From Lutibacter sp. (GTDB taxonomy: Bacteria > Bacteroidota > Bacteroidia > Flavobacteriales > Flavobacteriaceae): a stretch of DNA of 46,483 nt. The stretch is from assembly GCA_028696945.1 (NCBI GenBank), contig JAQVGD010000005.1:1-46483 (forward strand), in the 5' to 3' direction. This document shows, piece by piece, positions 1-46,483 of the stretch. Under the pieces are notes generated by a model. The model was given only the letters and a program-made list of their open reading frames with translations, was not told the origin of the DNA and searched no databases. Each line of letters starts with the position of its first letter. Within the stretch, counting starts at the first letter, position 1. The position numbers and the translations under genes were made by a program.

Positions 1-41
1 TATAAATTAATTTTTTCATATTATATGTTTTATTTTAAATA

Positions 42-1211
42 TTAAATACCAGTAATAACAGCATCACCTTTAAATCCAATTTTAAGTGTAATTGTTGTAC
101 TTCCAGCACTAACGACAAAGTTTCCATCACCATCATCCCAGGCGTTTAAATTTGTTCCAACATTAAATTTCCAGTCTTCTCCTGCACCAAAAACTGCGTT
201 GGATAACGATTTGGAACGGAATTTAACTTCACCATCGGTTAAGTTTAAAGTAATTTCCCAAGTATTTGTGTTAAAATCGTATGTCATAGGCGTTTCTCCA
301 TCCCAAGAATCAGGTGTGGCGTTACCAATAACTCCCCATTGCATTTTAATCAATTCGTAAGTTAGATTATCAATATCAACTTTTATATAATATTGTCCTT
401 CCTCAGGAATTTCAATATTTCCACTATCACCACTATTGATTAAATTACCATCCTGCGCACCATCAATAACACCATAGTTGCCCACTATATTATCCCAAAC
501 TGCTTGATTTGAAATAAATTTAAAGGCATCACCTTCGGTTGCCTTTAGATAAGCTTCAAAAACTTTTGTAGTTCCATCACCAATGTATCTCATTTCCAAA
601 CCTTGCTCTGGATTCCAATTACTTTTGCCATAATAGGATTGAACTGAACCTGTAATAAATAATTGTGGTTCAATAACAACTATTTTTTCATAAGCATTTA
701 CATTGATTGTGATTGGCTCTGAAAAACTTTTATCTTTAGAAACATCGGCCATGCTTACAACTCTTATATCAAACTCAGTAGCAGTTGAAAAATCAACTTT
801 TAATGCAGAACCTGATGTGACAAGTTGTGTATTAATTGCATTTACGGCCATGTTTAAGTCTTTATTGCTAATTTCTTGAGACAATTCGGTAGTTCCTTGG
901 CCACCTAAAGGTACGTAAACACCATTTTTAAAGTTATTTCCTTTTATGTCCATTTCAAGAAGATAAAGGATGGTGCCATTATAACTCCCCTTTACCTTAG
1001 TCCACGTAAAAGTTGTTGCTGTTTCATTTTCGTTTCCATCAACAACATCTGTGGTTTCTGTAATTTCAAAGTCAACCACGTTAGGTGTATTTAACACGGC
1101 AGTTCCTTCGACAGTTTCAGACCGAAAGATATCGATATCTGCATCATCATCCTCGCAAGACCAAATACCTATAGATAAAAGTAATATTAGTATAAATTTT
1201 AATTTTTTCAT
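42..1211 (-). CDS. SusE/SusF-like outer-membrane starch-binding lipoprotein
   Basis: N-terminal lipoprotein signal (LLLSIGIWSCEDDD); sits directly downstream of susD/susC; C-terminal repeats with 'MQWGVIGNATPDSWDGETPM' typical of SusE/F. Confidence 0.85.
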   Translation of the reverse strand: MKKLKFILILLLSIGIWSCEDDDADIDIFRSETVEGTAVLNTPNVVDFEITETTDVVDGNENETATTFTWTKVKGSYNGTILYLLEMDIKGNNFKNGVYVPLGGQGTTELSQEISNKDLNMAVNAINTQLVTSGSALKVDFSTATEFDIRVVSMADVSKDKSFSEPITINVNAYEKIVVIEPQLFITGSVQSYYGKSNWNPEQGLEMRYIGDGTTKVFEAYLKATEGDAFKFISNQAVWDNIVGNYGVIDGAQDGNLINSGDSGNIEIPEEGQYYIKVDIDNLTYELIKMQWGVIGNATPDSWDGETPMTYDFNTNTWEITLNLTDGEVKFRSKSLSNAVFGAGEDWKFNVGTNLNAWDDGDGNFVVSAGSTTITLKIGFKGDAVITGI

Positions 1212-1227
1212 TTTAATATGGTTTTAA

Positions 1228-2739
1228 TTAGTATCCTGGGTTTTGAGGCAATAAATTCCCATTTGAATTGATTGCAAATTGCGGTACGGGGAAAATATTT
1301 CGTGTGTTTGCAGAAGTATTTTTCTCCCACCAAGATTCATTAAATTTGCCAAATCGAATTAAGTCTTGTCTTCTAGTGCCTTCCCATAATAATTCTCTTC
1401 CTCTTTCATTTAAGATGTCTTGCAACGAGTAGTTTCCTGTAATAGAAACGTTTGCTCTTGATTTAATCTCATTTACCAACGCATCTCCAGCTCCGCTTCC
1501 ATTTAAACGAACTTGGGCTTCGGCCTTCATTAATAAAATGTCTGCCAATCTAAAAAGTGCAAAATCATTGCTTAAATTTCCTTTTGCCCCTTCTTTAATT
1601 TCCCATTTGGCTACACGAACACCAGAGTTACGAATTTGATTTAGGCTATATGTATTAGCGTCCATTAGCAAAGCAGGAATATTAGGAGTTAAAATTAAAT
1701 TTACGCCAGCAACGTCATCAATAATTTCACTGCCATCTTTTGCATATTGTTGTCCAACTAAAAGTCCTTTGGCTCTTAAATCTGAACTCGCAAATAAATT
1801 ATACGTACTTTCTAATATAGCAAAACCATTCCAAGGTTGAACACTCATCTTAAATGTTTGTTGCGATAAATAATGCAAAGTTCTCATGTGAATATTAAAT
1901 CCAGTAAATTTATCTTCATCATAAGCAATTGTATAGATGTTTTCTTTTGAAGCCCCATTATCTGTTAAAAAAGGAGTTAATGGATTTCCTTCTAAAGAGT
2001 AACCTAAATTAATTACATTGTTACAAGCATCTATGGCTTCTGTCCACATTGGTGTTCCTGTATAAACTTCAGCATTTAAATATAATTTAGCCAATAAAGC
2101 ATAAGCAGTACCTTTGTTTATTGAACTAGATGCCACTCCTGGAGTTGGAGTTGATAATTTATCAACATTATCCAAGATGTCTTGAACAATTGTTTGAAAA
2201 ACTTCTGCTCTAGGTGTTCTATGTGGAAATTCTTCTGCATTGGTAAAAGTTCTTGGAAAGGGAACATCACCATAATTATCAATAGCCAAGTAGTAATAAT
2301 AGGCTCTTGAAACAATTGTTTGCGCTAATACTTCAGCAACTTCAGGGTCTTCTGTATTTACTTCCAGTATTTCAATTGCACTATTTGCTTTTGGTATGGC
2401 ATCATAAATCAATCCCCACAGTTGATTAATGGCTTCAGTAGTATTTCCCCAAGTGTGTTGATGTAATACACGCCATTTACCACCATCATCCCAGTCAGCT
2501 CCTCTAGTTGGTGCTACAGCTTCATCACTTGTAACTTCTTGAAGGAACCACCAACCACCGCCATCCAACATGCTTTGGGTCTTAGCAAAAACCGGATCAG
2601 CAATTCGAATAGCTTGTTCAGAATTTTCAGGATAGGAATCTCCTGGAATAAAATCTGAAACATCACTCTCTAAGTCTGTGCAATTGTATAGCGTGATACT
2701 TGCTATAAGTACGATTGCAATTTTATATATGTATTTCAT
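1228..2739 (-). CDS. susD: SusD/RagB-like nutrient-binding outer-membrane lipoprotein
   Basis: Lipoprotein signal (ITLYNCTD), TPR-like SusD sequence, C-terminal 'RRQDLIRFGKF...NIFPVPQFAINSNGNLLPQNPGY' typical of SusD. Confidence 0.95.
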   Translation of the reverse strand: MKYIYKIAIVLIASITLYNCTDLESDVSDFIPGDSYPENSEQAIRIADPVFAKTQSMLDGGGWWFLQEVTSDEAVAPTRGADWDDGGKWRVLHQHTWGNTTEAINQLWGLIYDAIPKANSAIEILEVNTEDPEVAEVLAQTIVSRAYYYYLAIDNYGDVPFPRTFTNAEEFPHRTPRAEVFQTIVQDILDNVDKLSTPTPGVASSSINKGTAYALLAKLYLNAEVYTGTPMWTEAIDACNNVINLGYSLEGNPLTPFLTDNGASKENIYTIAYDEDKFTGFNIHMRTLHYLSQQTFKMSVQPWNGFAILESTYNLFASSDLRAKGLLVGQQYAKDGSEIIDDVAGVNLILTPNIPALLMDANTYSLNQIRNSGVRVAKWEIKEGAKGNLSNDFALFRLADILLMKAEAQVRLNGSGAGDALVNEIKSRANVSITGNYSLQDILNERGRELLWEGTRRQDLIRFGKFNESWWEKNTSANTRNIFPVPQFAINSNGNLLPQNPGY

Positions 2740-2750
2740 TTTTTTATATG

Positions 2751-5744
2751 TTATAATTCAACGTTTATACCGAATGTGATTGTACGGGTTTTAGGATAAA
2801 TATTATATTGGTCTATCCCAAAATAAATTTCTCCTTTATCATTATCCCCTCCACTGAAGTTAACCTCAGGGTCAATTCCATCATAATTTGTTAGGGTAAA
2901 TACATTATTTATTGAGGTATAAATCCTTAAATTTGATATACCTTTAATAGTATTTTTAGGTAAAGTATATCCTAAGTTAATATTATCTAATTTAAGGTAA
3001 CTTCCATCTTCAATATAATAACTTAATGATTGGTATGCACCACCCACATAACCATCTAAAGCAAGTGCTTCGTCAAGTACATTTCTTTGGGTAATATAAT
3101 CTGGATTTCCAAATACTTGTTTGGTGGCATTGTAAATATCATGCCCAACAACCGCTCTAAAAGATGCGCTTAAATCCCAATTTTTATAGCTAAAGCTATT
3201 GCTCCATCCCATTTCAAAATCAGGTAAGGCATTCCCGATAGGTTTTTTATGCTCATCAGATTGGGAAACGTCATCTAAATAGTGAATTTCATTATCATTT
3301 CCTTTAACCAACCATTTTCCGTCTTCACTAACACCGGCATATTCAAATCCAAAGAAGGTTCCTAAATCATGGTTAGGGAGCATTCGTTGCGTAGCCACAC
3401 CAACAATACCCGGTGCAGAGATATAACCTACATCCCTAAAGTCTAAAGAGTATTTACCGCCATCAAGAGACACCACTTCCATTTTATTTGTAGAGAAAGT
3501 AAATGTTGTATTCCATTTAAAATTTTCGGTATTAAAAACTTTACCAATTAAAGTTGCTTCAAAACCTGAGTTTTTCATTTCACCGCCATTATAGAATACA
3601 GTTCCAGCATAATTTGTTTCTGTAGGAACATCATATACGGATAGCATATCTGTAATTTTTTTAGAGTAATATTCTACAGAACCAGAAATACGATTGTTAA
3701 AAAAACCGAAATCTATACCTACATTTATTTCTTCATTTTCATCCCATTTTAAATCGGGGTTGCCATTGTTGTAATAATCTAGATTTACAGTAGGATCTCC
3801 AGTTTCTGGGTCTATAGATGTGCCAGATGGACCTACCCTTAGATAAGATAGATAACTATCAATGTTACTGTTACCTGAAATACCCCAACTAACTCTTAAT
3901 TTTAATAAATTAATAAAATTAGCGTTGTCTTCAATAAAATTTTCGTTTGCCATATTCCAAGCTACTTGAACTGAAGGAAACCAACCCCATTGATTATTAT
4001 CACCAAATACGGATGATCCATCTCTACGAATCATTGCTGCTAAGTAATATTTTGAGTCATAATCATACATTGCACGTCCAAAAACGCCAATGTCAGTTCT
4101 TTCTCCTTTATATGATTCAATATCTCCCAATTGAACATCTTCAAAATTTTGAAGATTGTCTGCTCCAAGTGAGTTAGATACTGGCTCTCTTCCTTGTGAA
4201 AGAAATCCATCCCAATCTTGTTTTCTATAAGAATAACCCGCTAAAGTTGTTAAATTATGAACGTCATTAAAAGTTTTCTTATAAGTTAACGTTCCTTCAA
4301 GCATCGCTTGAGCCCAATTGTCATAAGCTCTTTTACCATACCCTGTTCTTATTAGCGTATTTTGTGATCCAATAGTGTTACTGTATTTTGGTTCAAAATA
4401 AGTTGATTCACTGTCATTTCTTAGGTAGCTTAAGTTTAAGTTTCCTACTAAACCCTCAATTATGGTATAATCAAGACCTAAGTTACCTGTATATTTTTTA
4501 GCATCTCTTTCATTTTGAATTTGATCTAAAATGGCTACAGGATTGTAATAATTAAATACTCTAGAAGTTTCAAAATAACTGCCATCTGAATTATAAATAG
4601 GGTCGGTCGGCAATCTTTGATAAGATTGGAATAATACATCAGTATTTCCATTTCCTCCATAATTAACATACTCGTTGCTTTCAATGGAAGCAGACATCCC
4701 CATGGTAATTTTTAATTTATCATCAAATGATTTTTGGGTTAAATCAAGCCTTCCTGTGGTTCTATTTTTATCAGATCCTACAATTACGCCTTCAAAATCA
4801 GTATTTGTGATGGAAGCTCTATAGGTATTGGTTTCAGAACCTCCAGAAATTGCAAGGTTGTTGTTTATGGTAATACCTGACCGATATACTTCATCTTGCC
4901 AATCTACAGATCCACCAGCATCAGAGAAATCACCATATTTATCTTGATTTGCTGCAATATAACTTCTATAACTTTTAGCAGACTGAAGTCCTAATTTTTT
5001 ATAAACATCATCCACGGCGATATAAGTATTGTACTCAATTTTTGCAACACCAGCCTTACCGGTTTTTGTTGTGACAAAAATAACCCCATTTGCACCATCT
5101 GCACCATATATCGCAGTCGAGGCGGCGTCTTTTAAAATATCATACGATATGATGTCTTCTGGCGCAATAGTAGTAATATCTACTCCTCTAACACCATTAA
5201 CAACATATAGAGGATTTCCACCAGCGGCAAATCCTGCAGCACCTCTAATCCTCACATCAAATCCTGCATTTGGGTCACCACCTTGTTTGGTTACACTCAC
5301 ACCAGCAGCTTTTCCTTGAATTGCTTGTATTGGGTCAACTAAAGTACCTTGATTTAAATCATTGGCCGAAACCTTTACCGTAGCTCCTGTTTTATCTTTC
5401 TTTTCAACAGTACCATAACCAATAATTACAACTTCTTCTAGTGATTCTGTGTTTTCAATCAAAACAACATCTATGGTAGTCTTGCTTCCTACAGTAATAG
5501 ATTGGGTATTGAACCCAACATAAGAGAATACCAAAATATCTTCTGGCTTAACATTTTCTAAGGTATAGTTTCCGTCAAAATCTGTTGCGGCACCTACCGT
5601 AGTTCCTTTAATAATAACGCCTACTCCAGGTAGTGGTGTTCCACCTGCTGCTTCCGTAACTTTTCCTTTAACGGTTTGCTGGGCAAACATAACTAAAGGT
5701 AAAATAAGCATGACATTAAACAAAAAAATTTTAAAATTTTTCAT
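2751..5744 (-). CDS. susC: SusC/RagA-family TonB-linked outer-membrane transporter
   Basis: Carboxypeptidase-like N-terminal domain (VKGKVTEAAGGTPLPGVGVIIKGTTVGAATDFDGNYTL), plug domain with SLEEVVIIGYGTVEKKDKTGAT, C-terminal beta barrel. Confidence 0.97.
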   Translation of the reverse strand: MKNFKIFLFNVMLILPLVMFAQQTVKGKVTEAAGGTPLPGVGVIIKGTTVGAATDFDGNYTLENVKPEDILVFSYVGFNTQSITVGSKTTIDVVLIENTESLEEVVIIGYGTVEKKDKTGATVKVSANDLNQGTLVDPIQAIQGKAAGVSVTKQGGDPNAGFDVRIRGAAGFAAGGNPLYVVNGVRGVDITTIAPEDIISYDILKDAASTAIYGADGANGVIFVTTKTGKAGVAKIEYNTYIAVDDVYKKLGLQSAKSYRSYIAANQDKYGDFSDAGGSVDWQDEVYRSGITINNNLAISGGSETNTYRASITNTDFEGVIVGSDKNRTTGRLDLTQKSFDDKLKITMGMSASIESNEYVNYGGNGNTDVLFQSYQRLPTDPIYNSDGSYFETSRVFNYYNPVAILDQIQNERDAKKYTGNLGLDYTIIEGLVGNLNLSYLRNDSESTYFEPKYSNTIGSQNTLIRTGYGKRAYDNWAQAMLEGTLTYKKTFNDVHNLTTLAGYSYRKQDWDGFLSQGREPVSNSLGADNLQNFEDVQLGDIESYKGERTDIGVFGRAMYDYDSKYYLAAMIRRDGSSVFGDNNQWGWFPSVQVAWNMANENFIEDNANFINLLKLRVSWGISGNSNIDSYLSYLRVGPSGTSIDPETGDPTVNLDYYNNGNPDLKWDENEEINVGIDFGFFNNRISGSVEYYSKKITDMLSVYDVPTETNYAGTVFYNGGEMKNSGFEATLIGKVFNTENFKWNTTFTFSTNKMEVVSLDGGKYSLDFRDVGYISAPGIVGVATQRMLPNHDLGTFFGFEYAGVSEDGKWLVKGNDNEIHYLDDVSQSDEHKKPIGNALPDFEMGWSNSFSYKNWDLSASFRAVVGHDIYNATKQVFGNPDYITQRNVLDEALALDGYVGGAYQSLSYYIEDGSYLKLDNINLGYTLPKNTIKGISNLRIYTSINNVFTLTNYDGIDPEVNFSGGDNDKGEIYFGIDQYNIYPKTRTITFGINVEL

Positions 5745-5866
5745 CTATTTTAAGTTAATTAATAATTAAGTTTATTTTAAATTCTTGTACTATTTATTAC
5801 ATTTCACTTTGTGAAGTTAAGCAGTTAACATTTATTTAACAATGATAATAGTTAGTTTTAAAGTTT

Positions 5867-5908
5867 CGCAAACGTTTTCGTGTTTGTAACTTTTTACGCA
5901 AACGTTGG
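5867..5908. promoter_or_regulatory. Two LacI/GalR-type operator-like sites sharing CGCAAACGTT
   Basis: CGCAAACGTTTTCG (5867-5880) and ACGCAAACGTTGG (5896-5908); AAACGTT(T) palindromic core; 30 bp centre spacing; in the susC-lacI divergent intergenic region. Confidence 0.6.
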
Positions 5909-6200
5909 AGTTTGGTAGTTTCTTTTTTAATTTTTTTGAAAAATTTTACAAATAAGCTAATTTTCTGAGTTTTTCTGAGTTTTTAATGGAGTTTTATTTA
6001 ATTGTTCTACTTAAAATTACTTCATTTTTAACTATAAAGTTTATATTTGCGAAGAAGAGCACTTTTAATTTTTTTTATAGAGATTAAAGATAAAATATAC
6101 TTAAAATATTAGTATATATAAATAAAATTAAGCATTTTTTAACGTATAACCTATTAATAGCTTTAGTTTTTCAACTTTTTTCAACTTTCAGCGAGATTAA

Positions 6201-6469
6201 ACAGATGAAACGAGCATTTCAAATTTTGACACACAAAGAAATGATTAATGGCGAACAGCATCTGTACCAATAAAAAACAAAGATTAAACAGATGAATCGA
6301 GCATTTCAAATTTTGACATATAAAAGAATGATTAATGGCGAACAGCATCTGTACCAATAAAAAACAAAGATTAAACAGATGAAACGAGCCAGAACAAATT
6401 TTGATACACAGCAGAATGATTCATGGCGAACTGCATCTGTACCAATAAAAAATAAAGATTAAACAGATG
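6201..6469 (+). repeat. Array 1: three tandem ~87 bp ATG-bounded hairpin units ending at the lacI start codon
   Basis: Unit starts at ATG 6205, 6292, 6379; next ATG (6467) is the lacI start. Shared backbone ACAGATGAA...AATTTTGA...ATGATT(A/C)ATGGCGAAC(A/T)GCATCTGTACCAATAAAAAA. Confidence 0.95.
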
Positions 6470-7489
6470 AAATCAAGAATTACCCTTAAAAAGATTGCAA
6501 GAGAATTTGGCGTATCAATTTCTACGGTTTCAAAAGCGCTGAAAGACAGCCATGAAATTAGTGAGGAAACAAAGGGGAAAATTAAAGCCTTTGCCGATTA
6601 TTATAACTACAAGCCAAACAATCTGGCTTTGCAGCTTCGCAACCAAAAAACATCTGTTATTGGTGTTATTATCCCCGAAATTGTACATCATTTTTTTTCA
6701 ACGGTAATCAATGGCATTGAAAAATACGCTACAGAAAAAGGATACAACGTTATGATATGCCTTTCTAATGAATCTTACGAAAAAGAGGTTTCAAACATGA
6801 GCGTGTTGACCAATGGAAGCGTGGATGGATTGATTGTATCAATAGCTAGAGAAACCCAGCAAAATCAAGACTTCAAACATTTTGAAGCCATAATTAAGGA
6901 CGATTTTCCGCTGGTGCTATTCGACAGAATTAACGATGACATTGAATGTGATAAAGTGATTATTGATGATGTTGGCGGTGCTTTTAAAGCCACAAATCAT
7001 TTGATTGAAATAGGTTCAAAACGAATTGCATTGTTAACAACCCAAGATTTTATTACGGTTGGATCATTGAGAAAAAAAGGGTATATAAAGTCATTAAATA
7101 AAAATAAAATTTCTGTTGATGAAAGCCTAATTTATAAAATTGATGACAATTTGGATTTGTATGAACAAATAAAGGAAGTGTTTAAAGCTAAAAACCTGCC
7201 TGATGCCATTTTAGCGGTAAATGAAATATATGCGGCAATTGCTTTAAAAATTGCCAAGGAAAATGGTTTAAAAATACCCGAAGACATTGCCATTATTGGT
7301 TTTACCAGCGGTTTAATATCTGAATATACCGATCCACCATTAACTTGTATTGAACAACACGGATTTTTAATGGGCAAACAGGTTGCCGAATTATTAATTA
7401 ACAGAATTGAACATAAAGGTTCTGGAGAATTTCAAAAAACGGTTATTTCACCCGATTTAAAAATTAGGAAATCAACGCTTGATAATTGA
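6467..7489 (+). CDS. LacI/GalR-family transcriptional regulator
   Basis: N-terminal HTH 'ITLKKIAREFGVSISTVSKALKDSHEISEETKGKI' and periplasmic-binding-like C-terminal domain. Confidence 0.95.
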   Translation: MKSRITLKKIAREFGVSISTVSKALKDSHEISEETKGKIKAFADYYNYKPNNLALQLRNQKTSVIGVIIPEIVHHFFSTVINGIEKYATEKGYNVMICLSNESYEKEVSNMSVLTNGSVDGLIVSIARETQQNQDFKHFEAIIKDDFPLVLFDRINDDIECDKVIIDDVGGAFKATNHLIEIGSKRIALLTTQDFITVGSLRKKGYIKSLNKNKISVDESLIYKIDDNLDLYEQIKEVFKAKNLPDAILAVNEIYAAIALKIAKENGLKIPEDIAIIGFTSGLISEYTDPPLTCIEQHGFLMGKQVAELLINRIEHKGSGEFQKTVISPDLKIRKSTLDN

Positions 7490-7519
7490 CAATTAAAAAA
7501 GTAATAGGCATTAGGCAAA

Positions 7520-7617
7520 AAACTTGAAACTTGAAACTCAAAACTCAAAACCTGAAACTCAAAACTTGAAACTCAAAACTTAAAACTTGAAACCTGAAAC
7601 CTGAAACTCATAACTCC
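7520..7617. repeat. In-phase heptanucleotide array (AAACTYR type, 14 heptads)
   Basis: AAACTTG AAACTTG AAACTCA AAACTCA AAACCTG AAACTCA AAACTTG AAACTCA AAACTTA AAACTTG AAACCTG AAACCTG AAACTCA TAACTCC. Confidence 0.9.
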
Positions 7618-7789
7618 AACGTTATAGTGCCTAAATGTTAATTTTTTTACTTAAATCTTACTTTAAAATGCCTTCAACTTAAAAATTAATTTATATATTT
7701 GACCCGTACTATTTTTCACACTTCACACAAAAACAATTAATTAAGGCCTATCGGCTATTGATTGTATTATATTTTTTAACAATTACATT

Positions 7790-9142
7790 ATGGAAAAACG
7801 GAAACTAAGTTTCTGGGATATCTGGAACATGAGTTTTGGCTTCCTTGGAATTCAAATGGGTTTTGCACTGCAAAATGCCAATGCCAGCAGAATATTGCAA
7901 AATTTCGGAGCCGATGTCCATGAGTTGTCATGGTTTTGGATTGTTGCACCTTTAACAGGTTTAATTGTTCAACCAATCATTGGTTATTACAGTGACAGAA
8001 CTTGGACCAAACTAGGCCGAAGACGCCCTTATTTTTTAGCGGGTGCATTAATGGCATCTGTCGGTTTGGTTTTAATGCCAAATGCCGATATGTTTATTGC
8101 CGTTATGCCTTCTCTTTGGGTTGGTGCCGGAATGCTGATGATTATGGATGCTTCATTTAACGTGGCCATGGAACCTTTTAGGGCTTTGGTTGCCGACATT
8201 TTGCCTTCTGATCAAAGAACGCTCGGATTTAGTGTACAAACCATATTAATTGGTATTGGCGCAGTAATAGGCTCTTGGTTGCCTTATGTGTTAACAAATT
8301 GGTTTGGTGTTTTAAATGAAGCCGCACCTGGCGAAGTGCCAACAAATTTAATACTATCATTTGTTATTGGTGCTTCAGTTTTAGTCATCAGTATTTTGAT
8401 TACTGTGTTTACTACCAAAGAATATTCGCCAGAAGAAATAGCGCAATTTCCAGAATCAAAGCTCGATGAAACTGGGATTGTAGAAAAATCGAGCTTGCTA
8501 AATATATTTTCCGATTTCAGAAAAATGCCGGCTACTATGAGACAACTAAGCTCAGTTCAGTTTTTCTCTTGGTTTGGTTTATTTGGTATGTGGGTATTTG
8601 CAACACCGGCAATTGCACATCATATTTACGGTTTGTCATTAGATGATACACACAGTCTTGCCTATAACATTGCTGGCGATTGGGTTGGTATTTTATTTGG
8701 CGTTTACAATGCGGTCTCAGCAGTTTTTGCCTTCTTTTTGCCAGCGATTGCCAAAAAAATAGGAAGAAGAAACACGCATGCCTTTTCACTGGTTGTTGGG
8801 GGAATTGGACTTATTTCGGTGTATTTTATGCCAAATGAAAATTGGTTGATTCTTTCTATGCTTGGTGTTGGTGTAGCTTGGGCAAGTATTTTAGCAATGC
8901 CTTATGCTATTCTGGCAGGATCAATTCCTCCTAAAAAAATGGGCGTTTATATGGGGATTTTTAATTTTTTTATTGTAATTCCTCAAATTATAAATGCTTT
9001 AATAGGCGGACCGATGGTAAAATATTTTTATGGCGGTGATGCTATTTATGCCTTGGTTGTTAGCGGAATTTCATTTTTAATTGCTGCTGCATTGGTATCA
9101 AGAGTTAAAGATGTTGATGATGTTGTATTGATAAAAAATTAG
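7790..9142 (+). CDS. MFS transporter (SLC45/maltose-sucrose type), probable oligosaccharide uptake
   Basis: About 12 TM segments; 'GYYSDRTWTKLGRRRPYFLAGAL' MFS loop motif; within a maltodextrin operon. Confidence 0.88.
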   Translation: MEKRKLSFWDIWNMSFGFLGIQMGFALQNANASRILQNFGADVHELSWFWIVAPLTGLIVQPIIGYYSDRTWTKLGRRRPYFLAGALMASVGLVLMPNADMFIAVMPSLWVGAGMLMIMDASFNVAMEPFRALVADILPSDQRTLGFSVQTILIGIGAVIGSWLPYVLTNWFGVLNEAAPGEVPTNLILSFVIGASVLVISILITVFTTKEYSPEEIAQFPESKLDETGIVEKSSLLNIFSDFRKMPATMRQLSSVQFFSWFGLFGMWVFATPAIAHHIYGLSLDDTHSLAYNIAGDWVGILFGVYNAVSAVFAFFLPAIAKKIGRRNTHAFSLVVGGIGLISVYFMPNENWLILSMLGVGVAWASILAMPYAILAGSIPPKKMGVYMGIFNFFIVIPQIINALIGGPMVKYFYGGDAIYALVVSGISFLIAAALVSRVKDVDDVVLIKN

Positions 9143-9515
9143 ATGAAATGAGCATATTAAATTTTGGTACACAAAGAAATGGTTAATAGCGAACTTGCCT
9201 ACCGTTAGGTAGGCAGCAACTGTTACCAACAAAAAAATAAAATATAAACAGATGAAACGAGCCATAACGAATTTTGATACACAGCAGAATGGTTAATGGC
9301 GAACTGCATCTGTACCAACAAAAAAATAAAATATAAACAGATGAAACGCCTACAACAAAATAATCTAATAGAAAAAGTAAGCTGCTAGGCGTTCCATTTG
9401 ACAAAAAAAGAATAAAAATTAAACAGATAAAACGAGCCATAACAAATTTTGATACACAGCAGAATGATTAATGGCGAACAGCAGCTGTACCAATAAAAAA
9501 ATAAAATATAAACAG
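9143..9515 (+). repeat. Array 2: four tandem ATG-bounded hairpin units filling the MFS-pgmB gap
   Basis: Unit starts at 9143, 9252, 9341, 9427 (ATA in the last); next ATG at 9516 is the pgmB start. The first unit carries a nested 20 bp palindrome; the third has a different hairpin. Confidence 0.92.
9196..9215. repeat. GC-rich short palindrome nested in repeat unit
   Basis: TGCCTACC-GTTA-GGTAGGCA, perfect 8 bp arms. Confidence 0.9.
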
Positions 9516-10172
9516 ATGAAAAAAGAACTCGCATTTATATTTGATTTAGATGGCGTAATTGTGGATACGGCAAAGTACCACTATTTGGCTTGGAGAAATT
9601 TGGCGAACGTTCTGGGTTTCGATTTTACCGAAGAACAAAATGAACTCTTAAAAGGCGTAAGCCGTGTTAAATCACTCGAAATTTTATTGTCCATCGGAAA
9701 AGTTAATTTATCCGAAGCAAAAAAACAAGAATTTTTACTTCAGAAAAATAAAGAATATTTGGAGTATGTCAATAAAATGACTTCCGAAGAAATTTTGCCC
9801 GGCGTGAATGATTTATTGAATTTTTTAGAGCTCAATGACATCAAATATGCCTTGGGTTCGGCCAGTAAAAACGCACCTTTAATTTTGGAGAAAGTCGGAC
9901 TTTTAAACAGATTTACCGCCATAGTTGATGGCAATGATGTTTCCAAGGCGAAACCCGATCCAGAAGTATTTTTAATCGGTGCCAAAAAATTAGAGATGAA
10001 ACCTGAAAATTGCGTGGTTGTAGAAGATGCCATTGCGGGAATACAGGCGGCAAATGCCGCAAAAATGATAAGTATAGGAATTGGAGATACCAATGTGTTG
10101 CATGAAGCTGATTATGTTTTTAAAGATTTGACAGCCATTACACCCGATTTTTTAAAAAATATAATGAATTAA
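9516..10172 (+). CDS. pgmB: Beta-phosphoglucomutase / HAD hydrolase
   Basis: 'FDLDGVIVDTAKYHYLAWRNLA' HAD motif, 'KPDPEVFLIGAKKLEMKPENCVVVEDAIAGIQAA'; adjacent to GH65. The ORF-track start (9471) extends into the repeat; ATG 9516 preferred. Confidence 0.92.
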   Translation: MKKELAFIFDLDGVIVDTAKYHYLAWRNLANVLGFDFTEEQNELLKGVSRVKSLEILLSIGKVNLSEAKKQEFLLQKNKEYLEYVNKMTSEEILPGVNDLLNFLELNDIKYALGSASKNAPLILEKVGLLNRFTAIVDGNDVSKAKPDPEVFLIGAKKLEMKPENCVVVEDAIAGIQAANAAKMISIGIGDTNVLHEADYVFKDLTAITPDFLKNIMN

Positions 10173-10177
10173 AGACA

Positions 10178-12484
10178 ATGAACAAAAATTATATTAAGCC
10201 TTACGAATGGTCAATTGTAGAAGAAGGATTTTATGCTGAAAATGTAGAAGCCTCAGAAAGTTTGTTTAGTATTGGCAATGGGTCTATGGGACAGCGTGCC
10301 AATTTTGAGGAAGCATATTCAGGAAAAACTTTTCAGGGAAGTTATATTGGCGGTATTTATTATCCCGATAAAACTAGAGTTGGCTGGTGGAAAATTGGCT
10401 ATCCAGAGTATTTTGCCAAAGTGCTGAATGCGCCAAACTGGATTGGTATTAATATTCAAATCAATAAAACACAACTCGATTTAAATACTTGTGAAGTTTC
10501 AAATTTCAGAAGGGAATTAAACATGAAAGAAGGCTGGCTAAGTCGCTCTTTCCATGCAATTCTTGAAACAGGAGAGGAAATTCAGGTTGATACAAAACGC
10601 TTTATAAGTCTGGAATACAATGAAATAGGAGCGATTGAGTACGCTGTAAAAGCTATTAATTTTTCGGGAGAAATTTCTTTCTCTCCTTATATTGATGCTG
10701 GCATCAAAAATGAAGATACCAATTATGATGAATATTTTTGGGAAATTTTAAAAATCGTTAAAGGCAAAAAGAATGGTTGTATTCTTTCAAAAACCTTAAA
10801 AACAGCATTTCATGTGGCAACGGCCATGGAAGTTTCGTTTGAGATAAATAATGAAAATATTGAAGTTTTACAACAAACTGAAGTTAAAGAAAAATCTTTA
10901 CATTATACCTTTATCTTAAATGTTTCCAAGGGAGATACCGCTAAAATTTATAAATATGGAAGTTCTGTAAGTTCCCTAAATTATCAAAAGGAAGATTTGA
11001 TTGAAGCCGCTTTTAACAATGTTAAAAAAGCACATAACTTAGGTTTTTCGCAACTGTTGGAAAGTCAGAAGGAAGCTTGGTCAAAAATTTGGCACACGGC
11101 TGATATCATTATTGAAGGAGACATAAAAGCGCAACAAGGCATAAGATTTAATATTTTTCAATTGAACCAAACTTATTTGGGAACCGATGCCCGATTAAAT
11201 ATTGGTCCGAAAGGTTTCACTGGCGAAAAATACGGCGGAAGCACTTATTGGGACACCGAAGCTTATTGCATTCCTTTTTATATGGCAACAAAAGATGCCA
11301 GCGTGGCGAAAAATTTATTATTATATCGCTACAATCATTTGGAAAAAGCCATTGAAAATGCACAAAAGCTCGGATTTAAGAATGGAGCGGCTTTATATCC
11401 GATGGTTACCATGAATGGCGAAGAAAGCCATAACGAATGGGAAATTACTTTTGAGGAAATTCATAGAAACGGTGCTATGATTTACGGAATTTACAACTAT
11501 GTAAATTATACACAGGATTTTGAATATGTTCCAAAATTTGGATTGGAAGTAATCATTGCTGTCGCACGTTTTTGGCACCAGCGCGCCAATTTTTCTGAAG
11601 CAAAAGGCCAATATGTGGTTTTAGGAGTTACGGGTCCAAATGAATATGAAAATAATGTAAACAATAATTTTTACACCAATTATTTGACAAAATGGTGCAT
11701 TCATTATGCAGTGGAATGTTTGGAGAGGGTTAATCAGGAGTATCCGGAGGATTTTAAGCGTGTAATGGATAAAACCAAATTAACAGATGAAGAAATCGAA
11801 GAATGGTTGAAGATTGCCAATAATATATATTTTCCTTTTAGTTTGGAACACAATGTTTATTTGCAGCAGGATGGATTTTTGGACAAGGAATTAATTCCAG
11901 TTACTGAATTGCCACAATCTGAAAGACCCATCAATCAAAATTGGTCTTGGGATCGCATTTTGCGTTCTTGTTATATCAAACAAGCCGATGTTTTGCAATG
12001 CATGTTCTTTTTTGAAAACAAATTCAGCAAAGATGATTTAGAACGTCATTTCGATTTTTATGAGCCTTTAACGGTTCATGAATCCTCGTTATCGCCTTGC
12101 GTACATTCCATTTTGGCAGCTTCAATAGACAGAATGCCAAAAGCTTATGAACAGTATGTACGGACTGCACGTTTGGATTTAGACGATTATAACCACGAAG
12201 TTCATGAAGGTTGCCACATTACAAGCATGGCTGGAACTTGGATGTCAATTGTGCAAGGATTTGGCGGTATGCGCGTTTGGGAAGATGGCATTTTAACCTT
12301 TAATCCACAAATTCCAAAAGAATGGAAATCGTATTCCTTTACCATAAATTTTAGGGGAAATATTATAAAAGTTTATAAAAGTCAGACAGGAAGTAAATTC
12401 TTTAATGAATCGGAAAATGAAATTAAAATGTTGGTAAATGAGAAAGAAATTTTAATTCCAGCAAATCAATTGGTTACGGTATAA
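10178..12484 (+). CDS. Glycoside hydrolase family 65 (maltose/trehalose-type phosphorylase)
   Basis: 'GNGSMGQRANFEE', 'YWDTEAYCIPFYMATKD', 'VTGPNEYENNVNNNFYTNYL', 'HEGCHITSMAGTWMSIVQGFGGMRVWED'. Confidence 0.95.
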   Translation: MNKNYIKPYEWSIVEEGFYAENVEASESLFSIGNGSMGQRANFEEAYSGKTFQGSYIGGIYYPDKTRVGWWKIGYPEYFAKVLNAPNWIGINIQINKTQLDLNTCEVSNFRRELNMKEGWLSRSFHAILETGEEIQVDTKRFISLEYNEIGAIEYAVKAINFSGEISFSPYIDAGIKNEDTNYDEYFWEILKIVKGKKNGCILSKTLKTAFHVATAMEVSFEINNENIEVLQQTEVKEKSLHYTFILNVSKGDTAKIYKYGSSVSSLNYQKEDLIEAAFNNVKKAHNLGFSQLLESQKEAWSKIWHTADIIIEGDIKAQQGIRFNIFQLNQTYLGTDARLNIGPKGFTGEKYGGSTYWDTEAYCIPFYMATKDASVAKNLLLYRYNHLEKAIENAQKLGFKNGAALYPMVTMNGEESHNEWEITFEEIHRNGAMIYGIYNYVNYTQDFEYVPKFGLEVIIAVARFWHQRANFSEAKGQYVVLGVTGPNEYENNVNNNFYTNYLTKWCIHYAVECLERVNQEYPEDFKRVMDKTKLTDEEIEEWLKIANNIYFPFSLEHNVYLQQDGFLDKELIPVTELPQSERPINQNWSWDRILRSCYIKQADVLQCMFFFENKFSKDDLERHFDFYEPLTVHESSLSPCVHSILAASIDRMPKAYEQYVRTARLDLDDYNHEVHEGCHITSMAGTWMSIVQGFGGMRVWEDGILTFNPQIPKEWKSYSFTINFRGNIIKVYKSQTGSKFFNESENEIKMLVNEKEILIPANQLVTV

Positions 12485-12682
12485 TTCTTAAATAACAACC
12501 CATGAAAAACCTATTTTTCAATTTATACCTTCTGTCCAAAATAATATCATACAAATATGAAGAGATTGGTTTAACTGGGAAATAAGTTAAAATATAGTAA
12601 ACGGTGATGCAATTATTTTTGAAAACACTATAGAAATCTATTAGAAAGGTGTTTTACTGCTCACAACAAAAATTATAATTAA

Positions 12683-15061
12683 ATGAAATTATTAAAATTA
12701 TTGCTAATTTTTCTTATTGCAGGAAGTTCATTGTTAAATGCACAAAATGCAGACAGGAAATTTGTTTCCGTTAGCCAAAAAAATACAGTTGTTGAGGTTA
12801 AAACCAATGATGGTTCTTATCAAATAATACCCTTTTCAACCAAAATTGTGGAAACTTCATTTATTCCCAATGGCGAAGTTTACAATCCCAATTCGCATGC
12901 GGTGGTTTTGAATTCTGAAAATTTGGAATTTAACATAACTGAAAAAGAAAATTCAATTCAATTGAAAACAGACGGTGTTTCAGTTCAAATTACAAAAACA
13001 CCATTCCAGATTTCCTATTTTTATAAGAATAAACCTTTAATTTCTGAAAGAAAAGGCTACGTTAAAACCGAAGAATTTGAAATATTAGATTTCAATTTAA
13101 CAGCCGATGAAATTTTATATGGTGGTGGTGCCCGCGCTTTGGGAATGAACCGCAGGGGAAACAGATTGCAATTGTACAACCGAGCACATTATGGCTATGA
13201 AACACGTTCGGAATTGATGAATTTTACCATGCCTTTGGTATATTCTTCCAATTTATATGCAATTCATTTCGACAATGCGCCCATAGGTTATTTGGATTTA
13301 GACAGCAAAAAAGACAATTCTTTAGTTTATGAAACTATTTCAGGTAGAAAAACTTATCAGGTGGTTGCAGGTGATTCCTGGGAAGATTTAATTGAGCAAT
13401 ACACCAGTTTAACTGGAAAACAACCGATGATTCCGCGTTGGGCACTGGGAAATTTTTCAAGCCGATTTGGTTACCATTCCCAAAATGAAACGATAAATAC
13501 CATCGATCAATTTTTGAAAGATGAAATTCCTGTTGATGCTATTATTTTAGATTTATTTTGGTTTGGAAAAGAGATGAAAGGCACGATGGGAAATCTGGAA
13601 TTTTTGAAAGATTCATTCCCTAATCCAAAGAAAATGATTGCCGATTTAAAAGAAAAAGGTGTCAAAACCATTTTGATTACGGAACCTTTTATATTGACAA
13701 CCTCAGGAAAATGGGATGAAGCCGTTGAAAAGGATATTTTGGGAAAAACCAAAGAAGGAAAACCATACACTTACGATTTTTACTTTGGAAACACAGGAAT
13801 TATAGATATTTTTAAGCCTGAAGGAAAGGCTTGGTTTTGGGAAGTTTACAAGAAATTTAACGATTATGGTGTTGCCGGTTGGTGGGGAGATTTGGGCGAG
13901 CCAGAAGTGCATCCTTCCGATTTGCAGCATGCAACAGGTTCTGCCGATGAGGTTCACAATATTTACGGCCACAATTGGGCAAAACTCATTTTTGAAGGTT
14001 ATCAAAAAGAATATCCAAACCAGCGACCATTTATTTTGATGCGCGCCGGTTATTCCGGTTCCCAGCATTACGGCATGATTCCGTGGTCGGGAGACGTAAA
14101 CAGAAGTTGGGGTGGATTGCAGTCGCAACCCGAAATTGCTTTGCAAATGGGCATGCAGGGAATAGGCTATATGCATTCTGATTTGGGCGGATTTGCAGGA
14201 AATAATTTAGATGATGAATTGTACACGCGTTGGTTGCAATATGGTGTTTTTCAGCCTATTTATCGTCCGCACGCCCAGGAAGAAGTGCCTTCTGAACCCG
14301 TTTTTAGAGAGCCGAAAACAAAAGCATTGGCCAAGAAATCGATTGAATTGCGGTACAGTTTATTGCCATATAATTACACCTTGGTTTTTGAGAACAACCA
14401 AAAAGGAACGCCTTTAATGAGACCATTATTTTTTGAAGATTCGAATGTTTCCTCATTTATAAACGATAAAACCTATTTGTGGGGCGACAGTTTTTTGGTG
14501 AGTCCAGTGGTAAAACAAGGTATTTCTGAACAAGAAGTTTATTTTCCAGCAAACTCAAATTGGTACAATTTTTATACCGATGAAAAAGTTGGTGGCGGAC
14601 AAACAAAATTGATTTCCTTAAATGAAGAAAATATTCCTGTTTATGTTCGTGGTGGTGCTTTTATTCCCAGGATTCAACCCATACAAAATACAGGATTGTA
14701 CAATTTGAAATCATTCGATTTGCATTTTTATTTTGATGAATCCGTTAAAGCAAGCGAAGGACATTTGTACAATGATGATGGTGAAACGCCAAATGCTTTT
14801 GAAAAAGGTAAATATGAGATTTTGAATTTTGAAAGCAAATACGAAAACAATAAATTAGCTATTGAAATTGAATCAAAAATTGGTAAAAATTATCAATTTT
14901 CTAAAAAAATGATTAACTTACTGATTTATAATATTTCAAAAAGACCTAGAAAAGTGACAGGCAATGATTTTACCTGGGATGAAAATAATAAGACTTTATT
15001 AATTCCTGTTTTATTAAATAATCCTTCAGTAAAAAAGATAAAAATTAAATTAATTCATTAA
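12683..15061 (+). CDS. Glycoside hydrolase family 31 alpha-glucosidase, exported
   Basis: Signal peptide; 'PVDAIILDLFWFGKEMKGTMGNLEF', 'GVAGWWGDLGEPEVHP', 'WSGDVNRSWGGLQSQ'. Confidence 0.95.
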   Translation: MKLLKLLLIFLIAGSSLLNAQNADRKFVSVSQKNTVVEVKTNDGSYQIIPFSTKIVETSFIPNGEVYNPNSHAVVLNSENLEFNITEKENSIQLKTDGVSVQITKTPFQISYFYKNKPLISERKGYVKTEEFEILDFNLTADEILYGGGARALGMNRRGNRLQLYNRAHYGYETRSELMNFTMPLVYSSNLYAIHFDNAPIGYLDLDSKKDNSLVYETISGRKTYQVVAGDSWEDLIEQYTSLTGKQPMIPRWALGNFSSRFGYHSQNETINTIDQFLKDEIPVDAIILDLFWFGKEMKGTMGNLEFLKDSFPNPKKMIADLKEKGVKTILITEPFILTTSGKWDEAVEKDILGKTKEGKPYTYDFYFGNTGIIDIFKPEGKAWFWEVYKKFNDYGVAGWWGDLGEPEVHPSDLQHATGSADEVHNIYGHNWAKLIFEGYQKEYPNQRPFILMRAGYSGSQHYGMIPWSGDVNRSWGGLQSQPEIALQMGMQGIGYMHSDLGGFAGNNLDDELYTRWLQYGVFQPIYRPHAQEEVPSEPVFREPKTKALAKKSIELRYSLLPYNYTLVFENNQKGTPLMRPLFFEDSNVSSFINDKTYLWGDSFLVSPVVKQGISEQEVYFPANSNWYNFYTDEKVGGGQTKLISLNEENIPVYVRGGAFIPRIQPIQNTGLYNLKSFDLHFYFDESVKASEGHLYNDDGETPNAFEKGKYEILNFESKYENNKLAIEIESKIGKNYQFSKKMINLLIYNISKRPRKVTGNDFTWDENNKTLLIPVLLNNPSVKKIKIKLIH

Positions 15062-15237
15062 TGAATCGAGCATTACAAATTTTGACAGATAAAAGAATGA
15101 TTAATGGCGAACAGTAGCTGTACCAACAAAAAAATAAAAATTAAACAGATGAAACGAGCCATAACAAATTTTGATACACAGCAGAATGATTAATGGCGAA
15201 CTGCATCTGTACCAACAAAAAAATAAAAATTAAACAG
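15061..15237 (+). repeat. Array 3: two tandem ATG-bounded hairpin units filling the GH31-GH13 gap
   Basis: Units start at ATG 15061 (overlapping the GH31 stop as TAATG) and 15149; the next ATG (15238) starts the GH13 gene. Confidence 0.93.
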
Positions 15238-16908
15238 ATGAAAAAATATTTATTCATTCTATTATCGATTGTTTCAATAAGTTGTTCTCCTAAAAAACAA
15301 GATAAAATTTTGACAAAAAACAATACTGAAAAACCGTTTCTATGGGCAAGTGCAAACATTTATTTTTTACTGACAGACCGATTTAATAATGGTGATGTCT
15401 CAAATGATTTAAACTTCAGTAGAACTCGAGTTGCCGCTAAATTAAGAGGATTTGAAGGCGGAGATATTAAAGGAATTACTCAAAAAATTAAAGAGGGCTA
15501 TTTTACCAATTTAGGTATCAATGCGATTTGGTTAACACCAATTGTTGAGCAAATCCACGGTTCTGTTGATGAAGGTACAGGAATCACATTTGGTTATCAT
15601 GGGTACTGGACAAGAGATTGGACTTCACTAGATCCAAATTTTGGATCGGAAGAAGCGTTGAAAAATTTAGTTGAAGTTGCACATAAAAACGGAATTAGAA
15701 TTGTGTTAGATGCCGTAATTAATCATACCGGTCCTGTAACAAATGTAGATCCTGTTTGGCCTGAAGATTGGGTAAGAATTGGTCCGCAATGTGATTATCA
15801 AACCTACGAATCTACCACGGCTTGTACTTTGGTTAAAAACCTTCCAGATATTAAAACTGAAAGCGATGCAACTGTTGAAATCCCAGTGCAATTGGCCAAA
15901 AAATGGAAATCGGAAGGAAGATATGAGCAAGAAATGAAAGAATTGGATGAGTTTTTCATGAGAACTGGCTATCCGAGAGCCCCAAAATATTACATCATTA
16001 AATGGCTAACAGATTATATTGCCGAATTCGGAATTGATGGATACAGGGCTGATACCGTGAAGCATATGGAAGAAAGTGTGTGGGGAGATTTTAGAAATGA
16101 ATGTGATTATGCATTTAAATTGTGGAAGGAAAACAATCCAGAGAAAGTGTTGGATAACAATAACTTTTATTTGGTTGGTGAGGTTTATAATTATGGTATT
16201 TCCGGTGGACAAATTTTTGACTTTGGCGACAAGAAAGTCAATTATTTTAAAAATGGGTTTAACAGTTTGATCAATTTTGAATTCAAATGGAATGCTGCCC
16301 AACTTTCTTCTTATGAAGCCCTTTTTTCAAAATATGATTCTATCTTACAAAATGATTTAAAAGGATTTGGCGTTTTAAACTATATAAGTTCCCATGATGA
16401 CGGCGCGCCTTTCGACAAAGAAAGAACCAAATCTTTTGAATCTGCCACAAAATTATTATTATGTCCAGGTACTTCTCAAGTTTATTATGGCGATGAATCT
16501 GCCCGTTCATTAATTATTGAAGGTACCGAAGGTGATGCCACTTTGCGTTCCAATATGAATTGGAACGAAATTGCAAATAGGCTACAAACCAAAGAAATTT
16601 TAACGCATTGGCAAAAATTGGGATTGTTCAGAAATAACCATGTTGCTGTTGGCGCAGGAGTTCATAAAATGATTTCTGAAAATCCTTATGTTTTTCAAAG
16701 AACCTATTCAAAAGGAGATTTTAAGGATGTAGTGGTTGTAGGACTCGATTTAAATATAGGCGAAAAGAAACTGAATATAGGAACTGAATTTATGGAAGGC
16801 ACTGTTTTGGTTGATGCTTATTCCAATACCGAGGTTATTGTTAAAAACGGAATGGCGATTTTAAATACGCCATTCTCGATTGTTTTATTAGAAAAGAAAA
16901 ACCAATAA
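15238..16908 (+). CDS. GH13 alpha-amylase-family lipoprotein
   Basis: Lipoprotein signal (LLSIVSISCSPKK); 'VLDAVINHTGP', 'GIDGYRADTVKHME', 'LVGEVYNYG', 'YISSHDDGAP'. ORF-track start (15193) is inside the repeat; ATG 15238 preferred. Confidence 0.93.
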   Translation: MKKYLFILLSIVSISCSPKKQDKILTKNNTEKPFLWASANIYFLLTDRFNNGDVSNDLNFSRTRVAAKLRGFEGGDIKGITQKIKEGYFTNLGINAIWLTPIVEQIHGSVDEGTGITFGYHGYWTRDWTSLDPNFGSEEALKNLVEVAHKNGIRIVLDAVINHTGPVTNVDPVWPEDWVRIGPQCDYQTYESTTACTLVKNLPDIKTESDATVEIPVQLAKKWKSEGRYEQEMKELDEFFMRTGYPRAPKYYIIKWLTDYIAEFGIDGYRADTVKHMEESVWGDFRNECDYAFKLWKENNPEKVLDNNNFYLVGEVYNYGISGGQIFDFGDKKVNYFKNGFNSLINFEFKWNAAQLSSYEALFSKYDSILQNDLKGFGVLNYISSHDDGAPFDKERTKSFESATKLLLCPGTSQVYYGDESARSLIIEGTEGDATLRSNMNWNEIANRLQTKEILTHWQKLGLFRNNHVAVGAGVHKMISENPYVFQRTYSKGDFKDVVVVGLDLNIGEKKLNIGTEFMEGTVLVDAYSNTEVIVKNGMAILNTPFSIVLLEKKNQ

Positions 16909-16910
16909 AA

Positions 16911-19040
16911 ATGAAAAATAGTTTAAAACTTAGCATAGTGCTTTTGAGTATATTGCTATTTTCTTGTTCAAAAAAGAGTGAATGGCAAACTGCTGTTGCT
17001 TCGCCTGACGACAATGTTAAAGTTGAATTTATGTTAACCGAGAAAGGTGAACCTACCTATTTGGTTACCTTCAAAAATAAGGAGGTCATAAAAACATCCA
17101 CATTGGGAGGTTTCGATTTAAAAGATATGGCATCTTTAAAAGAAAACTTCGAAATTATAAATGCAACAAAAAGTAATTTTAATGAAGTATGGGAAATGCC
17201 TTGGGGAGAACAAACCAAAGTTGAAAATAACTATAACGAGTTAAAAATTGAGCTTCAAGAAAAAGCAGATTTAAAACGAAAACTAACTATTGTTTTCAGG
17301 GTTTATAATGATGGATTGGGATTTAGATATGAGTTTCCTGAACAGGAAAACCTTTCTGAAGTAATTATTACCGATGAAAATACTCAGTTTAATTTAACTG
17401 GAAATCATAAAGTTTGGTGGATTCCAGGCGATTGGGATATTTATGAGCATTTGTACAATACTTCAAAATTTACAGAAATTGATGCGCTTTCAAAAGCAAA
17501 TCACCCAGATTTGGCCCAAACATACATTCCTGAAAATGCGGTAAATACGCCAGTTACCATGAAAACGGATGAAGGTTTGTATTTGAGTTTTCACGAAGCT
17601 GCTTTGGTGGATTATTCGGATATGACTTTAAAAATAGACAAGGAAAATTTAGCCATGAACAGTGAATTGGTGGGGTCTGAACGCACAGGTTACAAAGTAA
17701 AAAGAGCAGTTCCTTTTCATACGCCTTGGAGAACCCTTCAAATTGCCGAAAAAGCTGGTGATTTAATTGAATCTAAATTGATTGTAAATCTGAACGAACC
17801 AAATAAAATTGGCGATATTTCTTGGTTTAAACCCACAAAATATATGGGAATTTGGTGGGAAATGCATTTGGGAAAATCTACGTGGGATTATAGTGGAAAC
17901 CAAGATATGACTTCATTTACAACAGATGCCAAACCACATGGAAAACACGGAGCAACTACTGAAAACGCAAAAGCATTTATAGATTTTTCAGCAAAAAACA
18001 ATATAGGTGCAGTTTTGGTTGAAGGTTGGAATACAGGCTGGGAACATTGGATCGGTTTTGAAGACCGTGAAGGCGTGTTCGATTTTGTGACGCCTTATCC
18101 AGATTACGATTTAAAAGAAGTGGTGCGTTATGGAAAAGAAAAAGGGGTGGAAATTATTATGCACCACGAAACTTCTGCGGCAACTGAAACCTACGAAAAA
18201 CAACAAGATACCGCTTATGCTTTGATGCAAAGTTTGGGAATTCATGCGGTTAAAACAGGTTATGTTGGCAAAATTTTACCAAAAGGAGAATACCATCACG
18301 GACAATATATGGTGAACCAATACAACAATGCGGTACTAAAAGCGGCGAAATACCAAGTAGCCATCAATGCCCATGAACCTATTAAAGCTACTGGTTTGCG
18401 AAGAACGTATCCCAACACTATTTCCCGTGAAGGTTTGCGCGGACAGGAATTTAACGCCTGGGCTTCTGACGGAGGAAATCCGCCAGAACATTTACCGATT
18501 ATTGCCTTTACAAGAATGTTGGCAGGACCAATCGACTTTACCCCTGGAATTTTCGACATAAAATTTGACAAGTGGAAAAAAGAGAATCAGGTAAATACAA
18601 CCATAGCCCAACAATTGGCTTTGTATGTGGTAATTTACAGTCCAGTTCAAATGGCAGCCGATTTAATCGAGAATTATGAAGGAAATCCAGCTTTTCAATT
18701 TATAAAAGATGTTGGCGTAGATTGGCAAACAACAAAAGTTTTAAACGGAGAAATTGGCGATTTTGTAACTATTGCTAGAAAAGAACGCAGTTCAGAAAAT
18801 TGGTTTGTGGGTGGAATTACCGATGAAAATGCAAGAGAAATGGATATTAAATTTGATTTTTTAAGTCCAGAGGTAACCTATGAAGCCATTATTTATGAAG
18901 ATGGGAAAGATGCACATTGGAACGAGAATCCAACCTCCATCAACATCAGAAAATTGGAAATTACCAATCAAACAGATTTAAAATTAAAATTAGCTCCTGG
19001 AGGCGGATTTGCCATCAGTTTAAAACCCTTAAAAAAATAA
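16911..19040 (+). CDS. susB: Glycoside hydrolase family 97 (SusB-like alpha-glucosidase), lipoprotein
   Basis: Lipoprotein signal (LLFSCSKKS); 'WWEMHLGKSTWDYSGNQDMTSF', 'VLVEGWNTGWEHW', 'MHHETSAATETYE', 'NAHEPIKATGLRRTYPN'. Confidence 0.95.
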   Translation: MKNSLKLSIVLLSILLFSCSKKSEWQTAVASPDDNVKVEFMLTEKGEPTYLVTFKNKEVIKTSTLGGFDLKDMASLKENFEIINATKSNFNEVWEMPWGEQTKVENNYNELKIELQEKADLKRKLTIVFRVYNDGLGFRYEFPEQENLSEVIITDENTQFNLTGNHKVWWIPGDWDIYEHLYNTSKFTEIDALSKANHPDLAQTYIPENAVNTPVTMKTDEGLYLSFHEAALVDYSDMTLKIDKENLAMNSELVGSERTGYKVKRAVPFHTPWRTLQIAEKAGDLIESKLIVNLNEPNKIGDISWFKPTKYMGIWWEMHLGKSTWDYSGNQDMTSFTTDAKPHGKHGATTENAKAFIDFSAKNNIGAVLVEGWNTGWEHWIGFEDREGVFDFVTPYPDYDLKEVVRYGKEKGVEIIMHHETSAATETYEKQQDTAYALMQSLGIHAVKTGYVGKILPKGEYHHGQYMVNQYNNAVLKAAKYQVAINAHEPIKATGLRRTYPNTISREGLRGQEFNAWASDGGNPPEHLPIIAFTRMLAGPIDFTPGIFDIKFDKWKKENQVNTTIAQQLALYVVIYSPVQMAADLIENYEGNPAFQFIKDVGVDWQTTKVLNGEIGDFVTIARKERSSENWFVGGITDENAREMDIKFDFLSPEVTYEAIIYEDGKDAHWNENPTSINIRKLEITNQTDLKLKLAPGGGFAISLKPLKK

Positions 19041-19047
19041 TACAATA

Positions 19048-20409
19048 ATGAGAAAAACACTTTTTATAATAACACTAATTATTTTAGCTTCTTGTAAAAC
19101 AGAAACTAAAGAAGTTAAATCAAATGAAAATAATATGGATTCCATTGCGCCAATTTCAAATGAGGCATTAGAAAACGCTATCATTTATGAAGCGAATATT
19201 AGACAGTATTCACCTGAAGGAACCTTCGAAAAATTTACGGAAGATATTCCTAAGCTGAAGGAATTGGGGGTAAAAATTATTTGGGTAATGCCAATTTATC
19301 CAATTTCAACAACAAAAAGCAAAGGCAGTTTGGGAAGTTATTATGCCATTTCCGACTATACCAAAGTGAATCCCGAATTTGGAAATTTAGACGATGTTAA
19401 AAACTTGGTAAATACCGCACATAAAAATGGCATGTATGTAATTCTGGATTGGGTTGCAAACCATACTGGTTGGGATCACGTTTGGTTAAAAGAGCATCCT
19501 GAATATTACACCAAAGATGAAAAAGGAGAAATTACGCATACCGTTGGGACAGATTGGACAGATGTGGCGGATTTAAATTACGACAACCATGAAATGCGTG
19601 CCGAAATGTTGGAAGATATGAAATATTGGCTGAAAGAAGTTGATGTGGATGGATTTAGATGTGATGTTGCAGGCATGGTTCCGCTCGATTTTTGGCAACA
19701 TTCTATTGCTGAATTGAAAAAAATAAAACCAATTTTTATGCTTGCTGAAGGATGGGAACCCAATTTGTTTGAAAATGCTTTTGATATGGGTTACAGCTGG
19801 GATACACACCATAGAATGAACGCCATTGCACAAGGTAAGGAAACCGTTAAAAACTGGGATGAGAGAATGATTCAAATTGACACGCTTTATAAAAAAGATG
19901 ATATTTTGATGAATTTTGTGACCAACCACGATGAAAATTCTTGGAATGGAACTGTAAAAGAACGTATGGGAGATGCCTCTGAAGTGATGTTGGCATTGTC
20001 ATATTGTGCGCCTGGAATGCCTTTGATTTATAGCGGACAGGAATATGATATGGACAAACGTTTACGGTTTTTTGAAAAAGACACCATCCCGAAGATAAAA
20101 GGTAAAGTATGGCCATTATTGGTAAAATTAGGGGAACTAAAAACCAATAATAAAGCATTAAACGGCGGTAAAAATGCAGCCTCATACACTAGAATTCCTT
20201 CTTCTGATGATAAAGACATTTTAATTTTCTCAAGAGAGAAGGATGGTGATAAACTCACTTTTATGGCAAATCTATCTAAAAAGGAAGTTACTTTTACCTC
20301 GGAAAAGGAAGGAGAATCAATTGATTTTTTCAGTGATGAAAAGTTTGTGTTTTCCAAAGAAAAGCCTTTAACTTTTAAAGCTTGGGAATATAAAATTTTT
20401 ATCAACTAA
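19048..20409 (+). CDS. GH13 alpha-amylase-family lipoprotein
   Basis: Lipoprotein signal (LIILASCKTE); 'YVILDWVANHTGWDH', 'VDGFRCDVAGMVP', 'FMLAEGWEP', 'FVTNHDENSW'. Confidence 0.94.
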   Translation: MRKTLFIITLIILASCKTETKEVKSNENNMDSIAPISNEALENAIIYEANIRQYSPEGTFEKFTEDIPKLKELGVKIIWVMPIYPISTTKSKGSLGSYYAISDYTKVNPEFGNLDDVKNLVNTAHKNGMYVILDWVANHTGWDHVWLKEHPEYYTKDEKGEITHTVGTDWTDVADLNYDNHEMRAEMLEDMKYWLKEVDVDGFRCDVAGMVPLDFWQHSIAELKKIKPIFMLAEGWEPNLFENAFDMGYSWDTHHRMNAIAQGKETVKNWDERMIQIDTLYKKDDILMNFVTNHDENSWNGTVKERMGDASEVMLALSYCAPGMPLIYSGQEYDMDKRLRFFEKDTIPKIKGKVWPLLVKLGELKTNNKALNGGKNAASYTRIPSSDDKDILIFSREKDGDKLTFMANLSKKEVTFTSEKEGESIDFFSDEKFVFSKEKPLTFKAWEYKIFIN

Positions 20410-20546
20410 TTGATAAAGCTAAAAAGTTGAAAGTTTAAAGATTGTACATCAATATTGCAACAATCTGATAATTAATGTCATTAAATTTCGCCGCTATTAA
20501 TTAGGCAGCGACACATTTAGAGCACACAACCAAAAACTTACAGTTT

Positions 20547-20583
20547 ACAAGATAAGGACTTTATTTTAAAGTCCTTATCTTGT
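20547..20583 (+). terminator. Hairpin terminator at the end of the glucan operon
   Basis: ACAAGATAAGGACTTTA-TTT-TAAAGTCCTTATCTTGT: perfect 17 bp arms followed by AATTTTC. Confidence 0.85.
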
Positions 20584-20673
20584 AATTTTCAACGAAATCG
20601 TTTTAGTGAATATTAGGAGGTTTCGTAGGACGAAAAAGCATTTAAAAGTAACTTTGTATTATATTTTTTACCC

Positions 20674-21660
20674 ATGAGTGAACCAATTAAAAAGATAGCA
20701 GTTTTAACGTCTGGAGGCGATGCACCTGGAATGAATGCTGCAATTAGAGCCGTTGTTAGAGCCTGCACTTATTATAGAATTGATTGCGTTGGCGTTTATA
20801 GAGGTTATCAAGGTTTGATTGAAGGTGATTTTGAAATGCTTTCTGCACGTCACGTCAGCAATATTATTAATAAAGGCGGTACAATTTTAAAATCTGCACG
20901 TTCCAATGAATTTAAAACAGTTGAAGGAAGGGTAAAAGCGCATAACAGTTTAAAAGAAGCCGGTATTGGTGCTCTGATTGTTATTGGAGGAGATGGTACT
21001 TTTACAGGAGGTATAAAACTTATTGAGGAGTTTGATTTTCCGATTGTTGGAATTCCTGGAACCATTGACAATGATATTTTTGGGACAGACAACACGATTG
21101 GTTATGACACTGCCCTAAATACAGTTGTGGAAGCAATTGATAAAATTCGCGATACTGCAAGTTCTCACAACAGATTGTTCTTTATAGAAGTGATGGGGCG
21201 TGATGCTGGTTTTATTGCATTAAACTCAGGAATAGGTGCCGGTGCCGAGGAAATCCTGATTCCCGAAAAAGATTTAGGATTGGATAGGTTGGTAGAGTCT
21301 CTTCAAAAAAGTAAAGATAAAGGTAAAACAAGCAGTATTGTAGTTGTTTCAGAAGGAGATAAAATTGGCAAAAGCGTATTTGAATTGGCCGATTATATCA
21401 ATGAAAACTTCCCTTATTACGACATCAGAGTATCTGTTTTAGGGCATATGCAACGCGGAGGTTCTCCAAGTTGTTTTGACAGGGTTTTGGCGAGCAGATT
21501 AGGTGTTGCGGCAGTTGAAGCTTTACTGGACAGGTCAACAGGTATTATGGTGGGAATTACAGACAATCAAGTGTCAAAAGTTGATCTCAATAAGGCCATA
21601 AAAATGAATAACGATATTAGCAAAGAGTTACTTAAAGTAGCTGAAATAACTTCATCATAA
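20674..21660 (+). CDS. pfkA: 6-phosphofructokinase
   Basis: 'KKIAVLTSGGDAPGMNAAIRAVVR', 'GGDGTFTGG', 'PGTIDNDI', 'GHMQRGGSPSCFDRVLASRLG'. Confidence 0.97.
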   Translation: MSEPIKKIAVLTSGGDAPGMNAAIRAVVRACTYYRIDCVGVYRGYQGLIEGDFEMLSARHVSNIINKGGTILKSARSNEFKTVEGRVKAHNSLKEAGIGALIVIGGDGTFTGGIKLIEEFDFPIVGIPGTIDNDIFGTDNTIGYDTALNTVVEAIDKIRDTASSHNRLFFIEVMGRDAGFIALNSGIGAGAEEILIPEKDLGLDRLVESLQKSKDKGKTSSIVVVSEGDKIGKSVFELADYINENFPYYDIRVSVLGHMQRGGSPSCFDRVLASRLGVAAVEALLDRSTGIMVGITDNQVSKVDLNKAIKMNNDISKELLKVAEITSS

Positions 21661-21687
21661 AAATAGATTAGTAAATTAAAATAATAA

Positions 21688-22695
<1,008 letters not shown>

Positions 22696-22721
22696 GAAAT
22701 AACAGTTTAAAAAACAAAAAA

Positions 22722-23582
22722 ATGATTCTAATAGCAGATGGAGGTTCAACGAAGGTTGATTGGATTTTACTGGATAAAGATGGAAGTCAGGTATTTAAAA
22801 CAAGGACTGAAGGATTAAATCCAGAAATCTTGTCTGCCGATATATTGAAAATCAGAATTCGGGCCAATGAGGAAATCTCGAGTTACAAAGACAAAGTGAC
22901 TGAGGTTTATTTTTATGGTGCTGGATGCGGAACAAAGAAATTGACATCGCTTTTGAAATCTATATTTGAATCATTTTTTAAAAATGCGAAAATTGTTGTA
23001 AAGGAAGATACTTTTGCCGCAGTTTATGCTGTAACCACAAAACCAGGAATAGTTTGTATTCTGGGAACAGGATCAAATAGCTGTTATTTTGACGGCAAAA
23101 ATGTCGATGTCAGAGTTCCTTCATTGGGCTATATTTTAATGGATGAAGCCAGTGGTAATTATTTCGGCAAAAAATTAATACGGGATTATTATTACAATAA
23201 GATGCCAAAATCCATTGCAGCACTTTTTGAAACGCAATTTGATTTGGATGCTGATGTCATCAAAAGAAATATTTATAAAGAGGAAAATCCGAATGTCTAT
23301 TTAGCGCATTTTGCTGAATTTATTTTCAAAAATGATCGCACACCGTACTTTAATAAAGTGTTGCGTAAAGGGTTAAAAGATTTCTTTAAAAATAGGGTGT
23401 TGCCTTATGTTGAATCAAGCCATGTTCCAGTACATTTTGTTGGTTCAATAGCTTTCTTTTCACAGGATATTATCAACGAAGTTGCGAATTATCATTTGAT
23501 TGAAATTGGCAAAGTTATTAGGCGACCTATTGATGGTTTGATAGAATACCATAGAGAAAAAATAAAATCAGAGAAGGTCTAA
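22722..23582 (+). CDS. BadF/BadG-type ATPase / N-acetylglucosamine kinase-like sugar kinase
   Basis: 'MILIADGGSTKVDWILLDKDG', 'CILGTGSNSCYFDG', 'GYILMDEASGNYFGKKLIRDYY'. Confidence 0.85.
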   Translation: MILIADGGSTKVDWILLDKDGSQVFKTRTEGLNPEILSADILKIRIRANEEISSYKDKVTEVYFYGAGCGTKKLTSLLKSIFESFFKNAKIVVKEDTFAAVYAVTTKPGIVCILGTGSNSCYFDGKNVDVRVPSLGYILMDEASGNYFGKKLIRDYYYNKMPKSIAALFETQFDLDADVIKRNIYKEENPNVYLAHFAEFIFKNDRTPYFNKVLRKGLKDFFKNRVLPYVESSHVPVHFVGSIAFFSQDIINEVANYHLIEIGKVIRRPIDGLIEYHREKIKSEKV

Positions 23583-24827
23583 CAACCTTTCTAAAGCCAT
23601 ACCGCGAGATCCTTTTATAAGAATCGTGGCATTGTTAATGTTTGAATAATTAGTTGAATTTTTGAAAGACTCATAACTTTCAGAAACAAAAGCATTTTTT
23701 ACACCAGTTGTAGAAAATGCTTTTCCTATTAAGAAAACCTTCGAAAAATTATACGAAATTACCAAATTTGCTATTTTTTCATGTTCCGCTTTGCTGTCTT
23801 TTCCCAGCTCAAACATATCGCCTAAAAACACCACTTTATTTCCATCCTTCAATTGGGCAAAATTTTCAAGCGCAGCCTGCATACTGCTCGGATTTGCGTT
23901 ATAGGCATCCAAAATTATTTTATTGCTGCCTTTTTCAATGATTTGCGAGCGGTTATTTGCTGGGGTATAACTTTCAATGGCATTTTTAATATCATTTTCA
24001 GAAACATTAAAATAATTTCCAACCGCAACAGCTACCGCAATATTGCTGTAATTGTATTTTCCGATAAGGTTGCTTTCAATCAAAATATTTTTAAATTGAA
24101 CATTCACAAACGGATTGGCTTCTATAAATTTAATGGTATTGTTGTTAAATTGGATGGAATTTATGTCTGATGATTGTTTTACCTGAAGTTCATCATCTGT
24201 ATTAATAAAAACAGTTCCGTTATTCAATCTTAAAAAATCATACAATTCGGATTTTGCTTTAACAACGCCTTCAAAATCTCCAAATCCTTCTAAATGTGCT
24301 TTTCCGAAATTGGTAATTAAGCCATAATTCGGTTCAGCGATGCCACATGAAAATTCAATTTCCTTTAAATGATTTGCGCCCATTTCAACAATGCCAATTT
24401 CTGTTTTTGGCGTTATGGATAACAGTGTAAGCGGTACGCCAATATGGTTGTTTAAATTGCCAGAAGTAGCCACAGTTGCATATTTTTTTGACAATACGGC
24501 ATTAATAAGTTCTTTGGTGGTGGTTTTTCCGTTGCTTCCTGTTAATGAAATAATAGGAATGGCAAGTTGCTTTCTGTGATGATTCGCTAACTTTTGAAGC
24601 GTTTCCAAAACATTTTCAACCAAGATGGTTTTGGAATCAGTTTTGTATTTTTCCTCATCAATAACCGCATAGTTTGCTCCGCTTTTTAGTGCTTCTTCAG
24701 CAAATTCGTTTCCATTGAAATTATCGCCTTTTAGGGCGAAAAACATGCTTCCATTTCTTATTTTTCGGGTGTCGGTATCCACCAAATAAGTTTGGTTATA
24801 TAACAGGTATAATTGTGCAATATTCAT
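23568..24827 (-). CDS. murF: UDP-N-acetylmuramoyl-tripeptide--D-alanyl-D-alanine ligase
   Basis: 'ISLTGSNGKTTTKELINAVL', 'VEMGANHLKEIEFSCGIAEPNYGLITNFGKAHLEGFG', 'ILDAYNANPSSMQAALENF'. Confidence 0.96.
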   Translation of the reverse strand: MNIAQLYLLYNQTYLVDTDTRKIRNGSMFFALKGDNFNGNEFAEEALKSGANYAVIDEEKYKTDSKTILVENVLETLQKLANHHRKQLAIPIISLTGSNGKTTTKELINAVLSKKYATVATSGNLNNHIGVPLTLLSITPKTEIGIVEMGANHLKEIEFSCGIAEPNYGLITNFGKAHLEGFGDFEGVVKAKSELYDFLRLNNGTVFINTDDELQVKQSSDINSIQFNNNTIKFIEANPFVNVQFKNILIESNLIGKYNYSNIAVAVAVGNYFNVSENDIKNAIESYTPANNRSQIIEKGSNKIILDAYNANPSSMQAALENFAQLKDGNKVVFLGDMFELGKDSKAEHEKIANLVISYNFSKVFLIGKAFSTTGVKNAFVSESYESFKNSTNYSNINNATILIKGSRGMALERLLDLL

Positions 24828-24842
24828 AGGTTAACTATAAAA

Positions 24843-24870
24843 AAGCCTCACTGAAATTTCAGTGAGGCTT
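24843..24870 (-). terminator. Hairpin terminator downstream of gldJ
   Basis: AAGCCTCACTGAAA/TTTCAGTGAGGCTT, perfect 14 bp arms, between gldJ stop and murF start (both minus). Confidence 0.85.
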
Positions 24871-24891
24871 GGGTTTATTTTAAAAATAATT

Positions 24892-26598
24892 TTAATATCT
24901 GACTTTTGTTGTTGTTGGTTTTCTTTTTTTATAAGTCATTGGACCAATTCTGTCTGAAGCACACCTAAAACCAATATAATTGGTGGCCATATATTCGGGC
25001 AAATACCTGCGTTGGGAAGGATCTAGCCAATATTCCATATCTTTCCATGAGCCACCTTTGTAAACACGCGAGATGTCGCTAATTAAAGTAGTTCTTTTAG
25101 CAACGTCATATTCTTGCATCAATAAGCCGCTTTCTCCAATAACTTTTGGTTTAACAGGCGAATTGTACATTCGTGGTTTGGTTTCTAAATCTTCCTCATT
25201 TTTATTGTACATTTTTGTTGAAGCCAAATCACCATCTTTTACATCCACATTATAAGCTTCCTCATAATTATTTCTCATATAAGCATCGCTCTTGGTAACA
25301 GGAGTATATTTAACGCTTCCAGGCAAAAATTTAGGCACTATTTTGCCATTAGCTAAAGTATCATATTCAACTGTCTGATCATCGGCAATTACAACACTTC
25401 CTTCAGCATCAATCATTTTTTTTGTAAAAATATTTCCTCTGAAATAGTTGAAGTCATTGGCTTCACTATCAATAATTGGTCGGTAAACATCTGCCACCCA
25501 TTCAGCGACATTACCAGACATGTCATACAAACCAAAAGCGTTTGGTTCATAAGATTTTACAGCGATAGTGATATCGGCACCATCATTGCTCCATCCTGGA
25601 ACACCGCTATAATCTCCTTTTCCTTGTTTAAAGTTAGCCAATTGGTCACCTTTATATTTTTTTGATTTGTTTCGGGTATATTTTCCTTCCCAAGCATATT
25701 TTTTTCTACCTCGCGTATTGTTATACTCACGGTTTTCAACAATAGCTTTTGCTGCGTATTCCCATTCAGCTTCGGTAGGAAGTCTAAATTTAGAGCTCAA
25801 TATTCCGTCAGAAATTTTGACTTGTCTGCCAGTAAATGAACCTCTTGAAGGTCTGGATTCCCCTTTTTTAAGTTGTTTATTAGTTGGTAATCCTTTTTTG
25901 TAGATAGAAGAATCTCCATCAAAAAGACTAAATGGACTGCTTAAATAGGTATCTGTATTAAAATTGTTCTGTCCCTTAACTTCTAGAGAATCTAACTTGA
26001 AAAGAGGTTTTAGCACTCCTTTATCCATCAATATTTTTTCATTAACCCTATCGGTTCTCCATTTACAATATTGTGTAGCCTGAATCCAACTAACGCCTAT
26101 TACCGGATAATCAGCATAACCTGGATGTCTCAAATAATTTTCAGTCAATAATTCATTCAATCCCAAAACATCTCTCCAAACTAAAGTATCTGGAACGGCA
26201 GATTCATATATATGCTCATAATTTGGGTCGCTCGGAGGAAAAACTTTTTCCATCCAATCTAAATAAAATCCATATTCAGAGTTGGTCACTTCAGTTTCAT
26301 CCATATAAAATGAACGAACTTGTTGTTGAACTGGTGTGGTATTCCAGTCAAACAGTACATCATCCTGTACATGACCCATAGTAAATGTACCGCCTTCAAT
26401 TAAAACCATTCCTGGAGGTGCTTGCTGTCCTTTATATTTTGTGTCTCCCGCAAAACCACCTGCTTTCTTATCCTTAGAACTCCAACCGGTAAGAGATACA
26501 TTATTTCTTGGGTTTCTATTATGGCAACTCACAAAGAAAACAACAGTAATAGTTAACAAGATTAACTTAGAAATGTTATTTAGATTTTTTAAGTTCAT
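24892..26598 (-). CDS. gldJ: Gliding motility/T9SS lipoprotein GldJ (formylglycine-generating-enzyme fold)
   Basis: Lipoprotein signal (VVFFVSCHNRNPRNN); 'PPGMVLIEGGTFTMGHVQDDVLFDWNTTPVQQQVRSFYMDETEVTNSEY'; long inserted FGE-like domain. Confidence 0.92.
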   Translation of the reverse strand: MNLKNLNNISKLILLTITVVFFVSCHNRNPRNNVSLTGWSSKDKKAGGFAGDTKYKGQQAPPGMVLIEGGTFTMGHVQDDVLFDWNTTPVQQQVRSFYMDETEVTNSEYGFYLDWMEKVFPPSDPNYEHIYESAVPDTLVWRDVLGLNELLTENYLRHPGYADYPVIGVSWIQATQYCKWRTDRVNEKILMDKGVLKPLFKLDSLEVKGQNNFNTDTYLSSPFSLFDGDSSIYKKGLPTNKQLKKGESRPSRGSFTGRQVKISDGILSSKFRLPTEAEWEYAAKAIVENREYNNTRGRKKYAWEGKYTRNKSKKYKGDQLANFKQGKGDYSGVPGWSNDGADITIAVKSYEPNAFGLYDMSGNVAEWVADVYRPIIDSEANDFNYFRGNIFTKKMIDAEGSVVIADDQTVEYDTLANGKIVPKFLPGSVKYTPVTKSDAYMRNNYEEAYNVDVKDGDLASTKMYNKNEEDLETKPRMYNSPVKPKVIGESGLLMQEYDVAKRTTLISDISRVYKGGSWKDMEYWLDPSQRRYLPEYMATNYIGFRCASDRIGPMTYKKRKPTTTKVRY

Positions 26599-27427
26599 TT
26601 CAAATTAGTTAGGGTTATATTTTTCCGCAATTTACACTAAATTAATTTTTTTGCAAGAAATAATTCTAATATTTAATAAATATTTGCTACGCTTTTACTA
26701 ACGATGGTTTTCAATCTTTAGTATGCAAAATGTTGTAATATATTTCAATGATACAGCTATTTTTTTAATGAAACGCCTTACAAAGCGCAATTATTTTTCA
26801 TATTTCTTTTCGCCAAAAATACCATTTTTAGATTGTAATTGGACATATTTTTTTAAATAGTAATAAAAATAGTAGGGCGAATGGAGGCATTATCTTTACA
26901 GTATAAACTAACTTACTGTAAATATTAATTGTAAAAAAATGTTTAAACATCTCATATACACATACTTACAATTATATAAAAACCCACAGAAACAGAACTT
27001 GTAGCTTAATGACACAATTTATAAAATTCAATCTCTCTTATTTGGGCTGTTTTAAAAGTATGGAATCCTACAATAATATGAAGGAAATAGCGTTTTTTTC
27101 TCTGAAGTTGATAATGATTTTGCGTATATAAAAGTTTGAATTTTGCCTGTTGGTGGACAAATTATTATCTTGTTGTTTTTATCAATTATTTTGTGCGAGC
27201 TAAAAATAAACTAAAATTGGTAATTAGCCTGTTCAATTTTAGGGCATTTATTTGGAATTGTGCGTTGGGTTAATTTGATGATTTTGTTTTTATGCAAAAA
27301 AAAATAGGTAAATTGGCTTAAATTAAATCTGTTGAAACTTAATTTTTAAAACAGACATAAAAAAGCAGAAAAATTAGGATACTTCAATAATAAAATGAGA
27401 TATTTGATAATTAAATATACAAAATTA

Positions 27428-28561
27428 ATGAGAAAGATAATAGGATTGACATTTTTAGTTTTTATGGTAGTTGTAGAAACTTATGCGCAAGAAAATTATA
27501 ATCCAATTACCACAGCTGCTCCATTTTTATTGATTGCGCCAGATGCACGTGCTGGTGGAATGGGAGATGTTGGCGTGGCAACTTCACCTGATGCAAATTC
27601 ACAGTACTGGAATGCCTCGAAATATGCGTTTATGGATTCTCAATTTATGGTTGGAATCACTTACACTCCTTGGATGAGGGAACTTACGAACGATGTTTTT
27701 TTGGGTGGATTTAACTTTGCAAACAAAATAGATGACAGAAGTGCTTGGGCGGCAAGTTTTAAATATTTTAATTTAGGAGAAATTCAATTAACGGATGATT
27801 TTGGAGGAGACCAAGGAACTGAAAATTTAAATGAATTCTCTTTAGATGGTTCTTATGCTTTAAAATTGAGTGAAACCTATTCCATGGGAGTAACCTTGCG
27901 TTATATTCGTTCCGATTTAGGTATTAAATCCGCAAATTCAACGCTAGATCCAGTAAATACTTTCGCAGTGGATATTTCAGGGTATTATGAATCTGAAGAA
28001 CAAAGTTACCGCACTTTTAATGGTGTATGGAGAGGTGGTTTCAATATTTCAAACATTGGACCGAAAGTTTCATATACCAATGATGGACAAGAGAATTTTA
28101 TCCCAACCAATTTAAAAGTTGGTGGTGGATTTGATTTTATATTAGATACCAACAATAAATTGGGTTTAAGTTTAGAGTTTAATAAGCTGTTGGTTCCTAC
28201 GCCAAGCGTTTCCATAAATGATGATGGCGAAGCACCTTATAAACAAGAAGACGTGAGTTTTTTTGAGGGTATTTTTAAATCATTTGGCGATGCACCTGGA
28301 GGATTTAGTGAAGAGCTTAAAGAAATTACATGGGGATTGGGCGCAGAATATATGTACGACAATTCTTTTGCTTTAAGAGCTGGGTATTTTAATGAAAGTG
28401 ATTTAAAAGGAGCCCGTAAATATTTAACCGTAGGTACGGGATTTAAGTTTAAAAGTTCCAAAATTGATATTTCTTATCTATTCAATACTTCAGAAGTTAA
28501 AAATCCTCTTGAAAATACACTCCGATTTTCCTTGTCTTTCGATTTTGGAAATTCCTACTAA
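27428..28561 (+). CDS. porV: T9SS outer-membrane protein PorV/LptO
   Basis: 'YNPITTAAPFLLIAPDARAGGMGDVGVATSPDANSQYWNASKYAF'; start moved from 27395 to MRKIIG at 27428. Confidence 0.92.
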   Translation: MRKIIGLTFLVFMVVVETYAQENYNPITTAAPFLLIAPDARAGGMGDVGVATSPDANSQYWNASKYAFMDSQFMVGITYTPWMRELTNDVFLGGFNFANKIDDRSAWAASFKYFNLGEIQLTDDFGGDQGTENLNEFSLDGSYALKLSETYSMGVTLRYIRSDLGIKSANSTLDPVNTFAVDISGYYESEEQSYRTFNGVWRGGFNISNIGPKVSYTNDGQENFIPTNLKVGGGFDFILDTNNKLGLSLEFNKLLVPTPSVSINDDGEAPYKQEDVSFFEGIFKSFGDAPGGFSEELKEITWGLGAEYMYDNSFALRAGYFNESDLKGARKYLTVGTGFKFKSSKIDISYLFNTSEVKNPLENTLRFSLSFDFGNSY

Positions 28562-28596
28562 ACGACTAAATTAATTGACCATAACTATAATTTTTA

Positions 28597-29079
28597 ATGA
28601 AGAAAGTTGAGCTAAAAACACAGATTACTATTTTTGATTCTATTGAAGAACTCCCTACAATAGTAAAAGATTTGATGGATAAAGCCGTTGAAGCCAAACA
28701 AAATGCTTATGCGCCTTATTCTAAGTTTAAAGTTGGTGCTGCCATGCTTTTGGAAGACGGAACCATCATAACAGGAAACAATCAGGAAAACGCAGCATAT
28801 CCTTCTGGAATGTGCGCCGAGCGTGTTGCTATATGGAAAGTCTCCTCCGAATTTCCAACTAAAAAAATCTTAAAGCTGGCCATTTCTGCAAGTGCTTCAA
28901 CCAAAATTCTTAAAGAACCTGTGGCACCTTGTGGGGCTTGCAGGCAAACCTTATCGGAATATGAAATTAAACAGAAGGATAAAATTGAAGTTTATTTTAT
29001 GGGTGAAGTTGGTGAAATTATCAAAACTGAATCGGTTTTAGATTTGCTTCCTATAGCTTTTGATAAAACCTTTTTATAA
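28597..29079 (+). CDS. cdd: Cytidine deaminase
   Basis: 'AYAPYSKFKVGAAML', 'NAAYPSGMCAERVAIW', 'APCGACRQTLSE' zinc motifs. Confidence 0.95.
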   Translation: MKKVELKTQITIFDSIEELPTIVKDLMDKAVEAKQNAYAPYSKFKVGAAMLLEDGTIITGNNQENAAYPSGMCAERVAIWKVSSEFPTKKILKLAISASASTKILKEPVAPCGACRQTLSEYEIKQKDKIEVYFMGEVGEIIKTESVLDLLPIAFDKTFL

Positions 29080-29086
29080 ATATAGC

Positions 29087-29473
29087 ATGAAGAGCGATAT
29101 TAAAGATCGAGAGGATATTTACTTGCTTGTAAAAGATTTTTATGTGAAATTAATGAATGATGATGAAATGTATCATTTTTTCTCTGAATTTTCTGATTCT
29201 GAGTTGTTAGAGGAACATTTACAAATATTGGTCGATTTTTGGGATAATATCCTGTTTTATTCAGGAACTTATCAAAGAAATGCCATGAAACCCCATTTCA
29301 ATTTACAGCCAACAAAACCTTTTAAACCAGACCATTTTCAACGATGGCTTTTGCATTTCAACAATACAGTTGATGAACATTTTAGCGGCGAAATTGCCCA
29401 TGTGGCCAAATCACGTGCGCTTTCTATAGCAACAGTTATGCAAATTAAAATAATGGAATTGGGCAAGCAATAA
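29087..29473 (+). CDS. Group III truncated hemoglobin
   Basis: 'DREDIYLLVKDFYVKLMNDDEMYHFFSEF' and 'KPDHFQRWLLHFNNTVDEHFSGEIAHVAKSRALSIATVM'; start after the cdd stop preferred. Confidence 0.82.
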   Translation: MKSDIKDREDIYLLVKDFYVKLMNDDEMYHFFSEFSDSELLEEHLQILVDFWDNILFYSGTYQRNAMKPHFNLQPTKPFKPDHFQRWLLHFNNTVDEHFSGEIAHVAKSRALSIATVMQIKIMELGKQ

Positions 29474-29508
29474 AAAAACTTGGTATATTTGTACTTTAAA
29501 TAAAGACA

Positions 29509-30579
29509 ATGGCGATAAATTCAGTAATTACAGGAACAGGAAGCTATATTCCTACAGTGGTTAAAAAAAATTCAGATTTTTTAACCAATCAATTTTTGAA
29601 CGAAGACGGAACACCTTTTGGTTATGAAAATGAAGTGATTATTGAAAAATTTAAATCGATTACGGGTATTGTGGAAAGACGCTATGCCAGTCCGGAATTA
29701 AACTCATCAGATTTGGCATTTTTTGCAGCAGAAAAAGCGATTGCAGATGCTAAAATTAATCAGGAAGAATTGGATTATATTATTTTGGCGCACAATTTTG
29801 GAGATGTGAAAATTGCTGCCAATCAAAGTGATATTTTGCCAAGTCTCGCTTCAAGAGTAAAACACAGGTTGGGAATTAAAAATCCGAATTGTGTGGCTTA
29901 CGACATTCTTTTTGGATGTCCAGGATGGATTCAAGGAATGATTCAGGCGGAAGCATTCATAAAATCAGGTATGGCCAAAAAATGTTTGGTAATTGGAACA
30001 GAAACACTTTCAAGAGTTTTAGACGAGCACGACCGAGATTCCATGATTTATTCTGATGGAGCAGGGGCGTGTGTTGTTGAAGCAATAGAAAGCAATACCA
30101 AAACAGGTATTTTAAGCTTTGCCGCACAAACCCATACATTGGAAGAATGCTATTATTTATTTTTTGGAAAATCGTTCGATGAAAAGGATGATGAGCACGT
30201 GAGATATATAAAAATGTATGGCAGAAAAATTTATGAATTTGGATTGAACTTTGTTCCAATGGCAATGAAAGAAGCATTGGATAGAAGTGGTGTTGATATT
30301 TTGGATATTAAAAAAATATTGATTCATCAAGCAAATGAAAAAATGGATGAGGCCATTATTAAGCGATTTTACAGATTGTGCAAAACTGATATTCCAGAAG
30401 CGGTAATGCCTATGAGTATTCATACTTTGGGAAATAGTTCTGTAGCTACCGTAATTACGCTGTTCGATTTAATTAAACACGGAAACTTAAAACCTCACAG
30501 TCTTCAAAAGGGAGATGTGGTGTTGATGGCTTCAGTTGGAGCTGGAATGAATATAAACGCAATGGTTTATAAATATTAA
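29509..30579 (+). CDS. 3-oxoacyl-ACP synthase III-family protein
   Basis: 'ITGTGSYIPTVVKKNSDF', 'NPNCVAYDILFGCPGWIQGM' (active-site Cys), 'ILIHQANEKM', 'TLGNSSVATVITLFDL'. Confidence 0.9.
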   Translation: MAINSVITGTGSYIPTVVKKNSDFLTNQFLNEDGTPFGYENEVIIEKFKSITGIVERRYASPELNSSDLAFFAAEKAIADAKINQEELDYIILAHNFGDVKIAANQSDILPSLASRVKHRLGIKNPNCVAYDILFGCPGWIQGMIQAEAFIKSGMAKKCLVIGTETLSRVLDEHDRDSMIYSDGAGACVVEAIESNTKTGILSFAAQTHTLEECYYLFFGKSFDEKDDEHVRYIKMYGRKIYEFGLNFVPMAMKEALDRSGVDILDIKKILIHQANEKMDEAIIKRFYRLCKTDIPEAVMPMSIHTLGNSSVATVITLFDLIKHGNLKPHSLQKGDVVLMASVGAGMNINAMVYKY

Positions 30580-30606
30580 AAGAAATATTGAAATAAAGTA
30601 TTAAAG

Positions 30607-30629
30607 AGCCTGTTTTTGCAGGCTTTTTT
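30607..30629 (+). terminator. Rho-independent-type terminator
   Basis: AGCCTG-TTTTTG-CAGGCTTTTTT after the KAS III gene, at the convergent junction with nnrDE. Confidence 0.8.
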
Positions 30630-32142
30630 ACGTCTCTTTTTCCTTAGAAACTTCTAAAATAGCATCCGCTAAATACTCAAAAATAGAGCTTGCCGTAAAG
30701 GTTTCATAACCAGTTTTAGGAATAGCGATATCAGCAGATTTACCATGCAGGTAAACGCCGAAAATTGCCGCATTTAGGGGCTTATAGCCTTGGGCAATAA
30801 GTCCGGTAATGATTCCTGTCAGCACATCGCCGCTTCCTCCGGTTGCCAATGCCGGATTTCCCGTTGAATTGAAATACATGTTTTCATCTTGAATAGTAAC
30901 GGTATGCGCGCCTTTTATAACCACTATTACAGCATATTTTTTGGAAAATTCCTTTACTTTTTCGAGTTTTTCATAATCGTTTTTCCAAGTGCCAATTAAT
31001 CGTTCCAGTTCCTTTGGATGTGGCGTTAAAATGGTATTTTTTGGCAGATGGTTAAGCAATAATTGGTTTTTGGAAAGCAAATTAATGCCATCGGCATCAA
31101 TAACCAAAGGAAGTTTATTTTCTTTTATAAAATTTTCAAAACCCTGAGCTGTTTTTTCCGCAGTTCCCATTCCCGGACCAATGCCAATAACGGTTGGGTT
31201 TGTTTTAAAATTGAAATAAGTTAATAGTGAATCGGTGTCAACTTCAACCATAACTTCAGGTGCCGAAATTTGTAAAATTTCATAACCACATTTGGGAATA
31301 TAGGCAGAAACCAATCCGCTTCCAATTTTTAAGGCTGCTCTGGAGGCCAAAGTAATCGCGCCCATTTTACCATAGCTTCCTCCAATAATAAGCGAATGCC
31401 CGAAAGTTCCTTTGTGATCCCATTTATTGCGGGTTTTGTACAAAGGAATAATGTCCGTTTTTGTGATATAGTGCGTTTTCGGTTTTAAACTTTTAATAAA
31501 ATTTTGATCTAAACCAATATCAAGAACCTCCCACGTATTTACATAATCTTTATTTTCTGGCAACAAGAAAGCCAATTTTAGTGTTTGAAAAGTAAGTATA
31601 TGGCTCGACTTTAATACTGCAGAAGGATCCGTAACCGATTTGTCGCCAAACAATCCTGATGGAATATCAATAGCCAAAGTAAAAGCTTTTTTGCCATTAA
31701 GGTATTCAATTAATTCTTTGGTAAAACTTTCTGGATTTCTATTAAGGCCATTTCCGAAAATAGCATCGATTACAATATTATCAGCATTAATTTCAGGAAA
31801 ATCGTTTTTGCTTTTTATGTCGATTGGGGTTAACCCAATTTCTTTTATTTTATTGTAATTAACTTTAAATTCATCGGTTCGGATATCGCTAAAATTAACA
31901 ATATAGCAATTTATCTTATAATTATGTTTGTACAAATGGCGTGCAATGACCAAACCATCGCCACCATTATTTCCAATACCGCAAAATACATGAATTTGAA
32001 TATTGCCTCCTTGTAGTTTGTTATGAAGCCACTTAAAGCAGCTTGTGGCGGCAGTTTCCATTAAATCGACAGAAGTTATTCCTTTATTTTTAATGGTTGC
32101 TTTATCTGCTTTTGCAGTTTGTTGTGGCGAAAGAATATACAT
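30628..32142 (-). CDS. nnrD: Bifunctional NAD(P)HX epimerase/dehydratase
   Basis: YjeF N-terminal domain ('VFCGIGNNGGDGLVIARHLY') fused to an ADP-dependent dehydratase domain ('TPHPKELERLIG', 'GNPALATGGSGDVLTGIITGLIAQG'). Confidence 0.95.
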   Translation of the reverse strand: MYILSPQQTAKADKATIKNKGITSVDLMETAATSCFKWLHNKLQGGNIQIHVFCGIGNNGGDGLVIARHLYKHNYKINCYIVNFSDIRTDEFKVNYNKIKEIGLTPIDIKSKNDFPEINADNIVIDAIFGNGLNRNPESFTKELIEYLNGKKAFTLAIDIPSGLFGDKSVTDPSAVLKSSHILTFQTLKLAFLLPENKDYVNTWEVLDIGLDQNFIKSLKPKTHYITKTDIIPLYKTRNKWDHKGTFGHSLIIGGSYGKMGAITLASRAALKIGSGLVSAYIPKCGYEILQISAPEVMVEVDTDSLLTYFNFKTNPTVIGIGPGMGTAEKTAQGFENFIKENKLPLVIDADGINLLSKNQLLLNHLPKNTILTPHPKELERLIGTWKNDYEKLEKVKEFSKKYAVIVVIKGAHTVTIQDENMYFNSTGNPALATGGSGDVLTGIITGLIAQGYKPLNAAIFGVYLHGKSADIAIPKTGYETFTASSIFEYLADAILEVSKEKET

Positions 32143-32145
32143 TGC

Positions 32146-32215
32146 AGTTTAAAAGTTTAAAGTTAAATATTTAAAGTTTACAACTTAAAGCTAATAACCA
32201 ACAATAACTAACAAC
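32146..32215. repeat. In-phase heptad array (AAGTTTA type, ~10 heptads)
   Basis: AGTTTAA AAGTTTA AAGTTAA ATATTTA AAGTTTA CAACTTA AAGCTAA TAACCAA CAATAAC TAACAAC. Confidence 0.65.
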
Positions 32216-32225
32216 TAATGTGATG

Positions 32226-33350
32226 TTAGTTGCTAATTTTTTGTTCAGAATACTTTAAGAATAGAATATCCGATTTACAGTTATACGTTTTTTGTTCAGG
32301 CTTCCAGTAGAATTCTGTTTCTAAACTTGACATATCCATTGATAAATTTGTCAAATGTTCAGTTATCTTATCCCGAAGGAAAACAACATTTCTTTTAAGC
32401 TTCCAACTATTAGACATATCTGTTTCATCAGTAAGTACTAAAAAGAATCTATTCGAAGCATCAAAACGAGGTTCTCCTTGATTTTCATATAGCCATTTCT
32501 TTAACTCTGTGGGATTGGCTTCTGCTTCGGCAATTATATTTTTCTTATGAGTTTTTAAAGTTGTTATAAAGTCTTTTGCTTCTTGTCTCTGATCTTCGGA
32601 TATTTTGTTGTATAAATGAAGTTTTAATACTTTATCTTTCATGTCAGTAGGTATAAATATCTTTAATTTTCTACAAATCCCTCTAAGCATAGTAAGTTCA
32701 TTTCCATATCCAACTGCTTTTAATTTATCAGCTAATAATTGTTCTGGAAAATAGGTAACCTTTAAATCGAATGGTATATCATTAATAAAAAAGTCAATTT
32801 TCTTTACTAGCCCAACCGTAGGAAGTACTATTTCGTGGTCTTTGAATAAATCTTCAATCAAAATAGAAGTCCAATGATTGTACCAAGAGTTTAGCGTATA
32901 ACCTTTTAAACTTGTCAGAAGACGACCTTCTATCTCTTCATTTATGGCGTCATAAGATTGAATTTTCTTAACGTAATTGTTAACAATATTCTTCTCTAAA
33001 CTATTGCCGAAAGAACCACCCCAATCGAAATGTTGTAGCCTAGTAAGTTGGTCAACTAAATAGTCTTGGTTTCCTATTCTTGTAGCTCGTTCTTCTTGAT
33101 ATTTTGCATTAATAAAATCATTTATTTGGCCGTTTGCAATCTGAGCCAAATTAAAAATATATTCAAAATATTCTTTTGATTTTAGCTCTGAAATATCAAA
33201 ACTGTGAATTTTACTAAATTCTTCCATCGTGTCTTTTCTTGACATACTTCGAAGTTTAAGAAATCGAATACCTCGATTATCATTTTCTATGCTTGGGAAA
33301 TCATTATTTCTAAAGCATTTTTCCAGTTGTGCAAAATTCAAGTTCGTCAT
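32226..33350 (-). CDS. Putative restriction endonuclease (partner of the adjacent methylase)
   Basis: Overlaps the 3' end of a DNA methylase gene; PD-(D/E)xK-like 'VKKIDFFINDIPFDLKVTYFP'; no confident family assignment. Confidence 0.55.
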   Translation of the reverse strand: MTNLNFAQLEKCFRNNDFPSIENDNRGIRFLKLRSMSRKDTMEEFSKIHSFDISELKSKEYFEYIFNLAQIANGQINDFINAKYQEERATRIGNQDYLVDQLTRLQHFDWGGSFGNSLEKNIVNNYVKKIQSYDAINEEIEGRLLTSLKGYTLNSWYNHWTSILIEDLFKDHEIVLPTVGLVKKIDFFINDIPFDLKVTYFPEQLLADKLKAVGYGNELTMLRGICRKLKIFIPTDMKDKVLKLHLYNKISEDQRQEAKDFITTLKTHKKNIIAEAEANPTELKKWLYENQGEPRFDASNRFFLVLTDETDMSNSWKLKRNVVFLRDKITEHLTNLSMDMSSLETEFYWKPEQKTYNCKSDILFLKYSEQKISN

Positions 33351-34905
33351 TTAATATCCATTGCTGATTTTCTGAAAATTTAAAATTTTCAATCAATATT
33401 TTAAGTAGGTCAACATCTCCTATTAGTATTTTTTCAGAGAAGACTTTATTCATTGTTTTTAAAAAAATTTCATTTGTATCAAGACCACCATTGTTTAACC
33501 ATTCTTCAATCTGTTCAATAAATAATTGAGTGATTTCCTCGTCAGATTTACAGATTACGGGTTCAATAGTGTAAGCTTTTTGAAAAGTAACCAGCACGTC
33601 ACCTTTAATACTTGTCAATCGATTGATTTGCCTTGGGGTAAAAGATTTTTGAACAAGCCATTCATAATTGACTAATTCAAATCCGTTTTTGATGCAGGCA
33701 TTTGTAATAGCTTTCCATTCTTTTCCAGATAATGAGTGATAAGTAAGAGAAAAGTACTTATTTGGTTTAAGCACTCTTCTAATTTCAGAAAAAGCTAAAT
33801 TTATTTCCTCTTCAAATTTATTATGGTCTTTTCCTCTTTCTTTGCTATCTGAAATTACGATTTCATTTTTGTAGTCTGGTTCAAGTTTAAGCCAGGAATT
33901 CCAAATAACACTTTGTTCAAAATAGGGTACAGCATCTCCATAAGGCGGATCAGTAAAAACATAATCAATTGATTCGTTTTCGATTGATAGATTTTTGGCA
34001 TCTTTTTGAAGTGTTTGATAGCTATTAGAATAATTTACGGAATTGAAATTAAACTCACTTTTATTTCCAAACTGATTTAAATAATCTTCTTTTCCTTTAA
34101 TAATTTTTGAAAATCTATTTTCAAAATAGTGGAGAACGTTATTCTCTAAATAGGTTTCTCCAATATAGAACCCAGTCATCCAAGCTCCGGGAGCCATTGC
34201 CCCTCTGCTTTTAATTGGTGGTAATAATTTTGAACAATTTGCTAAATTGGCTGTAAAAGCAAGCTTAAATAAATTTTTTTCTTTTCCGCTTGAATGTTTT
34301 TCAATTAAAGTTAATAGTCTTGCGTGACAAGCAAGCGTTCTTTTTGTGAATAAGTCAGAAACATTCATTCCTTCTTTTGCAGAAATTCGCGAGTTTTGAA
34401 TCAGTTTTGTTGTTGGAAACCAATCAACTATTTCTCGGTTCTCTTCAAATTTCAGGTATTTTTGTGATTCTATTTCTGTAATATCAATTTCTTGAGATTT
34501 ATTAGTTCCAGATATTTTAAACTTACATTTTAAAAGATTATCATCGTTATCTCGTAAAACAGTTATTAGTTCAACAGATTGTCCATTGTAACTCCAGTTA
34601 TACCATTCAAAATTATAAGGTTCAAATTCAGATTTAATTAATTCCCATTGCTTTTTGAGAAGCTTTAAGTCTATATTTTTCTCTAATAGTTGAATGTTTA
34701 TAAAGTTAGCAACTGGATTTAAGTCGTTTGAAATCACATTTCTATTTAAAATGTATGCTTCTGAACAAAACACACCGTAACCAGAAAATGGATCAAGCAC
34801 AGTATCTCCTTCACTTGAATATTTTTCGATTAATTCTTTCAAATCATTGGAGGGCTTTTTACCCCAATATTTGTGCATTTCGTATCTATCTCTCTTCTGT
34901 TTCAA
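33310..34905 (-). CDS. DNA amino-methyltransferase (N6-adenine or N4-cytosine)
   Basis: 'MHKYWGKKPSNDLKELIEKYSSEGDTVLDPFSGYGVFCSEA' (motif I) and 'DYVFTDPPYGDAVPYFEQSVIWNSW' (motif IV). Confidence 0.88.
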   Translation of the reverse strand: MKQKRDRYEMHKYWGKKPSNDLKELIEKYSSEGDTVLDPFSGYGVFCSEAYILNRNVISNDLNPVANFINIQLLEKNIDLKLLKKQWELIKSEFEPYNFEWYNWSYNGQSVELITVLRDNDDNLLKCKFKISGTNKSQEIDITEIESQKYLKFEENREIVDWFPTTKLIQNSRISAKEGMNVSDLFTKRTLACHARLLTLIEKHSSGKEKNLFKLAFTANLANCSKLLPPIKSRGAMAPGAWMTGFYIGETYLENNVLHYFENRFSKIIKGKEDYLNQFGNKSEFNFNSVNYSNSYQTLQKDAKNLSIENESIDYVFTDPPYGDAVPYFEQSVIWNSWLKLEPDYKNEIVISDSKERGKDHNKFEEEINLAFSEIRRVLKPNKYFSLTYHSLSGKEWKAITNACIKNGFELVNYEWLVQKSFTPRQINRLTSIKGDVLVTFQKAYTIEPVICKSDEEITQLFIEQIEEWLNNGGLDTNEIFLKTMNKVFSEKILIGDVDLLKILIENFKFSENQQWILNDELEFCTTGKML

Positions 34906-34981
34906 ACTTTCTGTTATTTTCTTTTCAAAGGTAGGTTTCTTTTTTGTTATTAAGTTTTTTCAGCTTGCAGGCAAAACCCAC

Positions 34982-35935
34982 CTACCCTTTAAAAACACCC
35001 ATATCGGCATATTTTTCCATCCGTTTTTTTACGAGTTCTTCAGGAGATAATTTTTTTAGTTCACCAAAGGCTTTTAAAATTGTTTTTTCAACTTCTATAA
35101 ATGCAGCCTCTCTGTCAAAATGTGCTCCACCAAGAGGTTCTTTAATAATTCCATCGATTAGTTTTTGCTTTTTCATGTCTGCCGCAGTCAATTTTAAAGC
35201 TTCTGCAGCTTCTTCTTTGTGTTCCCAGCTTCGCCATAAAATAGAGGAGCATGACTCAGGAGAGATAACGCTGTACCACGTATTTTCCATCATATAAACC
35301 CTGTCACCAACACCAATTCCAACAGCACCTCCAGAAGCACCTTCCCCAATCACTACGGTAATAATTGGCGTTTTTAAACGGGTCATTTCTAAAATATTTC
35401 GTGCAATGGCTTCACCTTGTCCACGCTCTTCTGCTTCCAATCCTGGATAAGCACCGGGGGTATCTAAAAAAGTTACTACAGGAATACTGAATTTTTCGGC
35501 CATTTTCATCAATCGCAATGCTTTTCTGTATCCTTCAGGATTTGACATTCCGAAATTTCTGTATTGGCGCGTTTTTGTATTGTAGCCTTTTTGTTGCCCA
35601 ATAAACATGAACGATTGGTTTCCTATTTTTCCCAATCCGCCTACCATGGCTTTGTCATCTCTAAAGGTGCGGTCACCGTGTAGTTCCATAAAAGTTTCTC
35701 CGGCAAGTGCATTGATATGATCTAAAGTGTAAGGCCTTCTTGGGTGGCGAGAAAGTTGCACTCGTTGCCAAGCAGTTAGGTTTTTATATATTTCATTTTT
35801 GGTCTTCAGTAATTTTTTTTCAATGTTCTTACAACTTTCAGTCATATCAACATCGCTTTCTTTTCCAATTAAAACACATTTATCATATTGTTCCTCTAAT
35901 TCTTTAATTGGCAATTCAAAATCTAAATATTCCAT
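34982..35935 (-). CDS. accA: Acetyl-CoA carboxylase carboxyltransferase alpha subunit
   Basis: '[20 protein letters not shown]', '[25 protein letters not shown]', '[31 protein letters not shown]'. Confidence 0.98.
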
Positions 35936-35987
35936 ATTTTAAAGTTTGGTTGAACTACAAATATAACAACTAATCAATTTTAGAAAG

Positions 35988-36872
35988 TTAAATTATAGTC
36001 TTTTTTTTATTTTTTATAATTCCGTTGATGATAACGATCAATAAAATTATGGCACCACCAACATAAAACATCGCACTCATTTTTTCTTTTTCGCCAAAAA
36101 TAATTACCGCTAAAATGATTCCGTAAACAGGTTCCAGATTTAAAGTAAGGATAACGGTATAAGGTGTTAAGTGCTTCATTATTTTTACTGAAACAATAAA
36201 TGCATAAGCGGTGCAAATACTGCCTAATATCAGCAAATAAATAAAATCTGAAGATTTTAGGGCGAATTGTTCAAAAGTAAAGCCTGTTGTGGCAAAAATA
36301 TAGATTGTTATGAATCCGACACCAAATAACATTTGATAAAATGAAATTACTTCAGCGGTGTGTTTTCTTACATATAAACCGTTAAGGACTGTAAATAAGG
36401 CCGATAAAAAAGAGGCGATTAACGCATAAATAATGCCTAGAGTATAATCTCCTTCAACATTTAAAATTAAATATAAGCCGGAGATAACAATTAACCCAAA
36501 TAGCAATTCAAGGAAATTAATTCTTCTTCTGAAAAATAGAGGTTCTATGAATGAAGTGAATAAGGCACCTGTACTCAAGGCAATTAAGGCAACGGAAACA
36601 TTGGCGACTTTTATTGCAGAGAAAAAAAAGATCCAATGGACGGCAATGATAACGCCACCAACAAAAAATTTCAATAGTGCTTTTGGTCCTACCTTTAATG
36701 ATTTTTTTTTAATTACAAAATAAATAAATACAAAGATTACAGCGAAGAGCATTCTGTACCAAACTAAAGGAATGGCACCAATACTAATTAAAGCTCCTAA
36801 AATTGCGGTAAATCCCCAAATAAATACCAATAAATGGAGATGCAGGTAGTTCTTTAGCTCAGTTTTTAGCAT
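35988..36872 (-). CDS. EamA/DMT-family transporter
   Basis: About 10 TM helices, 'FIWGFTAILGALISIGAIPLVWYRMLFA', two EamA repeats. Confidence 0.9.
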   Translation of the reverse strand: MLKTELKNYLHLHLLVFIWGFTAILGALISIGAIPLVWYRMLFAVIFVFIYFVIKKKSLKVGPKALLKFFVGGVIIAVHWIFFFSAIKVANVSVALIALSTGALFTSFIEPLFFRRRINFLELLFGLIVISGLYLILNVEGDYTLGIIYALIASFLSALFTVLNGLYVRKHTAEVISFYQMLFGVGFITIYIFATTGFTFEQFALKSSDFIYLLILGSICTAYAFIVSVKIMKHLTPYTVILTLNLEPVYGIILAVIIFGEKEKMSAMFYVGGAIILLIVIINGIIKNKKKTII

Positions 36873-37947
36873 TCTTGAGGTATAAATATACTGCTAAAGA
36901 TCCAAAAGCAATATTTGGCAACCAAACCACAAAGAGTGAATTTGCATCGGCTCCTGCACCCAACACTTCAGCAATTTTTAATAAAAACACATAAACAAAC
37001 ATGAGGGAAATTCCAATAGCTAAATTTATGCCCATGCCACCTCTACGTTTTTTTGAGGCCAATGAAACTGCCAAAAATGTTAATATATAGGATGAAATCG
37101 GCAAACTGGTTCGCTTATGAAGTTCAACCAAATAAACATTTAAATTGCTGATGCCTCTTTCTCTTGAGGTATTTATAAACTCATTTAACTTTATTGAGTT
37201 CATTTCTTTGGCCATATAATCAACATAAATTAAGTCGTTGGCCGTAAAACTAAATGTGGTGTCTAATTTTGGACCTGATGCTATAATATCTCTATCCTTT
37301 AAAAGGAATCTTTTTTTATAGTTAATCAATTGAAAAGAACTGTCTTTTTCCTGCCATCGAATATTATCAGCCATCAATTTATATTTTAGTTTTAAGCCAT
37401 CAAACTTTTCATAAGAAAAATTATAGCCCATATTACCGTCAACCGTATAACTTTTTAAAAAAACATAATCATTCGGTCCTAATTGTAAGTTAATATTATT
37501 TAAATAGTTGGTGTTTAATTGTTTTTTTTTCAAATAGGTTCTACTAAATTCTTCAAATGTTTTATTGCTGTTAGGCACCACAAAATGATTCATCATTAAA
37601 GCGATTACAGTAACAATAGTAGCACCTATAAAATAGGGTTTTAAAAACCTTGTAAAAGATATTTTAGCTGAGTGGATTGCAATAATTTCAGTATTTTCCG
37701 CAAGTTTTGAAGTAAAAAATATGACTGCTATAAACAATGCCAATGGCATAAATGTATTGCCGTAAATTATGATAAAATTTACGTAATAGTCTTTAAGAAT
37801 CTCTGCTAACGACAAATCCACGTGTCGCAAAAATTTATCTACTTTTTCTGAGACATCAATAGCAATGGCGATAGGAATTAACAAAGTTAACACCAACAGT
37901 AACGAGCTTAAATATTTTTTTAATATGTATTTGTCGAGTATTCTCAA
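36859..37947 (-). CDS. LptF/LptG-family (YjgP/YjgQ) permease
   Basis: 'MRILDKYILKKYLSSLLLVL' start, 'AEVLGAGADANSLFVVWLPNIAFG' end, typical TM layout. Confidence 0.9.
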   Translation of the reverse strand: MRILDKYILKKYLSSLLLVLTLLIPIAIAIDVSEKVDKFLRHVDLSLAEILKDYYVNFIIIYGNTFMPLALFIAVIFFTSKLAENTEIIAIHSAKISFTRFLKPYFIGATIVTVIALMMNHFVVPNSNKTFEEFSRTYLKKKQLNTNYLNNINLQLGPNDYVFLKSYTVDGNMGYNFSYEKFDGLKLKYKLMADNIRWQEKDSSFQLINYKKRFLLKDRDIIASGPKLDTTFSFTANDLIYVDYMAKEMNSIKLNEFINTSRERGISNLNVYLVELHKRTSLPISSYILTFLAVSLASKKRRGGMGINLAIGISLMFVYVFLLKIAEVLGAGADANSLFVVWLPNIAFGSLAVYLYLKNAKN

Positions 37948-37950
37948 GTT

Positions 37951-37990
37951 AATTGTTTAATCGTGTAATCGTTGAATTGTGTATTTGTTT
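37951..37990. repeat. Octanucleotide-period array
   Basis: AATTGTTT AATCGTGT AATCGTTG AATTGTGT ATTTGTTT. Confidence 0.6.
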
Positions 37991-38055
37991 AATAAATCTT
38001 ATTGAATTGTTTATTAGTATCTGGTATTGGATATCTCGTATTTCATTTTTACTTC

Positions 38056-38167
38056 TAATATCTAATATCTAATATCTCACTTCTAATATTTTACTTTTAA
38101 TATTTTACTTCTAATATCTAATATTTAATATCTAATATCCCACTTCTCACTTCTCACTTCCCACTTC
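38056..38167. repeat. In-phase heptanucleotide array (TAATATY / YCACTTC, 16 heptads)
   Basis: TAATATC x3, TCACTTC, TAATATT, TTACTTT, TAATATT, TTACTTC, TAATATC, TAATATT, TAATATC x2, CCACTTC, TCACTTC x2, CCACTTC; ends next to the tgt stop. Confidence 0.9.
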
Positions 38168-38168
38168 T

Positions 38169-39308
38169 CTACATTCTATTTTCCATTTGTTTTACCATCC
38201 TGTTTTTCCAAGGCGTAAAATTTCCGGCTAATATATGCTTTCTTGCTTCACGAACCAACCACAGATAAAAGCCTAAATTATGAATGGAAGCTATTTGTTT
38301 GCCGAGCAATTCCTTTGAAATAAATAAATGACGCAGGTATGCTTTTGAATATATTTTATCAACAAAAGTGATGTTCATATCATCAATAGGAGAAAAATCA
38401 TTTTCCCATTTTTTATTTTTGATGTTGATGATGCCATTGGCCGTAAATAACATTCCGTTACGTGCATTTCGAGTTGGCATAACGCAATCGAACATATCAA
38501 TTCCCAAGGCAATATTTTCCAAAATGTTTGCCGGTGTGCCAACGCCCATTAAGTAACGGGGTTTGTCTTCCGGCAAAATTGCGGTTACAATTTCAGTCAT
38601 CTCATACATTTCTTCTATAGGCTCCCCAACTGAAAGTCCGCCAATTGCATTTCCTTCAGCACCAACAGAAGCAATAAATTCGGCCGATTGTTTTCTTAAA
38701 TCTTTATAGGTGCTTCCTTGTACAATAGGGAAAAAAGCTTGGCTATAACCATATTTAAAAGGTGTTTTTTCCAAGTGCGTAATGCAACGATTTAGCCAAC
38801 GGTGTGTCATGTGCATGGATCGTTTTGCATAACTGTAATCGCAAGGATAAGGAGTGCATTCATCAAATGCCATGATGATATCCGCACCAATAGTGCGCTG
38901 AATTTCCATGACGTTTTCGGGAGTGAAAGTATGATAAGAACCATCTATGTGGCTTTTAAATTTCACGCCTTCTTCCTTAATTTTTCGGCTTTCCGACATG
39001 GAATATACCTGATAACCACCACTATCTGTTAAAATATTCCGATCCCAATTCATAAATTTATGCAAGCCACCAGCTTGTTCTAAAATGGTTGTTTGCGGAC
39101 GCAAATATAAATGATAGGTGTTTCCTAAAATAATATCTGGATTTATTTCGTCTTTTAATTCGCTTTGATGCACGCCTTTTACCGAACCAACGGTGCCGAC
39201 GGGCATAAAAATAGGTGTTTCAATTTCGCCGTGATCAGTGGTAATTATTCCAGCTCTTGCCTTGCTTTGAGGGTCTGTTGTTATTAATTTAAATTGCATA
39301 GTCGGCAA
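38169..39308 (-). CDS. tgt: tRNA-guanine transglycosylase
   Basis: 'FMPVGTVGSVKGVHQSEL', 'ILTDSGGYQVYSMS', 'GGLSVGEPIEEMYEMTE', 'FDCVMPTRNARNG'. Confidence 0.97.
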   Translation of the reverse strand: MPTMQFKLITTDPQSKARAGIITTDHGEIETPIFMPVGTVGSVKGVHQSELKDEINPDIILGNTYHLYLRPQTTILEQAGGLHKFMNWDRNILTDSGGYQVYSMSESRKIKEEGVKFKSHIDGSYHTFTPENVMEIQRTIGADIIMAFDECTPYPCDYSYAKRSMHMTHRWLNRCITHLEKTPFKYGYSQAFFPIVQGSTYKDLRKQSAEFIASVGAEGNAIGGLSVGEPIEEMYEMTEIVTAILPEDKPRYLMGVGTPANILENIALGIDMFDCVMPTRNARNGMLFTANGIINIKNKKWENDFSPIDDMNITFVDKIYSKAYLRHLFISKELLGKQIASIHNLGFYLWLVREARKHILAGNFTPWKNRMVKQMENRM

Positions 39309-39521
39309 AGATACTGATTAGAATTAAAGTATAAAGTTTAAAATTAAAATTAATAAAAACTGGTCAATGTTAAGTAGGTTATTTCATTATAAAGTAGCCA
39401 TTGAAAGTTTAAATCAATCCAAACCAAATTTGATTGTGATTAAAAGTTTTGTACACCAATGAAAAACTTTTTTAAATTTCTTAACTATAGGCACCCCAAA
39501 CTTTTGGCACTAATAATAAGG

Positions 39522-40346
39522 TTATTGTTTATATTTCTTTTGATGTGCATCTGTTGATGCATCTTCTGTTTTGGAGGAATCTGAAATCATATTATTAATT
39601 TCAAACATCTCTTTTTCAGTTAATTCTCTCCATTTACCAACTTTAATACCCTCTAAATTAACATTCATAATTCGGGTTCGTTTCAGGCTGGTTACTTCAT
39701 AATTTAAATAATCACACATTCTTCTAATCTGGCGATTTAAGCCTTGGGTTAAAATAATTTTAAATGAGTAATCACTTAATTTAGTTACCTCACACTTTTT
39801 TGTTATTGTTCCTAAAATAGGAAGACCACTACCCATTTTATGAATAAATTCTGAAGTAATTGGTTGTCTGACTGTTACTATATATTCTTTTTCATGGTTG
39901 TTTCCAGCCCTCAATATTTTATTTACAATATCGCCATCGTTGGTTAGAAATATCAATCCTTGTGAGGGTTTATCTAACCTCCCAACCGGAAAAAGCCGTT
40001 GCGGATGGTTGATAAAATCAACTATATTTTTACGTTCTTTTAAATCGGTTGTGCAAACAATGCCAACAGGTTTGTTAAAAGCAATGTATAAAGTTTTGGG
40101 TTTTGCATTTAAAGGTTTACCGTTAATTTTAACCAAATCGCCGTCAAAAACGCGATTGCCTAGTTGCGCAATTTCGCCATTAATGGTAACACAGCCTTTT
40201 GTAATAAATTTTTCTGCTTCCCTGCGAGAGCAAATTCCAGTACTGCTGATGTATTTGTTTAAATTAACCGAGTTTTCGTTTGTTTTTTCCACACCATTTA
40301 TTTCAAAATGCGAAGTTACTAAATAATCCAAGCAACCATAAATCAA
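39522..40346 (-). CDS. rluF: RluF-like 23S rRNA pseudouridine synthase
   Basis: S4 domain '[31 protein letters not shown]', '[21 protein letters not shown]', '[17 protein letters not shown]'; exact start uncertain. Confidence 0.88.
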
Positions 40347-40532
40347 TAAATGAAAATTTAAGAACTTGCTTTAACAGATTCAAATTTTCGACATATCTTT
40401 GGTGTTTGTTAATGCTTGCATAATTGCATGAGATTGTTTTGCATATAGTTAAGAGGCAGCATAACCAATATACCTTAAGATTTCGTCAAATTGCAAGACA
40501 TGGAATACCGATTAAATTATTACTGTATGCTT

Positions 40533-40639
40533 ATGAAATGAGCAACGGTAAATGATTCAAATTGCGGCTCGATCTTTTGTGGACAGGCGGCCTGTCTGTA
40601 GGCAGACAAGTATAACCAATAAAAACAAATAATATTTAT
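40533..40639 (+). repeat. Diverged single copy of the ATG-bounded repeat, with nested GC-rich palindrome
   Basis: Starts ATGAAATGAGCA (as at 9143), has GTAGGCAGACAAGTATAACCAATAAAAACAAA (compare GTAGGCAGCAACTGTTACCAACAAAAAA in unit 9143), ends at the DUF502 start codon. Confidence 0.6.
40582..40607. repeat. Overlapping GC-rich hairpins GACAGGC-G-GCCTGTC and GTCTG-TAGG-CAGAC
   Basis: Perfect arms at 40582-40596 and 40594-40607; the two folds share bases so exclude each other. Confidence 0.8.
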
Positions 40640-41215
40640 ATGAAAAGACTTATCAACTATTTACTGGAAGGTTTGTTATATATCGCGCCATTAACTATAA
40701 CAGGATATATTATTTACTCCGTTTTTATGTTTATGGATAATTTGTCCCAAGATTTATTGTTTGAATTTTTCGACATTAAAATTCCCGGTTTGGGTGTTTT
40801 AACACTTTTAATATTCCTAATTTTTATAGGTTTTGTGGGAAGAACCTTTATTGCGCAGCCATTGAAATTAATATTTCATAAGGTAATTGACAGAATTCCG
40901 TTGGTAAAATTTGTTTATTCATCTTTTAACGATTTGTTTTCAGCATTTGTTGGCAAGGAAAAAAAGTTTAACCAACCAGTTTTGGTAAAGGTAAATTTAA
41001 GCTCTGATCTTGAAAAAATTGGTTTTATTACTGAAGAAAATTTATCGCTTTTGGATGAAGAGGATAAAGTAGCGGTGTATTTTCCGCATTCTTACAATTT
41101 TTCGGGGGAATTGTTTATTGTTCCAAAAGCCAATATTAAGCCCATAAATATAAATTCTAGCGATGTCATGAAATTTATTATTTCAGCTGGATTGACAGGC
41201 TGGGAGAAAGTTTAA
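40640..41215 (+). CDS. DUF502 membrane protein
   Basis: Two TM segments, 'GLGVLTLLIFLIFIGFVGRTFIAQPL', 'RIPLVKFVYSSFNDLFSAFVG'. Confidence 0.88.
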   Translation: MKRLINYLLEGLLYIAPLTITGYIIYSVFMFMDNLSQDLLFEFFDIKIPGLGVLTLLIFLIFIGFVGRTFIAQPLKLIFHKVIDRIPLVKFVYSSFNDLFSAFVGKEKKFNQPVLVKVNLSSDLEKIGFITEENLSLLDEEDKVAVYFPHSYNFSGELFIVPKANIKPININSSDVMKFIISAGLTGWEKV

Positions 41216-41249
41216 GTTTTAAAAGTTAAACTGTGATTTTTGAAACTTA

Positions 41250-41391
41250 AAAACGAAACTATCTAAAAGAAACCCAGTTTTTAACCGCAAGTAACGCCAG
41301 TCTTTTCACAAGGAATGCAAGGCACTGATTTTAAAAATTTAAAACTTTACGCACATTGCGGTTAAATTGATTTTTTAGACAGCTTCGTTTT
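41250..41391. repeat. ~142 bp element with nested long inverted repeats
   Basis: Outer arms AAAACGAAACTATCTAAAA (41250-41268) / TTTTAGACAGCTTCGTTTT (41373-41391), two mismatches; inner arms TTTAACCGCAA (41280-41290) / TTGCGGTTAAA (41356-41366), perfect. Confidence 0.85.
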
Positions 41392-41429
41392 ATTTTATGG
41401 ATTTCGAAGATTGTATTGGTTTTCAATTT

Positions 41430-42068
41430 TTATTTTTTTATGGCTCTTACCACCACAAAAGAACCTGCTCCATAACCTTTTTTTGGAGGCTGAACTTCTT
41501 TTATTTCTTCTAAATTTCCAAATAAGGTTTGGTTGTATTCAAGATTTTTAAATCCGCCTTCCTTTAATAATTTAGTGACTTGGGCTACTGAATAAAAATT
41601 TGCATACCTGAAAAAAGTGCTGCGCATTCTGTTTTCTTCATAAAATTTTCCGATTTTTTGATCTTTATCAATAAAACCAATTATAATACTGCCTTGAGGT
41701 TTTAAAACCCGTTGTGCTTCTTTAATCGCTTGTTTTATATTATTTAAATGGCAAATAGTGACAAACAGCACAAAATCGAAATTCAAATCTTTAATAGGAA
41801 GATTTTCAGCCCTGCCATTAATTATTTCAATGCCTCTTTTTAACGCAAGAGCTGCCATTTCATTAGCGGGTTCAATACCTTCCTTAATTCCTAAAATTTG
41901 CGCAAACCTTCCTGTTCCCACACCCACTTCAATACCTTTTATATTTTCTGGTAATTTTAAAAATTGTTCTTTAATAGCGGCAACTTCTGATAGATAGACT
42001 TCAGAATATTTTTCATACCAAGCCTCATAGGCTTCCACATTTTCATTAAATATATTTGCTGTATTCAT
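41430..42068 (-). CDS. Class I SAM-dependent methyltransferase
   Basis: 'IKGIEVGVGTGRFAQILGIKEGIEPA', 'FDFVLFVTICHLNNIKQAIKEAQRVLKPQGSIIIGFID'. Confidence 0.88.
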   Translation of the reverse strand: MNTANIFNENVEAYEAWYEKYSEVYLSEVAAIKEQFLKLPENIKGIEVGVGTGRFAQILGIKEGIEPANEMAALALKRGIEIINGRAENLPIKDLNFDFVLFVTICHLNNIKQAIKEAQRVLKPQGSIIIGFIDKDQKIGKFYEENRMRSTFFRYANFYSVAQVTKLLKEGGFKNLEYNQTLFGNLEEIKEVQPPKKGYGAGSFVVVRAIKK

Positions 42069-42329
42069 GTTGTTTTGATTTAGTGTTATTTAATTGGTTG
42101 GATTTGTGGATTTTTATATTGATAAAATTGAAATTTTGTAAAATAAAACGAGGTGCTTTTAAATGGGCATTTTGCAAGTTTAAAAACACTTCGTTTTACT
42201 ATTTATTAAATGGACGAAAGAAAAAGAATATAAAAGAAATAATAAAAGACTATTATAGTAAAAATCAATTGTTTATCACATTTTTCTTTCCTTATTTATT
42301 ACCGTCTATTTAGTAACTCAAATAACCAA

Positions 42330-42533
42330 TCAATCTAAAATTCCAAAAGTGACTTTTGCAGTTACCCGGAATTCCGATATTTTATTGCCATTTACCTTTA
42401 CTTGCATATCTTTTATATATACAGACTTGATGTTTTTTACCGTTTTAGAAGCTTCATTCACTACATTTTGAACGGCATCCTCAAAACTAACGGTGGAATT
42501 TCCCATGAGTTCAATAACTTTTAATACTGACAT
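42330..42533 (-). CDS. Dodecin
   Basis: 67 aa, 'VIELMGNSTVSFEDAVQNVVNEASKTVKNIKSVYIKDMQVKVNGNKISEFRVTAKVTF'. Confidence 0.9.
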   Translation of the reverse strand: MSVLKVIELMGNSTVSFEDAVQNVVNEASKTVKNIKSVYIKDMQVKVNGNKISEFRVTAKVTFGILD

Positions 42534-43085
42534 AATGTTGGATTTTATGATTAATAATTATTGTTGAAATTAGGGGTTATATTTTTTTATTGAAATGATA
42601 TCCCTCAACATGTTACTTATTTTAGTTTGAGATGTAAGTATTTTTAACAGATTTTAGAATTGAGTATTGAGACTGATGATGTCAGGTATTTAGATATTGC
42701 CAATTTAATATTCAGCCATTAATTTGAATAATTATTTGGATTGATATGATGGTTTAAATTTTAATAAAATCGGAACAGAACTTTTAATACCTAAACGGCG
42801 GTATTGGCTAATTTTTCGAAAAGGGATTTAGGTAGCAGATGTTCTACAGTAACAGACATAATGTAGAATTTTGTTCTAAATTAGTGATGCTTGTGAAGAT
42901 TGATAATGATATTGCTCAAAATAGGTTGTTTGTTTAGTTGTTTAATTGTTTATTTTGTAAATTTAATTTTCAAGCTTTCAAACATTCAATCTCAAGAAAA
43001 ACTGATATTAATCAATTATTGGGATTGATATTCCTCAATACATAAAATATTTGGGCTTGCTAATTTTAAGATAAAACTAAAAGTC

Positions 43086-43715
43086 ATGAAAAGAATTGCA
43101 TTATTTATAGGAATATTATTGTTATCGGCTTGTTCTTCTACCAAGTTTGTGGACAGTTGGAAGAACCAAGAAATTACTTCTTTTGAACCAAAAAAAATGT
43201 TGGTAATTGGAATGACTGATAATCTGACCGCTCGTAAAATATTTGAGGAAAAATTAAAGAATGCTTTTGTGCATAGAAATATTTATGCCGTGGAAAGCAT
43301 GGCTGTTCTTGATGAAGGTTTTAGCAATTCCAAAAAAAGCGAAAAAGAAATAGATGAAATGATAAAAAAAATAGCCGATGAAGGTTTTGACGCCGTTGTA
43401 ATCACATCGGTTAAGGGTGTTGATGAACGTGAAGACTACCGTACAGAACATTACCCATTTATCGGTTATCGTTGGTCGCGATTTGGAAGGTATTACTATT
43501 TGAATCAAGACATTTATTATACCCCGCAATATTATGAATCCTATAAAGTTTACAAGGTTGAAACGGCAATTTATAATATCAATAAAGATGATACCAAATC
43601 ACTTGTTTGGGTAGGTGCATTAAATTTGGTAGATCCCGAAGCAATCACTTCAACAGTAAATAATTATGTAACCAAAATAATTAAACAACTTGAACGCGAA
43701 AAACTGATAAAATAG
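43086..43715 (+). CDS. Conserved lipoprotein (DUF4136-like)
   Basis: Lipobox 'LLLSACSSTKFVDSWKN'; aromatic-rich 'YRWSRFGRYYYLNQDIYYTPQYYESYKVYKVET'. Confidence 0.65.
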   Translation: MKRIALFIGILLLSACSSTKFVDSWKNQEITSFEPKKMLVIGMTDNLTARKIFEEKLKNAFVHRNIYAVESMAVLDEGFSNSKKSEKEIDEMIKKIADEGFDAVVITSVKGVDEREDYRTEHYPFIGYRWSRFGRYYYLNQDIYYTPQYYESYKVYKVETAIYNINKDDTKSLVWVGALNLVDPEAITSTVNNYVTKIIKQLEREKLIK

Positions 43716-43728
43716 CTATTATGCAGCC

Positions 43729-44574
43729 TTAATAATTGACTTCATTAAAGCTTAGTAAAGGGATGCTTCCAAAGGATTCCATTTCTTTAACCAAGCCACG
43801 GTAAAAGAGTTTTTTCAGGAATCCGCTTTTTTCTCGTTCCAGCATAGCCACCATATCAGCTTGATTGGTGTCTAAATAGTTTTTGAGTGTATTAAATATT
43901 TCTTCTGAAAATAGCACATTGAATTCAATCTTTTTATAGGTTACCTTTTGCAATACCAGTTCCTTAAACCATTCCATTTTTATATTTCCATCCCCATTAA
44001 TAACTTTGTCAATGTGTACAACTTTAATTTTGGCATTAAATTTATTGGCAATTTGAGACACTTTATAAATTGCGCCAATATCTTCTTCTTCAAAATCTGT
44101 GGCATAAACAATTGTTTTTACCTTTTTGCTATCTGCACTTTCAGGAATTGCCAATATAGGGCAAGGAGCTTTTTCAATTAGGTTTATGGTAGTATTACCC
44201 ATAAAAAGATCTTCTAACGCACTTTCTTTTTTCATTCCAATAACAACCATAAATGCTTTATGCTCGGTTGCTTTTGAAATTATTCCTTGGGCAATGGACA
44301 ATGCTTCAAATGATTCGGTTTTTATGTTCATTTCCTCCAAATTTTTCCCCAAGTGTTTTTTACAGAAACTTTTGAGGTTCGAGTTGTGTTTTTTAAGTGT
44401 TATTTTCTCGAGCTCACCGTAAAAAACGTCAAATTCCAATCCCAACATCAACGGAAGTTGATAAACATGAATCACCAATAAATTAGCACCCATTTTTGAG
44501 CTTATTTCACGCGCATATTTTATGGTAGTGACCGCATTTTTTGCGTAATCTATGGCACATATAACTGTTTTCAT
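43729..44574 (-). CDS. Tandem universal stress protein (UspA family)
   Basis: 'KTVICAIDYAKNAVTTIKYAREISSKMGANLLVIHV', 'GNTTINLIEKAPCPILAIPE', second domain 'KTIVYATDFEEEDIGAIYKVSQIA'. Confidence 0.9.
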   Translation of the reverse strand: MKTVICAIDYAKNAVTTIKYAREISSKMGANLLVIHVYQLPLMLGLEFDVFYGELEKITLKKHNSNLKSFCKKHLGKNLEEMNIKTESFEALSIAQGIISKATEHKAFMVVIGMKKESALEDLFMGNTTINLIEKAPCPILAIPESADSKKVKTIVYATDFEEEDIGAIYKVSQIANKFNAKIKVVHIDKVINGDGNIKMEWFKELVLQKVTYKKIEFNVLFSEEIFNTLKNYLDTNQADMVAMLEREKSGFLKKLFYRGLVKEMESFGSIPLLSFNEVNY

Positions 44575-44795
44575 CTTGTCTATTGTTTAGCGGGTTAAAA
44601 ATTAAAGGTATTGATCCAAAGTCAGTAATAGAATGATATAACTCATTTATACACTTGTATTAATTGATAATGGTCATTTTTTTGAGCGAATGGCTTTACT
44701 AAATTTAACGCATAAATTTTGATGGTTTAAATGGCGCTTAATCATTCAATATTTATCAAATATAATAATTTTTCTAATTTAAAATTGAAACTATT

Positions 44796-45248
44796 ATGAG
44801 CGATTTTAGAAACAGGCCAAGCGGAACTTACATTTTTGAAGCCAATTGGGAAGAATTATACATTCTTACAAAATACTGGAAATCGGATTTATTGTTTTAC
44901 AAAGACGATTTAAATTTTTTGGATAATTTGATCGATAAATATTTAATATGGATTTCAAAAAAAGAGGACAGTGAAGCCGTGCGTAAAATTGACAACAGTA
45001 TTTTAGAAACCGCTAAAAAATGTGCCGATTTATTGAAAAGAGTTGAAAAGCATTTAAAGCGTTTGGCAAAATTAATGGAAGATCCTTTTAAACACGATTC
45101 TCATCAATTTAGAACCGAACATCAGCAACTTGAAAGTGATATTTCAAATTTTGTGAAAGTTTTTAGAAATAATAGAAAAGAAGTTTTTGAAGTGACTTCG
45201 CTTGTGGTTGAAAGCGATAAATTTATTCGGCAGTTTGTGGTAGGGTAA
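44796..45248 (+). CDS. Hypothetical helical protein (150 aa)
   Basis: Intact ORF, charged/helical composition; neighbour of UspA and dodecin. Confidence 0.7.
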   Translation: MSDFRNRPSGTYIFEANWEELYILTKYWKSDLLFYKDDLNFLDNLIDKYLIWISKKEDSEAVRKIDNSILETAKKCADLLKRVEKHLKRLAKLMEDPFKHDSHQFRTEHQQLESDISNFVKVFRNNRKEVFEVTSLVVESDKFIRQFVVG

Positions 45249-45640
45249 TGTTATTTCTAAAACTTTTGAAACGCTAAATATTTAATATATAACCCAGATT
45301 TTAAAATGATTGGTTGGCTAATCTAAATTATTTAAAGTCGTTTTTTAAGCCGATAATAAAAATGGAAGCAAAAATTCACTAACTATTTCTGGAGTTATTT
45401 TCAATATTATCGGAAACCAAGTTGTTTGTAAATTAAAACATCAGAAAAGGAACAACTTATAAAATACATTGAAGGAGATTTCATAACTTACAAAAATTAT
45501 AAAAACCAAATACCTGAAACGCTATCAGTTTTTAGATAAACCAATGACAATCCCTTCGGAAAGCGATTCATCCATAGATAAAAAGTATTTCAAGATTATT
45601 TGGAAAGTTTAAAGCAATTGGTAAAACATTATTTAAAAAC

Positions 45641-46039
45641 ATGAAAAAAAAATCTAATTTTAAAATCAATAATATGGGAGGAATAGCTACATCAAACCGA
45701 CAAATTACTTTGTATTATGATGCTAATTCCAGTATCGCTAAACAAACTTTGGCTTTTGCAAAAGCGGAAGGATTACCAATACTTGAAATAGACATTTTAA
45801 AAACACCATTTACTGGAACACAAATAGTTGAACTTGCAAATCGTTTAAAACTAGAGGTTAAAGATTTCATAAACCAAGAGCTTCCTGCATACATTTCAAA
45901 ATTTGACCCTCATAAATTATCAACAGATGATTGGATTAAAATGATACAAAACAATCCAGAAATTATGAAACAGCCCATTGCTTTAAGAGGCGATAAAACG
46001 GTTTTAGTGGAAACCCCAACAGATATTTTAAAAATTTAG
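45641..46039 (+). CDS. ArsC/Spx-like thioredoxin-fold protein lacking the catalytic cysteine
   Basis: 'ITLYYDANSSIAKQTLAFAKAEGLPILEIDILKTPFTGTQIVELANRL...IMKQPIALRGDKTVLVETPTDILKI' follows the ArsC pattern, but the NPxCSKS position reads ANSSIAK. Confidence 0.65.
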   Translation: MKKKSNFKINNMGGIATSNRQITLYYDANSSIAKQTLAFAKAEGLPILEIDILKTPFTGTQIVELANRLKLEVKDFINQELPAYISKFDPHKLSTDDWIKMIQNNPEIMKQPIALRGDKTVLVETPTDILKI

Positions 46040-46380
46040 TTGAGAAATATCATTTTAAGGGTTCTTTATTTTGAATAATTTTAACAAACAGTAAAAGTTT
46101 TGAAGAATTATTTTAATTGCTACATCTAGGAAGCCTTGGCAAAAGACCACAGAAGAAATTAATTGGATTTAGAAAAATTAATTGCGCAAATTAATGAAGA
46201 AATTCTTTCGGTAATGACTGGTTTTAACAATCAATATTGGGAAAATACACCAAGGAAATTCCCACTAATACAAAGGGATTTAAGATTCAATTCTTCTAAA
46301 AACAATAAATAGTTTACAAGAAATAAAAAGCAAAACAATATTTAAGGAAAAAATACATTTAAAATTATTAGTGTCCGATA

Positions 46381-46409
46381 AAAAATCCCTCAATAATTGA
46401 GGGATTTTT
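46381..46409. terminator. Palindromic terminator-like hairpin
   Basis: AAAAATCCCTCAAT-A-ATTGAGGGATTTTT, perfect 14 bp arms, A/T tracts on both sides (bidirectional potential). Confidence 0.85.
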
Positions 46410-46483
46410 CGTATATAGCAGAATTAATCTATAACCAAAAATTCAGCTATGGGCAAAAGTACAATTTTTTTCGGACAGCCGAT

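Follow-up and report, generated by a model that had tools for sequence, protein, structure and literature searches.

The units of about 88 bp that stand in tandem before a lacI-family regulator gene in the 46,483-nt stretch of Lutibacter sp. DNA analysed here (the window) are probably, at odds that we put roughly at 0.8, copies of a small non-autonomous mobile element of Lutibacter that inserts just before the sequence ATGA(A) and is then duplicated locally. The element would extend from its own ATGAAACG left end to a CAN right end, and its insertion immediately before ATGA(A), most often that of a gene start codon, would leave ATGAA on both sides. This reading draws on features that were observed directly, namely the phase of the units, clean empty sites, presence/absence differences between close species, local amplification and the complementarity of an internal hexamer to the right end.

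The original prediction had described three head-to-tail units (87, 87 and 88 bp) ending at the lacI ATG at 6467, related arrays at 9143-9515 and 15061-15237 and a diverged fourth copy at 40533-40639, each said to end exactly at the ATGAAA of a downstream gene. Profile searches recovered the lacI units with nhmmer E values of 2e-22 to 7e-20, and both further arrays were borne out, ending exactly at the ATG of pgmB (9516) and of an amylase gene (15238). The observation holds at these three loci and is not supported at the fourth, which gave no match to the A, A' or B profiles with filters off and E <= 10, and which may at most be a decayed relic, since its ends alone (ATGAAATGAGC ... ATGAAA) resemble the family. 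The features of the window are as follows, a hyphen in motifs marking the junction between the element and its target.

6205-6291, plus strand: first type-A unit (87 bp) of the lacI array, starting ATGAAACGAGC and ending AAACAG; nhmmer E 4.1e-21
6292-6378, plus strand: second type-A unit (87 bp) of the lacI array; nhmmer E 6.9e-20
6379-6466, plus strand: third type-A unit (88 bp) of the lacI array; nhmmer E 2.2e-22
6434-6439, plus strand: internal hexamer CATCTG (the putative guide), complementary to CAG-ATG at 6464-6469, from the sequence and a rule over 111 copies
6464-6469, plus strand: CAG-ATG junction, the last three bases of the element and the lacI start codon (6467-6469)
6467-7489, plus strand: lacI-family regulator gene (Pfam LacI, Peripla_BP)
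9143-9251, plus strand: type-A unit that a palindrome lengthens to 109 bp; nhmmer E 4.2e-15
9197-9214, unstranded: palindrome GCCTACCGTTAGGTAGGC nested in the preceding unit, a second, separate repeat read from the sequence
9252-9340, plus strand: type-A unit; nhmmer E 2.9e-23
9341-9426, plus strand: type-B module (ATGAAACGCCTAC...CATTTGAC...AAACAG); E 1.7e-19 with a module-B profile that includes this copy
9427-9515, plus strand: type-A unit whose first codon position reads ATA, not ATG; nhmmer E 6.9e-23
9516-10172, plus strand: HAD hydrolase gene, beta-phosphoglucomutase-like (pgmB), adjoining a GH65 gene; on its 3' side the array ends at the ATG of this gene
15061-15148, plus strand: type-A unit, also read from the sequence; nhmmer E 1.8e-20
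15149-15237, plus strand: type-A unit; nhmmer E 3.2e-24
15204-15209, plus strand: internal hexamer CATCTG, pairing by sequence with CAG-ATG at 15235-15240
15238-16908, plus strand: alpha-amylase-family gene, with the 3' end of the array at its ATG
40533-40639, plus strand: proposed fourth copy, without a profile match and outside the confirmed family

The array at 9143-9515 is a composite of three type-A units, the first with the nested palindrome, and one type-B module. Type B differs from type A in sequence and shares its architecture, and B modules lie between A units in many arrays. The unit at 9143-9251 abuts the stop codon (9140-9142) of an MFS sugar transporter gene, and the ATG of the unit at 15061-15148 overlaps the TAA stop (15059-15061) of a GH31 gene. 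The genes that follow the arrays, encoding a LacI-family regulator, a pgmB-like HAD hydrolase beside GH65 and an alpha-amylase, belong to a maltose/starch locus. Tandem Repeats Finder scored the three arrays at 451, 321 and 287, far above chance, and the hairpin attributed to the units was also found, as predicted folding potential, in type A. Rfam gave no gathering-score match in the window, and permissive searches returned chance-level hits only (E 0.8-2). The window also holds intergenic arrays of 7-bp repeats at 7520-7616 and 38051-38169 (AAACTTG/AAACTCA and TCTAATA types), which are unrelated to the ~88-bp family.

The source genome is a Lutibacter MAG of 310 contigs with an estimated contamination of 6.9%. 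Exact matches to a 27-bp core numbered 156 across the whole genome, against 0 for a reversed-pattern control, and the lacI array as query found 60 matching places. On 589 kb of fetched contigs the unit profile delimited 151 units in 56 intergenic tandem arrays of variable copy number, usually with 1-6 units per array and mostly 86-90 bp per unit. ATGAA abuts 52 of the 55 readable array ends in this first sample; the 3' boundaries of the 56 arrays comprise 49 with ATGAA, three with ATGAA one base out of register, one with ATAAA, two recombined tails and one contig end. At the other side, the first unit begins with ATGAA in 47/56 arrays and with ATAAA in 7/56. A second sample, chosen by the core pattern independently of the first lacI-array query, placed ATGAA at 18 of 19 new readable ends, and in other Lutibacter species nearly all units that could be read end at ATGA, mostly ahead of long ORFs.

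With gene starts taken from ORF calls instead of annotations, so that the counts carry some error, 37 of the 47 classified ends in the first sample are gene starts and ten are ATGAA sites with a short ORF only. The proposed phasing to start codons thus stands in so far as insertion is exactly at the ATG, and it does not extend to these 10 of 47 ends without a recognisable gene. ATGAA sites away from arrays divide into 150 at starts, 289 intergenic and 2323 genic; relative to all intergenic ATGAA the preference for starts has an odds ratio of 7.1 (p 5e-9), and relative to sense-strand intergenic ATGAA one of 3.2 (p 0.001). The rule that holds almost without exception is the ATGAA sequence, and the target is ATGA(A) itself rather than a start codon, although gene starts are enriched. 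Random placement, or placement chiefly inside or downstream of genes, which would have told against the original prediction, was looked for and not found. Gene starts probably predominate because ATGAAA in an A-rich context is the commonest gene start here and because insertions inside genes would be lost. Four insertions (C92:10421, C79:6095, C134, which is L345, and C145, which is L348) share one ATGAAA that belongs to another dispersed repeat, with flanks that read GTAGAAAA or ...GGAGCTAAATGTTTGTAGAAAA on the left and ATGAAAAATTT on the right, or near it. In other species, right flanks of ATGAT (L046) and ATGAACTTC (ATGAAC; L052) reduce the minimum target to ATGA. The ATGAA itself may belong to the element, whose left end is ATGAAACG, instead of being duplicated from the target.

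Comparison with orthologous loci that lack the repeat, a check proposed with the original prediction, yielded clean empty sites at nadK, coaE, pgmB and lacI, with insertion exactly at the ATG. At nadK, the source genome has four units between ...AAATATTTAAGG and ATGAAAATTGCT, where many relatives pass directly from ...TTTAAGG to ATGAAAATTGCT. At coaE, one or two units between TTTTTAATTCAAAA and ATGAAAATAAT distinguish the relatives that carry the element from those that lack it; here the stop of ybbR (TGA) and the start of coaE (ATGA) overlap, and neither is lost on insertion. The pgmB gene of relatives begins 0, -1 or a few nucleotides after the transporter stop, or after a single unit, compared with 373 bp in the window, where both neighbouring genes are nevertheless intact. 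The lacI gene of relatives starts ATGAA[A/G]CC behind an element-free leader, with one filled exception (L367). ATGA can be read as a stop (TGA) in one frame and as a start in another, so an overlapping upstream gene would keep its stop and the downstream gene its start. Insertion at ATGA lets a parasite enter tight operon gaps with the upstream stop and the downstream start unbroken.

Presence and absence of the element vary between close species, as in the pair G001/G005, which differs at nadK, and the elements therefore appear to move. The minimum number of presence/absence changes is 3 for coaE, 4 for nadK and 6 for pgmB on a tree of 15 genomes built from these three genes, in which several nodes are poorly supported. 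Such repeated changes indicate movement or repeated replacement; some of them could stem from loss, or from homologous replacement among strains, and not from insertions that happened several times. Single type-A' units, the type of other Lutibacter species, precede what seems to be the same 350-codon gene at L264, L274 and L275 (G032, G013 and G009); left flanks are identical in two of them, so some insertions are old and inherited.

Units of the same array resemble each other more than units of different arrays (mean identity 0.940 within arrays vs 0.894 between them), and 53 of 109 units find their closest copy among their array neighbours, where permutation predicts 2.9. These figures support growth of arrays by local tandem duplication after insertion. 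Head-to-tail multiplication would thus follow integration, and module B, which has the same end logic, would join some arrays. In G018, most copies are 91-100% alike. A G+C-rich palindrome of the GCCTGCC...GGCAGGC type is nested at the same unit position in several species, in one to three copies (window 9197-9214; L118 1355-1497; L111; L044), and looks like a second repeat that targets the first.

The internal hexamer, CATN'TG, is complementary to the element end together with the ATG (CAN-ATG), and its variable base is a Watson-Crick match in 107 of 111 copies, a count over distinct right ends that includes related copies. All four N pairs occur, the hexamer/tail classes being C/G (76), G/C (29), A/T (1) and T/A (1). 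Type A combines CATCTG with the end CAG-ATG, type A' CATGTG with CAC-ATG and module B CATTTG with CAA-ATG; module B apart, the A/T and T/A classes are represented by one copy each, the single-unit insertions L050 (CATATG with CAT-ATG) and L052 (CATTTG with CAA-ATG). Because both rare cases are insertions of one unit, the hexamer must there pair with the junction downstream of it. The independent evidence for pairing is the existence of the four classes. A consensus RNA fold over 24 diverse units gave almost nothing: what the genus conserves is the complementarity of hexamer and right end alone, and not the long type-A hairpin. Copies also decay in place without compensation (CAGCTG opposite CAG-ATG in 23/111; L251, with CATATG and CAC), a pattern more readily explained, it seems, if the constraint acts on the mobile form and not on the leader. 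Mobilisation would then be due to some factor that uses the pairing of hexamer and right end to define the end of the element. More tentatively, the family may be a new kind of element, in which the hexamer pairs with its own right end plus the target ATG and this nucleic-acid pairing guides insertion to ATGA starts, with RNA or single-strand DNA as the intermediate and with a so far undescribed enzyme. The four-class complementarity gives a specific prediction that can be addressed with compensatory mutants.

RAYT/IS200-IS605 (Y1_Tnp) transposases locate the ends of their elements by pairing between a single-strand guide and the cleavage site. A rival reading takes the units as REP-like sequences mobilised by such enzymes, for which ATGAA would be the cleavage-site motif and the hexamer would serve as the right-end guide. 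Y1_Tnp genes are present in the source genome and in most unit-rich relatives, and the units share with REP/RAYT and other IS200-IS605-derived repeats their small size, dispersal, hairpin formation and, possibly, single-strand recognition by internal complementarity. They differ in having ATGA on both sides and no link to Y1_Tnp that could be found: the fetched flanks of Y1_Tnp genes held no unit, and a Y1_Tnp match is absent from G018, G030 and G032, which carry 24, 15 and 17 unit matches. Being unlinked to units in the source genome and missing from several unit-bearing species, Y1_Tnp was rejected as the mobiliser, and spread of this kind is unlikely. Neither a mobilising enzyme nor an autonomous copy was noticed in the fetched regions. 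The units also recall MITEs, which are short, non-autonomous and dispersed, with the ATGAA on both sides resembling a target-site duplication, but they grow as tandem arrays, and neither terminal inverted repeats of a known IS nor a parent transposase was identified. At L102 (G000:C233), an ORF of >1000 aa encloses a Y1_Tnp-like stretch, with similar cases in G002, G014, G026 and G031; this long ORF looks by eye like a restriction-modification enzyme and contains internal TREHALL-type peptide repeats. At L106 (G000:C171:15048-18365), a Y1_Tnp-like gene adjoins ORFs judged by eye to be cas1- and cas2-like.

The units might instead be retained for the benefit of the host, as a 5'UTR module in which the hexamer hides the start codon, or in tandem pairs with the upstream junction, and in which the number of units sets expression. 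Translation in Bacteroidota depends little on Shine-Dalgarno sequences; native leaders of the source genome show an A peak at -13 to -10, and the element tail has the same feature. Its predicted score ranks at the 91st percentile among native leaders and at the 99th when set against all ATGs. The A-rich leader of the original prediction is therefore recognisable in the sequence as a 3' tail resembling a strong native leader, and upon insertion this tail would become the new leader of the downstream gene. The proposed function is another matter, since predicted start-codon accessibility is lower with the element, not higher: 0.31 for single and 0.28 for tandem units against 0.43 for control ATGAA starts, and 0.10 for single CATCTG copies. 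Such a fall is what a module that hides the start would produce, and the pairing does take in the start codon itself; the tandem-type unit folds at -20.1 kcal/mol (z -6.1), and units precede essential genes such as nadK and coaE. Against selection for a leader, orthologous genes of close relatives do without the element, the downstream genes have no evident common function, about a fifth of ends lie away from genes and the hexamer decays uncompensated. We consider a beneficial module improbable, and any regulatory influence on the downstream gene would be putative and perhaps incidental. The recurrent insertions at genes such as nadK and coaE form natural series, with between 0 and 4 units, in which an influence on Bacteroidota translation can be measured.

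The statement that a repeat phased to start codons is not explained by ordinary intergenic repeats was too strong, since MIRUs (mycobacterial interspersed repetitive units) are described in a 2025 review (PMC12548453) as seemingly mobile elements whose insertion points are start codons and whose internal ORF is coupled at -4 nt to the gene that follows. They are tandem units of 40-100 bp that do little harm to genes (PMC12548453, PMC2734929), and in Mycobacterium tuberculosis an array at rnc-fpg1 can end at the start codon where orthologues have few bases between the genes (PMC2734929). The Lutibacter units agree in size class, intergenic tandem arrangement, start-codon insertion and the intactness of their neighbours, and the short ORF opened by the unit ATG closes before the unit ends for 123 of 126. 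A strictly defined MIRU would be harmless through translational coupling of this ORF to the downstream gene by overlapping stop and start; however, none of 37 arrays that precede a gene has a unit ORF that overlaps the gene start at -4 nt or otherwise, and in 25 it ends >30 nt before, so the family is not classed as a MIRU. The reading frame and peptide of the unit also vary between subtypes; most unit ORFs are short (median 14 aa), and a conserved unit-encoded peptide was rejected. A strict MIRU is thus very improbable. The family has its own ends (ATGAAACG...CAN), a hexamer matching the right end, two module types and a host in a different phylum, and it is judged separate from MIRUs on the features given in their descriptions. 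TAACTGA heptamer repeats, for which a translational role has been suggested, occur before start codons in Beggiatoaceae, Cyanobacteria and some Bacteroidetes (PMC4679880). They likewise stand just before the starts of genes, essential ones included, but are 7 bp long and a few bases from the start, whereas the Lutibacter repeat is an insert of ~88 bp with defined ends and empty sites.

Contig ends of the MAG hold many of the arrays, as might be expected of an assembly artefact, yet the same phased units recur in independent genomes, including the single-contig G012 and G019; these independent assemblies refute the artefact. Simple tandem slippage of a native leader would not bring in the sequence foreign to the leader that the empty sites reveal, and artefact and slippage alike can practically be dismissed. 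The mobile element that inserts before ATGA(A) remains our preferred reading. MIRUs had pointed to this way into tight gene spacings in a single group of bacteria; its use by a distinct family of a second phylum, built differently inside, suggests convergent evolution and allows the mechanism to be tested by comparing the two.

In the open-licence papers searched, we found no description of the ~88-bp Lutibacter family. Among 298 genomes of the order, a strict pattern matched the source genome and one genome of another genus (G116) only, and at the sensitivity of that pattern the family is mostly confined to Lutibacter. Weak relatives of the family occur in a few genomes of other families.
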